DNA of 64,000 bases, taken from contig NZ_SRMF01000001.1 in assembly GCF_004768465.1 (NCBI RefSeq), forward strand, positions 1,279,893 through 1,343,892. The letters are read 5' to 3'. Of the stretch, positions 1 to 64,000 are shown piece after piece. The notes below the pieces were generated by a model. The model saw only the letters and a program-made list of their open reading frames with translations, had not been told where the DNA came from and searched no databases. Numbering within the stretch: position 1 is the first letter of the stretch; each line of letters begins with the position of its first letter. The position numbers and the translations under genes are program-made. Origin of the DNA: Natronospirillum operosum. GTDB lineage: Bacteria; Pseudomonadota; Gammaproteobacteria; Pseudomonadales; Natronospirillaceae.

Positions 1-457
1 CCGGCGTATTGGCAGCCGGTTCCAGCACCCCCCAGACGAAAGCGCCGGCCGGCCGGTAATCGCCGGCAGACATGAACTGCAGCTTGGTGTAGAACCAGGG
101 ATCGCCACCGGCCGTGGCGCTGTCTTCATGGTCGGAGCTCAGGCTGCGCCGTACGGTATGGCCCAGCACGGCTTCCCCGCGCTCGCCCAGCCCCACATTG
201 AGCTGCAGTTGGGGTGCATTGAACATGCGGCCGTCGAACTCGGGCACACGGCCTTCAATGGTGCGACCCTCATAGAGGCTGAAACCCGTGCTCAGGCGAG
301 TGCCGTCACCGATCTCGGCGCTGAAGGTTTCCCAGCCTATGGTGCGCTCTGCCTGTACCGGGGCAGCAGCCAGTACGCCGACCATCAACAGCGGCCCGAG
401 CCAGAGATTGCTGCCGCCGGTCCGGCGCCAACACTGAGTTTCTGTTTCCGTGCTCAT
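1..457 (-). CDS. Exported protein of unknown function (3' part cut by window edge)
   Basis: The gene runs off the left edge; 152 residues of its N-terminal part are visible. Residues about 20-36 form a hydrophobic stretch ending in PVQA, a likely signal peptidase I site, so the product should be exported. The mature part alternates polar and hydrophobic residues (for example FSLYEGRTIEG and LQLNVGLGE), which would suit a beta-rich envelope protein, but I do not recognise a family. Its ATG overlaps the prmB stop in an ATGA (454-457), so it is probably translated by coupling to prmB. Confidence 0.6.
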   Translation of the reverse strand, partial: MSTETETQCWRRTGGSNLWLGPLLMVGVLAAAPVQAERTIGWETFSAEIGDGTRLSTGFSLYEGRTIEGRVPEFDGRMFNAPQLQLNVGLGERGEAVLGHTVRRSLSSDHEDSATAGGDPWFYTKLQFMSAGDYRPAGAFVWGVLEPAANTP

Positions 458-1383
458 GCAGCGGGCAACTCCTCTCTCCGTAGCAGGGCAATGCCATGCC
501 CGCCATCTGCCAGTTCCAGCCAGGTGAAGGGCAGCTCGGGAAAGGCGGACTCCAGCGCGGCAGCACTGTTGCCCACCTCCAGCAGCAGCAACCCACCCGG
601 GTGCAGATAGTCACGGGCCTGCGCCAGCAGGCGCCGCGACAGGTCCAGGCCGTCTGCGCCGGAGCCCAGCGCCAGGGCCGGTTCGGCCTGGTATTCGGGC
701 GGCATGTCAGCCAGGTCTTCGGCATCCACATAGGGCGGGTTGGCCAGGATCAGGTCATAGCAGCGCCCGCTCAGCGCATCAAAGCCATCCGACTGCACTG
801 TCCGTACCCGGTCATCCACCCGATGGCGTTCGCAGTTGCGCCTGGCCACGGCCAGTGCCGCCGGGCTGATGTCGACCAGGTCCACCAGCGCCTGCTCGAA
901 TTCCAGCGCCGCCAGAATGCCGATACAGCCGGAACCGGTACACATGTCCAGAATGGTACCGGGCTCCTGCTGCAGCCAGGGTGCACAACGTTCTGCCAGC
1001 ACCTCGGCAAAGGGCGAGCGCGGTACCAGCACGTCCCGGGTCACGGTAAACGGCAGACCGCCGAACCAGGCCTCGCCGGAAATGTAGGGCAACGGCAGGC
1101 GGTCGTCGATGCGCCGGCGCAGCCAGTGCGCAACCCGGTGTTTCTCTGCCGGCACCAGCCGCAGATGCAACAGCTCCGGACTGCTGTCCAGCGGCTGTGC
1201 CACCGCCGACAGCACCAGGAAGGTGGCTTCATCCCACGCATTGTCCGAACCGTGGCCAAAATAGACCTGGTGCCGGGTCATTTCGCTGCTGCACCAGCGG
1301 ATAAAATCGCCGATAGTCTGCAGCGTCAGATACTGGTCGGGTGTTCTGGTGTCTGCACTGTGCAGATCCTGCTCTGCCGACAT
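454..1383 (-). CDS. prmB: Ribosomal protein L3 glutamine methyltransferase PrmB
   Basis: The 309-residue product should methylate a glutamine of ribosomal protein uL3 with S-adenosylmethionine. The N-terminal helical part carries the family sequence YFGHGSDNAWDEA. The SAM-binding motif DMCTGSGCIG lies near residue 145 and the catalytic NPPY near residue 215. The length fits the family. The start at 1383 gives a TGATG overlap with the stop of the upstream DUF4892 gene. An open extension upstream has no support and would lie inside that gene. The NPPY motif is shared with the release-factor enzyme PrmC, but the N-terminal domain indicates PrmB. Confidence 0.93.
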   Translation of the reverse strand: MSAEQDLHSADTRTPDQYLTLQTIGDFIRWCSSEMTRHQVYFGHGSDNAWDEATFLVLSAVAQPLDSSPELLHLRLVPAEKHRVAHWLRRRIDDRLPLPYISGEAWFGGLPFTVTRDVLVPRSPFAEVLAERCAPWLQQEPGTILDMCTGSGCIGILAALEFEQALVDLVDISPAALAVARRNCERHRVDDRVRTVQSDGFDALSGRCYDLILANPPYVDAEDLADMPPEYQAEPALALGSGADGLDLSRRLLAQARDYLHPGGLLLLEVGNSAAALESAFPELPFTWLELADGGHGIALLRREELPAA

Positions 1384-2258
1384 CAGCGGGCGTTCCCGTG
1401 GTATTGCGGCGGCAGAATAACGGAAACACGGCTGCTCCGACCCGGTTCGGGGGCCAGATAGCCCACACTCTCTACGCGCACCCGGTCGGTATCGATGCCC
1501 TGCTCGGCCCATTCGGCCAGAAAGGCTTCGGCCTGCTGCCGGCCATTGGCCCGCGCCTGCTCGGTATCACTGGCATAGTCATGCCCGACCAGCACCAGCT
1601 CCCAGTCCGCCTGGCTGGCCAGCATATCCGCCCATACCGAGGCCGGAAACGCAGACGCCATTATGGCATCGCCACTGCGCAGATTGGCCGCAAGACGGTC
1701 TGCCGGATTGGTGCGTACCGCCTCCAGCCAATACAGATAGTTCAGTTGAGTGCCGCGCCGCACCGCATACAGCACGCGGATATCGTCCCCTACCCGGCCG
1801 GTGCTGTAATGCTGATGGCGATCCAGACCATAGAGGATGGACTGCCCGAATACCTCATTGGCCCAGTGCTGACTGGTCCCGCAGGCAGAACCGGAACAGC
1901 CGAAGATTTCTTCGTAACCGTCCTCTTTCCAGGCGGACAGCACACGCTCAAACACGTCGGCCTGGTCATGCGCCCGATCAATCTCGATAACCTGCCAGCG
2001 GCTGTAGCGCACCTGCACCCGCTCGGCATCGTCGGGCTGGAAGTCGCGCCCGATGCGCCGCAGCGGACTGCGCACCCACCAGTAACGATGCGCTTCCTCG
2101 CGCACGCCTTCACTGCGCACCTGGCTGGGCTGGAAATCCTGCAAGGCTTCCAGCGCCAGTTCCGCCCTGGCTTGTGGGCTGGCTGCAAGTCCGAGCGCCA
2201 GCAGGCCAAGCGCGGCCAAAAGATGTGACCATCGAACTGTGCTCGCTGTCTGGTTCAA
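1383..2258 (-). CDS. DUF4892 family exported protein
   Basis: The product (291 residues from the chosen start) has a signal peptide ending ASPQARA, a DUF4892-like central region, and a C-terminal part whose repeated alanine/arginine-rich helix (ANGRQQAEAFLAEWAEQGI) and VESVGYLAP look like an OmpA-type peptidoglycan-binding end. I chose the TTG at 2258 because AAGGGG sits six bases upstream and the protein then begins directly with its signal peptide. The ATG at 2297 would add 13 residues, lie inside the preceding hydrolase gene and lack a comparable ribosome site. Its function is not known; an envelope role is inferred. Confidence 0.75.
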   Translation of the reverse strand: MNQTASTVRWSHLLAALGLLALGLAASPQARAELALEALQDFQPSQVRSEGVREEAHRYWWVRSPLRRIGRDFQPDDAERVQVRYSRWQVIEIDRAHDQADVFERVLSAWKEDGYEEIFGCSGSACGTSQHWANEVFGQSILYGLDRHQHYSTGRVGDDIRVLYAVRRGTQLNYLYWLEAVRTNPADRLAANLRSGDAIMASAFPASVWADMLASQADWELVLVGHDYASDTEQARANGRQQAEAFLAEWAEQGIDTDRVRVESVGYLAPEPGRSSRVSVILPPQYHGNAR

Positions 2259-2259
2259 G

Positions 2260-3174
2260 CTATACCCCTTGGCTGTTCTGATTGTCTTCGAGTTCATCCG
2301 CAGCTGCGTGCAGCAGGCCGCGCATGGTATTCCACAGAGCCTCCGGAGCGGACTCCATGTGAAAATGGTGATTGCCGGGCCACCAGTATACCCGCGCCTG
2401 CGGCCAGTGCATCTGCCCACGCTGCACCACCCGCTGGCTGAACATCCCCTGTTTGCCGAGTATAGCGTGCCAGGGGCAATGGATCATGCCACCCAGGGCA
2501 ATCACCTGTTCCGTGGTCAGGCGCATGACTGACCCCAGACGGACGCGCGGGTCCAGGCGGAAGACCCAGCCTGTGGCTGTTTCCTCGGCGCCGCGCTCGA
2601 CCAGATGCTGGTTGGCGGCTGCGGTCGCCGGGCTGCCAAAACGCTGCCGGCGGGCCACGGCATGGGCCAGGTCCGGCGACGGACGACTGACCGCCAGAGG
2701 CTCTGTTTGCTCGCGCAGCACCCGCACCAGCCGGCTGACCTGGTCGGTTGGCGAGTCATCGGTTGCCAGGCCGAACATGTCCAGCGTAACCAGGCCGCGC
2801 ACCAGGTCCGGACGCACCGCTGCCAGCACCGAAGCAATCATGCCGCCCATGGAATGCCCGCACAGCCAGACTGGCCCGGTATCGGCGCGCAACCAATCTA
2901 TCACCAGAGATACGTAATCCCACAGATTATAGAACTGGGCTGCGGGTAAATGATCGGAAAGGCCGTGACCGGGCAGATCCAGGGCGGTCAGTTGCCAGTC
3001 GGCGCCCGAGGCGGCAACCGCTTCTCCCAGCGCGCGGAAACTCCAGGCATTGTCCTGCCACCCATGCAGACACACCAGGGTGCGCGCAGCCGGTGCCGCA
3101 GCCGAACCCCAGCTACAACTGGCCATACGCACACCGCGTACCACCCGTGCTTGCTCACGGCAGGCGTCACCCAT
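2260..3174 (-). CDS. Alpha/beta hydrolase
   Basis: This 304-residue protein is an alpha/beta hydrolase: CLHGW forms the oxyanion region near residue 36, GHSMGG holds the nucleophile serine near residue 108, and a late histidine is offered by GNHHFHME near residue 270. No signal peptide is visible, so it should be cytoplasmic. Its substrate cannot be told from sequence. It overlaps the preceding hydrolase by 8 bases (3167-3174) and is followed one base later by the DUF4892 start, so it belongs to a tightly packed transcription unit. Confidence 0.85.
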   Translation of the reverse strand: MGDACREQARVVRGVRMASCSWGSAAAPAARTLVCLHGWQDNAWSFRALGEAVAASGADWQLTALDLPGHGLSDHLPAAQFYNLWDYVSLVIDWLRADTGPVWLCGHSMGGMIASVLAAVRPDLVRGLVTLDMFGLATDDSPTDQVSRLVRVLREQTEPLAVSRPSPDLAHAVARRQRFGSPATAAANQHLVERGAEETATGWVFRLDPRVRLGSVMRLTTEQVIALGGMIHCPWHAILGKQGMFSQRVVQRGQMHWPQARVYWWPGNHHFHMESAPEALWNTMRGLLHAAADELEDNQNSQGV

Positions 3175-4039
3175 AAGCCACCCCTGCTGCTGGTTGCGGA
3201 CTGTGCCCGGCAGGCAGCCCCAGCAGCGTCAGCAATTGGTCGGCCGCCAGTTCGGGGTATTCCAGCGGAAACAGATGGCCACCTCTGGCCTGATAGACCG
3301 GAATGTCGAGCTTGTGCTGCATCAGGCGGACATGGTGTGGCCTGACCAGTGATGTCTCCGCCCCGATCACCACCTGCAGGTCGGGATGGCGGCGCCGGTA
3401 GTGGCGCACCCAGTTGGTCGGATAGGTGCGGAAGATATCAGCTTCGATCTCGGGCCTATAGCGCAGCATCCAGCCCTGGGTCTGCACCGAGTCGGCCCCG
3501 GCGTCGGCTGCCGTTACCGGCTCGGTTACCGCCTGCACATAGTCCCAGAGCACGGAATCGGGGAACTGACGAAACAGCGCCCGGGCGCGCATATAGTCAA
3601 AGGCAGCCTGCTGGCTGGGCCAGACACTGCGCCGGCGGGCAGCGCGCCCGGCCGGCGTAACGCGGTCACGCCATGGGGTCATCTTCAGTACCGCAAAGAC
3701 AGTGGCCTCCCAGAATGTGATCAGGGGCACATCCAGCAGGGTCGCCGACCGGAACAGATCCGGCCGCTGCAGGGAGGCCATGAAGGTCAGGCCGCCGCCC
3801 AGAGAATGTCCGATACCGTGGACCGGCTGCCCGGTGCGCTCAACCACGGTTTCCACATCCCGTATCAATTGATTGCACAGATGAAACCAGTTGTCACTGA
3901 CCGGGAACTCCGGATGATGACCGATAAAGTCGGTCACACTCACCGCTGCAGCATTCTGCAGCGGCGCCAGAAACTGACGATAGGAGGCAATCGGGAAGCC
4001 ATTGGCATGAGCGAAATGGAGCTGTGGCGCTACTGACAC
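3167..4039 (-). CDS. Alpha/beta hydrolase (second paralogue-like copy)
   Basis: A second alpha/beta hydrolase, about 290 residues, with HANGFP near the N-terminus, GHSLGGG around the nucleophile serine and a C-terminal GGHLFPLE with the likely catalytic histidine. It is not closely similar to its neighbour beyond the fold motifs. I prefer the GTG at 4039, which has GAGAGGG six bases upstream and puts QLHFAHANGFP at the very start. ATG codons at 4060 and 4075 in the same frame would overlap the end of sixA. Substrate unknown. Confidence 0.82.
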   Translation of the reverse strand: MSVAPQLHFAHANGFPIASYRQFLAPLQNAAAVSVTDFIGHHPEFPVSDNWFHLCNQLIRDVETVVERTGQPVHGIGHSLGGGLTFMASLQRPDLFRSATLLDVPLITFWEATVFAVLKMTPWRDRVTPAGRAARRRSVWPSQQAAFDYMRARALFRQFPDSVLWDYVQAVTEPVTAADAGADSVQTQGWMLRYRPEIEADIFRTYPTNWVRHYRRRHPDLQVVIGAETSLVRPHHVRLMQHKLDIPVYQARGGHLFPLEYPELAADQLLTLLGLPAGHSPQPAAGVAYG

Positions 4040-4050
4040 ACCCTGCCCTC

Positions 4051-4491
4051 TCAGAGCCATTCGAAGGTCAGACAACCCGCCAGATAGCGGCCGCCCGAAA
4101 GTCGAGCCACGGAGCCGGTACCAAAGGTGACAGCAGTTTCCGGCTGGGCACTCAGCAGCGCCGCCAGCCGCGTTACCAGGGGGTTGTGCGTGACCAGCAG
4201 CAGGGACTGGCCGGACAGCAGTTCCAACTGCGCCAGCGCCTCTTCCGGCACTGTATCCGGGGTCAGCCAGCGCGCCGCCTGCTCGGAACGCACACTGATA
4301 TGCTCCCTGATGGCCTGCGCCGATTCGACGGTGCGCACATAGGGGCTGTGGTACAGCGTCAGGCCCTCGACCGGCAACAGGCCTGCGGCCCGCCGCACCT
4401 GCTGCCAGCCCCGGTCGGTCAGCCGCCGCAAGTCATCATGCGCCCCGGCGGGCTCGGCCTCTCCGTGACGCAGCAGGAAAAGCACACTCAA
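4051..4491 (-). CDS. sixA: Phosphohistidine phosphatase SixA
   Basis: A small histidine-phosphatase-fold protein of 146 residues. The catalytic RHGEA lies at residues 8-12, and the second active-site histidine is in VTHNPLV near residue 103. SixA proteins remove phosphate from histidine, in E. coli from the NPr protein of the nitrogen phosphotransferase system and reportedly from ArcB. The length matches the family. The start forms an ATGA overlap with the stop of the DUF4389 gene. Confidence 0.9.
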   Translation of the reverse strand: MSVLFLLRHGEAEPAGAHDDLRRLTDRGWQQVRRAAGLLPVEGLTLYHSPYVRTVESAQAIREHISVRSEQAARWLTPDTVPEEALAQLELLSGQSLLLVTHNPLVTRLAALLSAQPETAVTFGTGSVARLSGGRYLAGCLTFEWL

Positions 4492-4787
4492 GGCCGGTCC
4501 TCGCTGGACCCCGGAGCCTCGGAAGGCGGCCAGTCGTTGAACGGAAACGGCTTGTATTCACTCTGGAAGGTCAGGTAGTCACCACACTGGCGTGCAAACA
4601 GCACCGTACTGCTGCTGAAACGCAGCAGATCCGGCTGGCGTTCACTGCGGATGACCACGAAGATCAGTTGCACCACGGCAAAGATACCCACCAGCACCCA
4701 GGCCAGACGACTGAGCAGCCAGAACAGAATCATGTACAGGATACGAAATAACAGATATTCCCATTTTCCCTGGTTGTCCGCAGCCAT
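4488..4787 (-). CDS. DUF4389 domain small membrane protein
   Basis: A 99-residue protein with one long hydrophobic region (residues about 10-47, WEYLLFRILYMILFWLLS and a second half ending VVQLIFVVI) that could form one or two membrane helices, followed by a short cytoplasmic-looking tail rich in proline and acidic residues. It matches DUF4389, whose function is not established. It is coupled at both ends: its start overlaps the gpsA stop (TGATG) and its stop overlaps the sixA start (ATGA). Confidence 0.8.
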   Translation of the reverse strand: MAADNQGKWEYLLFRILYMILFWLLSRLAWVLVGIFAVVQLIFVVIRSERQPDLLRFSSSTVLFARQCGDYLTFQSEYKPFPFNDWPPSEAPGSSEDRP

Positions 4788-5809
4788 CAGCAGTTCTCCG
4801 AATCAAATATGAATTCCACGTCGCTTGCACGCTCTCCCAGCATAAGCTGCTGGGCGATCACGTCAACATCCTCGTTCTCGTGCACCACCGCATACAGGCC
4901 GGCGACCAATGGCATGTACACCTCGAGTTCGTCGGCTTTGGCTTTCACCACCTTCAGGGTATTCACCCCTTCTGCGGTTTCACCCAATTGCTTGACCGCC
5001 TGCTTGAGGTTGTAGCCCTGGCCGATAGCCTGGCCGATCCGGTAGTTGCGACTCAGCGGCGAGGTGCAGGTGACCACCAGGTCGCCCACACCCGCCAGGC
5101 CGATGAAAGTCAGCGGATTGGCCCCCAGGCGGGCGGCAAAGCGGCTCATCTCGGCCAGACTGCGTGTCATCAGCAGGGCCCGAGTGTTCTCTCCCATACC
5201 CAGTGCTGCCGCCATGCCGCTGGCAATGGCATAGATGTTCTTCAGGGCTCCGGCCAGTTCCACCCCGTACACATCGGGGTTGGTATAGACCCGGAAACTG
5301 CGATCGGACAGCAGATCATGCACCTGATTGCGCAGCTCCGGCGACTGCGAGGCCACCACGGTGCCGGTCAGATGGCCCTGGGCAATTTCCTTGGCCAGGT
5401 TGGGACCGCTGATCACGCCGATGGGATGGTCGGGCACCAGTTCCTCCAGCACCTCGCTCATCAGCCTAAAACCTTCCGGCTCGATGCCCTTGGTCAGGCT
5501 GACCAGTGCCGTCTCGGCCCCCAGGTGCGGTATGGCATCATTCAATACCACCCGGAAGGCCTTGCTGGGCACGGCCATGAACACGATGTCGGCGCCGACT
5601 ACGGCCCCGGCCAGATCATTGGTGGGTATGAGGCGTTCATGCAGCGGATACTTCGGGACATAGCGGGTATTGATTCCGGTCTCGAGAATATCCTGCAACT
5701 GCTTCTCGCTGCGCATCCAGAGATGGACGTCAGCCCCACGCGTGGCGGCAATGTTGGCGACGACGGTGCCGAAGCTGCCACCGCCGAGAACGGCTATTTT
5801 CTGGGTCAT
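4787..5809 (-). CDS. gpsA: Glycerol-3-phosphate dehydrogenase [NAD(P)+]
   Basis: GpsA reduces dihydroxyacetone phosphate to sn-glycerol 3-phosphate for phospholipid synthesis. The 340-residue product begins MTQKIAVLGGGSFGT, the dinucleotide-binding glycine motif. Residues around GPNLAKEI and ELAGALKNIYAIASGM carry the substrate and catalytic lysines of the family. An upstream extension of 35 codons is open but lies in an unconserved stretch, and the family starts at the chosen ATG (5809). It is transcribed with rssB-rssC upstream and DUF4389-sixA downstream. Confidence 0.95.
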   Translation of the reverse strand: MTQKIAVLGGGSFGTVVANIAATRGADVHLWMRSEKQLQDILETGINTRYVPKYPLHERLIPTNDLAGAVVGADIVFMAVPSKAFRVVLNDAIPHLGAETALVSLTKGIEPEGFRLMSEVLEELVPDHPIGVISGPNLAKEIAQGHLTGTVVASQSPELRNQVHDLLSDRSFRVYTNPDVYGVELAGALKNIYAIASGMAAALGMGENTRALLMTRSLAEMSRFAARLGANPLTFIGLAGVGDLVVTCTSPLSRNYRIGQAIGQGYNLKQAVKQLGETAEGVNTLKVVKAKADELEVYMPLVAGLYAVVHENEDVDVIAQQLMLGERASDVEFIFDSENC

Positions 5810-5852
5810 AGGTTGTCTGTTGTCTTGTTTTGTCGGTTTCGGCGCTGGTGCA

Positions 5853-6344
5853 CTAGCAGCCACCCTGCTCCAGGGCGCAGACCAGATCGCGAAAAGCGGC
5901 CGCATTGGTATCATTGAGTGACATCAGCACCCGATGGGCCTCCAGCACACGCTCGCGAATCTCTTCTTCGTTCGAGTCCAGCGCTTCCACTGCCTGCGTC
6001 GAGGTGCCGGTCATGCTGTCTTCCTTCAGCATCAGGTAGACCGACCCCTCAAAGCCCATGCTCTCGAGCACCCGATGGATATCCTCTGAGCCATAGACCA
6101 GCAGGGGTACGAAACCCATGGTCTCCTGCACATGGATACTGAGCTTGGCCAGCATGCCGAGACTGGTGCTGTCGATACCGTCGGTGTCGGTCAGATCAAC
6201 CACCACCTGCTGATAATTGCGTGCTGCCAATACTTTCTGAATACAGCGTTCCAGCGTCGTGGACAGAGTCAGCCTGACATCGCCCACCAGCCGCAGCACG
6301 TAGGTGGTATCAGTTTCAGCATCCAGTATCTGGCCTTGCTTCAT
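5853..6344 (-). CDS. rssC: STAS-domain anti-sigma factor antagonist (RssC-like)
   Basis: The 163-residue product has an N-terminal STAS domain (residues about 5-105). VVDLTDTDGIDSTSLGML contains the Ser/Thr of the DSTSLGM loop that is phosphorylated in anti-anti-sigma proteins. A 50-residue helical tail follows and is absent from the shorter STAS protein at 31.4 kb. Its start overlaps the stop of the phosphatase-response-regulator gene (ATGA, 6341-6344), so the two form a partner-switch pair. The order PilZ gene / RssB-like / RssC-like is, as I recall, also seen in Pseudomonas (PA2799-PA2797). The name rests on that context. Confidence 0.75.
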   Translation of the reverse strand: MKQGQILDAETDTTYVLRLVGDVRLTLSTTLERCIQKVLAARNYQQVVVDLTDTDGIDSTSLGMLAKLSIHVQETMGFVPLLVYGSEDIHRVLESMGFEGSVYLMLKEDSMTGTSTQAVEALDSNEEEIRERVLEAHRVLMSLNDTNAAAFRDLVCALEQGGC

Positions 6345-7525
6345 GATTCGGAATTCCAGTGTGTTACAGCCATCACGGTCATATCATCCGGAGCTTCGGT
6401 CACGTCATCCATCCCCATGGCCGTGCAGATATCGGGAATGTGAAAGCGGTGCTCTGTGACCACCTGCTGCCAGTGCGCCTCTCTCTCGGCCAGCGAGCTG
6501 TTGTCCTGAGTTTCCAGCACCCCGTCGGAACAGAAAGCCAGGGCAATATACCCAGTGTAGCTGAACTCATGTTCCTCATAGGTCGCTTTTTCGAAAAGGC
6601 CCAGCGGCGAACTGGGTCGTTCCAGCGTCAGCACTTCTCCGTCCCGTTCCACAATGGGATAGGGAAAATGCGCCGCATTGGCATAGCAATAATAGCGCTG
6701 GCGCGTATCCAGCAACCCGATAAACAGGGTGGCATGTTTGCCGATCTGACTGCGCAGCAGTTCCTGATTCAGATGCTGCAGAATATTGGCCGGGTGCTCG
6801 ATATGATCGGATATGCCATAGCGCCACTCGGTACGCAGGCGGTTGACTTCATTGCGGATCAGGATGGTGACCATGGCCGATGACACGCCGTGGCCGGACA
6901 CATCGACAATGTAGTGCAATAAAACACCCGGTTTCAGTTCGAAATAATCGACAAAGTCGCCGCTGAGATACAGCGAGGCGCGCAGGGCATAGTCAACGCC
7001 CACTCCGCGCGAGGCAAAGGGCCGGGCCGGCAGCATGGCCTGCTGGACATGGCGTCCGGCGCGCAGGTCCGCTTCCAGTGTTTCCACCGTCGCCTGCAAC
7101 TGCTGGTTGGTGTCTTCCAGGCGCTCGCTGTAGGCTTCGTTCTCGGCCAGCAGGCGCACCCGCTCCATCGCCTTGTCGATTGCGTGTTCGACCACCACCA
7201 GGTCGGTAACCGGCTTGACGATGTAGTCCGAGGCACCCAGGCGCAGGGCTGATACCACATCCGACATGACGCCGGCCCCGGAGATGACAATGAACGGCAC
7301 CGAGCTATCACCGTCGACAATATCCTGCAACAGGGACAGTCCGTCCTTCTTCGGCATTTTCAGGTCACAGAGAATCAGATCCGGCCGGGTCTGATCGAAC
7401 ACGGCCAGCCCTTCGACCCCGTCAGCCGCCTGCACCACTTCATAGCCGGAGTCTTCCAGATAGCCCGCAAGCGACTCCCGGACCGAAGCATCATCGTCAA
7501 TAACCAGCAGTTTTGCTTTTACCAC
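6341..7525 (-). CDS. rssB: Response regulator with PP2C phosphatase domain (RssB-like)
   Basis: A 394-residue protein with a receiver domain (residues 1-120, phospho-acceptor aspartate in LILCDLKMP), a coiled coil (about 128-170, ENEAYSERLEDTNQQLQ), and a SpoIIE/PP2C-type phosphatase domain whose metal site includes IVDVSGHGVSSAM. Unlike HsbR at 29.7-31.4 kb, it has no C-terminal ATPase/kinase domain. Phosphorylation of the receiver should control dephosphorylation of the neighbouring STAS protein. Pseudomonas homologues are linked to sigma-S control. The start is a GTG at 7525. It is transcribed divergently from the PilZ gene. Confidence 0.82.
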   Translation of the reverse strand: MVKAKLLVIDDDASVRESLAGYLEDSGYEVVQAADGVEGLAVFDQTRPDLILCDLKMPKKDGLSLLQDIVDGDSSVPFIVISGAGVMSDVVSALRLGASDYIVKPVTDLVVVEHAIDKAMERVRLLAENEAYSERLEDTNQQLQATVETLEADLRAGRHVQQAMLPARPFASRGVGVDYALRASLYLSGDFVDYFELKPGVLLHYIVDVSGHGVSSAMVTILIRNEVNRLRTEWRYGISDHIEHPANILQHLNQELLRSQIGKHATLFIGLLDTRQRYYCYANAAHFPYPIVERDGEVLTLERPSSPLGLFEKATYEEHEFSYTGYIALAFCSDGVLETQDNSSLAEREAHWQQVVTEHRFHIPDICTAMGMDDVTEAPDDMTVMAVTHWNSES

Positions 7526-7645
7526 GATGCCCTACCATCCCGGCGAACCATTTGGCGGCAGACTACTCCCTTGCCCGAAGCGGTGCAAGAGCGGGCTGCG
7601 ATCCCGACCCCGGGACCGGGAAGTACAGATTACGACAGGTTCTCT

Positions 7646-7674
7646 TTGACAGGGTCTGGACGAGCCCTTATAAA
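7646..7674 (+). promoter_or_regulatory. Sigma-70 promoter of the PilZ gene
   Basis: TTGACA at 7646-7651 and TATAAA at 7669-7674 are separated by exactly 17 bases, a near-consensus vegetative promoter. Transcription would start near 7681, leaving a leader of about 28 bases before the PilZ ATG at 7709. It is the best sigma-70 match I found in the window. Confidence 0.8.
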
Positions 7675-7708
7675 GGAAAGAGCCCGGGAATCAGACAGGA
7701 CCTTGCTG

Positions 7709-8005
7709 ATGATAGACAGAGATTACTCGGAAAAACGCGGCTATATGCGCATGAACATGGATGCCCCTGCCACGCTCAAGCTGGCAGACGGCACCCAGAA
7801 GCACTGTACCTGCAAGGATCTCAGTGCCATCGGTATGCTGCTAGAAACCGACACGGCCATACCTCTGGATGATACTCTGGAGGTTCATGTTCCAGCTTTC
7901 TCGAACCAGTTCTCACCGCTTGATGCGGAAGTTCGGGTAACCCGCGTGGATGAGCCCGAACCGGGACTCTATCACCTGGGCGTCGAAATTCTGCAGATGA
8001 AGTAA
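7709..8005 (+). CDS. PilZ domain protein
   Basis: This 98-residue protein is one PilZ domain. It has an N-terminal RGYMR (the RxxxR c-di-GMP motif) and DLSAIGMLLET, which corresponds to the (D/N)xSxxG motif, with S replaced only in spacing. It should bind cyclic di-GMP. The ATG at 7709 has AGGA eight bases upstream and lies downstream of the strong promoter at 7646. A longer frame back to 7571 would cross the promoter and is rejected. It is divergent from rssB and convergent with the DUF2802 gene. Its target is unknown. Confidence 0.82.
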   Translation: MIDRDYSEKRGYMRMNMDAPATLKLADGTQKHCTCKDLSAIGMLLETDTAIPLDDTLEVHVPAFSNQFSPLDAEVRVTRVDEPEPGLYHLGVEILQMK

Positions 8006-8038
8006 GGCAGAGCAGGCTGCAACCCCCGGCCGCTGCAT

Positions 8039-8473
8039 TCAGGCGGACTGGGGTTGATAAAGCAGCTGGATCAGTTCAGCTTCCGAACGGGTGAGACCGG
8101 TTTGCCGGATGACCTGATCCAGATCATTGCCCTGCGCCAGCAGATGCTGCGCCTGATCAAACTCGCGCAGCGCTTCTTCCGCCTGCCAGTCCTGATCGTT
8201 CGCGGCCGAAGCGCGCACCGGTACTGTCATGGCACCGGCGCCAGAATCCTGACGCTGGCGAAGCAGATCCCGCTGCAGGGTCAGCAGCTTCTTGCCCAGA
8301 CCGATATTGCCGGCCTGAATCATGCCCAGTTCCCGCTGCAGCCTTTTGAGCATCAGCCCCTGCTCGCGGCTGCGCCGGCTGGCGCCCAGCCAGCACAACA
8401 GAAAAAACAGGGTCAGCAGTGCTGAGCCGGCAAAGGCAATCAGCAATGGCGTCAGTTCGGGTAAAGGTGGCAT
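8039..8473 (-). CDS. DUF2802 domain membrane-anchored protein
   Basis: A 144-residue protein with one N-terminal membrane segment (residues about 9-28) and a cytoplasmic part with a helical region (RSREQGLMLKRLQRELGMIQ). It ends in a helix-turn-helix-like DUF2802 region (LDQVIRQTGLTRSEAELIQLLY). Genes of this family follow cheW in many Pseudomonas-type flagellar clusters, but no function is established. Its ribosome binding site AGGAGG, five bases from the ATG, is locked inside a strong hairpin (8478-8510), so its translation is probably restricted or coupled to some other event. Confidence 0.8.
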   Translation of the reverse strand: MPPLPELTPLLIAFAGSALLTLFFLLCWLGASRRSREQGLMLKRLQRELGMIQAGNIGLGKKLLTLQRDLLRQRQDSGAGAMTVPVRASAANDQDWQAEEALREFDQAQHLLAQGNDLDQVIRQTGLTRSEAELIQLLYQPQSA

Positions 8474-8477
8474 TGCG

Positions 8478-8510
8478 GCCTCCTGTCATTGTTTTGTCAA
8501 TACAGGAGGC
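8478..8510 (-). promoter_or_regulatory. Hairpin hiding the Shine-Dalgarno of the DUF2802 gene
   Basis: On the transcript, arms of nine bases (GCCTCCTGT and ACAGGAGGC) pair perfectly. Inside them ATTG pairs with CAAT around the loop ACAAAA, with a single unpaired G. The 3' arm contains the full AGGAGG that precedes the ATG at 8473. No T-run follows, so this is not a standard terminator. It lies between cheW (stop at 8559) and the DUF2802 gene. The structure is read directly; its regulatory role is inferred. Confidence 0.6.
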
Positions 8511-8558
8511 TCTGCAATTTACAGGCCAGGAGGGGATGTCGCAGATGGTGGGCGGAAA

Positions 8559-9041
8559 TCAGAGTTCAGCGATTTCCTGCCACTCGTCATCACTGAGCAG
8601 CTTGTCGAGATCCACCAGAATCAGCAACTGATCGTTCTTGTGGCAGACGCCCTGGATAAAACGCGAGGTGTCATCGTTGCCGACGTTCGGTGCGGTCTCT
8701 ATCTCGGACTGCTTGAGATAGACCACCTCGGCCACAGCATCAACCATGATGCCGATCACCTGGCCGTCGGACTCGATGATGACAATACGGGTATTGTCCG
8801 TGACCTCCTCTGACGGCAGACCGAAGCGGTCACGGGTATCAATCACCGTTACCACATTGCCGCGCAGATTGATGATGCCCAGCACATAGCCGGGCGCTCC
8901 CGGTACCGGCGCGATATCCGTGTAGCGCAACACCTCCTGCACCTGCATGACATTGATGCCATAGCTTTCATCAGCCAGTCGGAAAGTCACCCATTGCAGA
9001 ATGGGATCGTCTTCGGATGATTTCGTCGCCTGAATACTCAT
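8559..9041 (-). CDS. cheW: Chemotaxis coupling protein CheW
   Basis: A 160-residue single-domain CheW that should connect chemoreceptors to CheA in the polar array. The family signatures are present: LQWVTFRLADESYGINVMQV at the start, GAPGYVLGIINLRG in the middle and VDAVAEVVYL later. It lies 18 bases after parP and is the penultimate gene of the cheYZAB-parCP-cheW unit. Length is normal. Confidence 0.95.
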   Translation of the reverse strand: MSIQATKSSEDDPILQWVTFRLADESYGINVMQVQEVLRYTDIAPVPGAPGYVLGIINLRGNVVTVIDTRDRFGLPSEEVTDNTRIVIIESDGQVIGIMVDAVAEVVYLKQSEIETAPNVGNDDTSRFIQGVCHKNDQLLILVDLDKLLSDDEWQEIAEL

Positions 9042-9059
9042 AATTCGAATACCTGTCGT

Positions 9060-9956
9060 CTACCCTTTCTTTTTATCACTGAGCAGCACTTTTTCAAAGG
9101 CTTCCAGATCAATCAGGGCGCACATATGATCCACCACTGTACCCGCCAGCCAGGGACGGCGCGTCCGTTCGGACCGCCACTTGACCTCGTCCGGATTCAG
9201 CGTGATGGAACCCACCACTTCGTGACAGGCCAGTGCCCAGTCACAGCCGTGAATACCTACTGCGTACTTCAATCCGTCTGACGCCCCGGGGCGATAGCGC
9301 TCCGGCATCACCAGCCGCGCTGTTTCTATGACCCGGATATTGCGCCCTTCACCCAGCGGCAGCAGACCCAGAAACCAGTCCGGCTGACCAAACAGGGGAG
9401 TCAGCTCCCGTGCAATCGGCTGAATGGTGCCCAGCAATACCATGGGTACGGCCAGTGCCAGGCCATCGACCTTGAACAGGAGGCAGTCAAACCGCTGCTC
9501 GGCCCAGGCCGGCCGGCCATTCGACTGCCAGGCCAGCACTTCGCCGGCTTCAGCCAGTTGCGCCGCGGTCAGGGCAGCAGAACTATCAACGGTATCGGCT
9601 CCGGGCGGGGGTTCTTGAGGTGCGGGCTCTGGCTCCGGGGCTGGTTCGACTGCCGGCTCGGGCTCCGGCATCAGGTCGACTTCCGGCTCAGGCTCAGGCT
9701 CGGGTTCGGGTGCCAGGTCGACTTCCGGCTCAGGCTCGGGTTCGGGTGCCAGGTCGACTTCCGGCTCGGGCTCAGCCACGGGCGCGGCTGCAGGTTCTGC
9801 AGCGCTATCCCCGTCTGCCAGATCGGTCAGGGTCGCGGTATCTTCGTCCTGCGCGGTGGCATCTTCCAGCAATACGGCCAGATAGCTGTTCAGCGCATGT
9901 TTCGGCGGCGGCGGTAACACACGAGTATCACGCTGGCGGGACTGATTCATGGCCAT
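9060..9956 (-). CDS. parP: ParP-like CheW-domain protein with Pro-Glu repeat region
   Basis: The 298-residue product has an N-terminal disordered part dominated by proline/glutamate repeats ([10 protein letters not shown] units, residues about 60-120) and a C-terminal CheW-like domain (about 165-298). In Vibrio, ParP has this layout: its CheW-like AIF domain inserts into the array and binds CheA, and its N-terminal part binds the polar ATPase ParC. The gene lies directly after the ParA-type gene and before cheW, as in Vibrio. I take ATG at 9956 because GGAG precedes it by seven bases. Identity as ParP is inferred from architecture and order. Confidence 0.8.
9618..9782 (-). repeat. In-frame Pro-Glu tandem repeats inside parP
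   Basis: Imperfect units of about 36-42 bases, each beginning GTCGACTTCCGGCTC on the plus strand (three recognisable starts), encode [12 protein letters not shown]-type blocks. The GTCGACTTCCGGCTC words are nearly identical, so the array is a likely site of length variation between strains. Confidence 0.7.
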
Positions 9957-9978
9957 CAAGTGCTCCAGTCACGTCGCA

Positions 9979-10761
9979 TCAGGCTTTCACCGGCTGCATC
10001 TGCAGCAGGCTCTTCAGCAGGGCCCGGTAGGCCTCGCACCCTCTGGAGGCAGAGTCGAATTGATTGATACCCACACCCTCACGGGATGCATCCCGCAGCC
10101 GTGTATCCACCGGAATGGCGGACACCCAGAGATCTTCTTCGTATTGCTGTCGCAACACCCGCAGGGCCTTGTGCGAAGCCTGGGTGCGGCGGTCAAACAT
10201 GGTGGGCACAATCAGGTACTGCAACGGTTTGTGGCGCGAACCGGCGACCATCTTGAGCGTGTGCATCATGCGCTCCAGGCCCTTCAGGGCCATGAACTCG
10301 GTCTGTACCGGCAGCACCAGTACCTGCGCTGCCGCGATGGCGTTGACCAGCAGCACACCCAGCAGTGGTGGTGTATCAATCACCACATAATCGAAGTCAT
10401 CCCACAACTGGGTGAGCGCACGCGACAGTACCAGCCCCATGCCACCCTGCTGGGAAATATTGCGTTCCAGTGTCGCCAGCGCAGAGGTCGCCGGCATCAG
10501 CTCCACACCCGGCATACCGGTATCTTGCAGCAACTGGCCAGGCAGATTGTCCGGTACCTTGCCCTGATGCATGAACAGGTCATAGACACTGTGCTCGATG
10601 GCATCGGGGTTCAATTTGAAATAACTGGTCAGACTGCCTTGCGGATCCATATCCACAATCAGCACACGCTTGCCCGATTCACCGAGCAGAGCGGCCAGGT
10701 TGACGACGGTCGTAGTCTTGCCGACCCCACCTTTCTGATTGGCTATTGCCCAAACGTGCAC
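9979..10761 (-). CDS. parC: ParA-type ATPase ParC (chemotaxis array polar positioning)
   Basis: A 260-residue MinD/ParA-family ATPase with the deviant Walker A motif QKGGVGKTT (residues 9-17), a Walker B region (VLIVDMDPQGS) and the family VVIDTPPLLG. Homologues encoded between cheB and the CheW-like ParP gene (ParC in Vibrio, called Soj/ParA in Pseudomonas) recruit chemotaxis arrays to the cell pole. It has no parB partner here, which supports a role in protein placement and not in DNA partition. It lies between cheB and parP, with short gaps to both. Confidence 0.88.
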   Translation of the reverse strand: MHVWAIANQKGGVGKTTTVVNLAALLGESGKRVLIVDMDPQGSLTSYFKLNPDAIEHSVYDLFMHQGKVPDNLPGQLLQDTGMPGVELMPATSALATLERNISQQGGMGLVLSRALTQLWDDFDYVVIDTPPLLGVLLVNAIAAAQVLVLPVQTEFMALKGLERMMHTLKMVAGSRHKPLQYLIVPTMFDRRTQASHKALRVLRQQYEEDLWVSAIPVDTRLRDASREGVGINQFDSASRGCEAYRALLKSLLQMQPVKA

Positions 10762-10779
10762 TGTACTGCCTCCTGATGC

Positions 10780-11820
10780 CTACAACGCCTTAAGCAAGAC
10801 CTGCGCCATGCTATCCAAGGGTATATCGGCATCGGACATGCCTTCTTTACGAATGGCTGCCGGCATTCCATCAATGACACAGCTGTCACTGCCCTGAGTC
10901 CACACCGGTGCCCCGACTTTCTTCAGCATCCGTGCGCCTTCCCGGCCATCCGCACCCATGCCGGTCATGACGATGGCCAGTACCCTGTTACCGTAGTATT
11001 TGGCCGCACTGCCAAAACTCAAGTCTACCGATGGCTTGTAGTTCAGACGGTCGTCCCCTGCCAGCACCTTTACCCGCTCGCGAGAGGACAGCATCATCTG
11101 CTGTCCGCCCGGCGCCAGCAGGGCCAGGCCCGGCTCCAGGGCCATATTGTTCTGTGCCTCGACAACACGAATCCGGCACTGCCGATTCAGGCGTTCGGCA
11201 AAGGGGCCGGTAAAGGCGGCCGGCATGTGCTGGATCAGCAGCAGTGGAATATCGAACCCGGCCGGCAATTGCGTCAGAAACTTCTGCAATGCTACCGGCC
11301 CCCCGGTGCTGGTACCCACCATGATCAGTTCCGGCCGTGGGCTCAGCCGCGGCTGCCGCGCCGGAGCCCGCTCAACCGGGGCCGTTCTTTCCGCTGTGGT
11401 GCCGCTCAGCGGCTGCCCCTTGCCACCCCGTTTGACCACAGCGATCAGCTTTTCGATCAGTTGCTGCTTCAGACGTTCGTTGGCGCTCAGGCTTTCACGA
11501 AACTTGGGCAGGTAATCTACCGCCCCCGCATCCAGGGCATCCAGGGTAACCCGGGCGCCGGATGTGGTCAGGGAGGAAAACATCAGTATCGGGGTGGGTT
11601 GGCGGGCCATGATTTCCCGCACCGCCGAGATGCCATCCATGATCGGCATCTCGTAATCCATGGTTATGACATCGGGTTTCAGCTTCAGAGCCTGCTCCAC
11701 CGCTTCCTTGCCGTGGCTGGCAGTACCTGCAACGCGCAATTCAGGGTGGCCCTTGAGCATGGAGACGATCTGCTGGCGAAAAAACGCCGAGTCGTCAACC
11801 ACCAGGACACTAATGGGCAT
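10780..11820 (-). CDS. cheB: Chemotaxis response regulator / glutamate methylesterase CheB
   Basis: CheB removes methyl groups from chemoreceptors during adaptation. The receiver domain (residues 1-120) has VVDDSAFFR and the acceptor aspartate in TMDYEMPIMDG. The C-terminal methylesterase has GTSTGGP (serine), QHMPAAFTG (histidine) and GMGADG (aspartate). ATG at 11820 has AGAGAG six bases upstream and is preferred over the in-frame ATG at 11826. The matching methyltransferase cheR is not in the window, and motCD, which follow cheB in many Pseudomonas, are absent. Confidence 0.95.
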   Translation of the reverse strand: MPISVLVVDDSAFFRQQIVSMLKGHPELRVAGTASHGKEAVEQALKLKPDVITMDYEMPIMDGISAVREIMARQPTPILMFSSLTTSGARVTLDALDAGAVDYLPKFRESLSANERLKQQLIEKLIAVVKRGGKGQPLSGTTAERTAPVERAPARQPRLSPRPELIMVGTSTGGPVALQKFLTQLPAGFDIPLLLIQHMPAAFTGPFAERLNRQCRIRVVEAQNNMALEPGLALLAPGGQQMMLSSRERVKVLAGDDRLNYKPSVDLSFGSAAKYYGNRVLAIVMTGMGADGREGARMLKKVGAPVWTQGSDSCVIDGMPAAIRKEGMSDADIPLDSMAQVLLKAL

Positions 11821-11862
11821 AGTCATCTCTCTTGACAGTCGCCGACCCGCTTCCAGCCGAGG

Positions 11863-14397
11863 TCAGGCGTATTCCTTCAACATGCTGGGAACATCCAGAA
11901 TCAGGGCTATGCGCCCGTCTCCGGTAATGGTAGCACCCGCCATGCCGGCGGTGCCAATCAATGTCTTGCCCAGCGGCTTGATGACCACTTCTTCCTGGCC
12001 GACCAGTTGATCAACCACAAAACCGACTTTCTGCGTCCCCACCGAGACCACGACCACGTGTCCGCTCTCTTCACCGTGCGTGACCGCGCCCTTGATCAGC
12101 CAGCGCTTGAGGTAGAACAGGGGCAGCGGCTTGCCGCGCACGATCACCACTTCCTTGTTGTCCACAACATTGGTCTTGGTCAGGTCCAGATGAAAGATTT
12201 CATCCACATTGACCAGCGGCAGCGCAAAGGCCTGTTCCCCCAGGGTCACCATCAGGGTCGGCATGATCGCCAGCGTCAGCGGCACCTTGATCCTGATGGT
12301 GGTGCCTTCACCCACCTTGGAATCGATATCGATAAAGCCATTGAGCTGGGATATCTTGGTTTTCACCACATCCATGCCCACGCCACGCCCTGAGACATCG
12401 GAAATCTCGGTCTTGGTGGAAAAACCGGGAGCAAAGATAAGATTGAAGGCATCCTTGTCACTCAGGCGATCCGCGCTGTCCTGGTCCATGACACCCCGCT
12501 CAACCGCCAGCGTCTTGAGCTTGCCGGCATCCATACCGCCGCCGTCATCGCGAATCGACAGCATGATGTGATCGCCTTCCTGCTCGGCGGACAACACCAC
12601 CTTGCCGGTACGCGGCTTGCCCTGCTGCTCGCGCACATCGGGCAGCTCTATGCCGTGATCCACAGAATTACGCACCAGATGCACCAGCGGATCAGCCAGG
12701 GCCTCGACCAGATTCTTGTCGAGATCAGTATCCTCGCCCACCAGCTCCAGATTGATTTCCTTTTTCAGGCTGCGCGCCAGATCTCGTACCACCCGCGGGA
12801 AACGACCAAACACCTTCTTGATGGGTTGCATGCGGGTCTTCATGACGGAGTTCTGCAGATCAGTCGTCACCACATCCAGATTGGATACCGCCTTGGTGGT
12901 TTCATCATCATCACCGGCCTCACTGAGCCGCACCAGGCGATTGCGCACCAGTACCAGCTCGCCGACCATATTCATGATGTCATCCAGGCGCTTGGTATCC
13001 ACCCGTACCGTGGTGTCCTGCTGAATGGGGGCTTTCTCCGGGGTGCCGCCGCCCTTGGGCGCTGCGGCGGGAGCGGGTTTGGCGGCGGCAGGGGGCGCTG
13101 TCGCCGCCGGTTCGGCAGGCTTCTGTGCCTTGCTGTCCGCTTTGGCGGTGCTCTTCTCCGCTGGGGCCGGGGTCTTCTTCTCGACCTTGTCTGCCTCGGG
13201 GGCTGCAGCGTCCGCCTTCGCGGCCACATCGTCGCGCTCTGCCCGATGTTCTTCCGCCGCCTGGGTGACCTGACGGATGGTGTCCTGATCATACTTGTCG
13301 GAGACGGCGCTATCGAACTTGCCCGAACCGTGCAGCTTGTCGAGCAGGGCTTCGAACTCGTCGTCGGTTATTTCGTCGTCATCGCCGGCCTTGCTGGCCT
13401 GCTCTGATGAGGCGGCCTTTTTGGATTTGTTGGGTTTGGGCTTCTCGGGCGCCGGTGTAGCCTCGTCCTCAAGACTGGCGGCAGCCTCGCCGGCCAGTGT
13501 CTTGGCCGGGTCAAAGCGGCCCTCGCCATGCAATTGGTCCAGCAGTTTTTCGAACTCCTCTTCGGAGATCTCCTCATCGCTGGCGCCGCTACCGCTGTCG
13601 CTGTCACCACCACCGCTGTCGCTGTCACCACCACCGCTGTCGCTGTCACCACCACCGCTGTCGGCACTGTCAGAAGCAGCCGGCGCAGACTTGGTGGCCT
13701 TGCTGCCTTTCTTCTCCTGTTTGCCGGACTCCAGCGCATCCAGCAGTTGTTCGAATTCGTCGTCGGTAATATCTTCGCCCGGCTCCCCTGGCTCTGAACC
13801 TTCGTTCATGGTCGGTTCGTTGCCGGCGGACAGGTCCTCGTCATCATGCGTGCTGTCGGCAGTGTCTTCTTCGCTCTCGGCAGTGTCTTCTTCGCTCTCG
13901 GCAGTGTCTTCTTCGCTCTCGGCAGTGTCTTCTTCGCTCTCGGCAGTCTCGTCCCCACTGTCGGCAGTATCATCTGCAGCCGTCGGTTCCGCCGCAGACA
14001 CTTCATCTTCGGCCAGTGTCAGGCGTTCCAGGGCGGCCAGCAGTTCAGGGGTGGCAGGTTCCGGTTCCTGTCCCTGGCGCACCTGATCAAACATGGTATT
14101 CACGGTATCCAGGGCGTTGAGCATGGTATCCATCAGCTCGGAAGTAACGGCCCGGTCCTGCTTGCGCAGCATGTCGAACACGTTCTCGGCTATATGACAA
14201 CAGTCCACCAGCGCATTGAGCTGCAGAAAGCCGGCACCCCCCTTGATGGTATGAAAGCCACGGAAGATGGCGTTCAGCAGGTCCAGATCGTCCGGCCGCT
14301 GCTCCAGTTCCACCAACTGGCCAGACAGGGCCTCGAGAATCTCCCCTGCTTCAACCAGAAAGTCCTGGAGGATTTCGTCATCTGTATCAAGGCTCAT
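11863..14397 (-). CDS. cheA: Chemotaxis histidine kinase CheA with long acidic linker
   Basis: CheA phosphorylates CheY and CheB. The 844-residue product has a P1 domain with the phosphorylated histidine in FHTIKGGAGF (near residue 49). A very long low-complexity linker (about 110-455) follows. Then come P3 (DDIMNMVGELVLVRNRL), the P4 ATPase (LVRNSVDHGIE, and DDGGGMDAGKL, GRGVGMDVV) and a P5 CheW-like end. I see no folded P2 domain in the linker. Instead it holds seven-residue acidic repeats and three copies of an EFExLLD(x)LHG peptide, at residues about 209-225, 273-295 and 342-362. The linker is much longer than in E. coli CheA. Confidence 0.93.
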   Translation of the reverse strand: MSLDTDDEILQDFLVEAGEILEALSGQLVELEQRPDDLDLLNAIFRGFHTIKGGAGFLQLNALVDCCHIAENVFDMLRKQDRAVTSELMDTMLNALDTVNTMFDQVRQGQEPEPATPELLAALERLTLAEDEVSAAEPTAADDTADSGDETAESEEDTAESEEDTAESEEDTAESEEDTADSTHDDEDLSAGNEPTMNEGSEPGEPGEDITDDEFEQLLDALESGKQEKKGSKATKSAPAASDSADSGGGDSDSGGGDSDSGGGDSDSGSGASDEEISEEEFEKLLDQLHGEGRFDPAKTLAGEAAASLEDEATPAPEKPKPNKSKKAASSEQASKAGDDDEITDDEFEALLDKLHGSGKFDSAVSDKYDQDTIRQVTQAAEEHRAERDDVAAKADAAAPEADKVEKKTPAPAEKSTAKADSKAQKPAEPAATAPPAAAKPAPAAAPKGGGTPEKAPIQQDTTVRVDTKRLDDIMNMVGELVLVRNRLVRLSEAGDDDETTKAVSNLDVVTTDLQNSVMKTRMQPIKKVFGRFPRVVRDLARSLKKEINLELVGEDTDLDKNLVEALADPLVHLVRNSVDHGIELPDVREQQGKPRTGKVVLSAEQEGDHIMLSIRDDGGGMDAGKLKTLAVERGVMDQDSADRLSDKDAFNLIFAPGFSTKTEISDVSGRGVGMDVVKTKISQLNGFIDIDSKVGEGTTIRIKVPLTLAIMPTLMVTLGEQAFALPLVNVDEIFHLDLTKTNVVDNKEVVIVRGKPLPLFYLKRWLIKGAVTHGEESGHVVVVSVGTQKVGFVVDQLVGQEEVVIKPLGKTLIGTAGMAGATITGDGRIALILDVPSMLKEYA
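13591..13653 (-). repeat. Three 21-base units in cheA (Gly-Asp-Ser repeat)
   Basis: Three perfect 21-base units (starting ACCGCTGTCGCTGTCACC on the plus strand) encode a seven-residue GGDSDSG-type repeat in the CheA linker. The unit length keeps the frame, so copy number can change without breaking the gene. Confidence 0.85.
13856..13939 (-). repeat. Four 21-base units in cheA (Thr-Ala-Glu-Ser-Glu-Glu-Asp repeat)
   Basis: Four perfect copies of a 21-base unit (TCGGCAGTGTCTTCTTCGCT on the plus strand plus one base) encode the seven-residue repeat TAESEED; partial copies flank them. The array is in frame and acidic. Confidence 0.9.
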
Positions 14398-14408
14398 ACC
14401 GCGGCTCC

Positions 14409-15245
14409 CTAAAAACCGAGACTGGACAGCAGGTCATCGACCTCGTCCTGGCTGGACACCACATCGTCGGTTTTCTTGATGCTGGGGCCGTACCCCTGGT
14501 GATTGTCATCAACCGACGATTCATTTTCCTTGTTGTTGTCTTCCGTCGCTGCCTGGTCTGCATTCTGGGCTTCAGCCCGACGCTCCATTTCGGCAGCCAG
14601 GCCGGCGACGCCCTCTACCTTGGCGGCCATGCGCATCAGGTCCACCAGGCTGTATTCCACATCCCGGACCAGGCCAGTCACACGTTGAATCAACTGGCCG
14701 GTCAGATCCTGATAATCCTGTGCCAGCAGGATGTCGGACAGGTGTCCATACAGGGCACCGGAATCACCGGCCACGCGCCCCAGGAACTCATCCATCTGCC
14801 AGTACAGGGTGCGGAATTCCTCCGGCGACATGTCCCGATCCACCAGCCGCTTCCATTCACCCCTGAGGGCATCGGCGGTAGACCCCATGTCGCTGGCCAG
14901 CGGCATGCACTCATCGACCTTGTCCATGGTGCGGTTGGCGGCGTCTTCGGTCATCTTGATCACGTGATCAAGACGATCTGTGGCATCCGTCATTTCCGAG
15001 AGGGTGTCTATTTCGCCCTCGCTACTGGTGCCATCAACATGAAAATTGGTGATGGCACTGTGCAACGCCCGGGTCAGTCGGCCCACCTCGTGGTACAGCG
15101 TCTGCTCCCGCGCGTCCTGAATTTCCTGTATCAGTCTGACCGCGTGGTAAAAGTCCCCGTCCTCGACACTGGCCTGGAGTTCATGCGCTTTGTCCTTGAG
15201 CAACTCCTCAAATTCGGGCTTTAATCCTGAACTGCTTGCGGTCAT
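14409..15245 (-). CDS. cheZ: CheY-phosphate phosphatase CheZ
   Basis: CheZ ends the chemotaxis signal by dephosphorylating CheY. The 278-residue, mainly helical product contains AQDYQDLTGQLIQRV near residue 180, with the catalytic aspartate and glutamine of the family. It ends in the peptide SQDEVDDLLSSLGF, which binds CheY. A polar low-complexity stretch with NNKENES precedes the tail. It is encoded between cheY and cheA with short gaps. Confidence 0.95.
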   Translation of the reverse strand: MTASSSGLKPEFEELLKDKAHELQASVEDGDFYHAVRLIQEIQDAREQTLYHEVGRLTRALHSAITNFHVDGTSSEGEIDTLSEMTDATDRLDHVIKMTEDAANRTMDKVDECMPLASDMGSTADALRGEWKRLVDRDMSPEEFRTLYWQMDEFLGRVAGDSGALYGHLSDILLAQDYQDLTGQLIQRVTGLVRDVEYSLVDLMRMAAKVEGVAGLAAEMERRAEAQNADQAATEDNNKENESSVDDNHQGYGPSIKKTDDVVSSQDEVDDLLSSLGF

Positions 15246-15263
15246 AAGGACTCCATGTCAGCA

Positions 15264-15656
15264 CTACTTGCTGGCGTCTACGCGCTCGAAGATCTTTTCG
15301 ATCTTTTCTTTCAGCGCAGCTGCAGTAAAGGGTTTGACGACATATCCATTCACACCGGCCTGCGCCGCCGCCACGATCTGGTCCCTTTTTGCTTCCGCCG
15401 TAACCATCAGCACCGGCAGGGTCTTCAGGCGATCATCGGAGCGCACCTTCTGCAACAACTCAATACCGCTCATGCCCGGCATGTTCCAGTCCGTTACCAG
15501 GAAGTCATAGTCCCCCGTCTGCAACATCGGCCAGGCCGTGGTCCCGTCATCCGCTTCATGCGTGTTCGTGAACCCGAGGTCCCGCAACAGATTCTTGACG
15601 ATCCGCCGCATGGTGGAGAAATCATCCACAACGAGGATTTTCATGTTTTTATCCAA
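15264..15656 (-). CDS. cheY: Chemotaxis response regulator CheY
   Basis: CheY carries the signal from CheA to the FliM switch. The receiver domain is complete: [10 protein letters not shown] at the start, the acceptor aspartate in [15 protein letters not shown] and YVVKPFTA with the conserved lysine. I place the start at the TTG at 15656 because GGAGG lies five bases upstream and the resulting LDKNMKIL start resembles Vibrio CheY. The ATG at 15644 has its nearest ribosome site 17 bases away. It is the first gene after the sigma-28 promoter at 15684. Confidence 0.93.
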
Positions 15657-15683
15657 AGCAACCTCCAAAAGCGCTTTAACGGT

Positions 15684-15709
15684 TTATCGGCACCTGTCCG
15701 ATAACTTGA
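15684..15709 (-). promoter_or_regulatory. Sigma-28 (FliA) promoter of the chemotaxis operon
   Basis: On the minus strand TCAAG (15705-15709) and GCCGATAA (15684-15691) are spaced as in the Pseudomonas FliA consensus TCAAGT-N12-GCCGATA. Transcription would begin near 15677, about 20 bases before the cheY start. TTATCGG and CCGATAA also form a perfect seven-base inverted repeat around the spacer. Confidence 0.82.
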
Positions 15710-15776
15710 AAGGATTCCGGCATTATAGCGCACGCGACACCCTGCGGAGCAAGGAACTTAGGGCGGGGAGACAAGA

Positions 15777-16523
15777 TTACTGGTCGTTTTCCCGCCAGTC
15801 GCGCAGACGAGAGCGCAGACGATGCGCCGCCTGGGAGTGAATCTGACTGACACGGGACTCACTGACGCCGAGGATGACACCAATTTCCTTCAGATTCAGT
15901 TCTTCGTCATAGTAGAGGGACAATATCAACTGCTCGCGCTCCGGCAGTGTCTTGATGGCTTCGGCCAGTGCCACCTGCATGCTTTGCGCTTCGTTCTGGC
16001 GATAGGGGCCGCTGTCGATGGACGGCCACTTCTGCTCGCCCTCCGACTGCGGCTGGCTTTCAAGCATTTCCTCGAAACTGAACAGACGGGCGCTCTGGGT
16101 ATCCTTCAGCAGGCCATAGAATTCATCCAGGCTGATGTCCATTTCATTGGCCACTTCCTGATCCTGCGCATCGCGCCCGGTACGGGCCTCGACAGCATGA
16201 ATGGCTTCCGACACCCGCCGACTGTTGCGATGCACGCTGCGCGGCACCCAGTCACCCTTGCGCACCTCATCCAGCATGGAGCCGCGAATGCGGATGCCGG
16301 CATAGGTTTCGAAGGTTGCGCCCTTGCTGCGATCATAGTTGCGGGCCGCTTCCAGCAGACCGATCATGCCGGCCTGAATCAGGTCATCCACCTGTACGCT
16401 GTCGGGCAAACGCCCCATCAGATGATGGGCAATACGCTTGACCAGCACCGCATGGGTGTTGACCAGCTCATCCATCTGATTTTTGTTCTGCGACTCATAC
16501 ATGTATGGCTGCACCCGTAACAT
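15777..16523 (-). CDS. fliA: Flagellar sigma factor FliA (sigma-28)
   Basis: FliA directs transcription of late flagellar and chemotaxis genes. The 248-residue protein has region 2 (VKRIAHHLMGRLPDSVQVDDLIQAGMIG split across residues 28-55), GATFETYAGIRIRGSMLDEVR, region 3, and a region 4 helix-turn-helix (LNLKEIGVILGVSESRVSQIHSQA). A GAGG lies nine bases before the ATG at 16523. It follows fleN in the same unit. Its likely target just downstream is the cheY promoter. The anti-sigma factor flgM is not in the window. Confidence 0.95.
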   Translation of the reverse strand: MLRVQPYMYESQNKNQMDELVNTHAVLVKRIAHHLMGRLPDSVQVDDLIQAGMIGLLEAARNYDRSKGATFETYAGIRIRGSMLDEVRKGDWVPRSVHRNSRRVSEAIHAVEARTGRDAQDQEVANEMDISLDEFYGLLKDTQSARLFSFEEMLESQPQSEGEQKWPSIDSGPYRQNEAQSMQVALAEAIKTLPEREQLILSLYYDEELNLKEIGVILGVSESRVSQIHSQAAHRLRSRLRDWRENDQ

Positions 16524-16529
16524 GGTCGA

Positions 16530-17381
16530 TTACCTCATACCACCTGCAATCAGACGTTCTACAAAGAATTCCAGGTGCCCCCGGGGTGCGGTGGGCAACG
16601 GCCAACGCATCATCTGATCTGCCAATTGATTATAGGCGCCCGCAGCCTTGCTGCCCGGATACAGTTCCATTACCGACTTCTGGCGCCGTACCGCACGCCG
16701 GACATGGTCGTCGTACGGGATGGCCACACTGTAAAGCAGCGTAACATCCAGAAACCGCTCGGTCACACTGGCCAGCTTCTGGAACAGGCGTTCGCCTTCC
16801 TTGTCCGAGCGCACCATGTTGGCCACAATACGAAAGCGGCCGAGGTGGCTGTCCTGATTGATTACCTTGATCAGGGCATAGGCGTCGGTTATGGAGGTTG
16901 GTTCATCACAGACCACCACCAGCGCTTCCTGACAGGCACGCACAAAACTGACCACTGTCTTCGAGATACCGGCCGCCGTGTCGACGATCAGTACATCCAG
17001 GTCGTTCTCGAGCTGGGAGAAAGCGTGAATGATGCCGGCGTGTTCCTGCTCGCCCAGATTGGCCATGTGTGGCGTGCCCGACGAGGCCGGGATGATGCGG
17101 ATGCCGCCCGGACCTTCAACCAGAATGTCCTTCAGTTCACAGCGTCCTTCAAGCACGTCCGACATATCATGCTGCGCACGGATGCCCAGCAGAACGTCAA
17201 TATTGGCCAGCCCCAGGTCACCATCAAGCACTACAACACGCTTGCCCTTCTGGGCCAGTGCCACAGCGGTATTGATGGCGACGTTGCTCTTGCCCACGCC
17301 TCCCTTGCCGCCGGTTACCGCAACGACCTGTACCGGTTCGAGTTTCGCCATGCTGTGAAGATTCCTTACTGCCATGTTCAT
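16530..17381 (-). CDS. fleN: Flagellar number regulator FleN (FlhG), MinD-type ATPase
   Basis: FleN limits the number of polar flagella by antagonising FleQ. The 283-residue product has the deviant Walker A motif GGKGGVGKS, VVVLDGDLGLANIDVLLG and LIVDTAAGIS. The assigned ATG at 17381 has no clear ribosome site. An internal ATG at 17351 (MAKLEPVQVVAV) is closer to the usual family start and is a fair alternative. It lies six bases after flhF, its usual partner. Confidence 0.93.
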   Translation of the reverse strand: MNMAVRNLHSMAKLEPVQVVAVTGGKGGVGKSNVAINTAVALAQKGKRVVVLDGDLGLANIDVLLGIRAQHDMSDVLEGRCELKDILVEGPGGIRIIPASSGTPHMANLGEQEHAGIIHAFSQLENDLDVLIVDTAAGISKTVVSFVRACQEALVVVCDEPTSITDAYALIKVINQDSHLGRFRIVANMVRSDKEGERLFQKLASVTERFLDVTLLYSVAIPYDDHVRRAVRRQKSVMELYPGSKAAGAYNQLADQMMRWPLPTAPRGHLEFFVERLIAGGMR

Positions 17382-17387
17382 ATGATT

Positions 17388-18830
17388 CTAGCCGAAACGA
17401 ACCAGTTTTTCGCCGCTCTGCGACCGCTGCAGCTGACGTCCACACTGTTCGATCAGGCGCTTGACCTGCCCCTGGTGCAGATCCTGTGGCACCAGGGTAC
17501 CATCACTCCAGTACAGCAGCGGCAGCTTGCGGATCAGCCCGAGGCTGATCACCGGCCCTACTTCAGGGCTCTCGTCGGCCTTGGTCAATACCAGCCCGCG
17601 CGGCTGCAGCGGGCTGAAGCGCTGCCAGGCCAGATCCAGGCTGTGTCGCGACAGGTTGGCCGGCAATACCAGCAGCGGCCGCACCTGGCGCTCCAGCATA
17701 CCCCCGCCCATCTGATCACGGAAGGCCTGCAGCCCGCGATCGGACCCGTTGGTATCGATCAGAATCAGTTTCTTGTCACGCAGACGTGCCAACTGGTCTT
17801 CCAGCGCTTCGTTGTGGTCGGTCATCAGAACGTCACAGCCCAGGATGCGCCCCAGAATCCGCACCGGTTCATGAGCGCCGATCCGGTAGTGATCCAGCGA
17901 GATGATACCCAGACTGTCGGCGCCATGCTGCATGGCGAAACGGGTGGCGATCTTGGACAGCGTTGTGGTCTTGCCGGCCCCGGTCGGGCCGATCAGGGCC
18001 GCCACACCGCCCTGGCGAATCAGACAGTCACTGTCCTTCTCGATCAGCCGTGCCACCATCTCGGTGCTCAGGGTCCAGGCCTCGGCTACCGGCTGCTGCC
18101 CGTATTTCTCCACCATGGGTGAGATACAGCGCAGATCAAAGCCCATCAGGCTGAGGCGGCCAGCCAGCGGATGCGGGCGGGCGCCGGATTCACCGGGCAG
18201 ATCATGGGTTTCCAGCCACTGGCGCAGCGAGGCCAGTTCGGCCCGCATGTCGCTCAGATCGTGCTGACCGAATTCGGCGGCCCCGCTGTTCTGCGGCTCC
18301 GGTCGGTAGGGCTCGGGCGACGGCGTGCTGCGCCGAGTCGGCTGCGGGGCCGCCGGCCGGGTCGGCGCCGCAGCGCCGATGCCAGGCTGTTGGCGATTCA
18401 GCTGTTCGCGCAGTTTCTGCCGCTTTTCTTCCAGCGGATGGCGGTGTTCATTCAGCAGCGACAACAGCGACTCGCGGGACAGGCCGCCCGAGTCCTGTTC
18501 CGACATGCGCAGAATGCTGTCCTGCATGGATTCGGTGGTGCCCTTGCGTTCAGCCTGCAGCCTGGCCCGGGCATCGCCACCGGTCCAGTCCGATACCGGC
18601 GCATTGGCGGTCTGGTCGGGTGCCGGCAGGCCATTCTGCGCCGTGCGCACTCCCGGGCGAGGTCGTGCCGGTTCCGGCACGCCATCCGTATTGGGTTTGA
18701 CTGCAGCAACAATCTCGATGCCACGCGGCACCTTGCGATTGGAGAGAATCATGGCATCCGGCCCCATCTCGGCAGTGACTGCCTTCAGGCCTTCGGACAT
18801 GTTACGGGCTATGATCTTCCGCACTTTCAC
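17388..18830 (-). CDS. flhF: Flagellar placement GTPase FlhF
   Basis: FlhF is a signal-recognition-type GTPase that marks the pole for flagellar assembly. The 480-residue product has an N-terminal basic B region (MKVRKIIARNM), a long proline-rich linker and a C-terminal NG domain. The NG domain has GPTGAGKTTTLSKIA (G1), SLDHYRIGAHEPV (G2), LILIDTNGSDR (G3) and LTKADES (G4). The G3 motif reads DTNG and not the usual DTAG, which may affect hydrolysis. It lies between flhA and fleN. Confidence 0.94.
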   Translation of the reverse strand: MKVRKIIARNMSEGLKAVTAEMGPDAMILSNRKVPRGIEIVAAVKPNTDGVPEPARPRPGVRTAQNGLPAPDQTANAPVSDWTGGDARARLQAERKGTTESMQDSILRMSEQDSGGLSRESLLSLLNEHRHPLEEKRQKLREQLNRQQPGIGAAAPTRPAAPQPTRRSTPSPEPYRPEPQNSGAAEFGQHDLSDMRAELASLRQWLETHDLPGESGARPHPLAGRLSLMGFDLRCISPMVEKYGQQPVAEAWTLSTEMVARLIEKDSDCLIRQGGVAALIGPTGAGKTTTLSKIATRFAMQHGADSLGIISLDHYRIGAHEPVRILGRILGCDVLMTDHNEALEDQLARLRDKKLILIDTNGSDRGLQAFRDQMGGGMLERQVRPLLVLPANLSRHSLDLAWQRFSPLQPRGLVLTKADESPEVGPVISLGLIRKLPLLYWSDGTLVPQDLHQGQVKRLIEQCGRQLQRSQSGEKLVRFG

Positions 18831-18843
18831 GATTGTTCTCCTG

Positions 18844-21084
18844 TTACTGTCCTACTGTTGCCACGACCGTGATCCGTTTGTTTTCCGGCACTTCGTCGTA
18901 GGCCAGTACACTCAAGTTATCAACGCTGAAGCGGAAGAACCGGGCCAGCATCATGCGTAGTGGACCGGGTACCAGCAATACCGCTGGTTTACCTTCTGCT
19001 TCCAGTCGCTGCGCCGTCTCCGAGACGGAACGCTGCAGTTGCTCTGCCAACGCCGGTTCAATGGCTACATTGTCGCCACTGCCAGTTTGTTGACTTTGCT
19101 GCAGTATCCTCTGCAACAACTGTTCCAGTTCTCGATCCAGAGTCACCACCGGCAGTTCATCCTCCTGCCCGATGATGTTCTGCACGATCAGTCGGGACAG
19201 CGCCGTGCGTGCCGCCGCCGTCAACTGATTGGTATCCTGGCTGCCGGCATTGCTGACCGCTTCGGCAATGGTGCGGATATCGCGAATCGGCACTTGCTCC
19301 AGCAACAGGTTCTGCAGCACCTTGAGCAACTGGCTGAGACTGAGGGTGTTCGGCACCAGTTCCTCGGCCAGCTTCGGCGAATGCTTGCCCAACTGATCCA
19401 GCAGCTTCTGTACTTCCTCGTGACCCAGCAGCTCATGCGCATGCCTGAACAACACCTGGTTCAGGTGCGTGGCCACCACGGTACTGGCGTCGACTACGGT
19501 GTAACCCAGTGCCTGTGCCTGGTCCTTCTGGTTGCTCTCGATCCAGACGGCTTCCAGACCGAAGGCCGGATCACGGGCACTGATGCCGGCCAATTCACCG
19601 AACACCTGCCCCGGATTGATCGCCATGTCGCGCTCGGGGTGAATCTCCGCTTCGGCGATGGTGACCCCCATCAGGGTAATGCGGTAATGATTGGGCAGCA
19701 GGTCCAGGTTGTCGCGAATGTGGATGGACGGCATCAGGAAGCCGACCTCCTGTGACAGTTTCTTGCGCACACCCTTGATGCGGCCCAGCAACTGACCGCC
19801 CTGCGACTTGTCGACCAGCGGAATCAGACGATACCCGACTTCCAGGCCCACCATGTCCACGGGCTGCACATCTTCCCAGCTCAGTTCACGCGGTTCTTCC
19901 ACCTCGCCTTCGCGCGCCGTCTGGCCCGGTTTGGGTGCCACGCCATCAGGGGCACTGCCCGGCGGACCACCACCCGGACCACTGCCACCTCCGGCAGGTC
20001 GGGCACCCGGCCCGCCTTCATCGACAAACAGATCCAGCTCGCTGCCCTTGTCACGCAAGTACATCCAGATGGCGACCACGGTGAGCACGGCAGCCAGGGA
20101 CAGGAAAACGACATGCGGCATGCCCGGCACACTGCCCATGATCCACAGCATGATGGCGGCAATGCCCAGCACCTTGGGCGAACTGACCAGTTGCTCGCGA
20201 ATCTGGCTGCCCATTTCCTGGCTGGACGAGTTCCGCGTCACCATGATGGCGGCGGCAGTCGACAGCAGCAGTGACGGAATCTGCGCCACCAGGCCGTCAC
20301 CAATGGTCAGCAGCGCATAGTTTTCCACCGCCTGATTGAACGGCAGACCATGCTGGGCCATACCGATGGCCAGGCCTCCGACGATATTGATGATCAGAAT
20401 CAGAATACCGGCGACCGCGTCACCACGCACAAACTTGGAAGCACCGTCCATGGAGCCGTAGAAATCCGCTTCCTGGGCAATTTCCTGGCGTCGCGCCTTG
20501 GCCGTATCGGCATCAATCAGGCCGGCGTTGAGATCGGCATCAATGGCCATCTGCTTGCCGGGCATGGCATCCAGGGTAAAGCGGGCACTGACTTCCGACA
20601 CCCGGCCGGCACCCTTGGTCACCACGATAAAGTTGATGATCATCAGAATCAGAAAGACCACCAGACCGACGGCGTAATTGCCGCCGATCAGAACGGCGCC
20701 AAAAGCCTCGATAACCTTGCCGGCGGCATCTCCGCCCTCATGACCCTGCAACAGCACGATACGGGTGGAAGCCACATTCAGCGACAGCCGCAGCAGCGTG
20801 GCCACCAGCAGGATGGAGGGGAAGACGGCGAAATCCAGTGGCCGCAGGGCATAGATGGTCACCAGCAGCACAATGATCGACAGCGCGATATTGAAGGTAA
20901 AGAAAAGGTCCAGAATCTGCGTTGGAATGGGCAGCGTCATGAACGCCAGCAGGACCATCAGGAACATGGGCACGGCCATGTGGCCGGTCAGTACCGACTG
21001 CAGGCCGGTGCGCGAACCGGTCAGTACCTTGCCGCGATCCAGTTGCTGCAGTCGGCGCAGCTGTTCAACGCCGGGTAATGCCAT
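18844..21084 (-). CDS. flhA: Flagellar export gate protein FlhA
   Basis: FlhA is the large membrane subunit of the flagellar type III export gate. The 746-residue product has about eight membrane segments in its first 350 residues, the FHIPEP signature around RFTLDAMPGKQMAID, and a cytoplasmic C-terminal domain for chaperone docking. A Gly/Pro-rich insert (near residues 355-395, GARPAGGGSGPGGGPPG) between the membrane and cytoplasmic parts makes it longer than E. coli FlhA. A sigma-54 promoter lies 47 bases before the start. Confidence 0.95.
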   Translation of the reverse strand: MALPGVEQLRRLQQLDRGKVLTGSRTGLQSVLTGHMAVPMFLMVLLAFMTLPIPTQILDLFFTFNIALSIIVLLVTIYALRPLDFAVFPSILLVATLLRLSLNVASTRIVLLQGHEGGDAAGKVIEAFGAVLIGGNYAVGLVVFLILMIINFIVVTKGAGRVSEVSARFTLDAMPGKQMAIDADLNAGLIDADTAKARRQEIAQEADFYGSMDGASKFVRGDAVAGILILIINIVGGLAIGMAQHGLPFNQAVENYALLTIGDGLVAQIPSLLLSTAAAIMVTRNSSSQEMGSQIREQLVSSPKVLGIAAIMLWIMGSVPGMPHVVFLSLAAVLTVVAIWMYLRDKGSELDLFVDEGGPGARPAGGGSGPGGGPPGSAPDGVAPKPGQTAREGEVEEPRELSWEDVQPVDMVGLEVGYRLIPLVDKSQGGQLLGRIKGVRKKLSQEVGFLMPSIHIRDNLDLLPNHYRITLMGVTIAEAEIHPERDMAINPGQVFGELAGISARDPAFGLEAVWIESNQKDQAQALGYTVVDASTVVATHLNQVLFRHAHELLGHEEVQKLLDQLGKHSPKLAEELVPNTLSLSQLLKVLQNLLLEQVPIRDIRTIAEAVSNAGSQDTNQLTAAARTALSRLIVQNIIGQEDELPVVTLDRELEQLLQRILQQSQQTGSGDNVAIEPALAEQLQRSVSETAQRLEAEGKPAVLLVPGPLRMMLARFFRFSVDNLSVLAYDEVPENKRITVVATVGQ

Positions 21085-21130
21085 GGGGCGTGGAATCCTG
21101 TGTCAAAAGAATGTCTGTTAACACCTCTTC

Positions 21131-21146
21131 TGCAAACAGGGTGCCA
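21131..21146 (-). promoter_or_regulatory. Sigma-54 promoter of flhA
   Basis: The minus strand reads TGGCACCCTGTTTGCA, matching TGGCACG-N4-TTGCA at every conserved place except G7, with GG and GC correctly spaced. Transcription should start near 21120. A TTGAC half-site of the FleQ-box type lies in the leader, where FleQ is known to bind at Pseudomonas flhA. Confidence 0.82.
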
Positions 21147-21216
21147 AAGGCGGCAATCGGTTGCCGCTGGCAGCCGGTAGCCTGTGAAGTCCCGCCCGGG
21201 GCGGCTGAAAGGCGGC

Positions 21217-22356
21217 TCAGTCGTCGCGCCGGAACTCCGGCGGAATCTTGACATCGGGTTTGCGTTTGGGTCGTTCCATGCGCCCGGCCTTGGCCTCCTG
21301 CAACTGGTAGACATAGGCCAGCACCTGCGCCACCGCCAGGTACAGCTCGGCCGGCACCTCTTCGCCCACCTTGCTGTGATGGTAGAGTGCCCGCGCCAGC
21401 GGTGGCATCTGTACCACCTCGATATTGTATTCGAAGGCAATTTCGCGGATCTTCAGCGCCACATCGTCGACACCCTTGGCCAGCAGTATCGGGGCCGGCA
21501 TGCTGAACTGGTCATACTGCAGGGCCACAGCATAGTGATCGGGGTTGGTGATCACCACATCCGCCTTGGGTACATCGGACATCATGCGCCCTTCCGCTAT
21601 CTCGCGCTGCAGCTGCCGGATCTTGGCCTTCACCTCGGGCTTGCCCTCGGTGTTCTTGTACTCTTCCTTGACCTCCTGAAAGGTCATGCGCAGCTTCTTG
21701 GTGTGTGAATAGATCTGAAACGGAATGTCGATGGCCGCTATGATGGCCGTGGTCAGGCACATCAGCAGGAAACTCCAGGCCAGTATGGTCAGCGCATGCA
21801 CAATGGCCTGTTCGGTCGGTTCGCGACTGATACCGCGCAGCGACTCGACCTGGGAGAACAGAATGACCACGGCCATGGTGCCGACAAAGCCAACCTTGCC
21901 GTAGCTCTTGAGCAGTTCCACCAGGGAATTCATCGAAAACATCCGCTTGAGCCCGCTCAGCGGATTGATGCGATTGCCCTTGAATGCGATGGACTTGGTA
22001 CTGAAGTTCCAGCCCCCCAGCCCCAGCGGGCCGGTAATGGCGGCGGTCAGCAGTACCAGCAGAATCCAGGCCAGCGGCCAGCCCAGGTGCGCAAAGGAAG
22101 AGCCCAGATAATGGAACATCAGCCCGGTATCACGGGTGGCTGCGTATTCAAACGAGAAGGTGAAGCGCGCCACTTCGAGAACCCGCTGGGCCAGCAGAGG
22201 CCCAAAGAAGATCAGCGCCAGCGCGGCGGCTACCAGCAGCACCGTGGTCTGCAGCTCCTTGGACCGCGCCACCTGCCCGTCTTCACGGGCCTTCTGCAGT
22301 TTTCGCGGCGTGGGCTCTTCTGTTTTTTCCTGACTGGTATCCTGACCTTCAGCCAT
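21217..22356 (-). CDS. flhB: Flagellar export switch protein FlhB
   Basis: FlhB switches export specificity when the hook is complete, after cutting itself between Asn and Pro. The 379-residue product has four membrane segments in residues about 30-215 and a soluble domain. The cleavage motif is N-P-D-H (in VITNPDHYAVAL, near residue 273), not the canonical N-P-T-H. It overlaps fliR by 8 bases. A 132-base gap with the flhA promoter follows it. Confidence 0.94.
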   Translation of the reverse strand: MAEGQDTSQEKTEEPTPRKLQKAREDGQVARSKELQTTVLLVAAALALIFFGPLLAQRVLEVARFTFSFEYAATRDTGLMFHYLGSSFAHLGWPLAWILLVLLTAAITGPLGLGGWNFSTKSIAFKGNRINPLSGLKRMFSMNSLVELLKSYGKVGFVGTMAVVILFSQVESLRGISREPTEQAIVHALTILAWSFLLMCLTTAIIAAIDIPFQIYSHTKKLRMTFQEVKEEYKNTEGKPEVKAKIRQLQREIAEGRMMSDVPKADVVITNPDHYAVALQYDQFSMPAPILLAKGVDDVALKIREIAFEYNIEVVQMPPLARALYHHSKVGEEVPAELYLAVAQVLAYVYQLQEAKAGRMERPKRKPDVKIPPEFRRDD

Positions 22357-23131
22357 TGTGCAGCTCCAGGTCGCGCATCATGGGTACCAGATCCAGGGTC
22401 AGCTCGGACACCATAGTGAAGACACCGGTGAACGAAGCCCAGGTGATGAAGATGCCCATCAGCATGGTGATCGGAAAACCGAGGGCGAAGATATTCAGCT
22501 GCGGCGCCGAGCGGGTCATGATGCCGAAAGCCAGATTGACGATCAGCAGTGCCGTTACTGCCGGCAGCGCAATGACAAAGGCCGAGGCGAACATCCAGCT
22601 GCCCATCATGGCGATGTTCATCAGGCTGCCCTGAGACAGCCCCACCATGCCGACCGGCATGGTATGGAAGGAATCAATCAGCACCTGGAACACCACCAGG
22701 TGACCGTCCATGGCGATGAAGATCAGTGTCACCAGGTTCACATACCACTGGGACAGAATGGCCACCGTGACCCCGTTCGAGGGGTCCATCATGGAGGCGA
22801 AGCCCAGACCCATCTGCATGGCAATGGCCTGCCCGGCGACCACGAACACCTGGAACATCACCATCACCATGAAGCCCAGTGCCAGGCCGATACCCAACTG
22901 GTGCGCAATGGTAATGAAATTCTCCAGCGAGACCCCTTCCACATCGGGCATCGGCGGCAGAATCGGCACCAGCGCCACCGTCACCACAAAGGCCAGCAGC
23001 ACGCGCACACGCATGGGCACCGTCTGCGCCCCGAAGATCGGCACAATGGCAAAGAAACCCAGAATGCGAAACAGCGGCCACATGTAGTGCGTGACCCAGC
23101 TCGCTATCTGTTCATCGGTGATCTCGATCAT
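22349..23131 (-). CDS. fliR: Flagellar export protein FliR
   Basis: FliR is a membrane subunit of the export gate core (FliPQR). The 260-residue product is hydrophobic throughout, with family features such as FGAQTVPMRVRVLLA and the charged loops between helices. It follows fliQ by 10 bases and overlaps flhB by 8, the standard fliPQR-flhB order. Length is normal. Confidence 0.95.
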   Translation of the reverse strand: MIEITDEQIASWVTHYMWPLFRILGFFAIVPIFGAQTVPMRVRVLLAFVVTVALVPILPPMPDVEGVSLENFITIAHQLGIGLALGFMVMVMFQVFVVAGQAIAMQMGLGFASMMDPSNGVTVAILSQWYVNLVTLIFIAMDGHLVVFQVLIDSFHTMPVGMVGLSQGSLMNIAMMGSWMFASAFVIALPAVTALLIVNLAFGIMTRSAPQLNIFALGFPITMLMGIFITWASFTGVFTMVSELTLDLVPMMRDLELHNG

Positions 23132-23141
23132 CAGGCGCTCA

Positions 23142-23411
23142 TCAACTCAGCAGGAATGGAATATCCATATAGATGCGGCGGGCAAAGTCCACCACCCGAG
23201 TGGTCAGAAAGGGGCCGGCAACAATGACCGAAGTCAGTGTCATCAGCAGGCGCGGCAGAAACGACAGCGTCTGCTCATTGATCTGCGTGGCCGCCTGAAA
23301 GGTACTGACCACCAGCCCCACCAGCAGACTGGGTACGATCAGCACCGACACAATGACGAAGACCAGAAACAGGGCTTCACGGAACAGGTCACCGATATAC
23401 ATGGCTCCCAT
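23142..23411 (-). CDS. fliQ: Flagellar export protein FliQ
   Basis: An 89-residue protein with two membrane helices separated by the family loop (STFQAATQINEQTLSFLPR). It is the small subunit of the FliPQR gate. GGAGAG seven bases upstream supports the ATG at 23411. It lies between fliP and fliR. Confidence 0.95.
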   Translation of the reverse strand: MGAMYIGDLFREALFLVFVIVSVLIVPSLLVGLVVSTFQAATQINEQTLSFLPRLLMTLTSVIVAGPFLTTRVVDFARRIYMDIPFLLS

Positions 23412-23424
23412 AATCAGACTCTCC

Positions 23425-24276
23425 TCATATACCGAAACTCGCGGCCATCGACCCCATCACCAGGGCCCAGCCATCCACCAGCACAAACATCATGATCTTG
23501 AACGGCAATGAAATGATCAGCGGCGACAGCATCATCATGCCCATGGACATGAGGACACTGGCGACCACCAGATCAATGATCAGAAAGGGAATAAAGAGCA
23601 GGAAACCGATCTGAAAGGCGGTTTTCAGCTCGCTGGTCACAAAGGCAGGGATCAAAACCGTCAAGGGAATGTCAGTCGGGTCTTCAATACCGTCCACATC
23701 CAGGCCCGACTGCGACTCTGCCAGGTTGGTAAACATGTCCAGATCATTCTGGCGGGTCTGGCTGAGCATGAAGTCGTGAATCGGCTCGCGCGCGATCTGC
23801 ACGGCCTCCAGCGGCGTGATGTCTTCCACAATATAGGGCTGGATGGCCCGCGTATTGATGTCCTGCAGGACCGGATACATGATGAAGAAGGTGAGAAACA
23901 GTGTGATGCCGATCAGTACCTGATTGGACGGTGTCTGCTGCAGACCCATGGCCTGACGCAGTATGGCCAGCACCACGATAATGCGGGTAAAGGCGGTCAT
24001 CATGATCACGGCAGCGGGAATGAACGCCAGCGCCGTCATGATGGCCAGGATCTGCAGCGTGACCGTGTACTCGCCCTGGCCGGCCTCGTTGGTGGTCACG
24101 GTGAGCGCCGGAATACCGGCAGCCTGCAGGGTTTCTGCCTGCTGCGCCGAAGCAACACCACTGAGCACCAGCAGGCTCAGCAACAGCAGGCCAAACAACA
24201 GACGCCGTACCCGGTTGGGTACGGCGACGGGGGGTTCAGTTCTTTCTGTGGGGGGACAGGTCCGCTTGTTTACCAC
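23425..24276 (-). CDS. fliP: Flagellar export protein FliP
   Basis: FliP forms most of the export gate pore. The 283-residue product has a cleavable signal sequence (about residues 23-45), then the FliP core with [22 protein letters not shown] split over residues 75-97, and C-terminal helices ([16 protein letters not shown]). The start is a GTG at 24276 with AGGAG nine bases upstream. The first 41 bases overlap the end of fliO in another frame, so fliO and fliP are likely translated together. Confidence 0.94.
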
Positions 24277-24685
24277 CTAACAACGCTCCTAACTGACGGG
24301 CAAATGGACTGCCCTCCGGATGCGCTGTCAGGTCAAGAGGCTCTTCCAGCTCCAGGAGCCGGGTCACCTGGTGGGCCGTGACACCCAGCAGAAGCTGCTG
24401 CTGTCCCACGGCCACCAATACCAGTTTTTCTTTCGCACCCAGGGGCGTCACTGCCAGTACCTTGATGGCACGGCCATTGACCGTGGTACTGCCATTAAAT
24501 CGACGCACTACCCAGGCGAATGCAAATATGAGGCCGATTACGACCAACAGACCCAGAATCACCGTGACCATGTCACCGGCACTGACCCCGACCGGGCTCG
24601 CGGGCGCTCTCTGCCCGCTCGCAGCGGCCAGCCCCGGTGCGGCCATGGTCAGCCCTGCGAGCAGCGATTTGGCTTGCTGTCTCAT
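24236..24685 (-). CDS. fliO: Flagellar export assembly protein FliO
   Basis: FliO helps assemble the FliP ring. The 149-residue product has an N-terminal signal-like stretch, one strong membrane helix ([21 protein letters not shown], near residue 50) and a short cytoplasmic domain with [20 protein letters not shown], the family core. Its start overlaps the fliN stop by one base, and it overlaps fliP by 41 bases. Confidence 0.92.
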
Positions 24686-25218
24686 CAGTTGTTCAACCGA
24701 CTGATGCGTTCCTGCTGACTGACTACATCCGTCAGCCGGATACCGAACTTCTCGTTGACCATGACCACTTCGCCATGGGCAATCAGTGTTCCGTTGACCA
24801 GCACATCCAGCGGCTCACCGGCCAGCCGATCCAGTTCGATCACCGACCCCTGGTTCAGTTGCAGCAGGTTGCGAATGGCGATATTGGTGCGGCCGACCTC
24901 CATGGAAATGGTCACCGGAATATCCAGAATCACTTCCAGATCGGGCGAGGTCCCGTCGGCGCGGCCGACACTGTCATCCTTCAGTTCTTCCAGCGGCGCG
25001 CGCTCGGCACCTTCCTCGGCACTGTCGGACTCGTCATCCCCGGTTTCACCGGCTTCTTCCATGGCTGCCGCCCATTCATCAGCCAGTTCCGGATCATCCG
25101 CTTCCTGTCCGACCTCTTCGGCCAGCTTGTCGGGGTCCATCTGGTCATCCTGATCAGCACGCTCCTCGGGAGCCTGACCATTCTCTTCTTCTTCGGGCGG
25201 TTGGTTCTCGTCAGCCAT
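24685..25218 (-). CDS. fliN: Flagellar motor switch protein FliN
   Basis: FliN forms the bottom of the C-ring. The 177-residue product has an acidic, disordered first half (about 1-95) and a C-terminal SpoA domain (LEVILDIPVTISMEVGRT, about 98-175). The acidic front makes it longer than E. coli FliN (137 residues). GGAGG six bases before ATG 25218 fixes the start; an upstream ATG in the same frame has no ribosome site. Confidence 0.95.
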   Translation of the reverse strand: MADENQPPEEEENGQAPEERADQDDQMDPDKLAEEVGQEADDPELADEWAAAMEEAGETGDDESDSAEEGAERAPLEELKDDSVGRADGTSPDLEVILDIPVTISMEVGRTNIAIRNLLQLNQGSVIELDRLAGEPLDVLVNGTLIAHGEVVMVNEKFGIRLTDVVSQQERISRLNN

Positions 25219-25287
25219 GACCGACCTCCTGCTCATTCTCTGCTGAATTCATACCCGGGCCGGCTCGGTGAGCCGTCCGGGCAGTAG

Positions 25288-26421
25288 TTATTTCCGGCCC
25301 TGAGCCTTTTTTTCCTGCTCCTGACGCTTGCGATCCTGCGTACTGATCACACCCGTGTCCTTCTTCTCACCCTTGTCTTCGCGGTGGTAACGCTCCAGCT
25401 GTGCCCGCCGGCTGGCCAGCACGGCCGAAGCGATATCGGAATCTTCATCCTCGACCTGGGCCCCGCGCGGAATCGGCTTGCGCACCTTGAGGGCCAACTG
25501 GTCGCGGGATCGACCCAGCGAGGTCTCGAACACCGGCACACCATTGGCGGACATCACCGTGGTCTCCGGCAGCTCAATCGGGATGATGTCACCGGGCTTG
25601 ATATCCACCAGGTGCTTGAGTGCGATCTGCCGGGTAGCCACCTGGGCGGTTATACCCACGGGGGCATTCAGAATATCCTTCTGCAGCGACAGCACCCAGC
25701 GTTCATCCACCTCATCGACGTCACTCTGTACCCCGGCGTCCAGTATCTCCCGCACCGGCTCGATCATCGAATACGGCATGGTGACATGCAGGTCACCGCC
25801 GCCGCCATCCAGCTCCACATGGAAGGTACTGACCACCACCACCTCGCTGGGGCTGACGATGTTGGCCATGGCCGGGTTGACCTCGGACGACACATACTCG
25901 AAGTCGACGCCCATGACCGCGCCCCAGGCTTCCTTCATGTCGACGAAGACCTGCGACAGGATCATCTGCACCACACGGATCTCTGTGGGGGTGAATTCGC
26001 GCCCCTCGATCTTGGCGTGACGCCCGTCACCGCCGAAAAAGTTGTCCACCAGCTTGAACACCAGCTTGGCGTCCAGAATGAACAGGGCCGTGCCGCGCAG
26101 CGGCCGTACCTTGACCAGGTTGAGACTGGTCGGCACGTAGAGGGTGTGGATGTACTCCCCGAACTTGAGGATCTGTATCCCACCCGAAGCCACGTCCGCA
26201 CTGCGGCGCAGGAAATTGAACATGCTGATGCGCGTATAACGGGCAAAGCGCTCGTTGATCATTTCCAGAGTCGGCATCCGTCCCCGGACGATCCGATCCT
26301 GACTGGTCAGGTCATACTGTTTGACCCCACCGGGATCAACGGCATCCTCCTCTTCCACGGCCCCGTCGTCGACGCCGTGAAGGAGCGCATCAATTTCGTC
26401 CTGTGAGAGCAGATCCTGCAT
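25288..26421 (-). CDS. fliM: Flagellar motor switch protein FliM
   Basis: FliM is the C-ring subunit that receives CheY-phosphate. The 377-residue product starts with the CheY-binding peptide LLSQDEIDALLHG. It continues with the central CheC-like domain (residues about 60-250, containing GGDGRHAKIEGREFTPTE) and ends in a SpoA domain, plus a charged, lysine-rich tail of about 40 residues (REDKGEKKDTGV). That tail is longer than in E. coli. It lies between fliL and fliN. Confidence 0.95.
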   Translation of the reverse strand: MQDLLSQDEIDALLHGVDDGAVEEEDAVDPGGVKQYDLTSQDRIVRGRMPTLEMINERFARYTRISMFNFLRRSADVASGGIQILKFGEYIHTLYVPTSLNLVKVRPLRGTALFILDAKLVFKLVDNFFGGDGRHAKIEGREFTPTEIRVVQMILSQVFVDMKEAWGAVMGVDFEYVSSEVNPAMANIVSPSEVVVVSTFHVELDGGGGDLHVTMPYSMIEPVREILDAGVQSDVDEVDERWVLSLQKDILNAPVGITAQVATRQIALKHLVDIKPGDIIPIELPETTVMSANGVPVFETSLGRSRDQLALKVRKPIPRGAQVEDEDSDIASAVLASRRAQLERYHREDKGEKKDTGVISTQDRKRQEQEKKAQGRK

Positions 26422-26429
26422 GCGCGCAC

Positions 26430-26960
26430 CTACTGTAAAACAAAGTTGTTGTAGAGCACGGCTTCGACGCCCTGCCCCTCTGATCGCTGGGTGATAATCC
26501 GGTTCATCACCTCCGCCAGCGTCTCCACCAGCTCTTCCTTGCCCTCGCGGCGCTGGATATTGCCAAACGTCTGCTCGCTGAGCGTGGTGATGATTTCATC
26601 CCGCACCAGCGGCATATGCTGGGTCAGTGCATCCAGAGACGCCTGATCGCGTGCCCTGACCGCCAACTCGACCCTCAGGAAGCGCTGTCGCGAGCCCACA
26701 TCATAGGTCACCACAAAATCCGGGTTGAGCTGCAGATACAGCGCCCTGGTCGGCGGGCGGGCCTGCTGCTGCCCCGGTTCACCGTTTTCTGTCACCACCG
26801 GCTCGTCAGCGAAGAAACCGGTCAGAAACAGGGTTCCCCCAACGGATATGCCGGCGATCAACAGCATGACCCCGGCCATGGCCAGAATCTTGACCAACCG
26901 GCCCTTGTTGCCGCCTTCCTCTTCCAGATCATCGCCCAGATTGTCGTTCTGTTGAGTCAT
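26430..26960 (-). CDS. fliL: Flagellar basal body-associated protein FliL
   Basis: FliL surrounds the stator at the inner membrane. The 176-residue product has one membrane helix (residues about 23-50) and a periplasmic domain with YLQLNPDFVVTYDVGSRQRF split near residue 88 onward. It ends VLYNNFVLQ, the usual conserved C-terminus. It is separated from fliK by 90 bases, in which I see only a weak TATACT -10-like box. Confidence 0.94.
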   Translation of the reverse strand: MTQQNDNLGDDLEEEGGNKGRLVKILAMAGVMLLIAGISVGGTLFLTGFFADEPVVTENGEPGQQQARPPTRALYLQLNPDFVVTYDVGSRQRFLRVELAVRARDQASLDALTQHMPLVRDEIITTLSEQTFGNIQRREGKEELVETLAEVMNRIITQRSEGQGVEAVLYNNFVLQ

Positions 26961-27050
26961 ACGGCCATCCCGTTACCTTTCGGCATCATTACTACTGCGG
27001 GCAGTATAGCCCACCGACACCGCAGACCTGAACCATTGGCTGGGCAGACT

Positions 27051-29213
27051 TCACACATACTGATCCACCAGACCCACCGGCTCACGACGGCCGGCCGTCA
27101 GATCGGCTTCCGCACCGCCTTCTTCCTCGTCGCCACCGGCGCCACTGCCCTCTTCCTGCTCGGCCAGGTCATCCTGTGCGGCTTCACGGTCGGTAATATC
27201 GACCTGCACCTCGGTAAACCCCTGTTGTTCCAGCTGTTCACGCAGCCGGTTCGCCTGTTGTTCCAGCAGGTCACGAACCATTGGCTGCTGCGCCACAATC
27301 TGTACCTGTACCTGATCACCCTGGGTGGTTATGCGAATATCCAGCGCGCCCATATCCGGCGGGTCAAGGCGGATGCGGGCTTCCTGTATTTCCTGCCCAA
27401 TCATCATCACCAGACGCTCGCCCAATTGTCGGGCCGCTTCACCGGTGCTGTAGCGTATCGGCATCTGGCGCTCAACATGCGCCCGCACCTGCTCGGCCAC
27501 TGCCGGGCGCTGATCGCGCCCGAGCGGTGATTCGGTCACCAGCCGCTGCAAGCCGGAATCTTCCAGGCTGGTACGCGCCATGGAATCACGCTCGGTACGC
27601 CCCAGCAGACTGGACAGCAGCGCCTGCTCGCGCTGGTTCTGCCGCTCCTGGCGGGACGACACCGGGGCGGGCTCCTCGCGCTCGTCCGAGTCGGCGCTCA
27701 GGTCAGCCTGCATGGCCTGCATGGCACGGGTCATCAGACCCGGAGGCTCCACAGGGGCAGGCGTCTGTGCCTGTTGGAGCGCAGCAGAGGCGGTGCGCTG
27801 CCATTCCGACAACACATGGTGCAGCAGTTGCCGGGCCGCCGCGCTGTCAGTCAGGTCAACCCCGTCCCGGGCGTGGTCAAGCAAACGTTCCAGAGTCTCG
27901 GTCAGATCCGAGCCCAGGGTGGCCTGCCAGGCATCACGCAAATCTGCCGGCAAGGCATCCAGTTGTTCCGCCAGCGCCTGCAACTGCGCCAGCATTCGAT
28001 CCGTCAGCCCTGCCGGCAATTGCAGATCAAGGTCATCCGCTGCCGCCTGCAGTTCGCGCACCAGGTCCTGCAGCGCTTCGAACGTCAGCACCAGCTGCTC
28101 CAGATCCTCCACCGGAGCTTCATTCAGCCAGTCGCCATCCAGCTCATCGGTTGCTGCCAGCAGGCTTTCAACGGCCTCGGCATCCAGCTCCGGCATGGAC
28201 GGGAGCGGGGTCTGTGATTCGCCGTCCGCATCAAGCCGGTCGGCGTCATCATCCGCTGCCGGCGCACTGACCCAGGTGTCATCTGACAGCTCATCCCGAA
28301 CCAGATCGGTGTCGATGGGCGCTGCCGCACCAATCACCGACTCCGCTGCAAGCATCGACTCCAGTTCAATCATTGATTCCGGTTCGATCATCGACACCGC
28401 ATCCGTCTGCGGTTCGATATCGCCGACCACTACCGGCGTGTTCAATCCATGGCTGACCAGTGCCTGAATCAGATCATCCCGCTCGAGCAGGGTCATGTCG
28501 AAGTCGTCCCCCGGTGCCACCAGGTCGGCAGGCAGGGCCTGCAACTGAGTGGCCAGCCAGTCTTCCACCGACTCACCGGCCAGTGCGGCTTCCCGGGTTA
28601 CCGCCAGGGCCAGATCAATATCCGACCAGGTGTCCAGATCGGCTTGCAGCACTGCCGCGAGGTCTTCCCGGCCCGGCAGCTCCGCCGCTAGCAGATCCTG
28701 CTCCGGCAGCTCCGCCGCCAGCAGATCCTGCTGTTGGCCCGCCACCGGACTGGCAGCGTTGTTCCTGGCGGGCAATGGTGGCAGCGGGCCCGGGCGCTCT
28801 GCGCTGGCAGCTCGAGACGCTGCCGACGGCCGCTCCGACTGCTCCGGGGAACGCCCGGCTTCAGCCCGCCACTCGCTGCTCTGTACCTGTCCGGCGTTGC
28901 GTTCCGGGCGGGCGCTGCGCGCCTGTCCCGTGCGGCGCTGGTCAGCCGGGACAGATTCACGGCGGGACGATGGCTGGCCGCGGTGTCGTTCACCGTTCGG
29001 CAAGTTGTTGCCGCCGCGTGTGTCCGGGCGGTCAGGCTGGGCACGTCCCTGGGGTTGCCGGCGCTGCTGGTTCAGTTGTTCGCCATAGCGCTCCGCAAAC
29101 GGCGAAGGACGCTCGCTCGATACGGCCAACCCGGCACGTTCCCGCGTGTCCGAGGGGGCCGGCTCAAGTGGTGTCTGTGTTTGAATCTGGAATCCCAGCA
29201 TTGATTGATCCAT
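27051..29213 (-). CDS. fliK: Flagellar hook-length control protein FliK
   Basis: FliK measures the hook and triggers the FlhB switch. The 720-residue product has a long, Gln/Asp/Glu-rich first part and a C-terminal Flg_hook domain (about 590-690, with RIRLDPPDMGALDIRI and VQVDI). A short repeat of DLLAAELP (three copies, residues about 155-190) is visible. FliK length varies widely and is expected to track hook length. It follows hptB by 85 bases. Confidence 0.92.
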   Translation of the reverse strand: MDQSMLGFQIQTQTPLEPAPSDTRERAGLAVSSERPSPFAERYGEQLNQQRRQPQGRAQPDRPDTRGGNNLPNGERHRGQPSSRRESVPADQRRTGQARSARPERNAGQVQSSEWRAEAGRSPEQSERPSAASRAASAERPGPLPPLPARNNAASPVAGQQQDLLAAELPEQDLLAAELPGREDLAAVLQADLDTWSDIDLALAVTREAALAGESVEDWLATQLQALPADLVAPGDDFDMTLLERDDLIQALVSHGLNTPVVVGDIEPQTDAVSMIEPESMIELESMLAAESVIGAAAPIDTDLVRDELSDDTWVSAPAADDDADRLDADGESQTPLPSMPELDAEAVESLLAATDELDGDWLNEAPVEDLEQLVLTFEALQDLVRELQAAADDLDLQLPAGLTDRMLAQLQALAEQLDALPADLRDAWQATLGSDLTETLERLLDHARDGVDLTDSAAARQLLHHVLSEWQRTASAALQQAQTPAPVEPPGLMTRAMQAMQADLSADSDEREEPAPVSSRQERQNQREQALLSSLLGRTERDSMARTSLEDSGLQRLVTESPLGRDQRPAVAEQVRAHVERQMPIRYSTGEAARQLGERLVMMIGQEIQEARIRLDPPDMGALDIRITTQGDQVQVQIVAQQPMVRDLLEQQANRLREQLEQQGFTEVQVDITDREAAQDDLAEQEEGSGAGGDEEEGGAEADLTAGRREPVGLVDQYV

Positions 29214-29298
29214 CCAGGTTACTGATCGGCAGGATCCGCCAGGCGGCCTGTCTGACAGTTGGGTAGCAATCTTCAGGCCAGAACGGCCAGAGACAGGA

Positions 29299-29661
29299 TC
29301 AATCAGCGGGAAACCGGGCTGCCAGCACTTCCCGCGTGGCGCTCAGGCGATCGCGGACCACGGCCAGCAGACGCTCTGTGTGCGCGGCATCCAGGCTCTG
29401 TCCGGCGTGCAGACACTGCTGGCAATAGTTCTCCAGTTCCAGACAGCTGCGCGCCAGCGCCACGGCGCCGACATTGGAGGCACTGCCCTTGAAGGAGTGC
29501 GCCGCCCGCCGCAGCGCGTCAACGTCCTCCCGAGTCGCTTCCAGCGCCTGCAGGCGCTGCACGGAGTCATCGCTGAAGGTCTGCAGCAACAGTGCGAAAT
29601 CATCGCCCATGATCAGCTGCAGTTCCGCCAGCACGGCGGCATCCAGTGTGGTGGTGGTCAT
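29299..29661 (-). CDS. hptB: Histidine phosphotransfer protein HptB
   Basis: A 120-residue Hpt domain with the phosphorylated histidine in AAHSFKGSASNVGA (near residue 55). In Pseudomonas, HptB receives phosphate from hybrid kinases and passes it to HsbR. The start at 29661 overlaps the hsbR stop by four bases (ATGA); the longer open frame upstream is inside hsbR and is rejected. The position between hsbR and fliK is shared with several Pseudomonas species. Confidence 0.88.
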   Translation of the reverse strand: MTTTTLDAAVLAELQLIMGDDFALLLQTFSDDSVQRLQALEATREDVDALRRAAHSFKGSASNVGAVALARSCLELENYCQQCLHAGQSLDAAHTERLLAVVRDRLSATREVLAARFPAD

Positions 29662-31370
29662 ATGCGGGTCCCCAGACGCCGTTGCGGCCAATGGAAATCG
29701 ACCTCCACAATATTGCCCTTGCCCAGATACTCGACCCGGCTGCACAGCTCCCGCACCAGCCCCATGCCACGCCCGGCCAGCGGCGTTTCGGCGGCGGCTG
29801 CCGCCGCAGGCAGACTGGCCGGCTGGCGACCATGATCGAAACCGGCGCCGGAATCTTCCATGCGAATGGTCAGCAGGCCGCTGTTGCCGTCGGCCGTCTG
29901 CCGCATGGTCAGTTCGATACGACCGGAGGCCAGTCGCTCAAGGCGCTCCTGACGCTCCTGATAATAGCGACCGAACCCCTCACCGGTTGACTTGAGACGA
30001 CTGTCCAGGCCCAGCACCCCGTGCTCCAGGGCATTCGAATAAAGCTCGGAAATAATGGTGTAGAGCTGGCTGCTGTAGGCATTCAAACCGTCGGTCTCGC
30101 TCAGTACATGCATGATCAGTGGCATGGGATTGTGATGCTTCAGGGTCAGGGTCGGAAAAACGAAGCTGACCTGCCAGTCCAACGCCACATAGGGTTGCCG
30201 GTCTTCTGCCTGTGCCGCAGCCAGGTCGTCGGCCGGCGGGTCGGTCATCATGACCTCGACCAGGGTGGTGTCATCCGTACTGGCTCGATTGGCCTGAAAG
30301 CGGCCCACGGCAGCCAGCAAATCGTCGAACAGAGTCTCCGGAACATCGGCGCGGGCAAACACAGCCCGCAGTCTGTCTTCACCAAACAGCTCGCCGTCCG
30401 GGTTTTCTGCCTCCACAATGCCGTCGGACCACATGAAGAACCGATCCTGGTTGCGCATGGCAAATTCATGCATCCGCAACGAAAACTGATGCCCCTCGGT
30501 CACCCCCAGCGGCAGATTCAGCGGCGGCAGAGCCGTGATATCGCCCCCCGCAGCATGATAGAGAAAACAGTCCGGCACCCCGCCCACCCAGGCGCGGCCG
30601 ATTTTCTCCCGCATGTCCATGTGCAGGGCCACAGCACAGCAGAAGAAGTTGGTCGGCAGGACGCGCGTCAGCTTGCGGTTCATCTCGCGGATGATCTCTT
30701 CCAGTTCGAAGCCCTTGCTGGTCATGCCATAGAAGGTTTCGGCCAGCGGCATGGCTCCGATGGCCGCCGGCAGGCCATGGCCGGTAAAGTCTCCGAGCAG
30801 CACATGCAGCCCCCCGTCGGGGCGCATCCGGGCCAGTACCGTGTCGCCGTTGAACATGGCCCGCGAAGACAGTGAGTAGCGCAGGTTATCAATGCGGATA
30901 TAGCCCGCATGGGTGACATTGTCGTACACCTTTTTCGCCACCGCCTGCTCCAGCAGCAACTGGCGGTGGTTGGCCTGCAGGGCGGCATGCATATGTCGCA
31001 TGCGGCCGAAGGCGCTGATCTTGGCGCGCAGAATCACCCTGTTGTAGGGTTTGGAGAGAAAATCATCACCACCGGCATGCAGACAGCTGGCGAGCGAATC
31101 GGCATCCTGCAATGATGTCAGAAAAATGACAGGGACCAGTTCGTCACCTGCCAGCTGCTTGATGGCGCGGGCGGCTTCCAGTCCATCAAGTACCGGCATC
31201 AGCACATCCAGCAGGACCAGGTCCGGCCGCTCGGCCTCATACACCGCCGTTGCCTCCTGCCCGTCAGCGGCTTCCAGTACGATATGCCCTTCCTTGCGCA
31301 CTATGGCACTCAGAATCATGCGATCCGTCTGATTGTCATCGGCAATCAGTATGCGCAGGCATTCGGTCAT
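29658..31370 (-). CDS. hsbR: HsbR: response regulator with PP2C phosphatase and anti-sigma kinase domains
   Basis: A 570-residue three-domain switch protein. The receiver domain has its acceptor aspartate in LVLLDVLMP. A PP2C/SpoIIE phosphatase domain (about 165-375) has LLGDFTGHGLPAA, and a C-terminal HATPase domain (about 430-560) has IISELYSNALEHG and GRGMGLVRELC. In P. aeruginosa the matching protein (HsbR) phosphorylates or dephosphorylates HsbA depending on HptB. Through FlgM and a diguanylate cyclase this sets the choice between swimming and biofilm. Gene order hsbA-hsbR-hptB and the length support the name. Confidence 0.88.
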   Translation of the reverse strand: MTECLRILIADDNQTDRMILSAIVRKEGHIVLEAADGQEATAVYEAERPDLVLLDVLMPVLDGLEAARAIKQLAGDELVPVIFLTSLQDADSLASCLHAGGDDFLSKPYNRVILRAKISAFGRMRHMHAALQANHRQLLLEQAVAKKVYDNVTHAGYIRIDNLRYSLSSRAMFNGDTVLARMRPDGGLHVLLGDFTGHGLPAAIGAMPLAETFYGMTSKGFELEEIIREMNRKLTRVLPTNFFCCAVALHMDMREKIGRAWVGGVPDCFLYHAAGGDITALPPLNLPLGVTEGHQFSLRMHEFAMRNQDRFFMWSDGIVEAENPDGELFGEDRLRAVFARADVPETLFDDLLAAVGRFQANRASTDDTTLVEVMMTDPPADDLAAAQAEDRQPYVALDWQVSFVFPTLTLKHHNPMPLIMHVLSETDGLNAYSSQLYTIISELYSNALEHGVLGLDSRLKSTGEGFGRYYQERQERLERLASGRIELTMRQTADGNSGLLTIRMEDSGAGFDHGRQPASLPAAAAAAETPLAGRGMGLVRELCSRVEYLGKGNIVEVDFHWPQRRLGTRI

Positions 31371-31388
31371 GGCAGGGCCCCCGGGTGC

Positions 31389-31694
31389 CTATTCGATATT
31401 GAACAGCTGCCCGAAATTGGAAATGTTCAGGATCTTGCGCACATCGGGGTTGCAGTTGACGATACTGATACGGGCGCTGTCGCCCCCGGCATGGTCCCGC
31501 AGCAGCAACAGCATGCCCAGCGCCGAACTGTCGAGATAGGTGGCATCCGTCATGTCGATGTTGTAAGCCCGCACCTGAGCAGGCGCTGATTCGTAGGTTT
31601 CACGAAACTCCTGATGGGCACTGAAGTCGAAGCGGCCGGTTACCTTGATAGTCAGTTCCGTGCCGTCTGATGATGGATGAGCCGTTACTGTCAT
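31389..31694 (-). CDS. hsbA: Anti-sigma factor antagonist HsbA
   Basis: A 101-residue single STAS domain with the phosphorylation loop TYLDSSALGMLLLL (serine near residue 56). It is the substrate of HsbR, encoded 18 bases downstream. In Pseudomonas, unphosphorylated HsbA binds the anti-sigma factor FlgM and the phosphorylated form binds a diguanylate cyclase; flgM is not in this window. Between fliJ and hsbA are 129 bases without a recognisable promoter or terminator. Confidence 0.88.
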   Translation of the reverse strand: MTVTAHPSSDGTELTIKVTGRFDFSAHQEFRETYESAPAQVRAYNIDMTDATYLDSSALGMLLLLRDHAGGDSARISIVNCNPDVRKILNISNFGQLFNIE

Positions 31695-31823
31695 GGGTCT
31701 CTGTCCTCACTGTTCCTTACATCCGTGCGTCAGTCCCGCTGCCGCCGCTGGCAGAACGGAACCCTGTTGATGACCGTAGCATAGTGGTTCGGCGTACAAA
31801 TATCACCCACTGCAGAGCTCAAG

Positions 31824-32276
31824 TCAGTTCTCTCCCTGCAGGCGCTGACGCTGTTGCTGCTGTTGAATCAGTTCATCCAGCATTTTCTGCTCCTGCCGGG
31901 ACTGCTCCAGTTGCTCCAGCTTGCTGATGCGCTCGATGGCAGATTCCATGGAGCGGCGCTCCAGATGGGCGTTCTGCCAGACACTCTGGGCACGTTCCAG
32001 TTCGACCCGCGCCAGGCCGACCTGGCGCTCCTGCTGGGCAATGATGCCACGCAGCTGTTCAATGTAGTCCTGCAGCCGGCGCCACTGGGCCATGCTGACG
32101 CCCCGCCCCGGGGTATTGGCACCATCGTGATAGTCACGCTGATAGTCCACCAGTTGCTGCAGTTGGCGCTCATGCTCGTCGAGTTCGCCCCGCGCCCGCG
32201 ATACCACCTCGGCAGCCTGATCTTCCCGTCGCTGGTACAGACGCAGCACGACCTGCAGGCGCTCCGAACGTTTCAT
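31824..32276 (-). CDS. fliJ: Flagellar export chaperone/stalk protein FliJ
   Basis: FliJ is the coiled-coil stalk of the export ATPase. The 150-residue product is helical almost end to end and rich in Gln/Glu/Arg, beginning MKRSERLQVVL. Its C-terminus is a run of glutamines (LIQQQQQRQRLQ). It overlaps the fliI stop by four bases (ATGA, 32273-32276), so the two are coupled. Confidence 0.92.
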   Translation of the reverse strand: MKRSERLQVVLRLYQRREDQAAEVVSRARGELDEHERQLQQLVDYQRDYHDGANTPGRGVSMAQWRRLQDYIEQLRGIIAQQERQVGLARVELERAQSVWQNAHLERRSMESAIERISKLEQLEQSRQEQKMLDELIQQQQQRQRLQGEN

Positions 32277-33733
32277 GAATCAGCACCGCCGCCGGCAGGC
32301 CGTTTCGGCATGGGCTTGATACCGCCACTGGCGCCGGCTCTCTGACCACCCTGACGGCGCAGGTTCTTCTGCCCGCCACGCGCAGGTTTGCTGCCGGCAC
32401 CAGCGGCCCCGGCACTGCCGACCAGTTGCTGCATCTGCTGCGCACTGGTGGCAAAGTCGAATTTTTCCTGCAGACCCTGACGCAGAAAACCGCGCATGTC
32501 CGGCATCAGCCGCACGGCGGTATCAAGTTCCTGATCCTGGCCTTCGGTGTAGGCACCGATGCTGATCAGGTCCTGACTCTGCTGATAGCGGGAAAAGAAT
32601 TGCTTGAATGTCTGTGCCGACTGCAGATGAGATTCGGTCACCACCTGCGGCATGGCACGGCTGATGGAGGCCTCGATATCGATGGCCGGGTAGTGACCCT
32701 GCTCAGCCAGCCGGCGGGCCAGCACCACATGGCCATCCAGTATGGCGCGCGCGGAGTCGGCCACCGGGTCCTGCTGATCATCCCCTTCGGTCAGCACGGT
32801 GTAGAAGGCGGTGATGGAGCCGCCGCCCTTTTCGCCGTTTCCGGCCCGTTCCACCAGGCTGGGCAGGCGGGCAAACACCGAGGGCGGATACCCCTTGGTA
32901 GCCGGCGGCTCGCCGATGGCCAGGGCAATTTCCCGCTGCGCCTGGGCATAACGGGTCAGCGAATCCATCAGCAGCAGCACATTCTTGCCCTGCGCGCGGT
33001 AGTACTCGGCGATGGCGGTGGCGTACTGGGCCGCACGCAGACGCAACAGCGGCGGATCATCAGCCGGCGAGGCCACCACCACGCTGCGCGACAGCCCCTC
33101 CTCGCCCAGAATCTCGTCGATGAACTCCTTCACCTCCCGCCCCCGCTCGCCAATCAGCCCCACCACGATAATGTCGGCGTTGGTGAAGCGTGTCATCATG
33201 CCGAGCAGTACCGACTTGCCGACACCGGAGCCCGCGAACAGGCCCAGACGCTGACCCCGGCCCACCGACAACAGCGCATTGATGGCCTTGATGCCGACAT
33301 CCAGCGGTTCCCGGATGGGCTGGCGGTGCATGGGGTTGATATATTCGCCGTGCAGCGATTGACGGCTGCGACACAGCAGCGGCTCGCCGGTATCGATGGG
33401 TTCACCGAACCCGTTGACCACGCGGCCCAGCAACTCTTCGCCAATCACCAGTTCCGAGGCACTGGCAATGGGTACCACTTCCGCACCGGCGCGCAAGTGC
33501 CCCATGGCCTGCACCGGCATCAGGTAGGTCTTGTCTTCGGTAAAACCGACCACTTCGGCTTCCAGTGACTGCAGACCATCGCGCACCAGACAGCGGTCAC
33601 CTACCGACACCGCCAGACCCGAGGCCTCCAGCGTCAACCCGACTAACCGCGTCAGCTTGCCTGACACCGGCAGTTCCGGCTGTTCGGGCACCCGCGCCAG
33701 GGCACTGCTCAGGGCTTCAGCCAGTCGGCTCAT
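32273..33733 (-). CDS. fliI: Flagellar export ATPase FliI with basic C-terminal tail
   Basis: FliI is the hexameric ATPase of flagellar export. The 486-residue product has GLFAGSGVGKS (Walker A), VLLLMDSLTR (Walker B) and GEPPATKGYPPSVF, all typical. After the usual end it carries about 45 extra residues rich in Gly, Lys and Arg (KPARGGQKNLRRQGGQRAG), giving a strongly basic tail. ATG at 33733 has GGGAG six bases upstream and is preferred over 33739. The start lies within the end of fliH. Confidence 0.94.
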   Translation of the reverse strand: MSRLAEALSSALARVPEQPELPVSGKLTRLVGLTLEASGLAVSVGDRCLVRDGLQSLEAEVVGFTEDKTYLMPVQAMGHLRAGAEVVPIASASELVIGEELLGRVVNGFGEPIDTGEPLLCRSRQSLHGEYINPMHRQPIREPLDVGIKAINALLSVGRGQRLGLFAGSGVGKSVLLGMMTRFTNADIIVVGLIGERGREVKEFIDEILGEEGLSRSVVVASPADDPPLLRLRAAQYATAIAEYYRAQGKNVLLLMDSLTRYAQAQREIALAIGEPPATKGYPPSVFARLPSLVERAGNGEKGGGSITAFYTVLTEGDDQQDPVADSARAILDGHVVLARRLAEQGHYPAIDIEASISRAMPQVVTESHLQSAQTFKQFFSRYQQSQDLISIGAYTEGQDQELDTAVRLMPDMRGFLRQGLQEKFDFATSAQQMQQLVGSAGAAGAGSKPARGGQKNLRRQGGQRAGASGGIKPMPKRPAGGGADS

Positions 33734-34835
33734 CGTCATCTCCCGGCGCAGCGTCTTCGTCGATCACGGGGTCAGAGCCTTCAGCGTCAGGGTCAGAGCC
33801 TTCAGCGTCAGGATCAGAGCCTTCAGCGCGGGAAGCAGAGCCTTCAGCGTCCTCTTCTTCAAGGTCGTCGACTTCGGCCTCCGGTGCTGCCGTCTGCCGC
33901 TGCGACGCAGTAGCCGCCGCACTCTCGTCCAGCAGCGCAGAGAACCGATCAGCGCTCAGCGAGCGCAGAGCTTCAGGCGGCTCGGCAGCCTTGCTGAAGC
34001 CGTTGTTCAGATCCAGCAGGGCCATGATCTGCCGCTGATAGCGCTGATCCAGGCTGTAATCCAGCAGGCTGTGATGGGTCTTGATCAGGCAGCCACCGGG
34101 AGACAGGCTGTCGTCGGGTTGCAGATCCACCTGCTCCAGCCAGTGCAGTTGCAGGCCCTTGAGCATGGAACAGTCTTCCGGATGCAGAAAGATGCGCATC
34201 CGCTCGTGGGCGGCCGGCATCAGTTGCACGGCCTGATGGACAATGTCTTCAATCTGTTCGGAGTTCTGCTGCAGCGACTGCACTACCAGCCCCTGCGTCA
34301 GCTTGAGAATCAGGTCGCGCGCCACCGGTGCCAGTTCCTGCTCCAGTGCCTGCTCGTGTTCATTCAGCGCCTGAATGGCCTGACCAAAGCGTTGGCTCAG
34401 CGCCTGCAGGTGGGCATCCAGGGCCGCGCGGGCATCGATCTCGGCCTGCTCTCTGCCGGCGGCCTCACCGGCATCCAGGCCCTCGGCATGCCCTTCCTGA
34501 TAGCCAGCAGTGCGACCCTCTTCAAACCCGGCCTGGTAACCGGCCTGGCGGCCCTCTTCCAGACCTTCTTCACGCGCTGCTTCCCGAATGGCCTGCAGCT
34601 CCGCCGCCGAAGGCGGCGCGGGAACCACTTCGTCTTCGGCTTCTGCACCGGTCGCCGCTTCGTCGTCAGCGGCTCCGGCCAAGGGGTTGCCGCGCTGGCG
34701 CATGGCGGCTTCCCGCAGCGCCCGGTTGCCCAGTGCATCTTCTTCATGCACGCGCGGGCCTTCCAGATCAGGCAGCTGCCACGAGCGCACATTGAGCTTT
34801 TCGGCTTCGGTAAAACCCTTTTGATTGACTGCCAC
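33717..34835 (-). CDS. fliH: FliI regulator FliH with acidic C-terminal tail
   Basis: FliH holds FliI at the C-ring and controls its ATPase. The 372-residue product has a glycine-zipper region (GLEEGRQAGYQAGFEEGRTA, about residues 92-130), then the FliI-binding C-terminal domain (about 140-300). A tail of about 60 residues follows, with four seven-residue GSDPDAE-type repeats and DDLEEEDAE. The tail is strongly acidic and absent from E. coli FliH, which is about 235 residues. Its gene end overlaps fliI by 17 bases. Confidence 0.92.
   Translation of the reverse strand: MAVNQKGFTEAEKLNVRSWQLPDLEGPRVHEEDALGNRALREAAMRQRGNPLAGAADDEAATGAEAEDEVVPAPPSAAELQAIREAAREEGLEEGRQAGYQAGFEEGRTAGYQEGHAEGLDAGEAAGREQAEIDARAALDAHLQALSQRFGQAIQALNEHEQALEQELAPVARDLILKLTQGLVVQSLQQNSEQIEDIVHQAVQLMPAAHERMRIFLHPEDCSMLKGLQLHWLEQVDLQPDDSLSPGGCLIKTHHSLLDYSLDQRYQRQIMALLDLNNGFSKAAEPPEALRSLSADRFSALLDESAAATASQRQTAAPEAEVDDLEEEDAEGSASRAEGSDPDAEGSDPDAEGSDPVIDEDAAPGDDDEPTG
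33769..33852 (-). repeat. Four 21-base units in fliH (acidic tail repeat)
   Basis: Four 21-base units (GGTCAGAGCCTTCAGCGTC on the plus strand), the first three nearly perfect and the fourth diverged, encode GSDPDAE-like repeats in the FliH tail. The unit length equals that of the two arrays in cheA. Confidence 0.85.
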
Positions 34836-34853
34836 GCCGGGAACTCCCTACCG

Positions 34854-35891
34854 TCAGACCAGAGACTCTGAACCCGCGCCACCCAGTATCAGGTCGCCGG
34901 CATCGGCCATGCGACGCGCAATGGTAAGAATTTCCTTCTGCGCAGCCTCCACATCGGACACCCGTACCGGGCCCATGGCTTCAATATCATCACGCAGCAA
35001 CTCGGAAGCCCGTTTGGACATGTTGCCGAGCACTTTCTCCATCAGGCGGTTGTCGGCACCGCGCAGCGCCACCTTGAGCAGATCCGTGTTGATCTCGCGC
35101 AACAGTGACTGAATACCGCGATCGTCGATATCCACCAGGTTTTCGAACACGAACATGAGCTCCTCGATCTCGGTGCCCAGGTCTTCGTCGATATCCTTGA
35201 TACCGTCCAGCAGCTCGGTTTCGATGCTGCTGTCCAGGAAGTTCATGATCTCGGCAGCCCGCTTCACGCCACCCAGAGCCTGCTGCTGAGCACCGGCGCT
35301 GGAAGCGAACTGTTTCTCCAGAATATCGTTGAGCTCCTGCAGGGCAGCCGGCTGTACCGTATCCAGGGAGGCCACCCGCATCATGATGTCGAGCCGCACC
35401 TTCTCGTTGAAGTGCTGCAGGATTTCCGCCGACTGTTCGCCATCCAGATAGGCGATCACGATGGCCTGAATCTGCGGGTGCTCGTTGCGGATGATGTCGG
35501 CCACCGAACGCGGCTCCATCCACTTGAGGGTATCCAGACCGGTGGTGTTGCCGCCGAGCAGAATGCGGTCGATCAGGCCGGTCGCCTTGTCGGCGCCCAG
35601 GGCCTGCGTCAGCATGGCACGAATGTATTCATCCGAGCCCACGCCCAGACTGGTACGCCCGCCGACTTCGTCCAGAAACAGCTGTACCACACCTTCGACC
35701 TGCTCCTGCGTGACATCGGACAGCTGTGACATGGCGGTACCGACCCGCTGCACCTCTTTCGGCCCCATGTGCTTGAGCACCTCGGCAGCGTCGCTTTCAC
35801 CCAGCGTCATCAGCAGGATGGCGGCCTGGTCGAGCTTGCGCACGCCATCCAGTGCCTTGCGGTTGTCATTGGCCAGATTCTGCTCAGTCAT
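34854..35891 (-). CDS. fliG: Flagellar motor switch protein FliG
   Basis: FliG is the torque-bearing C-ring protein. The 345-residue product has the N-terminal FliF-binding region, the EHPQ-type motif in IIRNEHPQIQAIVIAYLDG (near residue 134), and the C-terminal domain with the charged motor helix (RDDIEAMGPVRVSDVE). It overlaps the fliF stop by 8 bases. Length is normal for the family. Confidence 0.96.
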   Translation of the reverse strand: MTEQNLANDNRKALDGVRKLDQAAILLMTLGESDAAEVLKHMGPKEVQRVGTAMSQLSDVTQEQVEGVVQLFLDEVGGRTSLGVGSDEYIRAMLTQALGADKATGLIDRILLGGNTTGLDTLKWMEPRSVADIIRNEHPQIQAIVIAYLDGEQSAEILQHFNEKVRLDIMMRVASLDTVQPAALQELNDILEKQFASSAGAQQQALGGVKRAAEIMNFLDSSIETELLDGIKDIDEDLGTEIEELMFVFENLVDIDDRGIQSLLREINTDLLKVALRGADNRLMEKVLGNMSKRASELLRDDIEAMGPVRVSDVEAAQKEILTIARRMADAGDLILGGAGSESLV

Positions 35892-37647
35892 CGCTCATGA
35901 TCCACTTCTTCATCAGTACCGAGACCTTGCCCGGGTCTTCGGCGATCAGGCCGCGCAGGGCCTCCAGTTGCTTGTCAAAGCTCTCGGACGGCCCTGGCAG
36001 CAGATACTCATCGGACACGCTCAGGGTCACCTTGTCATCCGAAATGGCATCTTCGTCGATATCCAGCGCATCCAGCGCCGCATCATCGTCCACCTCGTCT
36101 TCCGCCTGTGCCATCAGGTTGCGTACCGCCGGCCGGACCACACCGAAGATGAGGATCAGCAGGAAGATGCCACCCAGCACGTAGCGCATGATTTCCCAGA
36201 ACCAGGGCTCGCGCCAGAACGGCGGCTCTTCGATCACCTCTTCCGGGGCCATGAACGCGGAGTTGATCACGTTGACACTGTCTCCGCGCGCCGCATCAAA
36301 ACCCACTGCATCCTGTACCAGAATGCGCAGCCGGTTCAGTTCTTCCTCGGTCCAGGGCACGCGTTCGACTTCACCGTTGGCGTTGACCTGGCGCATGTCA
36401 TCGACCGCCACAGCCACCGTCAGGCGACGCAGACGCCCTACCTGTTGTTGAGTGTAGCTCAGGGTGCGATCAACTTCATAATTCCGCGTCGATTCCGAGC
36501 GCTGTGTCTGTGGCGGCGGGTTGATCGGGTTGCCGTCTTCATCTACCTCTTCCGGTGCTTCGGCGTCCCCCGGCGGCTGATTGGTCAGCGCGCCCGGAAT
36601 ACCACCATCGGCCTGCCCGATGGTCGTTTCATCCAGCAATTGCTCACTGCGCAAGGCGATCAGATCGGGGTTGTACAGCTCTTCGGCCTGCTCGATACGG
36701 GTGAAATCCACATCCGCCGACACCTGCGCCTGGAAACCCTCGTTGCCGATCACCCGTTCCAGAATGCCGTGAATGCGCCGCTGCAGGTTGTCTTCCACCC
36801 GCCGCGCAAACTGGAACTGGCGGTCGGTTTCCTGATCCGAGGCGTCCATTTCCAGATCACTGAGCAGACGGCCACGTTGATCGATCACACTGACCTGGCC
36901 GGAATCCATCTGCGGCACGCTGTTGGCGACCAGATTGACGATGGCCTTGACCTGATCACGTTCCAGGGCCGTGCCACCATGCAGATCCACAAACACACTG
37001 GCGGAACCCTGCCGTACATCGCGCACAAAGACGCTGCGCTCCGGAATAGCCAGATGAATGCGGGCGCTGCGCACCTGATTCATCGACATCACGGTACGCG
37101 CCAGCTCGCCCTCCAGGGCGCGCCGGTAGCGGGCCGTCTCCATGAACTGACTGGTGCCCAGACCACCGGCATCATCCAGCAATTCCATACCAACCGTCTG
37201 ATCAGTACTCAGGCCGGCACGAGCCACCGCCAGCCGGGCATCATGCAGTTGGCTGTCGCGGACCAGTATCAGGCCGGAATTGGGATCGATATTGAAATCC
37301 ACGCGGGCTTCGGACAGCACATCCAGTACATCACGCACTTCATAGCTGTCATGCGCGCTCATCAGGGGCCGGTAGTTGGTACCCTGGGTCCACAGCACTG
37401 CCGCAAAACCCAGCGCCACCGCCGCCGCCAGCGCCACCATCAACCAGAGCTGACGCATCATGGTCAGGCGCTGAAAGCCTGCAATCAGCGGATGCGGTTT
37501 CTTGTGCTCGGTGTTGAAACCACCGCGCTCATTGACCGAACTGGTGTTGGCGACCGCATCCCGGCTGGAACTCTCCTGACTCTGACCACTGGTTGTGGCC
37601 GGAGCATTCGAGGTGCCGGTGCTGGGCGCCGCAGGTACATTTTCCAT
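35884..37647 (-). CDS. fliF: Flagellar MS-ring protein FliF
   Basis: FliF builds the MS ring in the inner membrane. The 587-residue product has a disordered N-terminus, a first membrane helix (about residues 62-85), the large periplasmic ring-building domains and a second membrane helix (YVLGGIFLLILIFGVV, near residue 490). It ends in the acidic FliG-binding tail, which includes SFDKQLEALRGLIAEDPGKV split near residue 555. It follows fliE by 49 bases. Confidence 0.96.
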   Translation of the reverse strand: MENVPAAPSTGTSNAPATTSGQSQESSSRDAVANTSSVNERGGFNTEHKKPHPLIAGFQRLTMMRQLWLMVALAAAVALGFAAVLWTQGTNYRPLMSAHDSYEVRDVLDVLSEARVDFNIDPNSGLILVRDSQLHDARLAVARAGLSTDQTVGMELLDDAGGLGTSQFMETARYRRALEGELARTVMSMNQVRSARIHLAIPERSVFVRDVRQGSASVFVDLHGGTALERDQVKAIVNLVANSVPQMDSGQVSVIDQRGRLLSDLEMDASDQETDRQFQFARRVEDNLQRRIHGILERVIGNEGFQAQVSADVDFTRIEQAEELYNPDLIALRSEQLLDETTIGQADGGIPGALTNQPPGDAEAPEEVDEDGNPINPPPQTQRSESTRNYEVDRTLSYTQQQVGRLRRLTVAVAVDDMRQVNANGEVERVPWTEEELNRLRILVQDAVGFDAARGDSVNVINSAFMAPEEVIEEPPFWREPWFWEIMRYVLGGIFLLILIFGVVRPAVRNLMAQAEDEVDDDAALDALDIDEDAISDDKVTLSVSDEYLLPGPSESFDKQLEALRGLIAEDPGKVSVLMKKWIMSDD

Positions 37648-37696
37648 CAGGCTGAATTCTCCGGATTGGTGTCAGCAGTCATCCTCAGGCCAGCCA

Positions 37697-38137
37697 TCAG
37701 ACCGGCATATTCATGATTTCCTTGTAAGCTTCCAGCAGCCGGTTACGCACCTGCGTGGTCGCCTCAAAACTCACCTGGGCCTTGTTGGCCGCGATCATGA
37801 CGTCCGGCAGGTCAACGCCCGGCACACCCTGTTCATAGGCTGTGCGCAGGGTGTTTGCGGTCTGCTGACTCTGATTCACGGTATCGATGGCGCTCTTGAA
37901 CATCTCGGCAAAGCGCGGCGCATCCTGCATCGAGCCGGTCGGTGCCTGGCCTTCCACCCGCGGCATGCCGGGGGCTGCATCCTGTGCTACCGACCCGATG
38001 CCCTGCGGCCGCTGAGTCTGAGGCTGCACCGCATCGGGACGTGGCATCTGCTGCGGCTGGTTCTGCACCTGCATCTGCGATCGCATCTGGCGCATCTGGC
38101 TGAGCACGCTCTGCACATCGGCTCGATTGTTGATCAT
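37697..38137 (-). CDS. fliE: Flagellar hook-basal body junction protein FliE
   Basis: FliE joins the rod to the MS ring. The 146-residue product has the conserved C-terminal part (FAEMFKSAIDTVNQSQQTAN, then GVPGVDLPDVMIAANKAQVSFEATTQVRNRLLEAYKEIM over residues about 105-143). Its N-terminal third is a Gln/Met-rich extension, making it longer than the usual 105-110 residues. It is the first gene of fliEFGHIJ, behind a sigma-54 promoter. Confidence 0.94.
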   Translation of the reverse strand: MINNRADVQSVLSQMRQMRSQMQVQNQPQQMPRPDAVQPQTQRPQGIGSVAQDAAPGMPRVEGQAPTGSMQDAPRFAEMFKSAIDTVNQSQQTANTLRTAYEQGVPGVDLPDVMIAANKAQVSFEATTQVRNRLLEAYKEIMNMPV

Positions 38138-38139
38138 GG

Positions 38140-38210
38140 CCCCTACCTCTTCGGACAGCGACAGCAGTCGCCCTCACTGTCAATTTTCTGTTATTCATTT
38201 CAGGTAGGGG
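38140..38210 (-). promoter_or_regulatory. Inverted repeat across the fliE leader, 3' arm over the ribosome site
   Basis: CCCCTACCT at 38140-38148 and AGGTAGGGG at 38202-38210 are perfect nine-base complements. The arm next to fliE includes its ribosome binding site, two bases from the ATG. The other arm covers the predicted sigma-54 start site (near 38206), so a transcript from that promoter would hold only part of it. It could act as a DNA site or on a longer transcript. Confidence 0.5.
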
Positions 38211-38216
38211 ATACCT

Positions 38217-38232
38217 TGCAACATTGAGGCCA
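38217..38232 (-). promoter_or_regulatory. Sigma-54 promoter of fliE
   Basis: The minus strand reads TGGCCTCAATGTTGCA, with GG and GC spaced exactly as in TGGCACG-N4-TTGCA and a perfect TTGCA. It lies 80 bases before the fliE start. A GTCAAT word, the half-site of FleQ boxes, is in the leader at about 38179-38184, consistent with FleQ binding downstream of the start as in Pseudomonas fliE. Confidence 0.8.
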
Positions 38233-38390
38233 GTTATTGCCGCCCGGCAAGGCGTTGCCTCTGACAGGCGGGAAAAAAGTACGTCAAGTGGTTGCCCGGG
38301 CGGGCCGTCGGCCCTAGAGTGCGGCTCTGTAGTTGCCGAGCATGCGTTTGTGCTCTCTCACTCATGCTTTCTATCCGGAGTTGCCCGACA

Positions 38391-39089
38391 GTGCTCAAGA
38401 CCCGTCATCTGTTTGTGCTGGGCCGCCACCGCCGGCCTTGGCCTGCTGTCACTTTTCTGACTGTTCTGCTGGCGAGCCCGGTCGGTGCCAATTCGCTGTC
38501 CACTGCCTTCAACGAAGAGGGCCGCTGGGACCCCAGACTCCATCTGCATGGCGGCGTACAGGTGATCGACCGGCCGCAGCGCCCGGAAGACCTGGATGCC
38601 TACTATCTGGAACTGAATTCCGCCCTGTCTCACCGGGACCTGTCGGCAGTCAGCCTGCTGCTGGACCTGCGCGGTGAAAGCCTGACCAGTGTCAGCGGCG
38701 AAGACCGGAGCACCGGGCTGTTTGCCCATCTGCGGCCCGGCATCGGGCTCACCGCCCCGCTGACCAGCAACTTCCACCTGTACGGCGAAGCCAAACTGAA
38801 CAGCACGCTGGAATGGTACAGCCTCAACGGTGAGCAGGGTGAGGACTACCCCGCACACTACAATACGGCGCTCTATGAAGTCGGGTTTGCCGACAACTAC
38901 CGGGGGGCTTACTGGCGTCTGGGCATGGCCTGGAGCGGCCATGCCGAGCGCGCCGACCGCCAGCCGTGGCAGCTGCGGGGGCACGTCCATGTGGTCGACC
39001 ACTGGGACGAGAGCGCCTGGTCCTGGGGTGTCAACGGGCGCCTGGCGCCCGACTACTTCTCCATGGGCCTGAGCCTGAGCTTCTTCTGA
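38391..39089 (+). CDS. Exported, probably outer-membrane barrel protein of unknown function
   Basis: The 232-residue product has a basic N-terminus followed by a hydrophobic stretch and a likely cleavage site after SPVGA. The mature part alternates aromatic and polar residues and ends in LSLSFF, a terminal phenylalanine typical of outer-membrane barrels. I do not recognise the family. GTG at 38391 has GGAG ten bases upstream and gives a compact signal peptide; ATG at 38364 has no ribosome site. It is inserted, opposite in direction, between fliE and fleR. Its stop abuts the fleR stop with no gap (TGATCA, 39087-39092). Confidence 0.72.
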   Translation: MLKTRHLFVLGRHRRPWPAVTFLTVLLASPVGANSLSTAFNEEGRWDPRLHLHGGVQVIDRPQRPEDLDAYYLELNSALSHRDLSAVSLLLDLRGESLTSVSGEDRSTGLFAHLRPGIGLTAPLTSNFHLYGEAKLNSTLEWYSLNGEQGEDYPAHYNTALYEVGFADNYRGAYWRLGMAWSGHAERADRQPWQLRGHVHVVDHWDESAWSWGVNGRLAPDYFSMGLSLSFF

Positions 39090-40457
39090 TCAGGCCATGG
39101 CCGCATCGACATCCACACCCATTTCGCGCAGCCGCGCCATCTTGTAACGCAGGGTGCGCGGGCTGATGCCCAGATTCTCGGCCGCCTGCTTCTTGCGCCC
39201 ACGCGCCGCGCGCAGCGCATCCACAATCAGCTGATACTCGTGCTGTTTCACCCCTGCCGTCAGCATATTGTCGCTGGCCAGGTTCTGGCTCGGCTCGGTG
39301 GCCCGGGTGTCCTGATCAATCAGATGCTCACCTGACAGGCCCAGATCATACTCGGTGATCACCTGCCCCTGCTGCAGAATCAGGGCCCGCTGGATGGCAT
39401 TGTCCATTTCCCGGATGTTGCCCGGCCACGGGTGCCGCAGCAGCGCCATGCGTGCTGACTCGTCCAGCTGCACCGGCGCCTTGTGCATGCGGTCGGCATG
39501 CAGGCCGATCAGCCGTTCGGCCAGCGGAATGATATCCGCCGAACGCTCGCGCAGCGGACGCCATTGCAGCGGGAACACACTGAGGCGATAGAACAGATCT
39601 TCGCGGAAGCTGCCTGCCTGCACACACTGGCGCAGATCCCGGTTGGTGGTGGCCAGCACCCGCACATCCAGTTGGATGGTCTTGCGCCCCCCGATGCGCT
39701 CCACTTCACGCTCCTGCAATACACGCAGCAGCTTGGCCTGCAGGCCGAGGTCCATTTCCGAGATCTCGTCCAGCAGCAGGGTGCCGCCTTCAGCCTGCTC
39801 GAACTTGCCCGGCAGCGACTGAATGGCGCCGGTAAAGGCGCCTTTCTCGTGACCGAACAGGGTGGCTTCCAGCATGTTTTCCGGAATGGCCGCACAGTTG
39901 ATGGCCACAAAGGGCTTGCCGGCCCGGTTGGAGTGCTGATGGACATAGCGTGCCAGCACCTCTTTACCGGTACCGCTTTCGCCGGAGATCATGATGGTGG
40001 AGTCGGTGGGTGCCACCTTGCGTGCCAGCTCCAGCACATGCTGCGAGCTGGGATCGGACGCGACCGGCGCACTGGCATCCTGCGTGATACGACTGCCCAG
40101 ATGACGATCCAGCACATCCAGCAACTGCTGCGGTCGGAACGGCTTGACCAGATAGTCCACCGCGCCCTTCTGCATGGCCTCGACCGCATTGGCCACATCG
40201 CCATAGGCCGTCATCAGCACCACAGGCACCTGCGGAAAATCGCGCCGCAGCTCATCCAGCAACTCATAACCGGACTTGCCCGGCATCCTGACATCACTGA
40301 CCGTCAGCGCAATGGCATGGCGGGCCAGCAGGGGCACTGCGGCTTCTGCCGAGTCGGCCACCACCACCTGATAGTCATGCATTTCCAGGGTGTCGCACAG
40401 AGCATCACGCAGGCTCTGATCATCTTCCACCACCAGTATGGTCGGGTTTGAACTCAT
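39090..40457 (-). CDS. fleR: Sigma-54 response regulator FleR (FlrC)
   Basis: FleR activates the middle flagellar genes such as the flgF unit. The 455-residue product has a receiver domain ([11 protein letters not shown] with the acceptor aspartate near residue 54). Its AAA+ domain has GESGTGKE (Walker A) and the sigma-54-contacting GAFTGA. A Fis-type helix-turn-helix ([21 protein letters not shown]) closes the protein. It overlaps fleS by four bases (ATGA). Confidence 0.95.
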
Positions 40458-41590
40458 GATGTGGTCTCCGTACAGTCATATTCAGGCAGGATCAGGGTGG
40501 CACAGGCCCCCTGGTCGTTATTGCTCATGGTGAACTGGCCGCCGTGGGCGCGGCTGACCGCCTGCACCACGGCCAGACCGAGGCCGGTACCGCTGGCCTT
40601 GGTGGTCACAAAGGGTTCGCCCAGCTGGCGCATGATATTGCCGGGCACACCCGGGCCGTTGTCCTGCAGTTGCAGCCGGATGGTCGAGTGTTCGCGGGTG
40701 ACATGCAGCTTCAACTCGGCATTCTTGCCCACCGATTCGATGGCATTGTTGATCAGGTTGCACAGGGCGCCGACCAGAGTGTCCCGATTGCAGACCACGC
40801 GGGCCGTGGGCACTTCGTCCAGCACAATCAGCTCTGCTTCCTGGCGGTCCAGGGCGGCGGCGCTGGCATGACGCAGATCAGCCAGCAGCTCCGCGATGTA
40901 GACCTTGTCCACCAGTCGCACTTCACCGCGGGCGAATACCAGCATGTCACGCACCTGCTTTTCCAGATGTTCCAGGCGCGACTGTACCTTCTCCGCAAAG
41001 CGCACCCGCTGCGGCTCGGTGAGACCGGTCTGTTGCAGGTTCTCGGTATAGAGCATGGCCGCCGACAGCGGCGTGCGGATCTGATGCGCCAGGCTGGCCA
41101 CCATGCGGCCCACACTGGCCAGACGCTGGTGCTGTGACACCTGGGCCTGCAGGTGACGGGTGGCGGTGAGGTCATTGATCACGACCAGCTGACCCCGGCC
41201 CTCCAGGGCGCAGGTATCCAGGCTGACCAGACGGCCACTGTGCAGGGAAATCTCGTGTCCGTCATGCTCCTGCGGGCGGAATGCCAGTTTTATGACACGC
41301 CCCCAGGGCTGACCGACGAGACGCGGCAGCTCCGGATGGGCCAGCAGCGTCATGGCGGCGGGGTTGGCGATATCGATACGGCCACGCGGGTTGATCACGA
41401 TCACCCCGGTGGGCAGGATGCGCAGCAGACCTTCGAGCTGGTCCGCCAGTTGCTCCTTTTCCTGCAGCTCGCGCATGCGCTGCGCACTCAGGGCGCTGAT
41501 TTCGCCATTGAGTGCGGCGACTTCGCGGGCGAAGTCCTCAGCGGTACGATCTGTAGCCTGCTGTGTTGCCTGAGCTGCGGTGTAAGACAC
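40454..41590 (-). CDS. fleS: Flagellar sensor kinase FleS (FlrB)
   Basis: FleS phosphorylates FleR. The 378-residue protein has no membrane segment. It has an N-terminal coiled coil, a PAS domain (about 55-145, with GLLRILPTGVIVINPRGRI split there), an H box with the phosphorylated histidine in SLAHQIRTPLSAAM, and the ATPase N and G boxes (LINNAIES, SGTGLGLAVVQ). The start is uncertain: GTG at 41590 has GGA nine bases upstream, and a TTG at 41596 is also open. It follows a sigma-54 promoter. Confidence 0.92.
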   Translation of the reverse strand: MSYTAAQATQQATDRTAEDFAREVAALNGEISALSAQRMRELQEKEQLADQLEGLLRILPTGVIVINPRGRIDIANPAAMTLLAHPELPRLVGQPWGRVIKLAFRPQEHDGHEISLHSGRLVSLDTCALEGRGQLVVINDLTATRHLQAQVSQHQRLASVGRMVASLAHQIRTPLSAAMLYTENLQQTGLTEPQRVRFAEKVQSRLEHLEKQVRDMLVFARGEVRLVDKVYIAELLADLRHASAAALDRQEAELIVLDEVPTARVVCNRDTLVGALCNLINNAIESVGKNAELKLHVTREHSTIRLQLQDNGPGVPGNIMRQLGEPFVTTKASGTGLGLAVVQAVSRAHGGQFTMSNNDQGACATLILPEYDCTETTS

Positions 41591-41631
41591 TGCCAAATTT
41601 CCGTCTTTTTGTCGGGCTTTGACAGTGTCTC

Positions 41632-41647
41632 TGCAAGGGGTGTGCCG
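41632..41647 (-). promoter_or_regulatory. Sigma-54 promoter of fleSR
   Basis: The minus strand reads CGGCACACCCCTTGCA: all consensus places of TGGCACG-N4-TTGCA match except the first and seventh. It sits in the 67 bases between the fleQ stop and the fleS start. Transcription should begin near 41621, followed by a GTCAA word that could be part of a FleQ site. Confidence 0.8.
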
Positions 41648-41657
41648 AATTGTCTGT

Positions 41658-43124
41658 TTACGGTAGGTCGCGCTTCAACAGACCGTATTTGCGCATCTTC
41701 TCGACCAGGGTGGTGCGGCGCAGCTGCAGCTTGTCGGCCGCCCGGGCGACCACATCGTCACAGTCCTCGAGGGCCTGCTTGATCAGCTCCTGCTCCAGTT
41801 CGGTCAGATACTGCTTGAGGTCCATGCCATTGACCGGCAGCAGCGCCTGGGGCTGCAGGCTGGCGTCAAAACCGGCTTCGACCAGATCGGCTGCCAGCGG
41901 GGTCGGCGCCCTTATCGGAATCTCTTCCGGGTCTCCATCCTCGACATGGCGATACTTGGGCGGCAGTTCCTGCACCCCGACCACACTGTAGGGATGCATG
42001 ATCACCAGACGCTCGACCAGATTGGCCAGCTCACGCACATTGCCCGGCCAGTCATGACGGGTCAGCGACATGATGGCAGCCGAATTGAACTGCACCGAGC
42101 CGCGCTTTTCGTTCTCGACCCGCCGAATCAGTTCATTGATCAGCAGCGGGATATCTTCCGAACGCTCGCGCAGTGCCGGCATCTCGATCGGGAACACATG
42201 CAGGCGGTAGTAGAGGTCTTCACGAAAGGAGCCCTCCGCAATCATGTCTTCCAGGTTGCGGTGGGTGGCGGCGATCACGCGCACATTGGCCGTGTAGGTC
42301 TTGTTGCCACCGACCCGTTCGAAGGTGTTCTCCTGCAGTACCCGCAGCAGTTTCACCTGCATCGACAGCGGCATGTCGCCTATTTCATCCAGAAACAGCG
42401 TGCCGCCTTCGGCCAGCTCGAAGCGCCCGGCGCGCGCCGTGATGGCGCCGGTAAAGGCCCCCTTCTCGTGGCCAAACAGTTCGCTTTCCAGCAGTTCGCC
42501 CGGAATGGCGCCACAGTTGACCGGCACAAAGGGCTCGTCCTTGCGATTGCTGTGATAGTGCAGATTGCGCGCCACCACCTCCTTGCCGGTACCGGACTCA
42601 CCCAGAATCAGCACCGTCACATCCTTGTCGGCCACCTGGGCCATCATCTCGCGCACATGCTGCACACTGCGCGAGCTGCCCACCAGACTGCGAAACAGCT
42701 TGGTGTCACGCTGCTGCTGACGGGAGCGGCCCAGCTCATACTGTTCACGGTACATCTGGCACCGGTGCATGGCATCAATCAGGCGATTGTAGGTGGTTGG
42801 CCAGGTCAGATTGCCCAGCACCGTATTGCGGTGCTCTTCAGCCAGGGTTTCCGGTGCAATGGGGTTATCAAGGGTGATGATGGGCAGGCCGCGATTCCAG
42901 GCAAAGATCTCGCTGACCATCTCGGCGGTCGGGCGTTTGGTACGACCCAGTATGATGCCACCAAAACCCATGGGGCTTGTTTCCAGATGCTCCTCTGCGT
43001 GACGTTGCCAGTCAGTGCTGGCCAGCGTCAAAGTCTCATCCTGGAGAAAATTGAAAATCAGACTGACTTCCTCGCGGGCGGATGGATCATCCAGCAACAC
43101 GAGAAACTTGTTTTCTTGCCACAT
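41658..43124 (-). CDS. fleQ: Flagellar master regulator FleQ
   Basis: FleQ is the sigma-54 activator at the top of the flagellar cascade and a c-di-GMP sensor in Pseudomonas. The 488-residue product has a degenerate receiver-like REC domain, the [10 protein letters not shown] stretch that forms part of the c-di-GMP site, an AAA+ domain with GESGTGKE and GAFTGA, and a Fis-type DNA-binding end ([20 protein letters not shown]). ATG at 43124 (MWQENKFL) matches the family start; nine extra upstream codons are not conserved. It has its own promoter region. Confidence 0.95.
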
Positions 43125-43179
43125 GCGATGCCGCTTCCTGTTCGCTGCCAATACTGCGCGGAGGCGCTTTCCTACTCAG

Positions 43180-43207
43180 GTTGTAGCATGATTGTGATTG
43201 GAGTCAA
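43180..43207 (-). promoter_or_regulatory. Candidate sigma-70 promoter of fleQ
   Basis: On the minus strand TTGACT (43202-43207) and TACAAC (43180-43185) are 16 bases apart, in an AT-rich island that stands out from its GC-rich surroundings. A second TTGACA lies 10 bases further upstream. FleQ in P. aeruginosa is also driven by sigma-70. Confidence 0.45.
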
Positions 43208-43208
43208 A
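43193..43208. promoter_or_regulatory. Vfr/CRP-like operator over the fleQ -35 box
   Basis: TGTGATTGGAGTCAAA matches the CRP/Vfr consensus TGTGA-N6-TCACA at eight of ten places and covers the candidate -35 box of fleQ. Vfr represses fleQ in P. aeruginosa from its promoter, so the position fits a repressor site. The match was found by eye. Confidence 0.45.
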
Positions 43209-43246
43209 TATTTGTCAATATTTTTATGGGGAAGGCGACGGAATGT

Positions 43247-43585
43247 TTATTTTTTATACACTGCGTGGCTGACTGCAGCGCTGCGTTCCTGGCGCAGATC
43301 GTCCTCTTTTTGACGCAGGTGGGTATCCAGTGCCCTGGCTTGCGCCAGTGCCTTGTGCAGAAACTCGATCAGTGCCTGCAGGCGGATATCGACCTTTTCG
43401 CTGGCAAAGCCCGCCGCCATGGCCAGGTTGAGTTCGCCCGCCACGGCATCCAGCTCGCGCGCAACCTCGCCAAGCTGGTGCCAGTCCTGCCCTGCCATGG
43501 CCGCGCGCGCCTGCTCATGGCAGGCCTCGAGACGCAGCAGGAAAACCGCTTCCGAGGCGGGTTCTGAGCGCAGCCGGGCGTTCAC
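43247..43585 (-). CDS. fliT: Flagellar export chaperone FliT-like
   Basis: A 112-residue helical protein rich in Ala, Glu and Arg, with the four-helix pattern of FliT chaperones that guard the FliD cap protein. Similarity in this family is low, so the call leans on position directly after fliS. Its start overlaps the fliS stop by four bases (ATGA, 43582-43585). It is followed by the AT-rich fleQ promoter region. The fliD partner gene is not adjacent. Confidence 0.75.
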   Translation of the reverse strand: MNARLRSEPASEAVFLLRLEACHEQARAAMAGQDWHQLGEVARELDAVAGELNLAMAAGFASEKVDIRLQALIEFLHKALAQARALDTHLRQKEDDLRQERSAAVSHAVYKK

Positions 43586-43989
43586 TGTCCGCTCCGGGCC
43601 ATTTCCTGCAGAGCTTCGTCGCGAATACCATCCCAGGCGTCCTTGATCTCGGTCAGCAGCCGGATCACCTCATCGACAATCTCCGCATCATTCTTGACGT
43701 TGGCTTCGAACAGCCGCCGCGTCATGTAGTCATACAGGCGCTCCAGATTGGCCGCCACCTCGCCGGCGTCCATGTTCAGACTCTCCTGCAGGCCGGAGAT
43801 AATCTTGATCGCCGAATTGAGCATCTTGTTGCGCTGCTCTATCTCGTTGCGCTCTATATGACCCCGGGCAGCGGCCATACGGTCCAGAGCGCCATCAATC
43901 AGCAACTGGATCAGGCGGTGTGGATCTGCGTCCATGACACCGGTCTGGTTGCCCACTGTCTGGTACTGCTTGGCGGCACGTGCATACAT
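43582..43989 (-). CDS. fliS: Flagellin export chaperone FliS
   Basis: FliS holds flagellin before export. The 135-residue product starts MYARAAKQYQ and has DPHRLIQLLIDGALDRM and LNSAIKIISGLQESLNMDAGGEVA-like family sequence in the middle, and normal length. GAGG eight bases upstream fixes ATG at 43989; a longer open frame back to 44130 is rejected. In Pseudomonas this gene follows fliC-flaG-fliD; here it opens its unit and faces a plus-strand gene instead. Confidence 0.93.
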   Translation of the reverse strand: MYARAAKQYQTVGNQTGVMDADPHRLIQLLIDGALDRMAAARGHIERNEIEQRNKMLNSAIKIISGLQESLNMDAGEVAANLERLYDYMTRRLFEANVKNDAEIVDEVIRLLTEIKDAWDGIRDEALQEMARSGQ

Positions 43990-44289
43990 GATTGAATCCT
44001 CAACTTCGGTCTGATCAGACATACTGTCTCTTGTGGCGACCGGCAACGACAAATCTTGAGCCGTATTTACGTCCAGGGAGACGGTCTGACTATTTTGGCA
44101 CAAACCTTGGAACTCTGCTTTTGCAAACACGGAACAAAGACTGACCGTGCAGCGTCCCGAAACCGTCGAAACCCGCCTGGCTGGCGGGTTCTGAACTCGG
44201 CAACCGGGAAGGACGGCGGATTCGGGAACAAAGGGGTGGCGGGCAAATTACTGCCGCCCGCAGGCAAAGCACTGCCGGAGAACAAGGCC
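43990..44289. other. 300-base divergent gap between fliS and the TPR-methyltransferase gene
   Basis: No gene is supported here. The gap contains the fliS leader, a sigma-54-like box on the plus strand (44096-44111) and a perfect eight-base hairpin, AACCCGCC/GGCGGGTT with loop TGGCT, at 44170-44190. Read on the minus strand that hairpin is followed by TTTCG and looks like a weak terminator, out of place between divergent genes. I found no convincing sigma-28 promoter for fliS. Confidence 0.6.
44096..44111 (+). promoter_or_regulatory. Sigma-54-like promoter of the TPR-methyltransferase gene
   Basis: TGGCACAAACCTTGGA has the GG element and spacing of a sigma-54 promoter but TTGG in place of TTGC at the -12 element. 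Transcription would start near 44123, well before the ATG at 44290. The changed -12 base lowers the likelihood. Confidence 0.35.
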
Positions 44290-46335
44290 ATGACAGAGGC
44301 ACAACAGCACAAAGCAGACGCGCGGGCAACGCGCGCGGCCGGTGACCTGGATCACCTGGAACAGCAGGCCGCCTGGCACCTGGATCGCGCCGGCCTGCGG
44401 GGTATTGGCGAAGAAGCCTACCGCTATCATCTGCGCAGTGCGGAGGAAATCGGCCAGACCCTGTTGGCGCACAAGCCGACCCGCGCCCGTGCCCACAACC
44501 TGCTGGGCCGCCTGGCCCTGGACCAGGGGCAGTTCGAGATCGCCGCTGACCATCTGCAGCAGGCCGCCCGCCTGGCCCCACATGATGCCGGCGTGCGCTT
44601 CAGTCTGGGCCATCTGGCCCTGCAGCAGCAGCGCCTTGCCGACGCCGCCGGCGAGTTCCGCCGTGCCATCGAGATCGACCCGCTGGCCACCGTGGCCGAC
44701 CAGTCGCTGGCCTATGTGCACTATCGCAGCGGCCTCTACGCGGAAGCCTTCAGCGACTATCGCCGCCTGATTCGCAAGTACCCCAACCAGTGGACACTGA
44801 AGACCCGGCTGCTCGAATGCGCCGCCCGGGTGCGGGCAGACTATGATGACCCGGCCCTGCGTGACGACATGCCGGAGCTGCTGCAGACACCGGACCTGGA
44901 TCACCAGGCGCTGGCATCGGTCACCGGCTCGCTGCTGATTCACCGCTACCACCTCACCAACCCGGACAGCCGCATCGACCTGGCCGCCCTGCTCAGTGAC
45001 GACCTGTTGCTGGAAGCGCTGCACCGGTTGCTGTTCGTGCACCCCGAGGTGGAAGATCTGGTGGCCTCGTTGCGTACCACCTGCCTGCATCACCACCTGA
45101 CCCTGGGTCGGTTCGATGCCCCGCTGCTGCGTCTGTTCAGCGGACTGCTGCGCTACGGCCTGCACTGCGAGCAGGTATTGCCGGAAACCGAAGACGAAAT
45201 CACGACGCTCGACAGCCTGGAACAGTGCTGCGCCGAACTCGCCGCTGCCGATGACCTGCCGGGCCTGGCCCTGCCGCTGGCGTTGCTGGCCCTGTACCGG
45301 CCCCTGGACGACCGCAGCTGGCTACCGCCGACCGAGCGGTTGGAAAGCCTGTGGCCGGAACCTCTGCAGCCCATGATTCCGGCACTGATCACCAACCGCC
45401 ATGCCGAGCTGGCACGGGCGCAGGAGATTCCCACCCTGACCCCGATCACCGACGATACGTCAGCCGCGGTGCGTCTGCAGTATGAAGAAAACCCCTATCC
45501 GCGCTGGGAGTATCTGCCCCGCTATGCACCCACCGCCTATCTGCCGGCGGTGGCCGGTGAAGTACCCGCCTACCGCGCGCCGACAGGCCAGCAGCAGCCG
45601 CTCGATATCCTGGTGGCCGGCACCGGTACCGGTCGTCATGCCGTGCATCTGGCGCGCCATTTTTTCGACACCCGGGTGCTGGCCATGGACCTGAGCCGAC
45701 GCAGTCTGGCCTATGGTCAGGCCATGGCCGAAGAGCTCACCGTGGAAGACATCGAATTCGTGCAGGGGGATATCCTGCAACTGCACCGTCTGGACCGCCA
45801 GTTCGACGTCATCGAATGCAGCGGCGTACTGCATCACATGGCCGACCCCCTGGCCGGCTGGCAACAGCTCTGTGCGCGCCTGCGCCCCGGCGGCCTGATG
45901 AAGGTCGGCCTGTACAGCACGCGGGCCCGCCAGATCATTCATCAGTTACGGGACATCATTGCCGACCAGAACCTGAGCGCGACCCCGCACGACATCCGGC
46001 GGTTCCGACGCAGCCTGCTGCGCGAAGCGGATGCCCCCGAACTGGCCACCCTGGTGCAATCGGTCGATTTCTATTCCATGAGCGGGGTGCGCGATCTGCT
46101 GTTTCATGTGCAGGAGCATACCTTCACCCCAGCCGAACTGGCCGCCATGATCGAATCGCTGCCGCTGGAGTTTCTGGGCTTTGTCCTGCCGGCCAGTGCG
46201 CGGCGCGCCTATCAGCACTTCTTCCCCGATGACCCGGCACTGAACCGGCTGGACAACTGGGAAACGCTGGAGCGCGACAACCCCACGCTGTTCGGCGGCA
46301 TGTACCAGCTGTATCTGCAGAAACCGCTGGCCTGA
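44290..46335 (+). CDS. TPR-repeat class I SAM-dependent methyltransferase
   Basis: The 681-residue product has TPR repeats in about residues 20-175 (ARAHNLLGRLALDQGQFEIA and two similar helix pairs), a helical middle, and a C-terminal methyltransferase domain (about 430-600). That domain has the SAM motif ILVAGTGTGRHAVHLA and VIECSGVLHHMADPLAGW. Its substrate is unknown. Placement beside fliS, where flagellin genes usually sit, makes flagellin or filament modification one possibility, but this is inference. GGAGA upstream supports ATG 44290; an open extension to 44056 is not conserved. Confidence 0.82.
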   Translation: MTEAQQHKADARATRAAGDLDHLEQQAAWHLDRAGLRGIGEEAYRYHLRSAEEIGQTLLAHKPTRARAHNLLGRLALDQGQFEIAADHLQQAARLAPHDAGVRFSLGHLALQQQRLADAAGEFRRAIEIDPLATVADQSLAYVHYRSGLYAEAFSDYRRLIRKYPNQWTLKTRLLECAARVRADYDDPALRDDMPELLQTPDLDHQALASVTGSLLIHRYHLTNPDSRIDLAALLSDDLLLEALHRLLFVHPEVEDLVASLRTTCLHHHLTLGRFDAPLLRLFSGLLRYGLHCEQVLPETEDEITTLDSLEQCCAELAAADDLPGLALPLALLALYRPLDDRSWLPPTERLESLWPEPLQPMIPALITNRHAELARAQEIPTLTPITDDTSAAVRLQYEENPYPRWEYLPRYAPTAYLPAVAGEVPAYRAPTGQQQPLDILVAGTGTGRHAVHLARHFFDTRVLAMDLSRRSLAYGQAMAEELTVEDIEFVQGDILQLHRLDRQFDVIECSGVLHHMADPLAGWQQLCARLRPGGLMKVGLYSTRARQIIHQLRDIIADQNLSATPHDIRRFRRSLLREADAPELATLVQSVDFYSMSGVRDLLFHVQEHTFTPAELAAMIESLPLEFLGFVLPASARRAYQHFFPDDPALNRLDNWETLERDNPTLFGGMYQLYLQKPLA

Positions 46336-46384
46336 GTGCCGCCATAGCCACCATGGCCATGGCATAAAGAGTACCGACAGAACG

Positions 46385-46400
46385 CCGACAGGGATGTCGG
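46385..46400. repeat. Small hairpin with GGGA loop
   Basis: CCGACA-GGGA-TGTCGG is a perfect six-base stem in the 194-base gap after the methyltransferase gene. Its CAGGGATG centre is the same as in the hairpins of the 63-base repeat core at 51.35 and 58.79 kb. No T-run follows. Confidence 0.5.
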
Positions 46401-46529
46401 TCCCCTTGCGGCAACACCGGTTGCCCGAACTGTGTTCCAGATCACGATTTGAACCCGCGCCCGGTAGTCACGACAGCACGGCTTGACTAAGATAGCGCCA
46501 GGATCAAAGCACAAGGAAGGAAACCCGCT

Positions 46530-47885
46530 ATGTCCGATATGCGCTACAACATTATTTTCACCGGTGAACTGCAGCACGGCCACGAGGTCGAACAGGTCAA
46601 GGAGCGGTTTGCCAAAGCCTTCTCACTGGCGCTGGATCGCGTCGACCAGCTGTTCAGCGCCGCCCGTACCACCCTCAAGCGTGACCTGGACGCCGAGGCC
46701 GCCCACCACTACCGGAGTCGCCTGGCAACACTGGGCATGAAGGTGGAGCTGGAAGCTCAGGGCGCCGCCGGGCTCAGTCTGGAGCCGCTGGCGGCAGACA
46801 GCAGACAGGCCCGCTCTGCAGCCCCCGGCCCCGAGGCCGGTGGCAGCCAGGCCGGCAGCAGCGCGCCACAAGCCGATAGCGCCGCCGCCTCCCCGCGCAT
46901 GGCACCGTTCCGGTTTCATGGTGACGGGCGCGAGTATTTCGGCATCTGGATCGTCAATATCCTGCTGTCCATTGTCACCCTGGGCATCTACTCCGCCTGG
47001 GCCAAGGTGCGCAACAAGCAGTATTTCTACGGCAATACCGAAGTCGAGGATGCCACCTTCGAATACACGGCCGACCCGAAACGAATACTGGTCGGGCGCA
47101 TCATCGCGCTGGTGTTCTTTATTGCCTACACCGTGCTCGGTGAGCTGTCGCTGACCACTGCCATCATCGCCTGGCTGGCACTGCTGGCCTTCATGCCCTG
47201 GGCCGTGCGCCAGGCACTGCGCTTCAACGCCCGCTACAGCAGCTACCGCAATGTGCCGTTTCAATTCACCGGCACTCTGGGTGGCGCCTTCATGGCCTTT
47301 ATTGTCTGGCCGCTGATCGGCACCATCACGCTGGGCCTGCTGTTCCCGCTGATGCTGCAGCGCCAGCAGCACTACATCATCGGTCAGCATGCCTGGGGCA
47401 CGGCACCGTTTTCGTTTGCCGCGCCGGTCAGCGCCTACTATGTGATGGCACTGAAGCTGGTCGGCCTGATGGTGTTCGGCGGCCTGATACTGTGGGGCCT
47501 GGCCGTGGCGAATGCGCCGCTGCTGGTGTTGTCCACCCTGGGTATCGCGCTCTATCTCGGCCTGCTGGCCGTGTTCAATGTGCGCATGGCCAACCTGAAG
47601 TACAACTTCACCAGCCTGACCGCCGGCCAGGCCGAACACGGCTTCGAGGCCAACTGGGAAGACGGTTCCTACTTCAAGCTGATTCTGGTCAACACCCTGG
47701 CCACGGTATTCACGCTGGGCCTGTTCACACCCTGGGCCAAGGTACGGGCGGCGCGCTATGCGGCCGAGCATACCGAAGCCGTGGTCGATGGTGATCTGGA
47801 CCGCATCGCGGCCGTCGAGCAGGAACGCACCAGTGCCATTGCCGAAGGCGTGGGCGACCTCTTTGATCTGGATGTGGGGGCCTGA
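46530..47885 (+). CDS. DUF898 (YjgN-like) multi-pass membrane protein
   Basis: The 451-residue protein has an N-terminal soluble part (MSDMRYNIIFTGELQHG, residues 1-90), a variable Ala/Gly/Ser linker, and a DUF898 region (about 125-430) with two related halves. Each half contains the signature TLGIYSAWAKVRNKQYF or TLGLFTPWAKVRAARY and about six membrane segments in total. Function is not established. The N-terminal part is a separate small fold fused to DUF898. It is followed two bases later by an M48 peptidase gene, a common pairing. Confidence 0.85.
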   Translation: MSDMRYNIIFTGELQHGHEVEQVKERFAKAFSLALDRVDQLFSAARTTLKRDLDAEAAHHYRSRLATLGMKVELEAQGAAGLSLEPLAADSRQARSAAPGPEAGGSQAGSSAPQADSAAASPRMAPFRFHGDGREYFGIWIVNILLSIVTLGIYSAWAKVRNKQYFYGNTEVEDATFEYTADPKRILVGRIIALVFFIAYTVLGELSLTTAIIAWLALLAFMPWAVRQALRFNARYSSYRNVPFQFTGTLGGAFMAFIVWPLIGTITLGLLFPLMLQRQQHYIIGQHAWGTAPFSFAAPVSAYYVMALKLVGLMVFGGLILWGLAVANAPLLVLSTLGIALYLGLLAVFNVRMANLKYNFTSLTAGQAEHGFEANWEDGSYFKLILVNTLATVFTLGLFTPWAKVRAARYAAEHTEAVVDGDLDRIAAVEQERTSAIAEGVGDLFDLDVGA

Positions 47886-47887
47886 AC

Positions 47888-48973
47888 ATGCCCTCAACCT
47901 CTGCCTCCGATGCACGCCCTGACAACCTGAACGGCGAGTGGTATCCCGCCGGTTCATCGCAGCAGCACAGGGCGCGGCTGCAGTTGCAGGACGCAGAGCA
48001 ACTGGTCGTGGTCGACGCCGACAGCGGCGTCGAACTGGCCCGGGCCCCGGCTGCCGACTGGCAGTTCGGTGACCGCCTGGGCCATACCACCCGCTTTCTC
48101 GGCCACCCCGAGGGTGGTCGCTTTGCTACCAAGAATCAGGACGCCGTGGACGCACTGCAGCGCCGCTTTCGCCCCTCCCTGCTGACCAGTGTGGTACACC
48201 GGCTGGAATCCCATAAGCGCTTCATAGCGCTGACCGTGCTGCTGGTGGTGGCCTTTGGCTGGTCCATGCTGACCTGGGGTATTCCGGCGCTGGCCGGGGT
48301 CATGGCGGAGCGCGTGCCGCGGGCGGCTGTCGAACAATTGACGCGCGAGACACTGGCCGTGGCTGACCGCGCCTGGTTCGAGGAAAGCCAGCTCGACGAG
48401 GACGAAGAACAGCGCCTGCGCGAGCACTTTGCGCCCATCAAGGCCGACCACCCGGATCTGCAACTGCGGCTGCTGTTCCGTCAGGGTGGCCCGCTGGGTG
48501 CCAATGCGGTAGCACTGCCGGATGGCACCATGATCATGACCGATGAACTGGTGGCACTGGCGGAACACGATGACGAGCTGACAGCGATTCTGCTGCACGA
48601 GATTGGCCATATCGCGCACAATCACGGTCTGCAGGGGCTGATTCAGAGCTCCATCATCGGTATTGCCTTTGTGCTGCTGACGGGGGACGCCTCGGCCACG
48701 GCGGAGATTCTGCTGGGTGCGCCGCTGATCATCAATGAGCTGTCCTACAGTCGGCGAGCGGAGTTCGAGGCGGATGATTTTGCACGCGACTATATGCTGG
48801 CCAACGATATTCCGCTGGCGCATTTTCACAATATTCTGTGGCGCCTGAGTTACGGCGCGAGCTTCGATCCGGAGGCGGATCTGGCAGACCGGCGTGGTGA
48901 CAGCCCCTGGTCGCGCTACCTCACCACCCACCCGCCGACTCCGGAGCGCATAGAACGCTTTCAGGCCCCGTAG
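47888..48973 (+). CDS. M48 family membrane zinc metallopeptidase
   Basis: The 361-residue protein has one membrane helix (residues about 112-130) and a peptidase domain with the zinc motif HEIGH (near residue 238) and the third ligand glutamate in RRAEFEADDFARDYM (near residue 295). It should be a membrane-bound protease with a quality-control or processing role, possibly with its DUF898 partner two bases upstream. The substrate is unknown. It is convergent with the TraF-like gene, separated by the repeat region. Confidence 0.88.
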   Translation: MPSTSASDARPDNLNGEWYPAGSSQQHRARLQLQDAEQLVVVDADSGVELARAPAADWQFGDRLGHTTRFLGHPEGGRFATKNQDAVDALQRRFRPSLLTSVVHRLESHKRFIALTVLLVVAFGWSMLTWGIPALAGVMAERVPRAAVEQLTRETLAVADRAWFEESQLDEDEEQRLREHFAPIKADHPDLQLRLLFRQGGPLGANAVALPDGTMIMTDELVALAEHDDELTAILLHEIGHIAHNHGLQGLIQSSIIGIAFVLLTGDASATAEILLGAPLIINELSYSRRAEFEADDFARDYMLANDIPLAHFHNILWRLSYGASFDPEADLADRRGDSPWSRYLTTHPPTPERIERFQAP

Positions 48974-49008
48974 CCGACTCCTGTAGGCTGTGGCCCTCAG
49001 CCACGCAT

Positions 49009-49072
49009 GGGTGCCCTGCCAGCTCGTTTGCGGCCGTCCCTGGCCGCAAACGGTCTCACAGGGCATGCATCC
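49009..49072 (-). repeat. Second hairpin element, diverged inverted copy
   Basis: Bases 49011-49056 resemble the reverse complement of the 63-base core at 51346 and 58782 (CCCTGCCAGCTCG and CGGTCT shared). Its main stem is TTTGCGGCC/GGCCGCAAA (49027-49035 and 49042-49050) where the other copies have CTGCGCACA/TGTGCGCAG. Both strands of the stem have changed together while the TCCCT loop is kept. Confidence 0.7.
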
Positions 49073-49096
49073 GGCAGGCGACTCCAGCCGTGGCTC

Positions 49097-49291
49097 CCAA
49101 CTCCTGTAGCGAGGCACGCAAGTGCCGACAATGAGGCGCAAGCCGAATTTGTAGCGAGCGACGCAAGTCCCGATAATGAGGCGCAAGCCGAATTTGTAGC
49201 GAGCGACGCAAGTCGCGATGGGCGGCGCAGCCGCCCTTTATAAGGGGCCTCACGGCCCATCGGCACTTGCGTGCCTCGCTACAGGAGTTGG
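49097..49291. repeat. REP-like block A: 45-base tandem units within a 31-base inverted repeat
   Basis: Perfect 31-base inverted arms (49097-49127 and 49261-49291) enclose direct 45-base units beginning TGTAGCGAG at 49105, 49150 and 49195. Each unit has a GTAG foot and a hairpin with loop GCAA; the stems read GGCAC/GTGCC, GCGAC/GTCCC (imperfect) and GCGAC/GTCGC. A GGGCGGC-GCA-GCCGCCC palindrome lies in the middle. This is the layout of a bacterial interspersed mosaic element. Confidence 0.8.
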
Positions 49292-49339
49292 CAGGCAACG
49301 GGAATGTGGCAGGGTACCCCGCAGAAGGAGGCTCAGCCT

Positions 49340-49379
49340 GTCATGAGAACCAGCGCCCCCGAAGGGGCGCCTGCATGAC
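49340..49379. terminator. Strong hairpin downstream of the TraF-like gene
   Basis: GCGCCCC-CGAA-GGGGCGC (49353-49370) is a perfect seven-base stem with an outer GTCATG/CATGAC pair. It starts six bases past the stop at 49385. No T-run follows, so termination by it alone is uncertain; it could protect the transcript end. Confidence 0.45.
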
Positions 49380-49384
49380 GGGTA

Positions 49385-50965
49385 TCAGAAGCGGATGGCG
49401 AGGTCGGCGCTGAAGCCGGAGTTCAGCAACAGGTCGATCTCATCCTCGAAGTTGGGCTTCATCCAGCCGGAAAAATCCAGCTCCACGGCCCACGGGCTCA
49501 GGCCCACACCCGCCGTGATGATGCTGGCATCATCCACTGCCAGATTGTTGCGGTAGCCGGCCCGCAAGCGCGCCCAGTCCCAGGCGTTGAACTCGCCACC
49601 CAGACCGAAATAGCGCGTCTTGGCGCCAAAGCCGATGGGGTCGTTCTCGGTCAGATCCAGATCCATCGTGACCCGCGTCAGCTGCGTATGGTGCGAAATA
49701 CCCGCCCGCACCTTGGGGTTGATCTCGATCTCACGGCCATCACCGCTCTCGAAGGTCTGCGGAATCACATCCCGTACTACCGCCCCCACCGAGAACATGC
49801 CCAGCCCCGGCTGCTCGAAGCTCTGGGCCACACCCAGATCCAGATTGCCGGTAAAGTATTCCTCGGTATTCTCCTGAATAAAGCCCAGGTCGACATTCTC
49901 GATCTCGTTGAACTCGATGATCTCGCCGAATACGCGGATATACTGCAGCTTGGCCGTGGCACCGAACGACAGGTTGCCGTAGACATTGGGGAAATCCATG
50001 CCCGAACCAATGGCCAGCTCGGTGATATTGGCCCCCAGAATATCTATTGTGGAATCCAGATCGTCTTCGTCGAAGGCCAGGATGGCCGCATCGTCATCAA
50101 TCTGGCCGTTCACGAAGAGCTCATTCTCTGAATCAAACTCCTCAACAACGACCTGCTGAGCAGTAAACGCCGTGTTCGCATCATTGAAGTTTTGCTCTTG
50201 TGGGGTACCGTCACCCGGAAAGCCGTTGGCATCTGACCATGCCTGTGCAGCATCAATCAGATCTGACAGGCGTTGATTCAAGATTTCAACCTCGTCCAGA
50301 TAGTCATTTAGATCATCCAGTACAAAGTTCAGGTCCTGCAGGTCGCTTTCTTCCAGATTCAGCTGCGAGCCACCATAGGTATTGTTGCTCAGCGCAATGG
50401 CGAAGGGGACATCACCGCGCGGCATGGTCAGACCCAGGCCAGCCAGCAGGCCGAAATTGACCGGGCGATCGGAAAAACTGCGGAAGGTGGTTTCAGTGCG
50501 CTGTACCAGGCCCCGGTAGTTGCCCACACTGCCCTGGGTATCATCAGTGGCCGCAGATTGATTTTCCTGCGCAGCACGCAGATCATCCAGTGTCTGGGGA
50601 GCACCTGGATTAAAGTCATCTGCTGCCTGAGCTGTATCACCGGCAGCCTGAGACAGATTCCCCGCCGAAGTATTCAACTGCCCGTAATCAAAGTCCTGAT
50701 AGGTCTCCAGATCATCTTCCAGAAACTTGCGCAGGCTGTTGCCGAAGGTATTGGGGTCCTCCAGATAGATGGTGGTGGAGCCCAGCGTCAGATCAAAGCG
50801 ATTGGCCCCGCGGTTGGGGGTAACCAGTGCCGGGTTCATCAGGGAAGAGGAGCTGACCCCTGCCCCGCCCATGCTGGTCACCTGAGGGCTGTTGTAGACC
50901 ATGCCGCTGGCTGCGGCTCCCGAAGCAGCTGCCATGGAGGCAGCGAGAAGAGTAAGACGGCGCAT
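49385..50965 (-). CDS. TraF-like (conjugal transfer TraF_2 family) outer membrane protein
   Basis: The 526-residue product has a signal peptide (MRRLTLLAASMAAASGAAAS), then GMVYNSPQVTSMGGAGVS and NPALV, typical of FadL/TraF_2-type barrels, and it ends in AIRF with a terminal phenylalanine. A central helical, acidic insertion (about 75-130 and 205-290) interrupts the barrel. Despite the family name there is no conjugation gene nearby; it is probably a general outer-membrane protein of unknown substrate. GGGAGA nine bases upstream supports ATG at 50965; the ORF open to 51040 is not conserved. Confidence 0.78.
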   Translation of the reverse strand: MRRLTLLAASMAAASGAAASGMVYNSPQVTSMGGAGVSSSSLMNPALVTPNRGANRFDLTLGSTTIYLEDPNTFGNSLRKFLEDDLETYQDFDYGQLNTSAGNLSQAAGDTAQAADDFNPGAPQTLDDLRAAQENQSAATDDTQGSVGNYRGLVQRTETTFRSFSDRPVNFGLLAGLGLTMPRGDVPFAIALSNNTYGGSQLNLEESDLQDLNFVLDDLNDYLDEVEILNQRLSDLIDAAQAWSDANGFPGDGTPQEQNFNDANTAFTAQQVVVEEFDSENELFVNGQIDDDAAILAFDEDDLDSTIDILGANITELAIGSGMDFPNVYGNLSFGATAKLQYIRVFGEIIEFNEIENVDLGFIQENTEEYFTGNLDLGVAQSFEQPGLGMFSVGAVVRDVIPQTFESGDGREIEINPKVRAGISHHTQLTRVTMDLDLTENDPIGFGAKTRYFGLGGEFNAWDWARLRAGYRNNLAVDDASIITAGVGLSPWAVELDFSGWMKPNFEDEIDLLLNSGFSADLAIRF

Positions 50966-51137
50966 GATGAGTGCTCTCCCTGAGATACTGCGAGGCGGTT
51001 GATTCCGGCCTTTGATGGATGGCAGATGATCAAAAACCATCTGCTAACGCCTTTAGAATAGCTTATTGACAAAATATTTAAAGTCGATTTTCAATGGCGA
51101 GGGTGTCGAGGTTTGGGCACGGGTGGTGATTGGGTTT

Positions 51138-51292
51138 GTAGCGAGCGACGCAAGTCGCGATGGGTGGCGCCAGCCGCCCTTGCTCGGGGCCTGGGGCCCA
51201 TCGGTCTAATCGGGATTTGCGTCGCGTTATCGGGACTTGCGTCGCGTTATCGGGACTTGCGTCGCGTTATCGGGACTTGCGTCCCTCGCTAC
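51138..51292. repeat. REP-like block B with a 20-base tandem array
   Basis: A plus-oriented REP (GTAGCGAGCGACGCAAGTCG, 51138 onward) faces an inverted array. Three 20-base units (TTATCGGGACTTGCGTCGCG and one variant) run from 51207, ending in a complete inverted REP at 51269-51292 with stem GGGAC/GTCCC. The centre between them (GATGGG ... GCCCATCG) matches blocks A and C. Confidence 0.8.
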
Positions 51293-51331
51293 AGGAATTG
51301 GGAGGCACAAGTGGTGCGGCCGCCGCGCGGC

Positions 51332-51422
51332 GGTACCCTGACCGCAGACCGTCTGCGCACAGGGATGTGCGCAGTCGAGCTGGCAGGGATGCCGTTTTTT
51401 GCGTGTCTGCGGTCAGGGTACC
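51332..51422. repeat. Second hairpin element, copy 1 (63-base core 51346-51408)
   Basis: A core of 63 bases is identical to 58782-58844. It holds two hairpins, CTGCGCACA-GGGA-TGTGCGCAG (51353-51374) and GGCA-GGGA-TGCC, the latter followed by GTTTTTT. Here the core is flanked by a perfect 18-base inverted repeat (GGTACCCTGACCGCAGAC, 51332-51349, and its complement at 51405-51422). Confidence 0.85.
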
Positions 51423-51496
51423 CCGCAAAGGCGGCATGCCAGAGAGTGGCACAAGGGGCATGTGCCCGAGCATGGCGACGGGAATGTGGCAGCATT

Positions 51497-51542
51497 AATC
51501 GGGACTTGCGTCGCGTTTATCGGGACTTGCGTCCCTCGCTAC
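51497..51542 (-). repeat. REP-like pair at the 3' end of the M23 peptidase gene
   Basis: A truncated unit (AATCGGGACTTGCGTCGCG) and a complete inverted REP (51519-51542, stem GGGAC/GTCCC, loop GCAA, GTAG foot) lie just downstream of the stop at 51560. They are the same words as in block B, in the same orientation. Confidence 0.75.
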
Positions 51543-51559
51543 AACAGTTCCCTGTCGGT

Positions 51560-52921
51560 TCAGCGGTTGGCGGCGTACTGGACGTTGCTGTCTTCCACTA
51601 CCACCAGCAGTTCTTCCACGCGGCGTTCGAAGGCTTCGCGCTGATCACTGGGTACCGATTCCGCCATCGGGATCTCGGCCCGCATGGGGTCGACCGGGCG
51701 GCCATTGACGTGCAGTTCGAAGTGCAGGTGCGGGCCGGTCACGCGGCCGGTAGCACCGGAAAGCCCGATACGGTCACCCCGGCTGACCGTCTGCCCGTGG
51801 CGTACCAGAATGCGGTCCAGGTGCATGTAGCGGGTGGTAAAGCGGGTGCCGTGCTGAATTTCCACATACTTGCCGGCGAACGGATGGTTCTCGACCCGGG
51901 TCACCACACCATCACCCGTGGTCAGCACCGGTGTACCGGTGTTCATGGCAAAGTCGGTACCGTTGTGCGGCGCCACACGCCCGGTTACCGGGTGGCGACG
52001 CTGCGGATTGAAGCTGGACGATACCCGGTAGCGGGTATTGGAGGGGTAACGCATAAAGGCGCGCTGCAGGCTCTCGCCTTCCTGGTCATAATAGTTGCCG
52101 TCATCAAACAGGAAGGCCGAGCGCGGACTGTGACCATGAATCCGGATCGCCTCGATGCGGGTGCGGCCGGTGGCACGGCCATTGATCATCTGCTCGGCAC
52201 GAATCACATCAAAGGTGTCACCGGCGCGAATCTCGCGCCGGAAATCAATGCTGTCTTCCATCAGGCGGGTGATCTCGGCCACTTCGCGATCATTGAGGCC
52301 GGCATTGCGTGCCGACACGTAGAAGCTGCCATTGATCTCGCCACCGATAACGCGCTGCGGCCAGTCACCCTCGACCAGGGTTTCGGTATATTCGAAATTG
52401 TGGTCATCAAAGCGTTCATAGCTGACCTGATAGCCGGCGTGCACGTACAGGTCCATGCGCTCCAGGCGGCCGCTGTCCGGGTCCTTGTAGAACTTCAGTC
52501 GATGGCCGGCGCGCAGTACGTCCAGCGCCAGCAGGGATTCATCGGCGGAGAGAATCTGGTACATCGCGGTCTGGCCGAGGTCGAGGCGGTCGAAGATACC
52601 GCTCAGGCTGTCACCGGAGCCAATCTCGTAGGTGACGATGTCGTAGTCACCGTGGCTGGGAATATCACCGTACATGCCTTCGCCACGCAGGCGCTCGCGC
52701 AGGCGGTCTTCGGTAAAGGGAGTGCGGTTCAGGCTGCCGTTGAGGGCATCCAGATGCGAGAGTTCAGGCGGCAGATAGATGGCGGCTTCCAGCGCTTTGT
52801 CTTCCGTCGGCCACAACAGCACGACCACCAGCACCAGGGCCAGAAACGAAATACCATGGCGATGAAGATTTGGCAGAGTCTGCCATCCCCGATGCAATCG
52901 CCGAACTTGTCTAACTCCCAT
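51560..52921 (-). CDS. M23 family peptidoglycan endopeptidase (MepM-like)
   Basis: The 453-residue product has an N-terminal membrane anchor (residues about 22-38), an OapA/LysM-like region (GSGDSLSGIFDRLDL near residue 100) and a C-terminal M23 domain. The domain has zinc ligands in HNGTDFA and HLHFELH (near residues 345 and 415). Such enzymes cut peptidoglycan cross-links in the periplasm during growth. A similar gene is E. coli mepM. It has its own sigma-70 promoter and is not obviously part of the flagellar unit, although it separates flgL from the rest. Confidence 0.88.
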   Translation of the reverse strand: MGVRQVRRLHRGWQTLPNLHRHGISFLALVLVVVLLWPTEDKALEAAIYLPPELSHLDALNGSLNRTPFTEDRLRERLRGEGMYGDIPSHGDYDIVTYEIGSGDSLSGIFDRLDLGQTAMYQILSADESLLALDVLRAGHRLKFYKDPDSGRLERMDLYVHAGYQVSYERFDDHNFEYTETLVEGDWPQRVIGGEINGSFYVSARNAGLNDREVAEITRLMEDSIDFRREIRAGDTFDVIRAEQMINGRATGRTRIEAIRIHGHSPRSAFLFDDGNYYDQEGESLQRAFMRYPSNTRYRVSSSFNPQRRHPVTGRVAPHNGTDFAMNTGTPVLTTGDGVVTRVENHPFAGKYVEIQHGTRFTTRYMHLDRILVRHGQTVSRGDRIGLSGATGRVTGPHLHFELHVNGRPVDPMRAEIPMAESVPSDQREAFERRVEELLVVVEDSNVQYAANR

Positions 52922-52975
52922 AACTACAGACTCTGAGTAAACACCAAGCTACTTGCGGACCCTGTCCGCGCCCGC

Positions 52976-53005
52976 ATTATGGCGCCAGCAGTGAATCGTT
53001 TTCAA
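52976..53005 (-). promoter_or_regulatory. Sigma-70 promoter of the M23 peptidase gene
   Basis: On the minus strand TTGAAA (53000-53005) and CATAAT (52976-52981) are 18 bases apart, five of six consensus places in each. Transcription should begin near 52969, 48 bases before the ATG. Confidence 0.55.
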
Positions 53006-53129
53006 CAGTTACGGACTGTTGGCGCTTGTAAAGGCGAACCGGGTCACATTTCTGTCACCCTCTTTACGCCCTCTGCTACAGCGCCCTGATGTCGCGGCCC
53101 GGCACTATTTCAGGCCCTCGGAGCCGCCC

Positions 53130-54383
53130 TCAGCGAATGAAATTGAACAGTGAAAGGCTGGATACCTTGGCATAGGCCTGCTGGGAGGCTTCCAGAATCA
53201 TGGTCTCCATCTGCAGTTGGCTGACGGCCTCGGCGTAGTCCACTTCCTTGAGGTTCTTGCGCACGTCCTGCAGCGTCAGCTTGCTCTCTTCGTGCACGTC
53301 GAGCGTGGATTCGGCGGTGTTGATACGGGCGCCGATCTTGGCCCGGTAGATGGAGAGGTTCTCTATGCCCGCATCCAGATTGTCGAGCGACTCCGCCACC
53401 AGGTTGGCCAGATTCTGCGTGCCTTCCGGCGTATCCGGCAGTACATCCAGCCCTTCGATCATCTTCTGAATGGTCTGCAGGGGCCCCTGCTTGCTGGTGG
53501 TTTCCACGGTGAAGTTGTCACCGGGTCTGGGCTCACCGGTAATGCGCACCTGCATGCCGGCAAAGCTGATCGCCTGGCCCGGAGCGAAGCTGACATTCTT
53601 CAGGCTGTCGATCACCTGGTTGTCACTGCGCCGGCGCACGGTGAAGTTGCGCCCGGGTGGATTGCCGTCCAGCTCATTGTTGAAGGTGATGATGGCATCA
53701 TCCGGGAACAGGTCCTGCAGCGCTTCCTCGTCCACGGTCACCCCGGCGGAAATCACCCCCGGCGGGTTGCCCTGATTGCGCGGACTGGCATTGGTGATAA
53801 AGGAGGGGTTGTCCACCGGCACATCGAGAAAGATATCCTTGCCGTTGTCGCTGGCCGGGATGCGCGCCGAGTTGGAAATACGGATCTGGCGCTGGCCCTC
53901 GTCGCCCTGATAGACGAAACCGCCGCCGGCGGCTTCGACAAAGGGCTGCGTCTGGCCCGAATAGCCGGAGAACAGATAGTCGCCGCTGGCATCCTTGGCA
54001 TTGGTCAATTGCAGCAGCTCTTCCAGCCGCACCTTCATTTCGGAGGCAATGGCCCGCCGGTCCTCGATGGACAGCGAACCGCCACCGGCCTGCACGGCCA
54101 GCTCACGTACCCGCTGCAGCACTTCTTCGGAGCCCTTGAGGTAGCCTTCCTGCAGTTCCAGGCGCCCGGTCACCGACTTGATATTGCGGATGTACTGATC
54201 GGTCAGTTCGATGTCCTGATCCAGTTGCAGAATACGCGCGGCGGCCACCGGATCATCAGCCGGGGTCTGAACCCGTATACCGGTGGCCACTCGCTGTTCG
54301 GACTGGGCCACCCGGGCCTGATTGCGCAGAATATTGTTCAGTGAACCCAGGTTCATCTGGTAGCTGGAAATACGATCACTCAT
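53130..54383 (-). CDS. flgL: Flagellar hook-filament junction protein FlgL (HAP3)
   Basis: FlgL is the last hook-associated protein before the filament. The 417-residue product starts with the flagellin-like helix (ISSYQMNLGSLNNILRNQ) and ends in YAKVSSLSLFNFIR, the paired C-terminal helix. The middle part is longer than in Salmonella FlgL (317 residues). Its ATG overlaps the flgK stop (TGATG). It is the last gene of the flgF-L unit. Confidence 0.94.
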   Translation of the reverse strand: MSDRISSYQMNLGSLNNILRNQARVAQSEQRVATGIRVQTPADDPVAAARILQLDQDIELTDQYIRNIKSVTGRLELQEGYLKGSEEVLQRVRELAVQAGGGSLSIEDRRAIASEMKVRLEELLQLTNAKDASGDYLFSGYSGQTQPFVEAAGGGFVYQGDEGQRQIRISNSARIPASDNGKDIFLDVPVDNPSFITNASPRNQGNPPGVISAGVTVDEEALQDLFPDDAIITFNNELDGNPPGRNFTVRRRSDNQVIDSLKNVSFAPGQAISFAGMQVRITGEPRPGDNFTVETTSKQGPLQTIQKMIEGLDVLPDTPEGTQNLANLVAESLDNLDAGIENLSIYRAKIGARINTAESTLDVHEESKLTLQDVRKNLKEVDYAEAVSQLQMETMILEASQQAYAKVSSLSLFNFIR

Positions 54384-57300
54384 CAGCGGAATGCCCCAAG
54401 TAATGAGGTAAAGATATCCTGTGCCACCTTGATCATCTGGGCACTGGCGTTGTAACCCTGCTCGAAACGCAGCATACGGGCGGCCTCCTCGTCCAGGTTG
54501 ACCCCGGAGACTTCCTGTATCCTGTTTTCGGTCTGTTCTTTCGATACTTTAGCGGCGTCGGTATTGATCTGTGCCTGCCGGGTGCGCACCCCCACCTGTT
54601 CGGCCAGTTGGGAGTAGGCTTCGGTAAAATTCATGCCGCCGTCCTGACGGTTGATGCTGCGGTCGGTCTGCAGATCAAGCATGCGGTCGGCGTTCCGGTT
54701 GTCGCCGCTGGGATCGCGGTTGAAGTCGATCTCGAAACGGTCGCCCGCCTCCGGGCGTCCATCCACCTGGAACTGATAACCGAGGAAGGTCGACAGCTGC
54801 TCCGGCTGCCCCGGAAACAGGTTGCCCCGGTCGGGCTCGGTGCGCATCCGGACGCCCTCTTCCATCACCACGTCGACGGTGCCGCCCATGGTCAGCTTCT
54901 GGCTGTCGTCATCGGGCAGGCCTTCCATCTTCATCAGTACCTTGAAGCTGATCTGGCCCTGCTCGTCGATGCTGGCCTCGACCCGACCCGGCGCATCGGC
55001 GCCGTTCAACCAGGGATCATTGCGCTTGATACGCTCCTGGCTGATCAGTTCCTGCTCTATCTTCTGCGCGATGTCGTCCATCATTTCATCGGCCGACTCG
55101 TAGTTCTCGGTCAGTTCAATCGAGGCCGGCTCGCCGTAGGGCGTGGTGAATTCGTAGGTGTAGGGCCCGCGCTCCGAGAAATCGAACGGCTGGCTTTCGG
55201 TCAGCAGGCCACGCGTATCGGCGCCGGTGGCAGACAGCATGACTTCCTGGCCATTGCTGACTTCAAAGGAATCAGGGCGCGAGCCGGTGGCTCCGGTAAT
55301 GCCGTTGGCCCGCAGTTCGATACGGATGTCGTCACCGTCTGCAGACAGAATACGCAGGGATTCGCCATCGCTGCGGGCGGTAATGCCGGCATCCTGCAGT
55401 TCCCAGTTGGTGTTGATGCGGTTGGCCAGGAATTCCGGCGTCATGGGGATGGGCACATCCGGAATGAAGTCATCATCGAATACTTTCTGACCGTCACCCA
55501 GTTCCTGCGCCGATATGGTCAGGTCGACGCCATTGATAAAGACTTCTACCGGGTCGGAAGCCGTTTCTTCCGGCAGCGCACTCTGGAAATTGGTCAGTTC
55601 CACCTCGGTAAAGGCGCGCGCACTGACACCCGGCACACCACTCAGCGATGACGCCACCTCACGGGCACTGGCACCCTTCTCGGTGGAGATACGTTCCAGC
55701 AGGCTGGGTTTGCCCTCTTCATCCAGTGTTTCAAAGGTCACCCGCTCGGCATTGAATTCGTTATCGGGCCAGAAGTCCGGCTGGTCGGCTGGCTGCACAT
55801 GGGGCACGGTGGGCAACCAGCCGCTGTAACTGGTGACCTGGGTCTCACCGGGATTGGCACGCAGCATGTCGTTGCTCGCACCGGGCGAAAACGGCAGGTG
55901 GCGCATGGGTGGTTCCAGGTTGCGCGGGCGCAGCGGGTCACTGTTGTCCAGTACCGAATAGGTGTTCTCGGACTCGAACACGATCAGCAGCGGCGGCGAC
56001 AGCTCACCCGGCATTTCAAAGGCCGGGCTGGTGACATCGAGAATTTCGCCCTGGTTGATACGCCCGCTGCCCTGGTTGGCCAGGCTGCCGGAACCGGTGA
56101 TGGGGGCCGCGAAAGCCAGTTCAGCCGGGCGGGTCAGGACCTGCTTGAAGTCACCGGCAGCATCCCGGGTCGGCTTGATCAGGAAGCTGTCGCCAGCGCG
56201 AAAATCACCATCCACCAGGCGCAGTTCCAGGCCGTCAAACTCCAGTGATTCGGGCCGTTCGCCTGCCAGAGCACCGGACTTGACCACCTCGCCACTGTCC
56301 AGGCGGACGATTTCGTAACCGAAATCGAGCGGCCCGGTCATGCGCAGTTCGTAGTCACTGGTGGTCAGGTCACCCACATCCTTGATGTAGACTTCGGCCG
56401 TGCCTGTCTGCGGACGGCTGTTGGTGCTGTTGGCCTGTACCCGTTTGCGCGCCAGATCCTGATCGTTGAAATCGGTGAACAGGTCACTGCCGAACTGCCC
56501 TTCCAGATTGATACCGCGCGCCTGCTGCGCATTGAACAGCTCGCCGATGCCAACCCCGATGCGACCCAGGCTGTTGAGGGTGCTGTTGAGGCTGTCGGCG
56601 CGGAACTTGAGCGTGCCGCCCAGGGTGCCGCCTTCGATGCGGTCGGTAATATTGACGCGCTGACCGGTGGAATTGCGGAAGAAGACTTCATCCTGGGTGA
56701 CATCCCGTTCGCTGGTGCCGGTTTCCAGACGGCGGGCCTGGAAACCGGAGACCAGTGACTGGCCATTGGCGATGAAGATATCCAGCCCCTGGCCGGTATC
56801 GACCACATCCAGATCAATGATTTCGGACAGTTCACGCACCAGTTCGTCGCGCTGGTCCAGCAACTGATTGGGCTGGCCGGTACTGGAACTCGAGTTGGAG
56901 CGCCGATGTATCTGATCGTTCAGCTCGGCGATGCTGCTCGCCAGGCTGTTGATGTCCGCCACATTGGAACGCAGTGTCTTGTTGACCGTATTGTTCATGT
57001 CGGTCAGCCGGTCATGCAGCACATTGAAGCGGTCCTGCAGCACCTTGGTGGCGCCCAGAAACGCCTCGCGCGAGGGGATAAAGCCGGGGTCTTCCGCGGC
57101 AGTCTGCAGGGCGGAGAAATATTCGTTCAGGGCGGAGTTCAGGCCGGTGCGTTCATCGCCGAGCAGCTTGTTGATCTGCTCCACATTCTGCTTGTAGGAC
57201 TCGTAGCCCTTGAATACCTGGGTGTCGGTGCGCAACTGTTCGATGGCGAACTGGTCGACCAGGCGTCGGATATCATCGATCTGCACGCCGGTGCCCTGAT

Positions 57301-57454
57301 AGCCATAGCCCTTGTCGATCGACAGGGCCGAGCTGAGCACGACTTCCTGCCGGGAATAACCGGGCGTATTGGCATTGGAGATATTGTTGCCAATGACATC
57401 CAGATGCTTCTGGTAGGCATTGATACCGCTGATCGCCGTATTGAGCAGGCTCAT
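54383..57454 (-). CDS. flgK: Flagellar hook-filament junction protein FlgK (HAP1), enlarged
   Basis: FlgK joins hook and filament. The N-terminus (LLNTAISGINAYQKHLDVIGNN, split over residues 3-25, and ANTPGYSRQEV) and the C-terminus (EEAARMLRFEQGYNASAQMI) are the standard rod-like parts. The protein is 1023 residues, nearly twice the 547 of Salmonella FlgK. The extra length lies between about residues 330 and 900, in surface-exposed domains. It overlaps flgL by one base and follows flgJ by six. Confidence 0.94.
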   Translation of the reverse strand: MSLLNTAISGINAYQKHLDVIGNNISNANTPGYSRQEVVLSSALSIDKGYGYQGTGVQIDDIRRLVDQFAIEQLRTDTQVFKGYESYKQNVEQINKLLGDERTGLNSALNEYFSALQTAAEDPGFIPSREAFLGATKVLQDRFNVLHDRLTDMNNTVNKTLRSNVADINSLASSIAELNDQIHRRSNSSSSTGQPNQLLDQRDELVRELSEIIDLDVVDTGQGLDIFIANGQSLVSGFQARRLETGTSERDVTQDEVFFRNSTGQRVNITDRIEGGTLGGTLKFRADSLNSTLNSLGRIGVGIGELFNAQQARGINLEGQFGSDLFTDFNDQDLARKRVQANSTNSRPQTGTAEVYIKDVGDLTTSDYELRMTGPLDFGYEIVRLDSGEVVKSGALAGERPESLEFDGLELRLVDGDFRAGDSFLIKPTRDAAGDFKQVLTRPAELAFAAPITGSGSLANQGSGRINQGEILDVTSPAFEMPGELSPPLLIVFESENTYSVLDNSDPLRPRNLEPPMRHLPFSPGASNDMLRANPGETQVTSYSGWLPTVPHVQPADQPDFWPDNEFNAERVTFETLDEEGKPSLLERISTEKGASAREVASSLSGVPGVSARAFTEVELTNFQSALPEETASDPVEVFINGVDLTISAQELGDGQKVFDDDFIPDVPIPMTPEFLANRINTNWELQDAGITARSDGESLRILSADGDDIRIELRANGITGATGSRPDSFEVSNGQEVMLSATGADTRGLLTESQPFDFSERGPYTYEFTTPYGEPASIELTENYESADEMMDDIAQKIEQELISQERIKRNDPWLNGADAPGRVEASIDEQGQISFKVLMKMEGLPDDDSQKLTMGGTVDVVMEEGVRMRTEPDRGNLFPGQPEQLSTFLGYQFQVDGRPEAGDRFEIDFNRDPSGDNRNADRMLDLQTDRSINRQDGGMNFTEAYSQLAEQVGVRTRQAQINTDAAKVSKEQTENRIQEVSGVNLDEEAARMLRFEQGYNASAQMIKVAQDIFTSLLGAFR

Positions 57455-57460
57455 GGCTGC

Positions 57461-58498
57461 TTACTCCGCGCTGGCCGCCAGACCGCCCTGCAACCAGGGG
57501 CCGGTGGCGATACGTTCAATTTTTTCGGCATAGGCCGGGTCGGTGGCATAGCCGGCCTGCTGCAGGGCCTGAGCCCAGGCCGCGCCGTCGTCGGCCACTT
57601 CCAGCGCCGGCGCATAGCGTGGGTTGTCGCGCAGGAAGTCGGCAAAATCGGCAAAGCTGTCGGCAAAGCTGTCATAGGCGCGGAAATCCGCTTCCACCAT
57701 GACCGGGCGTCCCTGCAAGTATTCGCGTGTGCTGACCCGGGCACTCTCGCCCGACCAGCGGTGATCGGCCTTGATATTGAACAGGTTGTAGCTGCTGTCG
57801 CCGCCCTGGCGGCCAATCACGTGCTGGCCCCAGCCGGTTTCCAGCGCTGCCTGGGCGATGACATAGCGCGGGTCCGTACCCAGTTCATCGGCCACCTGCT
57901 CGGCCAGCGGCCACAGGGTCTGCACAAAGTCGGCCGGGGATTCGAATTCACTGCGCTTGTCGGCCGGGTCGACCAGATCCTGCCCGACGGCGCCGGTAAC
58001 GGTCAGGTCGGTGTCATCCATGTTCAGGCCCTGGGTATCCAGTGCCGCATCGTCTTCACGTTCGGGGCGCGGACGCCCCATGTGCGACGGCAGAATCGGC
58101 CGGCCGGTGCTGTCGAGCGGCAATACATGCGGCACGGAATTGCCGTTGGGGCGATCCGGATCACGCGACAGCTGCTGGTACATCATTTCGCCCAAGCCCA
58201 TGCCACCGGACTTCGCCATTTCCTGCACCAACTGCTCGTCGTGCATTTCCTGGTAGAACTCGGTGTACTGGGTATTGAGAAAGGAATCTTCGTTCAGCGA
58301 CCGGGTGGCTTCACGCATGCTTTTCATGATCATCTGCATGAACAGGGTCTCGAACTGCAGCGACACCTGCTTGAGCGCGGCATCTTCGTCCTGCTCGGCC
58401 AGGCGCTTGATGTTCTGCAGCCCCTGCACATCGTTGTACACGAACGAGCGCTGGGTGCTCAGATCCGGGTTGCTGAAAGCGGATGTTGGCAGTGACAT
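57461..58498 (-). CDS. flgJ: Rod-cap protein and muramidase FlgJ
   Basis: FlgJ caps the growing rod and opens the peptidoglycan. The 345-residue product has the rod-binding N-terminal domain (LAEQDEDAALKQVSLQFETLFMQMIMKSMREA over residues about 33-64). Its C-terminal glucosaminidase-type domain (about 185-330) has YVIAQAALETGWGQHVI, which carries the catalytic glutamate. It is separated from flgI by a 458-base gap that holds repeats, unusual within this operon. Confidence 0.94.
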   Translation of the reverse strand: MSLPTSAFSNPDLSTQRSFVYNDVQGLQNIKRLAEQDEDAALKQVSLQFETLFMQMIMKSMREATRSLNEDSFLNTQYTEFYQEMHDEQLVQEMAKSGGMGLGEMMYQQLSRDPDRPNGNSVPHVLPLDSTGRPILPSHMGRPRPEREDDAALDTQGLNMDDTDLTVTGAVGQDLVDPADKRSEFESPADFVQTLWPLAEQVADELGTDPRYVIAQAALETGWGQHVIGRQGGDSSYNLFNIKADHRWSGESARVSTREYLQGRPVMVEADFRAYDSFADSFADFADFLRDNPRYAPALEVADDGAAWAQALQQAGYATDPAYAEKIERIATGPWLQGGLAASAE

Positions 58499-58626
58499 GA
58501 AGACCCCTTGCTACCGCCTGCGCGGATTATGGTTTGCCGAAACTACCGTATTAACAGCATAAACTGTGCCAGTTCCATTCGCACGGCGGCCGCACCACCT
58601 GCACCAATTTTCGATGCAGTCTCATT

Positions 58627-58730
58627 GTAGCGAGGAACGTGTAGCGAGGGACGCAAGTCCCGATTGGGACCGGCGCCCCCCAATATGAAGGGCAGCTACG
58701 CCGCCCATCGCGACTCGCGTCGCTCGCTAC
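58627..58730. repeat. REP-like block C
   Basis: A truncated GTAGCGAG word (58627) is followed by a complete plus-oriented REP (58641-58664, stem GGGAC/GTCCC, loop GCAA). A complete inverted REP follows (58707-58730, stem GCGAC/GTCGC, loop GCGA when read on its own strand). The centre contains GCCGCCCATCG as in block A. The two REPs face each other. Confidence 0.8.
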
Positions 58731-58763
58731 AGGAGTTGGGAGGCACGGTTGGAGTCGCCTGCC

Positions 58764-58860
58764 GGGTGCATGCCTGTCGTGAGACCGTCTGCGCACAGGG
58801 ATGTGCGCAGTCGAGCTGGCAGGGATGCCGTTTTTTGCGTGTCTCACCGGGCATGCACCC
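58764..58860. repeat. Second hairpin element, copy 2 (63-base core 58782-58844)
   Basis: The core is identical over 63 bases to 51346-51408. The flanks differ from that copy but again form inverted arms: GGGTGCATGCC (58764-58774) with GGCATGCACCC (58850-58860), and GTGAGAC with GTCTCAC. It follows block C by 33 bases, beginning CAGGAGTTGGGAGGCAC, the same linker found after block B. Confidence 0.85.
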
Positions 58861-58956
58861 GAGCGTGGCGACGGTCCGATTGGCACAGGCAGACCAAAAG
58901 CCCTGACGGCACCATGCGCAAGGGTCACAGCCTACAACGGCCCCACTCACCAACCA

Positions 58957-60093
58957 TCAGATCACGATCAGCTCGGCATTCAACGCGCCGGCCTGCTGCA
59001 TGGCTTCGAGAATCGCCATCAGGTCGCCCGGTGCGGCACCGATGCCGTTGACGGCGTTGACCAGGTCTTCCAGGGTGACGGTTTCGCCTACCAGGAACAT
59101 CCGGTTGTCATCCTCTTCCACGTCGATGTCGGTATCCGGCACGACCACCGGGTCGGCATCGGTAAACGGAGCCGGCTGGGCCACCTGCAGCGTGTTGTCG
59201 ATGGTCACGGTCAGGTTGCCGTGCGTCACCGCCACTTCGTTCAGCGTCACATGCTTGCCGACCACTATGGTACCGGTACGGGCATTGACGATGACCCGGG
59301 CCCGTTCTTCACCGGCCTCGACCTGCAGGTTTTCCAGCACCGACATGTAGGACACGCGCTGGCTGGAATCGCGTGGCGCGGTGACGCGCACGCTGCCACC
59401 GTCCAGTGCATAGGCGGTTTCCGGCCCCAGCAGGTCGTTGATGCTGTCCGCCATCCGGGTGGCGGTGGTGAAGTCGGGGCGGTTCAGGTTGAAGGTCAGG
59501 TAGTCACTGTTGTTGAAACCGGTGGCAACCTCGCGCTCGACAATGGCGCCGTTGGGAATACGGCCGGCGCTGGGCACATTGACGGTGACGCTGGAGCCAT
59601 CAGCCCCCTCGACCCCGAAGCCACCCACCAGCAGATTGCCCTGAGCCACGGCATAGGTATTGCCGTCCGGCCCGGTCAGTGGTGTCATCAGCAGGCTGCC
59701 GCCGCGCAGACTGCCGGCGTTGCCCAGTGAAGACACGGTGACATCGATGGTCTGCCCGGGCCGTGCGAAGGCCGGCAGGCTGGCGTGCACGGACACGGCC
59801 GCCACGTTGCGCAGCCGGGGGTCGGTACCCTCGGGGATGGAGATGCCGAACTGGCCCATCATGTTGCTGAAGGTCTGGTTGGTGAACGGCGCCCGGTCAC
59901 CGGAGCCATCCAGACCCACGACCAGACCATAACCGATCAGCTGGTTTTCCCGCACACCGGCCACCGAGGCCAGATCCTTGATGCGCTGGGTCTGCTGGGC
60001 CAGTGCCGACAGGGTCAGCAGCAGCAGGCAGCCACCCACCAGCAGCCTGGTCAGCCAGGCTCGGGACACGAATGCAGTGGAATGAACAGTCAT
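58957..60093 (-). CDS. flgI: Flagellar P-ring protein FlgI
   Basis: FlgI forms the periplasmic P ring. The 378-residue product has a signal peptide (hydrophobic core [16 protein letters not shown], cleavage near AQQ), then [20 protein letters not shown], the family start. It ends [17 protein letters not shown], the conserved C-terminus. Length is normal. It follows flgH by 18 bases. Confidence 0.96.
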
Positions 60094-60111
60094 GATAAAG
60101 CCCTCAATGAA

Positions 60112-60807
60112 TCAGAACGGAAACAGCGGACTGCTGAATACACGGGTCAACCAGCCCTGGCGCGTCGAGTCGGCCAGCTCGCCGGTACCGCTGTAGGCGA
60201 TCCGTGCATCCGCAAGCTTGCTGGAGTCGATGGTGTTGTCCAGGTTGATGTCTTCCGGCCGAATCAGGCCGGTCACCCGCAGGTACTCTTCGCCCCGGGT
60301 CAGGGTAATCCACTTCTCGCCCCGTACCCGCAGCACGCCGTTGGGCAGCACCTCGGAGACGGTGACACTGATGGCACCTTCCAGCCGATTGCTCTGGTTG
60401 GCGGTGCCACTGCCGTTGAAGCTGCGGTCGCCGTTGATCTGGGCCGACAGCGGGTTGTTCAGTATGGCCAGATCATTGCCGCCGATCTGGGGTGTCTGCA
60501 GATCCACATTGGACTGCCGGCTGGAGTTGGTCTGGGTCGATTTCTGCGACACCGTACGCTCGTCCAGCATCACGGTAATCACATCGCCGACCCGGTGTGC
60601 GTTCTTGTCACCGAACAGCGCCACCCCGTACCCCTGGGCATAGATGGAGCCGTTGCTCGGCGGCGGCGGCGCAATCGATTCGCTCGACACCGGTGCAAAG
60701 TCCGGTTCGTCCGGCACTTCGTCGAGACGGAACTCGCCGGTACTGGTGCAGCCGGCCAGCAGCACCAGAGCGGACAAATACAACGGGACTGTCTTGTGAA
60801 TGTTCAT
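60112..60807 (-). CDS. flgH: Flagellar L-ring lipoprotein FlgH
   Basis: FlgH forms the L ring in the outer membrane. The 231-residue product has a lipoprotein signal with lipobox LLAGC (cysteine near residue 19). The mature part has GDVITVMLDERTVSQKSTQT and ends SRQGWLTRVFSSPLFPF. GAGG eight bases upstream fixes ATG 60807; an open extension to 60897 crosses the heptamer repeats and is rejected. Confidence 0.95.
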   Translation of the reverse strand: MNIHKTVPLYLSALVLLAGCTSTGEFRLDEVPDEPDFAPVSSESIAPPPPSNGSIYAQGYGVALFGDKNAHRVGDVITVMLDERTVSQKSTQTNSSRQSNVDLQTPQIGGNDLAILNNPLSAQINGDRSFNGSGTANQSNRLEGAISVTVSEVLPNGVLRVRGEKWITLTRGEEYLRVTGLIRPEDINLDNTIDSSKLADARIAYSGTGELADSTRQGWLTRVFSSPLFPF

Positions 60808-60827
60808 GTGGCTGTCCTCTGCTTGGT

Positions 60828-60926
60828 AGTAGACAGTAAACGGTCGACAGTCGACAGAAGGAGCGGATCTACAGCGCTGAACAGGCTGTGTATTCACTGT
60901 CTACTGTCATCTGTCTACCGTCTACT
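60828..60926. repeat. Inverted arms of seven-base repeats upstream of flgH
   Basis: Four seven-base words of the AGTAGAC type (60828-60855) face four of the GTCTACT type (60899-60926) across 43 bases. The arms match each other at 22 of 28 places when paired. The array fills most of the 128-base gap between flgG and flgH. Confidence 0.75.
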
Positions 60927-60935
60927 CTCCGCCAA

Positions 60936-61721
60936 TTACATATTCTGCGTTATCGCGCCGAGCATCTGATCCGAGGTGCTGACCACCTTGGAATTCATTT
61001 CATAGGCCCGCTGGGTGGAAATCATGTCCACCATCTCTTCCACAATGGCTACGTTGGAAGTTTCCAGGGCGCCCTGAATGATGGAGCCAAAGCCGTCCAG
61101 TGACGGAATGCCGGCTTCGGGGGCACCCGAGGCGGCCGTTTCCCGGAACAGGTTGTTACCGATGGCTTCCAGGCCAGCCGGATTGATGAAGTCGATCACT
61201 TCGATCTGGCCGATGTCGATCGGGTCGTTGTCACCGGCAAAGGTGGCGGTGACGATGCCGTCTTCACCAATGGTGACGCTGTTGGCCTGCTCCGGCACGA
61301 TAATGCCCGGATCCAGCAGATAGCCGCTGGCGGTGACGATTTCCCCGTCCGCATTGATGTGGAAGGTGCCATCCCGGGTATAGGCGAAATCACCGTCCGG
61401 CGTCAGGATGGGAAAGAACCCGCGGCCGTTGATGGCCAGGTCCAGCGGGTTCTCGGTCACTTCCAGGTCACCCTGGGTGAACTCCTTCTGCGTGCCGACA
61501 ATGCGCACACCGGTACCCAACTGCAGGCCCGAAGGTAACTGGGCGTTTTCGGCGTTCTGCGCACCGGGTTGCCGCTGGATCTGGTAGATCAGATCCTGGA
61601 ACACCGCACGGTCTTTCTTGAAACCCGTGGTGCTGACGTTGGCCAGGTTGTTGGAGATGGTGGACAGGTTCTTGTCCTGTGCTTCCAGCCCCGTTTTGCT
61701 GACCCAGAGTGCTTTCATCAT
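60936..61721 (-). CDS. flgG: Flagellar distal rod protein FlgG
   Basis: FlgG forms the distal rod. The 261-residue product has the N-terminal rod motif (LWVSKTGLEAQDKNLSTISN and NLANVSTTGFKKD) and C-terminal EEMVDMISTQRAYEMNSKVV. Length matches the family exactly. A 64-base gap separates it from flgF. Confidence 0.96.
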   Translation of the reverse strand: MMKALWVSKTGLEAQDKNLSTISNNLANVSTTGFKKDRAVFQDLIYQIQRQPGAQNAENAQLPSGLQLGTGVRIVGTQKEFTQGDLEVTENPLDLAINGRGFFPILTPDGDFAYTRDGTFHINADGEIVTASGYLLDPGIIVPEQANSVTIGEDGIVTATFAGDNDPIDIGQIEVIDFINPAGLEAIGNNLFRETAASGAPEAGIPSLDGFGSIIQGALETSNVAIVEEMVDMISTQRAYEMNSKVVSTSDQMLGAITQNM

Positions 61722-61785
61722 GGCGTTATGCTCCCGTTACCCCTTGGGGTGACGCTGTGGGGTCTGGTGACCCGAGTTGATCCTG

Positions 61786-62529
61786 TTAACTCATCCGCAT
61801 CAGAGTGGTCGACGACTCGGTCATCCGCTCTGCCGATTTCATCATCTTGATCTGCATTTCGAACTGCCGGCTCAGGGCCAGGATGCCGATCATCTCGCTG
61901 GCCGCATTGACGTTGGAGCCCTCGCGGAAACCGGACAACACCTGTACCACCGGGTCATTGGGCAGAATCTCGTCGCCCTCGGTCGGCCGGAACAGACCAT
62001 CGGTGCCCTTCTGCATGTTCTGCAGGTCCGGGTTGACCAGCTTGAACGCATCCACTTCCACAAATTCTTCGGCGCCGCCGCCCAGGGGTCGGATGCCGAT
62101 AACACCATCCTCACCGATATTGACGCGCTCGAATTCGGGCAATACCAGCGGACCGCCTTCGCCGACCACCTGCAGGCCATCACCATTGATGACTTCGCCG
62201 GCCGGTGTGACCATCAGGTCGCCGCGGCGGGTATAGGCTTCTTCGCCATTCTGGTCGATAACGGCGAAGAAGCCGTCACCAGCAATGGCCACATCCAGAT
62301 CGCGCCCGGTGGAGATCATGGGCCCGTCATTGAAGTCGGTGGCAGGCCGCTCGGTCATGGCATAGGCCCGCGATGGATAGAACTCGCCGAATACCGGCAT
62401 GGAGCGGGCCTGCGCCCAGTCTGCCCGGAAACCGGTGGTATCCACGTTGGCCAGGTTGTTGGAATGCGAGGCCTGGGCCAGGGTGTTGTGCTTGGCACCC
62501 GTCATGGCGATGTATAGAGCGCGATCCAT
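61786..62529 (-). CDS. flgF: Flagellar proximal rod protein FlgF
   Basis: FlgF is a rod protein related to FlgG. The 247-residue product begins MDRALYIAMTGAKHNTLAQA, with SNNLANVDTTGFRAD, and ends in the conserved LSRQFEMQIKMMKSAERMTE helix. GAGAGG six bases before ATG 62529 fixes the start; 14 extra upstream codons are rejected. It is the first gene after a sigma-54 promoter at 62662, with an unusually long leader. Confidence 0.95.
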   Translation of the reverse strand: MDRALYIAMTGAKHNTLAQASHSNNLANVDTTGFRADWAQARSMPVFGEFYPSRAYAMTERPATDFNDGPMISTGRDLDVAIAGDGFFAVIDQNGEEAYTRRGDLMVTPAGEVINGDGLQVVGEGGPLVLPEFERVNIGEDGVIGIRPLGGGAEEFVEVDAFKLVNPDLQNMQKGTDGLFRPTEGDEILPNDPVVQVLSGFREGSNVNAASEMIGILALSRQFEMQIKMMKSAERMTESSTTLMRMS

Positions 62530-62616
62530 GGTCGTCCTCTCGTCTGTCTCGGTGTAAAGCCGTCCATGCAATGCATGGCGATCTGCGTCGCGTGCTCAGG
62601 GGACCTGTGTCACCTG

Positions 62617-62640
62617 ATCGGGACTTGCGTCCCTCGCTAC
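62617..62640 (-). repeat. REP-like element D in the flgF leader
   Basis: Read on the minus strand this is GTAGCGAGGGACGCAAGTCC plus CGAT, with stem GGGAC/GTCCC and loop GCAA, identical to elements in blocks B and C. It lies between the sigma-54 start site (near 62651) and the flgF ATG, so it would be transcribed in the leader. Confidence 0.8.
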
Positions 62641-62661
62641 AGGGCTCTCTACATTGGTTAT

Positions 62662-62677
62662 TGCGAGGATCGTGCCA
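62662..62677 (-). promoter_or_regulatory. Sigma-54 promoter of flgFGHIJKL
   Basis: The minus strand reads TGGCACGATCCTCGCA, a perfect TGGCACG with correct spacing and one change (TCGCA for TTGCA) in the -12 element. It separates flgF from flgE, as in Pseudomonas, where this unit depends on FleR. It lies 132 bases before the flgF ATG. Confidence 0.82.
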
Positions 62678-62690
62678 ACTCTCAGACAAA

Positions 62691-62716
62691 GAAAAACCGC
62701 CCGGAACGGGCGGTTT
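62691..62716 (-). terminator. Rho-independent terminator after flgE
   Basis: On the minus strand a perfect ten-base stem, AAACCGCCCG/CGGGCGGTTT (62694-62703 and 62707-62716), is followed by a T-run (TTTTTC). It lies 133 bases after the flgE stop and just before the flgF promoter, so it insulates the two units. Confidence 0.88.
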
Positions 62717-62849
62717 GAGGGTGTTGCCGCCGCTGAGGCGGCAAGGAGCGGCAAGCCGGTCTGCCGGTTGCGGCAAGGCGGCTTACCGCTCGGAGAGTGC
62801 CACCGGCGCCGGCGCGGCATTGCAGGCTTCGGCGGCACTCTCAGCGGAG

Positions 62850-64000
62850 TTAGCGCAGGTTGATAATGGTCTGCGTCACCGCGTTGGTGGTCTCTATGGT
62901 CTTCGCGCTGGCCTGATAGTTGCGCTGCGCGATGATCAGGTTCACCAACTGCTCCGACAGGTCGACATTGGAATCTTCCAGCGAAGACGATTTGATATTG
63001 CCCAGTACCCCTGTACCCGCCGAGCTTATGGTGACACTGCCCGAGTCGGCTGTTTCCGTCCACTCGGTAAAGCCCGAGGGATCCAGCCCTTCCGGGTTGC
63101 GGAAGTTGGCCAGGGCCACCTGACCCAGCTTCTGGTTTTCCCCGTTGGTGTAACGGGCAAAGATGAAGCCTTCATCATCGACACTGATATCCCGCAGGCG
63201 GCCGGACGCATAACCATCCTGCTGGAAGTCGTTGCGCGCGAACGAACCACCGTACTGCGTGGTGTCACGGAAGTTGATCTCGAAGTTGGAGGTGACGTTG
63301 GGGTCTCCCAGCGGCAGACGTCCGCCTTCGGCTGAGGTCTGCGGAGGATAGGCACCGGTAGGATTACCTTCCTCATTGCGCGGAATCCAGTTCGAAATCA
63401 GCCAGTCACCGGAAGCGTCCTCATCCAGGGTACCGTCCGGGGAGAAGAACATGGTGAAACTGGCCTGCGTCGGTTCCTGGTTCTCGGGGAACGGCAGGTC
63501 GGGATCCGGCTCGCCAATATCACGCCCATCGATCTGCGCATAGACGGTCCAGGAGTTCAGGTCCTGCGGGCGATCCGGATCATCCGGGTCCTTCACGAAG
63601 AAGAGATCCAACTGGTGCGATGTACCCAGCGAGTCATAGACGGTGATCGAACCACGCTCGTTGTAGGTCTCCGAATCCTGCGGATCAAACCGGTTGATCA
63701 CATAGTCTTCGAAATCATCGCTGGTCAGACCATTGAACAGGCCGGTTACCCTGGGGTCCGGCTGCCGCATGGTCACACCCTCATTGAGGATGATCTCGAC
63801 CGTGCCACCGACGCGGGCAGTGTTTTCCGCATCCTCGGTACCACCCAGCGTGATCGGTGAGGTGTTGGTCTCACCCAGCAGGGTCAGGCGGTCTGCGGTG
63901 CGGGGTGACTCGACCTCGACCGTGATATCAGCACCTGAGGCCGAGCGCAGTACCAGGTCTCCGGCGTCATTCACTGAAGCCGTGATACCGCGCAGTGTAC
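62850..64000 (-). CDS. flgE: Flagellar hook protein FlgE (5' end beyond the window)
   Basis: The last 383 residues of the hook protein are present; the frame continues past the right edge. The conserved C-terminus is clear: SNVDLSEQLVNLIIAQRNYQ and SAKTIETTNAVTQTIINLR. The middle contains YDSLGTSHQLDLFFVKD, a FlgE-type domain. The upstream part (DAGDLVLRSASGADITVEV) resembles the surface repeats of flagellin-like proteins, suggesting a large hook protein as with FlgK. A terminator follows it. Confidence 0.93.
   Translation of the reverse strand, partial: TLRGITASVNDAGDLVLRSASGADITVEVESPRTADRLTLLGETNTSPITLGGTEDAENTARVGGTVEIILNEGVTMRQPDPRVTGLFNGLTSDDFEDYVINRFDPQDSETYNERGSITVYDSLGTSHQLDLFFVKDPDDPDRPQDLNSWTVYAQIDGRDIGEPDPDLPFPENQEPTQASFTMFFSPDGTLDEDASGDWLISNWIPRNEEGNPTGAYPPQTSAEGGRLPLGDPNVTSNFEINFRDTTQYGGSFARNDFQQDGYASGRLRDISVDDEGFIFARYTNGENQKLGQVALANFRNPEGLDPSGFTEWTETADSGSVTISSAGTGVLGNIKSSSLEDSNVDLSEQLVNLIIAQRNYQASAKTIETTNAVTQTIINLR

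Follow-up and report, generated by a model that had tools for sequence, protein, structure and literature searches.

Unit A, a new species-specific class of GTAG-type REPs arranged as heterotypic REPINs in Natronospirillum operosum, a genome whose single RAYT gene is flanked by another REP

The BIMEs of Escherichia coli are intergenic and consist of heterotypic facing pairs of REPs, with arrays of such pairs in tandem. In Thauera, the GTAG-1 repeats have 5-bp stems and unpaired dinucleotides that separate the GTAG from the stem (PMC3733652), and the REPtron Mb of Marinomonas, with a 5-bp stem, a 4-nt loop and a distance of 2 nt from the GTAG, is cut by its own TnpA-REP (PMC8266576). Feet of the sequence GTGGCGAG belong, in Pseudomonas, to the RAYT-linked REPs PF7 and PF17; REP-RAYT pairing is usually specific, and a model predicts the gradual decay of REPs after RAYT loss (PMC3686654). 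Loss of the RAYT with REPs remaining is documented in E. coli (PMC8049555, PMC3733652).

The 64-kb stretch of N. operosum DNA analysed here (the window) carries a repeat, unit A, which is best parsed as GTAGCGA, a 5-bp stem, the loop GCRA, the returning stem and GAY. Ten copies are present, as against 0.39 expected, and none of 100 shuffles reached ten; they are grouped at 49.1, 51.1, 58.6 and 62.6 kb. An earlier note on this DNA had described a recurrent unit at four places, which is real, and had parsed it one base out of register: the G of its GTAGCGAG already belongs to the stem, which it opens, and its literal pattern (GTAGCGAG, five bases, GCAA, five bases, CGAT) has no match. The features are as follows.

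49106..49129, plus strand: unit A, stem GGCAC/GTGCC, loop GCAA, 3' end GAC (pattern match)
49151..49174, plus strand: unit A, recombinant stem GCGAC/GTCCC (pattern match)
49196..49219, plus strand: unit A, stem GCGAC/GTCGC; left half of a REPIN with 49259-49282 (pair fold, z -5.3)
49220..49258, no strand: REPIN spacer with two GC-rich hairpins, GGGCGGCGCAGCCGCCC and GGGCC....GGCCC (sequence, fold)
49259..49282, minus strand: unit A, stem GGCAC/GTGCC; right half of the REPIN with 49196-49219 (pattern, fold)
51138..51161, plus strand: unit A, stem GCGAC/GTCGC (pattern match)
51209..51268, minus strand: three truncated 20-nt half-units ATCGGGACTTGCGTCGCGTT in tandem, without foot (sequence)
51269..51292, minus strand: unit A, stem GGGAC/GTCCC (pattern match)
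51519..51542, minus strand: unit A, stem GGGAC/GTCCC, adjoining another truncated half-unit at 51498-51518 (pattern match)
58641..58664, plus strand: unit A, stem GGGAC/GTCCC; left half of a REPIN in the flgI-flgJ gap (pair fold, z -4.8)
58707..58730, minus strand: unit A, stem GCGAC/GTCGC, loop GCGA; right half of the REPIN with 58641-58664 (pattern, fold)
62617..62640, minus strand: lone unit A, stem GGGAC/GTCCC, in the flagellar cluster just beyond flgE, which ends at 62850 (pattern)

Within the window the stem is thus GGGAC/GTCCC in four copies, GCGAC/GTCGC in three, GGCAC/GTGCC in two and recombinant in the one at 49151; nine loops are GCAA and one GCGA, and the last base is T in nine copies and C in one. 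The half-units at 51209-51268 and 51498-51518, which have no GTAG foot, are probably slippage products of unit A. An Rfam search of the window gave no match above the gathering score.

Across the host assembly (4.34 Mb in 32 contigs, completeness 98.8%), the genome-wide count for which the earlier note had called came to 245 copies at no more than one mismatch, by the fixed-pattern search on which all our genome-wide counts of unit A are based, against six for a reversed control pattern. A covariance model (150 candidates scored per genome) gave at least 157 matches at E≤0.001. Our detailed inventory holds 193 units from the stretches read, a part of the copies in the genome; among these the stem is GGGAC/GTCCC in 100, GCGAC/GTCGC in 49 and GGCAC/GTGCC in 25, a few being of mixed type, GCAA loops number 125 and GCGA loops 65, and the foot is GTAGCGA in 163 and GTAGTGA in 25, the GTAG tag itself being present in all but four. 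As expected of a GTAG-tagged REP, unit A is a palindrome of 20-40 nt with GTAG at one end, and a single unit, folded as DNA, gives the hairpin of the parse.

The covarying stems that had been noticed from the letters are borne out. Over 22 distinct copies, standard pairs make up 95.5% of the five-pair stem, compared with 83.0% after shuffling, and the covariation score is 0.313, compared with 0.108; for neither value was any of 500 shuffles as high, and both pairing and covariation are above those of any slid register. The signal is limited to stem pairs 2 and 3 and to three sub-families, so independent covariation events are few. Against the master types, 170 copies have no mismatch, 18 have one, three have two, three have three and none has four; this near-uniformity suggests that the family is young or still being renewed.

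Adjacent units within 150 nt face each other (+/-) in 55 cases, versus 14 in which they stand back to back (-/+). In the stretches read, 52 facing pairs lie within 70 nt, and their gap of about 42 nt (mostly 41-44) holds two GC-rich hairpins, of the types GGGCGGCGCAGCCGCCC and GGGGCCNNNGGCCCC; each pair forms a single long hairpin, interrupted by single mismatches and capped by these two spacer hairpins (z -4.8 to -7.0). The pairs therefore have what defines REPINs: inverted REPs, feet outward, regular spacing and a hairpin fold of the pair. The facing pairs drawn in the earlier note at 49.1 and 58.6 kb are real (49196/49259 and 58641/58707); the partners that it placed at 51.1 kb exist (51138/51269), but they are 107 nt apart, a distance accounted for by the three truncated ATCGGGACTTGCGTCGCGTT half-units in between.

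The two halves of a pair tend to differ. Equal stems occur in both halves at four of 44 loci, where 15.1 would be expected (P 6e-5); between head-to-tail neighbours the stems are equal in 48 of 58 cases. Unequal halves make the long hairpin imperfect, which would let the REP hairpins compete with it and would leave the inverted repeat less unstable. Tandem arrays of whole pairs also occur, with a period of 118 at 509 kb on contig C1, and arrays of single units have periods of about 25 or 45. The C1 array (C1:509245-509927) comprises six whole REPINs at a period of about 118 and is a candidate hypervariable locus for strain typing. On contig C11 (L163:1-1475), a gene of 383 aa is flanked by two nearly identical REPINs; we considered it as a carried gene and rejected this, since it does not recur in the stretches read and a gene of like size on contig C27 is unrelated to it.

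By simple gene calls, 22 of the 55 unit A clusters lie between genes of the same direction, 16 between converging genes and four between diverging genes; nine overlap an ORF call, and at least one of those calls is spurious. Such an extragenic bias, mainly towards unidirectional and converging gaps, is that of GTAG-tagged REPs. The window sites lie beyond the genes for a DUF898 protein and a peptidase M48, beyond a peptidase M23 gene, between flgI and flgJ, and beyond flgE.

Among the genomes searched, the family is confined to the host species. Unit A was above chance in none of 96 relatives, the sister species included; the covariance model found none in 21 other genomes of the family (150 candidates scored per genome), and nothing rose above chance in about 390 genomes of the order. 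A degenerate pattern had no match in 84,980 GTDB genomes, a collection that possibly leaves out the host and its very near relatives, and no unit A was found in the viral contigs of IMG/VR, where the host's near relatives may likewise be missing. The sister species is the only other species of the genus, at a DNA identity of 73-82%, and there all four window sites are without unit A and have shorter intergenic gaps (flgI-flgJ: about 100 bp, as against 458 bp in the host). The comparison of empty sites that had been proposed earlier therefore gives four sites empty in one sister species, but with breakpoints that are unreadable at 73-82% identity. Presence thus differs between related genomes, the host on one side and the sister species and all others on the other, with the host species represented by one genome.

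A second dispersed repeat, of about 120 nt, adjoins the REPINs (in the window at 49014-49095 on the minus strand, 51310-51437 and 58752-58878). Folded as RNA (-81.9 kcal/mol, z -6.6), it forms a very extended outer stem that encloses two hairpins whose loops read AGGGAU, and the outer stem exists in at least two alternative versions around one common core; it has no Rfam match. It is common to the sister species, which accounts for most of its 53 DNA matches, and occurs there without unit A.

There is exactly one RAYT in the host genome (C1:498079-498468), found by both PF01797 and NF047646 (118 bits to the latter), and at E up to 10 neither model revealed a further RAYT, whether intact or decayed. 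In the protein, of 143 aa, the HxH motif (DHLHW) and the tyrosine downstream are in place, and it matches the E. coli TnpA-REP structure 4er8 (E 1e-4). It had been suggested that a RAYT gene flanked by unit A be sought; in this assembly, which is incomplete, the single RAYT carries instead a different element at its flanks, REP B (GTAGGAGCTCGCCCCGCGAGCGAT). Here GTAGGAGCTCGC-CCC-GCGAGCGAT faces GTAGGAGGCCAG-CCC-CTGGCCGAT in an asymmetric pair with GTAGGA feet. The stretch with RAYT and REP B (L031:1456-1887 and flanks; C1:497700-498600) has a 96-base N gap upstream. In the sister species, the RAYT (L182:3950-4699) has a third REP type, GTAGGCGCCGGCCTTGGCCGCGC facing GTAGGCGCTGGCTTGCCTGCGCT, so that the REP at the RAYT gene differs completely between two congeneric species.

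The earlier proposal of a REP moved by a RAYT thus stands as regards REP- and BIME-like anatomy, copy number, extragenic position, facing pairs and the existence of a RAYT gene, but not as regards the repeat at that gene, which is REP B. The same holds for the observations named as speaking against it, namely that the unit be absent elsewhere in the genome, or that this and related genomes have no RAYT and strains do not vary in presence: unit A is abundant genome-wide and there is a RAYT, but one flanked by a different REP. For this reason, the resident RAYT is a possible rather than an established mover of unit A.

We conclude that unit A is a new GTAG-type REP/REPIN class: real, species-specific and ordinary in kind. 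The observations as a whole are very probably best explained by such a class being copied as a heterotypic REPIN by a RAYT. The unit of copying would be the REPIN, that is, two facing units with different stems, about 42 nt apart and with two GC-rich hairpins between them. The pair could fold back as single-stranded DNA, during replication; a RAYT (TnpA-REP, an HUH-type single-strand transposase) would recognise its GTAG feet and hairpins and may cut the element and copy it into other intergenic places, and head-to-tail arrays would arise later through recombination or slippage. Some 250 near-identical copies, with one anatomy, covarying stems and heterotypic facing pairs, are present in one species, and we infer that a RAYT was the agent of their spread. 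Against this reading stand the REP B flanks of the sole RAYT, the negative search for a further one at E up to 10, and about 110 RAYT loci examined elsewhere, none of which has a recurrent REP with a GTRGCGA foot at its flanks.

Given that the sole RAYT is flanked by another REP, the cognate RAYT has most likely undergone recent loss or fallen into an assembly gap. To this, which would make unit A an orphan REPIN family with its RAYT missing from the assembly (by recent loss or in a gap between contigs), we give an even chance. Contigs C8, C10, C11, C27 and C32 end within unit A arrays and assembly N-gaps lie inside such arrays, so a gene of about 450 bp between REPs could have been missed, against which stands the assembly completeness of 98.8%. 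The feet also point to a separate enzyme, being CGA in unit A and GA in the REPs of the resident RAYT: in named genomes, the foot of the REPs at 80 close relatives of this RAYT is GTRGGAG with few exceptions, and in no case GTRGCGA. With the sole RAYT tied to REP B and its relatives never found with this foot, unit A is an orphan as far as the assembly goes. E. coli, where REPs have outlasted their RAYT, supplies the precedent (PMC8049555, PMC3733652). Decayed copies are, however, nearly absent, which leaves little time since a loss; that no decay is seen suggests a recent loss, an assembly gap, or help from the resident RAYT.

Such help is the main alternative to a lost or unassembled cognate RAYT: the resident RAYT, cognate to REP B, would mobilise unit A in trans, with a substrate switch under way, which we consider possible but unlikely. 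Unit A and REP B have in common the GTAG foot and the GA...GA around the stem, a Thauera relative of this RAYT recognises (judging from its position at the gene) a REP with the stem-loop of unit A, and the resident enzyme, with its HxH motif and tyrosine retained, fits both the family model and 4er8. The RAYT also lies in a part of C1 rich in unit A, only 3% of positions matching its count of unit A loci within 50 kb in a post hoc comparison; in the A-rich region at 418-445 kb, looked through for another enzyme gene, there is no transposase among the genes (chorismate synthase, NusG-like, LptF/G, epimerase, ferrochelatase and others). Yet the REPs directly at the RAYT are REP B, unit A beginning only 0.75 kb downstream, beyond folE; REP B-type words number about 50 in the genome, as against about 245 copies of unit A; and specific REP-RAYT pairing is the usual case (PMC3686654). 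That a REPIN family of about 250 copies should have expanded with no cognate RAYT, through the RAYT of another REP and with a substrate switch in progress, is to our minds distinctly doubtful.

It is improbable that no transposition was involved, with recombination or gene conversion spreading the units and RNA or DNA hairpins being kept for a host role (3' mRNA stabiliser, terminator, gyrase or nucleoid site). The tandem arrays, with periods of 118 or about 25, are recombination products, the sites are mostly downstream of genes, and both the GNRA loops and the GC-rich hairpins of the spacer are structures that RNA would adopt. But 55 dispersed clusters with unrelated flanks, none of them in the sister species, call for movement, and terminator-like sites in the region are not in excess (five, versus 7.0 expected from shuffles). 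Chance or an assembly artefact can be dismissed with near certainty, being already refuted by the counts, the covariation and the dispersed single-copy flanks.

Returning to a heterotypic REPIN copied by a RAYT, we have here a new REP class with a clear sequence signature. What is unusual is that so large and uniform a REPIN population occurs in an assembly that lacks a cognate RAYT. Of the two REP families in this genome, the one away from the single RAYT gene is the commoner and seems to be of recent origin; whether a RAYT is bound to one REP can be cleanly tested in such a genome, and the near-obligate heterotypic pairing, with its mismatches in the long hairpin, provides a testable rule for pair recognition or stability.

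Compared with known systems, the words of unit A are less foreign to Pseudomonas than the earlier note had held: the foot GTGGCGAG matches known classes there, occurring in PF5-PF7 and PF17 (PMC3686654). PF7 (GTGGCGAGGGGGCTTGCCCCCG) and PF17 (GTGGCGAGGGAGCTTGCTCCCGCT) have, like unit A, the foot GTRGCGAG and a GGG-rich stem (PMC3686654); unit A differs from them in having GTAG rather than GTGG and a GCRA tetraloop rather than a CTTG-type centre, and they have known cognate RAYTs, unlike unit A in this assembly. The GTAG-1 REPs (Di Nocera et al. 2013, PMC3733652) resemble unit A in the GTAG tag, the unpaired GA on both sides of a short stem (5 bp in Thauera), the alternative complementary stem bases in sub-families and the head-to-head dimers. 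The REPs beside the Thauera RAYT genes L091 and L124 read GTAGGA-GCGAC-GCRA-GTCGC-GA, their stem-loop GCGAC-GCRA-GTCGC being identical to that of unit A; in contrast, unit A has an extra C after the GTAG (GTAGCGA), is species-specific and was not found beside a RAYT. REP B, in the same genome, likewise has a GTAG foot, a hairpin, a GA end and asymmetric facing pairs, but its foot is GTAGGA, its stem is longer, its loop is CCC, it has about 50 copies, it flanks the RAYT and it has relatives in the sister species. For a geometry like that of unit A, the Marinomonas REPtron Mb is the biochemical precedent (PMC8266576). The REPINs of P. fluorescens SBW25 (PMC3116915) are also inverted REPs with feet outward, fixed spacing, a hairpin fold of the pair and very high copy number, whereas the host halves carry different stems and the host spacer has two strong hairpins. 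In E. coli the stem of the REP is long and bulged and the RAYT of the genome is cognate, two differences from unit A; the BIMEs of E. coli (y and z REPs, TnpA-REP 4er8) nevertheless resemble the host pairs in being heterotypic, arrayed in tandem and intergenic.

Follow-up and report, generated by a model that had tools for sequence, protein, structure and literature searches.

YPAL was reportedly described as a miniature insertion sequence of Yersinia by De Gregorio in 2006, and TwoAYGGAY RNA is said to go back to Weinberg in 2010. The sequence of RU-2, which is the same element as YPAL, was printed for Yersinia pestis (168 nt) by Delihas in 2007 (PMC2759123). YPAL is reported to be mobile, with 3-26 bp of target sequence duplicated beside dyad symmetry, and to be co-expressed with upstream genes, the RNA stability of which it possibly alters (PMC2229807). 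Binding of CsrA by TwoAYGGAY (RF01731) has been proposed by motif matching (PMC4333381), and Ysr224 (RF02770), a Yersinia sRNA, was counted among the most abundant bacterial sRNAs in a review (PMC9029176).

The repeat described here occurs in the window, i.e., the whole stretch of 64,000 nucleotides analysed (G000:C1:1279893-1343892, in a 4.34-Mb gammaproteobacterial genome). Judged from alignments, folds and model matches, it belongs, as a divergent lineage, to a single family of miniature palindromic insertion elements that spans the Gammaproteobacteria and takes in YPAL/RU-2 of Yersinia, TwoAYGGAY as a further branch and Ysr224 as the antisense strand. Three entries kept apart in the literature are thereby joined as one family, found in at least 65 sampled genera. 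No paper linking YPAL with CsrA was found within the literature searched, and the union of these families therefore appears to be new there; the accessible portion of the YPAL/RU-2 literature proposes no CsrA link.

Alignment and folding of the published RU-2 letters revealed the core AAGCGTCCGCGCCAAGGATGGCGCGGCTCGAGCCTACATGGATGTATTTACGGCGTCTT under long palindromic arms, as in the present element, and a 28-nt stretch of RU-2 (CGAGCCTACATGGATGTATTTACGGCGT) was identical in Marinobacter guineae. Both elements are multicopy and mobile and tend to follow genes, whereas hairpin 2 is followed by the linker TTTACGGCG in YPAL/RU-2 and ACGTTTTTTGCG here, and the window element has other arms and occurs in divergent pairs with REPs. 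TwoAYGGAY shares with the window element a long outer stem and two A-N-GGA-Y hairpin loops on the same strand, but its second hairpin is longer and its loop is limited to YGG, while G is also found at the second loop base here. No match to RF01731 was obtained in the window at the gathering cut-off of 43 bits, or in the genome at E 0.01. In relatives, RF01731 was multicopy, reaching 33 copies in G054, and formed divergent pairs in G010, and mixed divergent pairs of the element type and the RF01731 type were noted at L058 and L065. A place in G005 (L067) that scored 74.6 bits with model R2, which was built from 125 aligned non-window sequences, almost wholly from other genomes, lay inside an RF01731 match. 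The accessible portion of the literature on RF01731 contains no description of it as a mobile repeat.

The Ysr224 consensus is the reverse complement of the element, and R2 matches the opposite strand there; the reported Ysr224 strand is without GGA loops, unlike the element strand. In permissive Rfam scans of copies from relatives, two families fell exactly at the coordinates of the element: TwoAYGGAY, in the same orientation, and Ysr224, in the reverse one. The best Ysr224 score in the present genome was 40.3 bits, on the opposite strand, as compared with a cut-off of 70 bits. The Ysr224 count in the review is probably a count of insertion-element copies on their antisense strand. No Rfam family reached its gathering cut-off in the window, and the permissive list at E<10 was attributed to chance; the R178 repeat of P. 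fluorescens (PMC2718517) was weighed as a candidate, and identity with it is not claimed. REP and REPIN sequences with their RAYT transposase (GTAG-tagged, PMC3733652) resemble the element as dispersed intergenic palindromes with inverted pairing but differ from it in sequence, the element having a 63-nt conserved core and two hairpins, and the GTAG/CGTC tag of the 20-40 bp REP palindrome was absent at the foot of the element.

Copies in the window and across the genome

The first full copy (51332-51422, plus strand) consists of an 18-bp outer stem (51332-51349 paired with 51405-51422, GGTACCCTGACCGCAGAC) around a 63-nt core (51346-51408, plus strand; R2 74.6 bits, E 9e-21), and its predicted RNA fold has an energy of -68.2 kcal/mol (z -8.0). 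The core is laid out as AGACCGT, hairpin 1, CGAGC, hairpin 2 and CGTTTTTTGCGTGTCT, with each hairpin loop of the form CA-N-GGA-Y-G and with AGAC/GTCT extending into arms of at least 18 bp. Both loops of this copy are AGGGAU hexaloops with a C-G closing pair, the first (51361-51366) predicted to be of the CsrA/RsmA type and the second (51385-51390) located 24 nt 3' of it. Hairpin 2 is followed by a T6 tract (51395-51400). A plain intrinsic terminator was rejected, since the T6 tract is restricted to this subfamily and TTTACG is found elsewhere.

The second copy (58763-58861, plus strand), within a flagellar cluster in the gap between flgI and flgJ, contains the same core (58782-58844, with loops at 58797-58802 and 58821-58826), identical to that of the first over all 63 bases (100% identity; E 1.3e-26 for the whole genome). 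As the earlier note had claimed, the two identical cores are framed by different self-complementary arms, those of the second copy being CGGGTGCATGCC...GTGAGAC and GTCTCAC...GGCATGCACCCG (folding z -7.7). The occurrence of the same core in different arms is most readily explained by gene conversion acting on the core. The inverted third copy reported at 49009-49072 (minus strand) is real, as indicated by its fold and by an R2 match at 48999-49056 on the minus strand (39.3 bits, E 1e-9), but has diverged and is truncated, retaining hairpin 1 with GGCCAGGGACGGCC but not hairpin 2, which was apparently lost by deletion between two CAGGG words. Stem 1 of this copy was altered on both sides, from TGCGCACA/TGTGCGCA to TGCGGCCA/GGCCGCA, with AGGGA unchanged, also as first described.

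A search of the genome with model R1, which was based on 19 distinct copies, gave 82 matches at E<=0.01, 56 of which scored above 75 bits. These numbers exclude the possibility of only two copies from one recent duplication. None of the 80 matches taken into analysis lay inside a predicted gene (codon-scored gene calls). Both CANGGANG loops were kept in 60/80 copies and one loop in 19/80; the loops were 24 nt apart in 53 of the 60 two-loop copies, compared with 22-27 nt in other genomes, and the second loop base in this genome was G or T. Covariation was detectable within the genome, with 6/18 pairs changed on both sides and 21 double-changed cells as opposed to 4.2 in shuffled sequences.

Conserved loops within covarying stems

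The combination of fixed loops and variable stems was evident from the alignment of 125 non-window sequences from other genomes. Both members had changed in 17 of the 18 core pairs, 96% of pair cells were paired compared with 66% in shuffles, and double changes numbered 532 compared with 146 in shuffles; when structures were slid along the alignment, fewer than 50% of cells were paired. The A, G, G and A of the hairpin 1 loop were found in 112/112, 121/121, 118/121 and 121/121 sequences, respectively, while all four bases occurred at the N position. The same four bases of the hairpin 2 loop were found in 125/125 sequences each, although for the contig set the search pattern itself contributes part of this conservation. 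Since that pattern contained loop 2 and a model had been used to fit the alignment, hairpin 1 was checked without recourse to either, and ANGGA was found in 76 of 106 distinct sequences compared with 12% of shuffles. Hairpin 1, when located mechanically, nearly always carried GGA in its loop.

Among 124 copies from other genomes, 66 arm types (less than 60% identity) were distinguished, and the mean duplex energy of an arm with its own partner was -30.6 kcal/mol as opposed to -9.3 kcal/mol with swapped partners; in the present genome, 14 types gave -29.2 and -16.0 kcal/mol, respectively. Arms that differ in their letters and yet pair with their own partners indicate that sequence is free and pairing is constrained. 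The proposal that the core is conserved while arms vary but stay self-complementary, with structure under selection, is thus supported. The CsrA/RsmA-like loops, the known names (YPAL/RU-2, TwoAYGGAY and Ysr224) and the class-wide mobility of the repeat are what the earlier note missed.

Mobility, neighbours and distribution

The gap between flgI and flgJ is about 105 bp in the congener G001 and 515 bp here, according to gene calls, and the gap between genes for an M23 peptidase and a TraF-like protein is about 157 bp in G001 and about 570 bp here, measured to the corresponding ATG. Neither G001 gap contains the element, R2 giving no match there, and it is likewise missing between flgI and flgJ in seven other relatives. 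With two sites filled here and empty in G001, the element is, on this comparison of sequences, mobile; the flanks in G001 are too diverged for defining the ends of the insertions. On the minus strand of the window, a sequence at 58556-58571 (TGGCACAGTTTATGCT) is similar to a sigma-54 promoter (GG-N10-GC) and precedes flgJ; the inserted composite of element and REP separates it from flgI. G001 retains a similar site and lacks the insert.

Gaps were convergent in 25/59 cases with the element and 3/84 without it in this genome, and divergent in 2/59 and 26/84, respectively. In other genomes, for which gene calls were cruder, avoidance of divergent gaps was weaker (12/60 vs 60/185). Nearby copies in opposite orientation were divergent, with 5' ends facing, in 17/17 pairs here and 21/24 elsewhere. 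Single copies beside co-directional genes were sense in 11 and antisense in 10 cases in this genome, and 17 and 15, respectively, in others. This unbiased orientation gives no hint of selection for sense transcription from the upstream gene.

Blocks of GTAG-type REPs lie 5' of all three window copies, at 49099-49285 for the third copy (motif hits at 49106, 49151, 49196 and 49265), at 51132-51293 for the first (51138 and 51275) and at 58637-58735 for the second (58641 and 58713), and the GAGTTGGGAG-type linker to REP noted earlier was found at all three of these places. Another GTAG-tagged block occupies 51499-51543; the GTAG-tagged REP blocks of the window belong to the GTAGCGAGSGACGCAAGTC family. 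A recognised REP (GTAG-type and related) was present within 300 bp of 52/80 copies in the genome, compared with 8/241 control points, on the 5' side for 47/80 copies and on the 3' side for 18/80. The link is therefore strong but not universal, and while the earlier interpretation of a selected structure is supported, the composite with REP is a tendency, not a rule. The genome contains a single RAYT-like Y1_Tnp gene (G000:C1:498100-498411); co-mobilisation with this gene as a neighbour was rejected, no element being found within about 1.5 kb.

The family appears to be confined to one class among the genomes sampled. Matches to R1 were found in 19/57 relatives. R2, which finds all three window copies, matched 73 of 369 genomes sampled evenly across the class (65/272 genera) and 16 of 299 phylum-sampled genomes, all 16 in Gammaproteobacteria; none of the phylum-sampled genomes outside this class contained the element. 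A contig search with a pattern of the linker and hairpin 2 matched at least 116 sites in named genomes, those among the matches listed being all Gammaproteobacteria (i.e., Stenotrophomonas, Xanthomonas, Lysobacter, Rheinheimera, Oceanisphaera, Shewanella, Alteromonas, Marinobacter, Halopseudomonas, Pseudomonas, Microbulbifer, Haliea, Serratia and others). Phage or plasmid origin was rejected, the pattern being present in 0 of 2.9 million viral contigs and the element in 1/72,556 plasmid records and 5/5,426 E. coli genomes.

The paired loops as candidate CsrA/RsmA sites

CsrA/RsmA prefers an ANGGAN hexaloop (SELEX consensus RUACARGGAUGU), and its dimer can span two sites separated by 10-63 nt, the optimal separation being 18 nt or more (PMC7652899). 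Both core hairpins present an A-N-GGA-N hexaloop closed by C-G, and the 24-nt spacing of most two-loop copies falls within the bridging range; the best conserved RNA feature of the element is a pair of hairpin loops that matches the CsrA/RsmA docking site. The genome carries one csrA of conserved sequence. Among the class-sampled genomes, csrA was found in 68/73 with an R2 match and 245/296 without the element (p 0.016, kinship ignored), and among genomes of good quality in 59/60 and 221/254, respectively (p 0.005, kinship again ignored). A divergent pair of elements (G000:C1:342776-343280) is situated about 4 kb from csrA (C1:347485), possibly by chance.

From these features, we lean toward the view that this is a family of mobile palindromes with fixed paired hexaloops, which we infer to be CsrA/RsmA sites acting as dispersed decoys. 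The GGA strand would be transcribed by read-through from a gene end or as a transcript of its own, and the two loops in the resulting RNA would be high-affinity sites, bridged within each copy by one CsrA dimer. Copies might then tether CsrA to the RNAs in which they lie, with a local effect on RNA fate, and might jointly form a dispersed decoy reservoir of more than 110 potential sites here, whereas a single CsrB has about 18-22. Owing to the long arms, the loop pair would be displayed in any sequence context, and a divergent pair would yield a sense copy under transcription from either side. The lack of sense-strand bias (11/10 here and 17/15 elsewhere) argues against a simple 3'UTR sponge, which was rejected on this ground, and the reported Ysr224 strand, being without GGA, also weighs against the simplest sponge. 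Stem 1, at 7-10 bp, exceeds most SELEX hairpins in length, which counts against recognition by CsrA.

Y1 transposases recognise the hairpins of REP and IS200/IS605 sequences. Recognition of single-stranded DNA during transposition is the main rival: the loops would be read in folded single-stranded DNA by the mobilising machinery, the match to CsrA would be coincidental and the element would be purely selfish. Such a role fits the empty sites in the congener, the clustering with GTAG-type REPs, predominantly 5' of the element, the almost exclusively divergent arrangement of inverted pairs, the one Y1_Tnp gene in the genome and the absence of sense-strand bias, but no copy adjoins that gene and no GTAG tag is present at the foot of the element. 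Moreover, the free and fixed loop positions are those reported for RsmE/CsrA, in both hairpins and at a spacing within the bridging range, and we regard a purely selfish element as unlikely.

A role at 3' ends, as a bidirectional terminator or as a barrier shielding upstream mRNAs from 3' exonucleases, in line with a proposal made for YPAL, and with no part for CsrA, would account for the excess of convergent and the shortage of divergent gaps, for the very stable folds and for the T6 tract of this subfamily, and the co-expression of YPAL with upstream genes, with its possible effect on RNA stability (PMC2229807), points in the same direction. A barrier would require the arms alone, however, and would leave invariant loops and the CGAGC linker within variable stems unexplained, while the wider family is without a T tract; the likelihood of this explanation is smaller still. 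Neutral maintenance, in which template switching at quasi-palindromes keeps the arms complementary and gene conversion keeps the cores alike in the absence of selection, fits the identical cores found in different arms of one genome. Gene conversion within single genomes cannot fix loops and linker across a class while stems vary, though, and template switching preserves stems, not loops, which makes selection-free upkeep quite improbable.

If the loops are decoys for CsrA/RsmA, their closest functional counterparts would be the CsrB/RsmZ sponges, which likewise have repeated ANGGA hairpin loops (CAGGA(U/A/C)G in CsrB) for possible sequestration of CsrA/RsmA, and RsmU of Xanthomonas, a 3'UTR-derived RNA that sequesters RsmA (PMC7694677). 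CsrB/RsmZ and RsmU are single dedicated genes, whereas the element offers two putative sites per copy over about 80 loci. More speculatively, mobile paired sites could tune the regulator by copy number and placement, as an evolvable counterpart of CsrB that can be condensed into an array; we advance this only tentatively. CsrA/RsmA binding, as inferred from the loops, offers a testable function for all three literature entries, and the repeat may spread decoy sites for the regulator through the genome. If so, a common intergenic repeat would be a mobile regulatory binding site, beyond a mere palindrome, and sRNA catalogues that include Ysr224 would in effect be tallying the antisense strand of an insertion element.

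A tandem arrangement was noted at one place in a relative (L273, G594:C1:93800-96400), where six 227-bp units, each comprising the element and a GTAG-type REP, extend from about 488 to 1852 and carry 12 CANGGANG hairpin loops on one strand. From its letters, this array looks like a CsrB-style decoy formed by tandem duplication.
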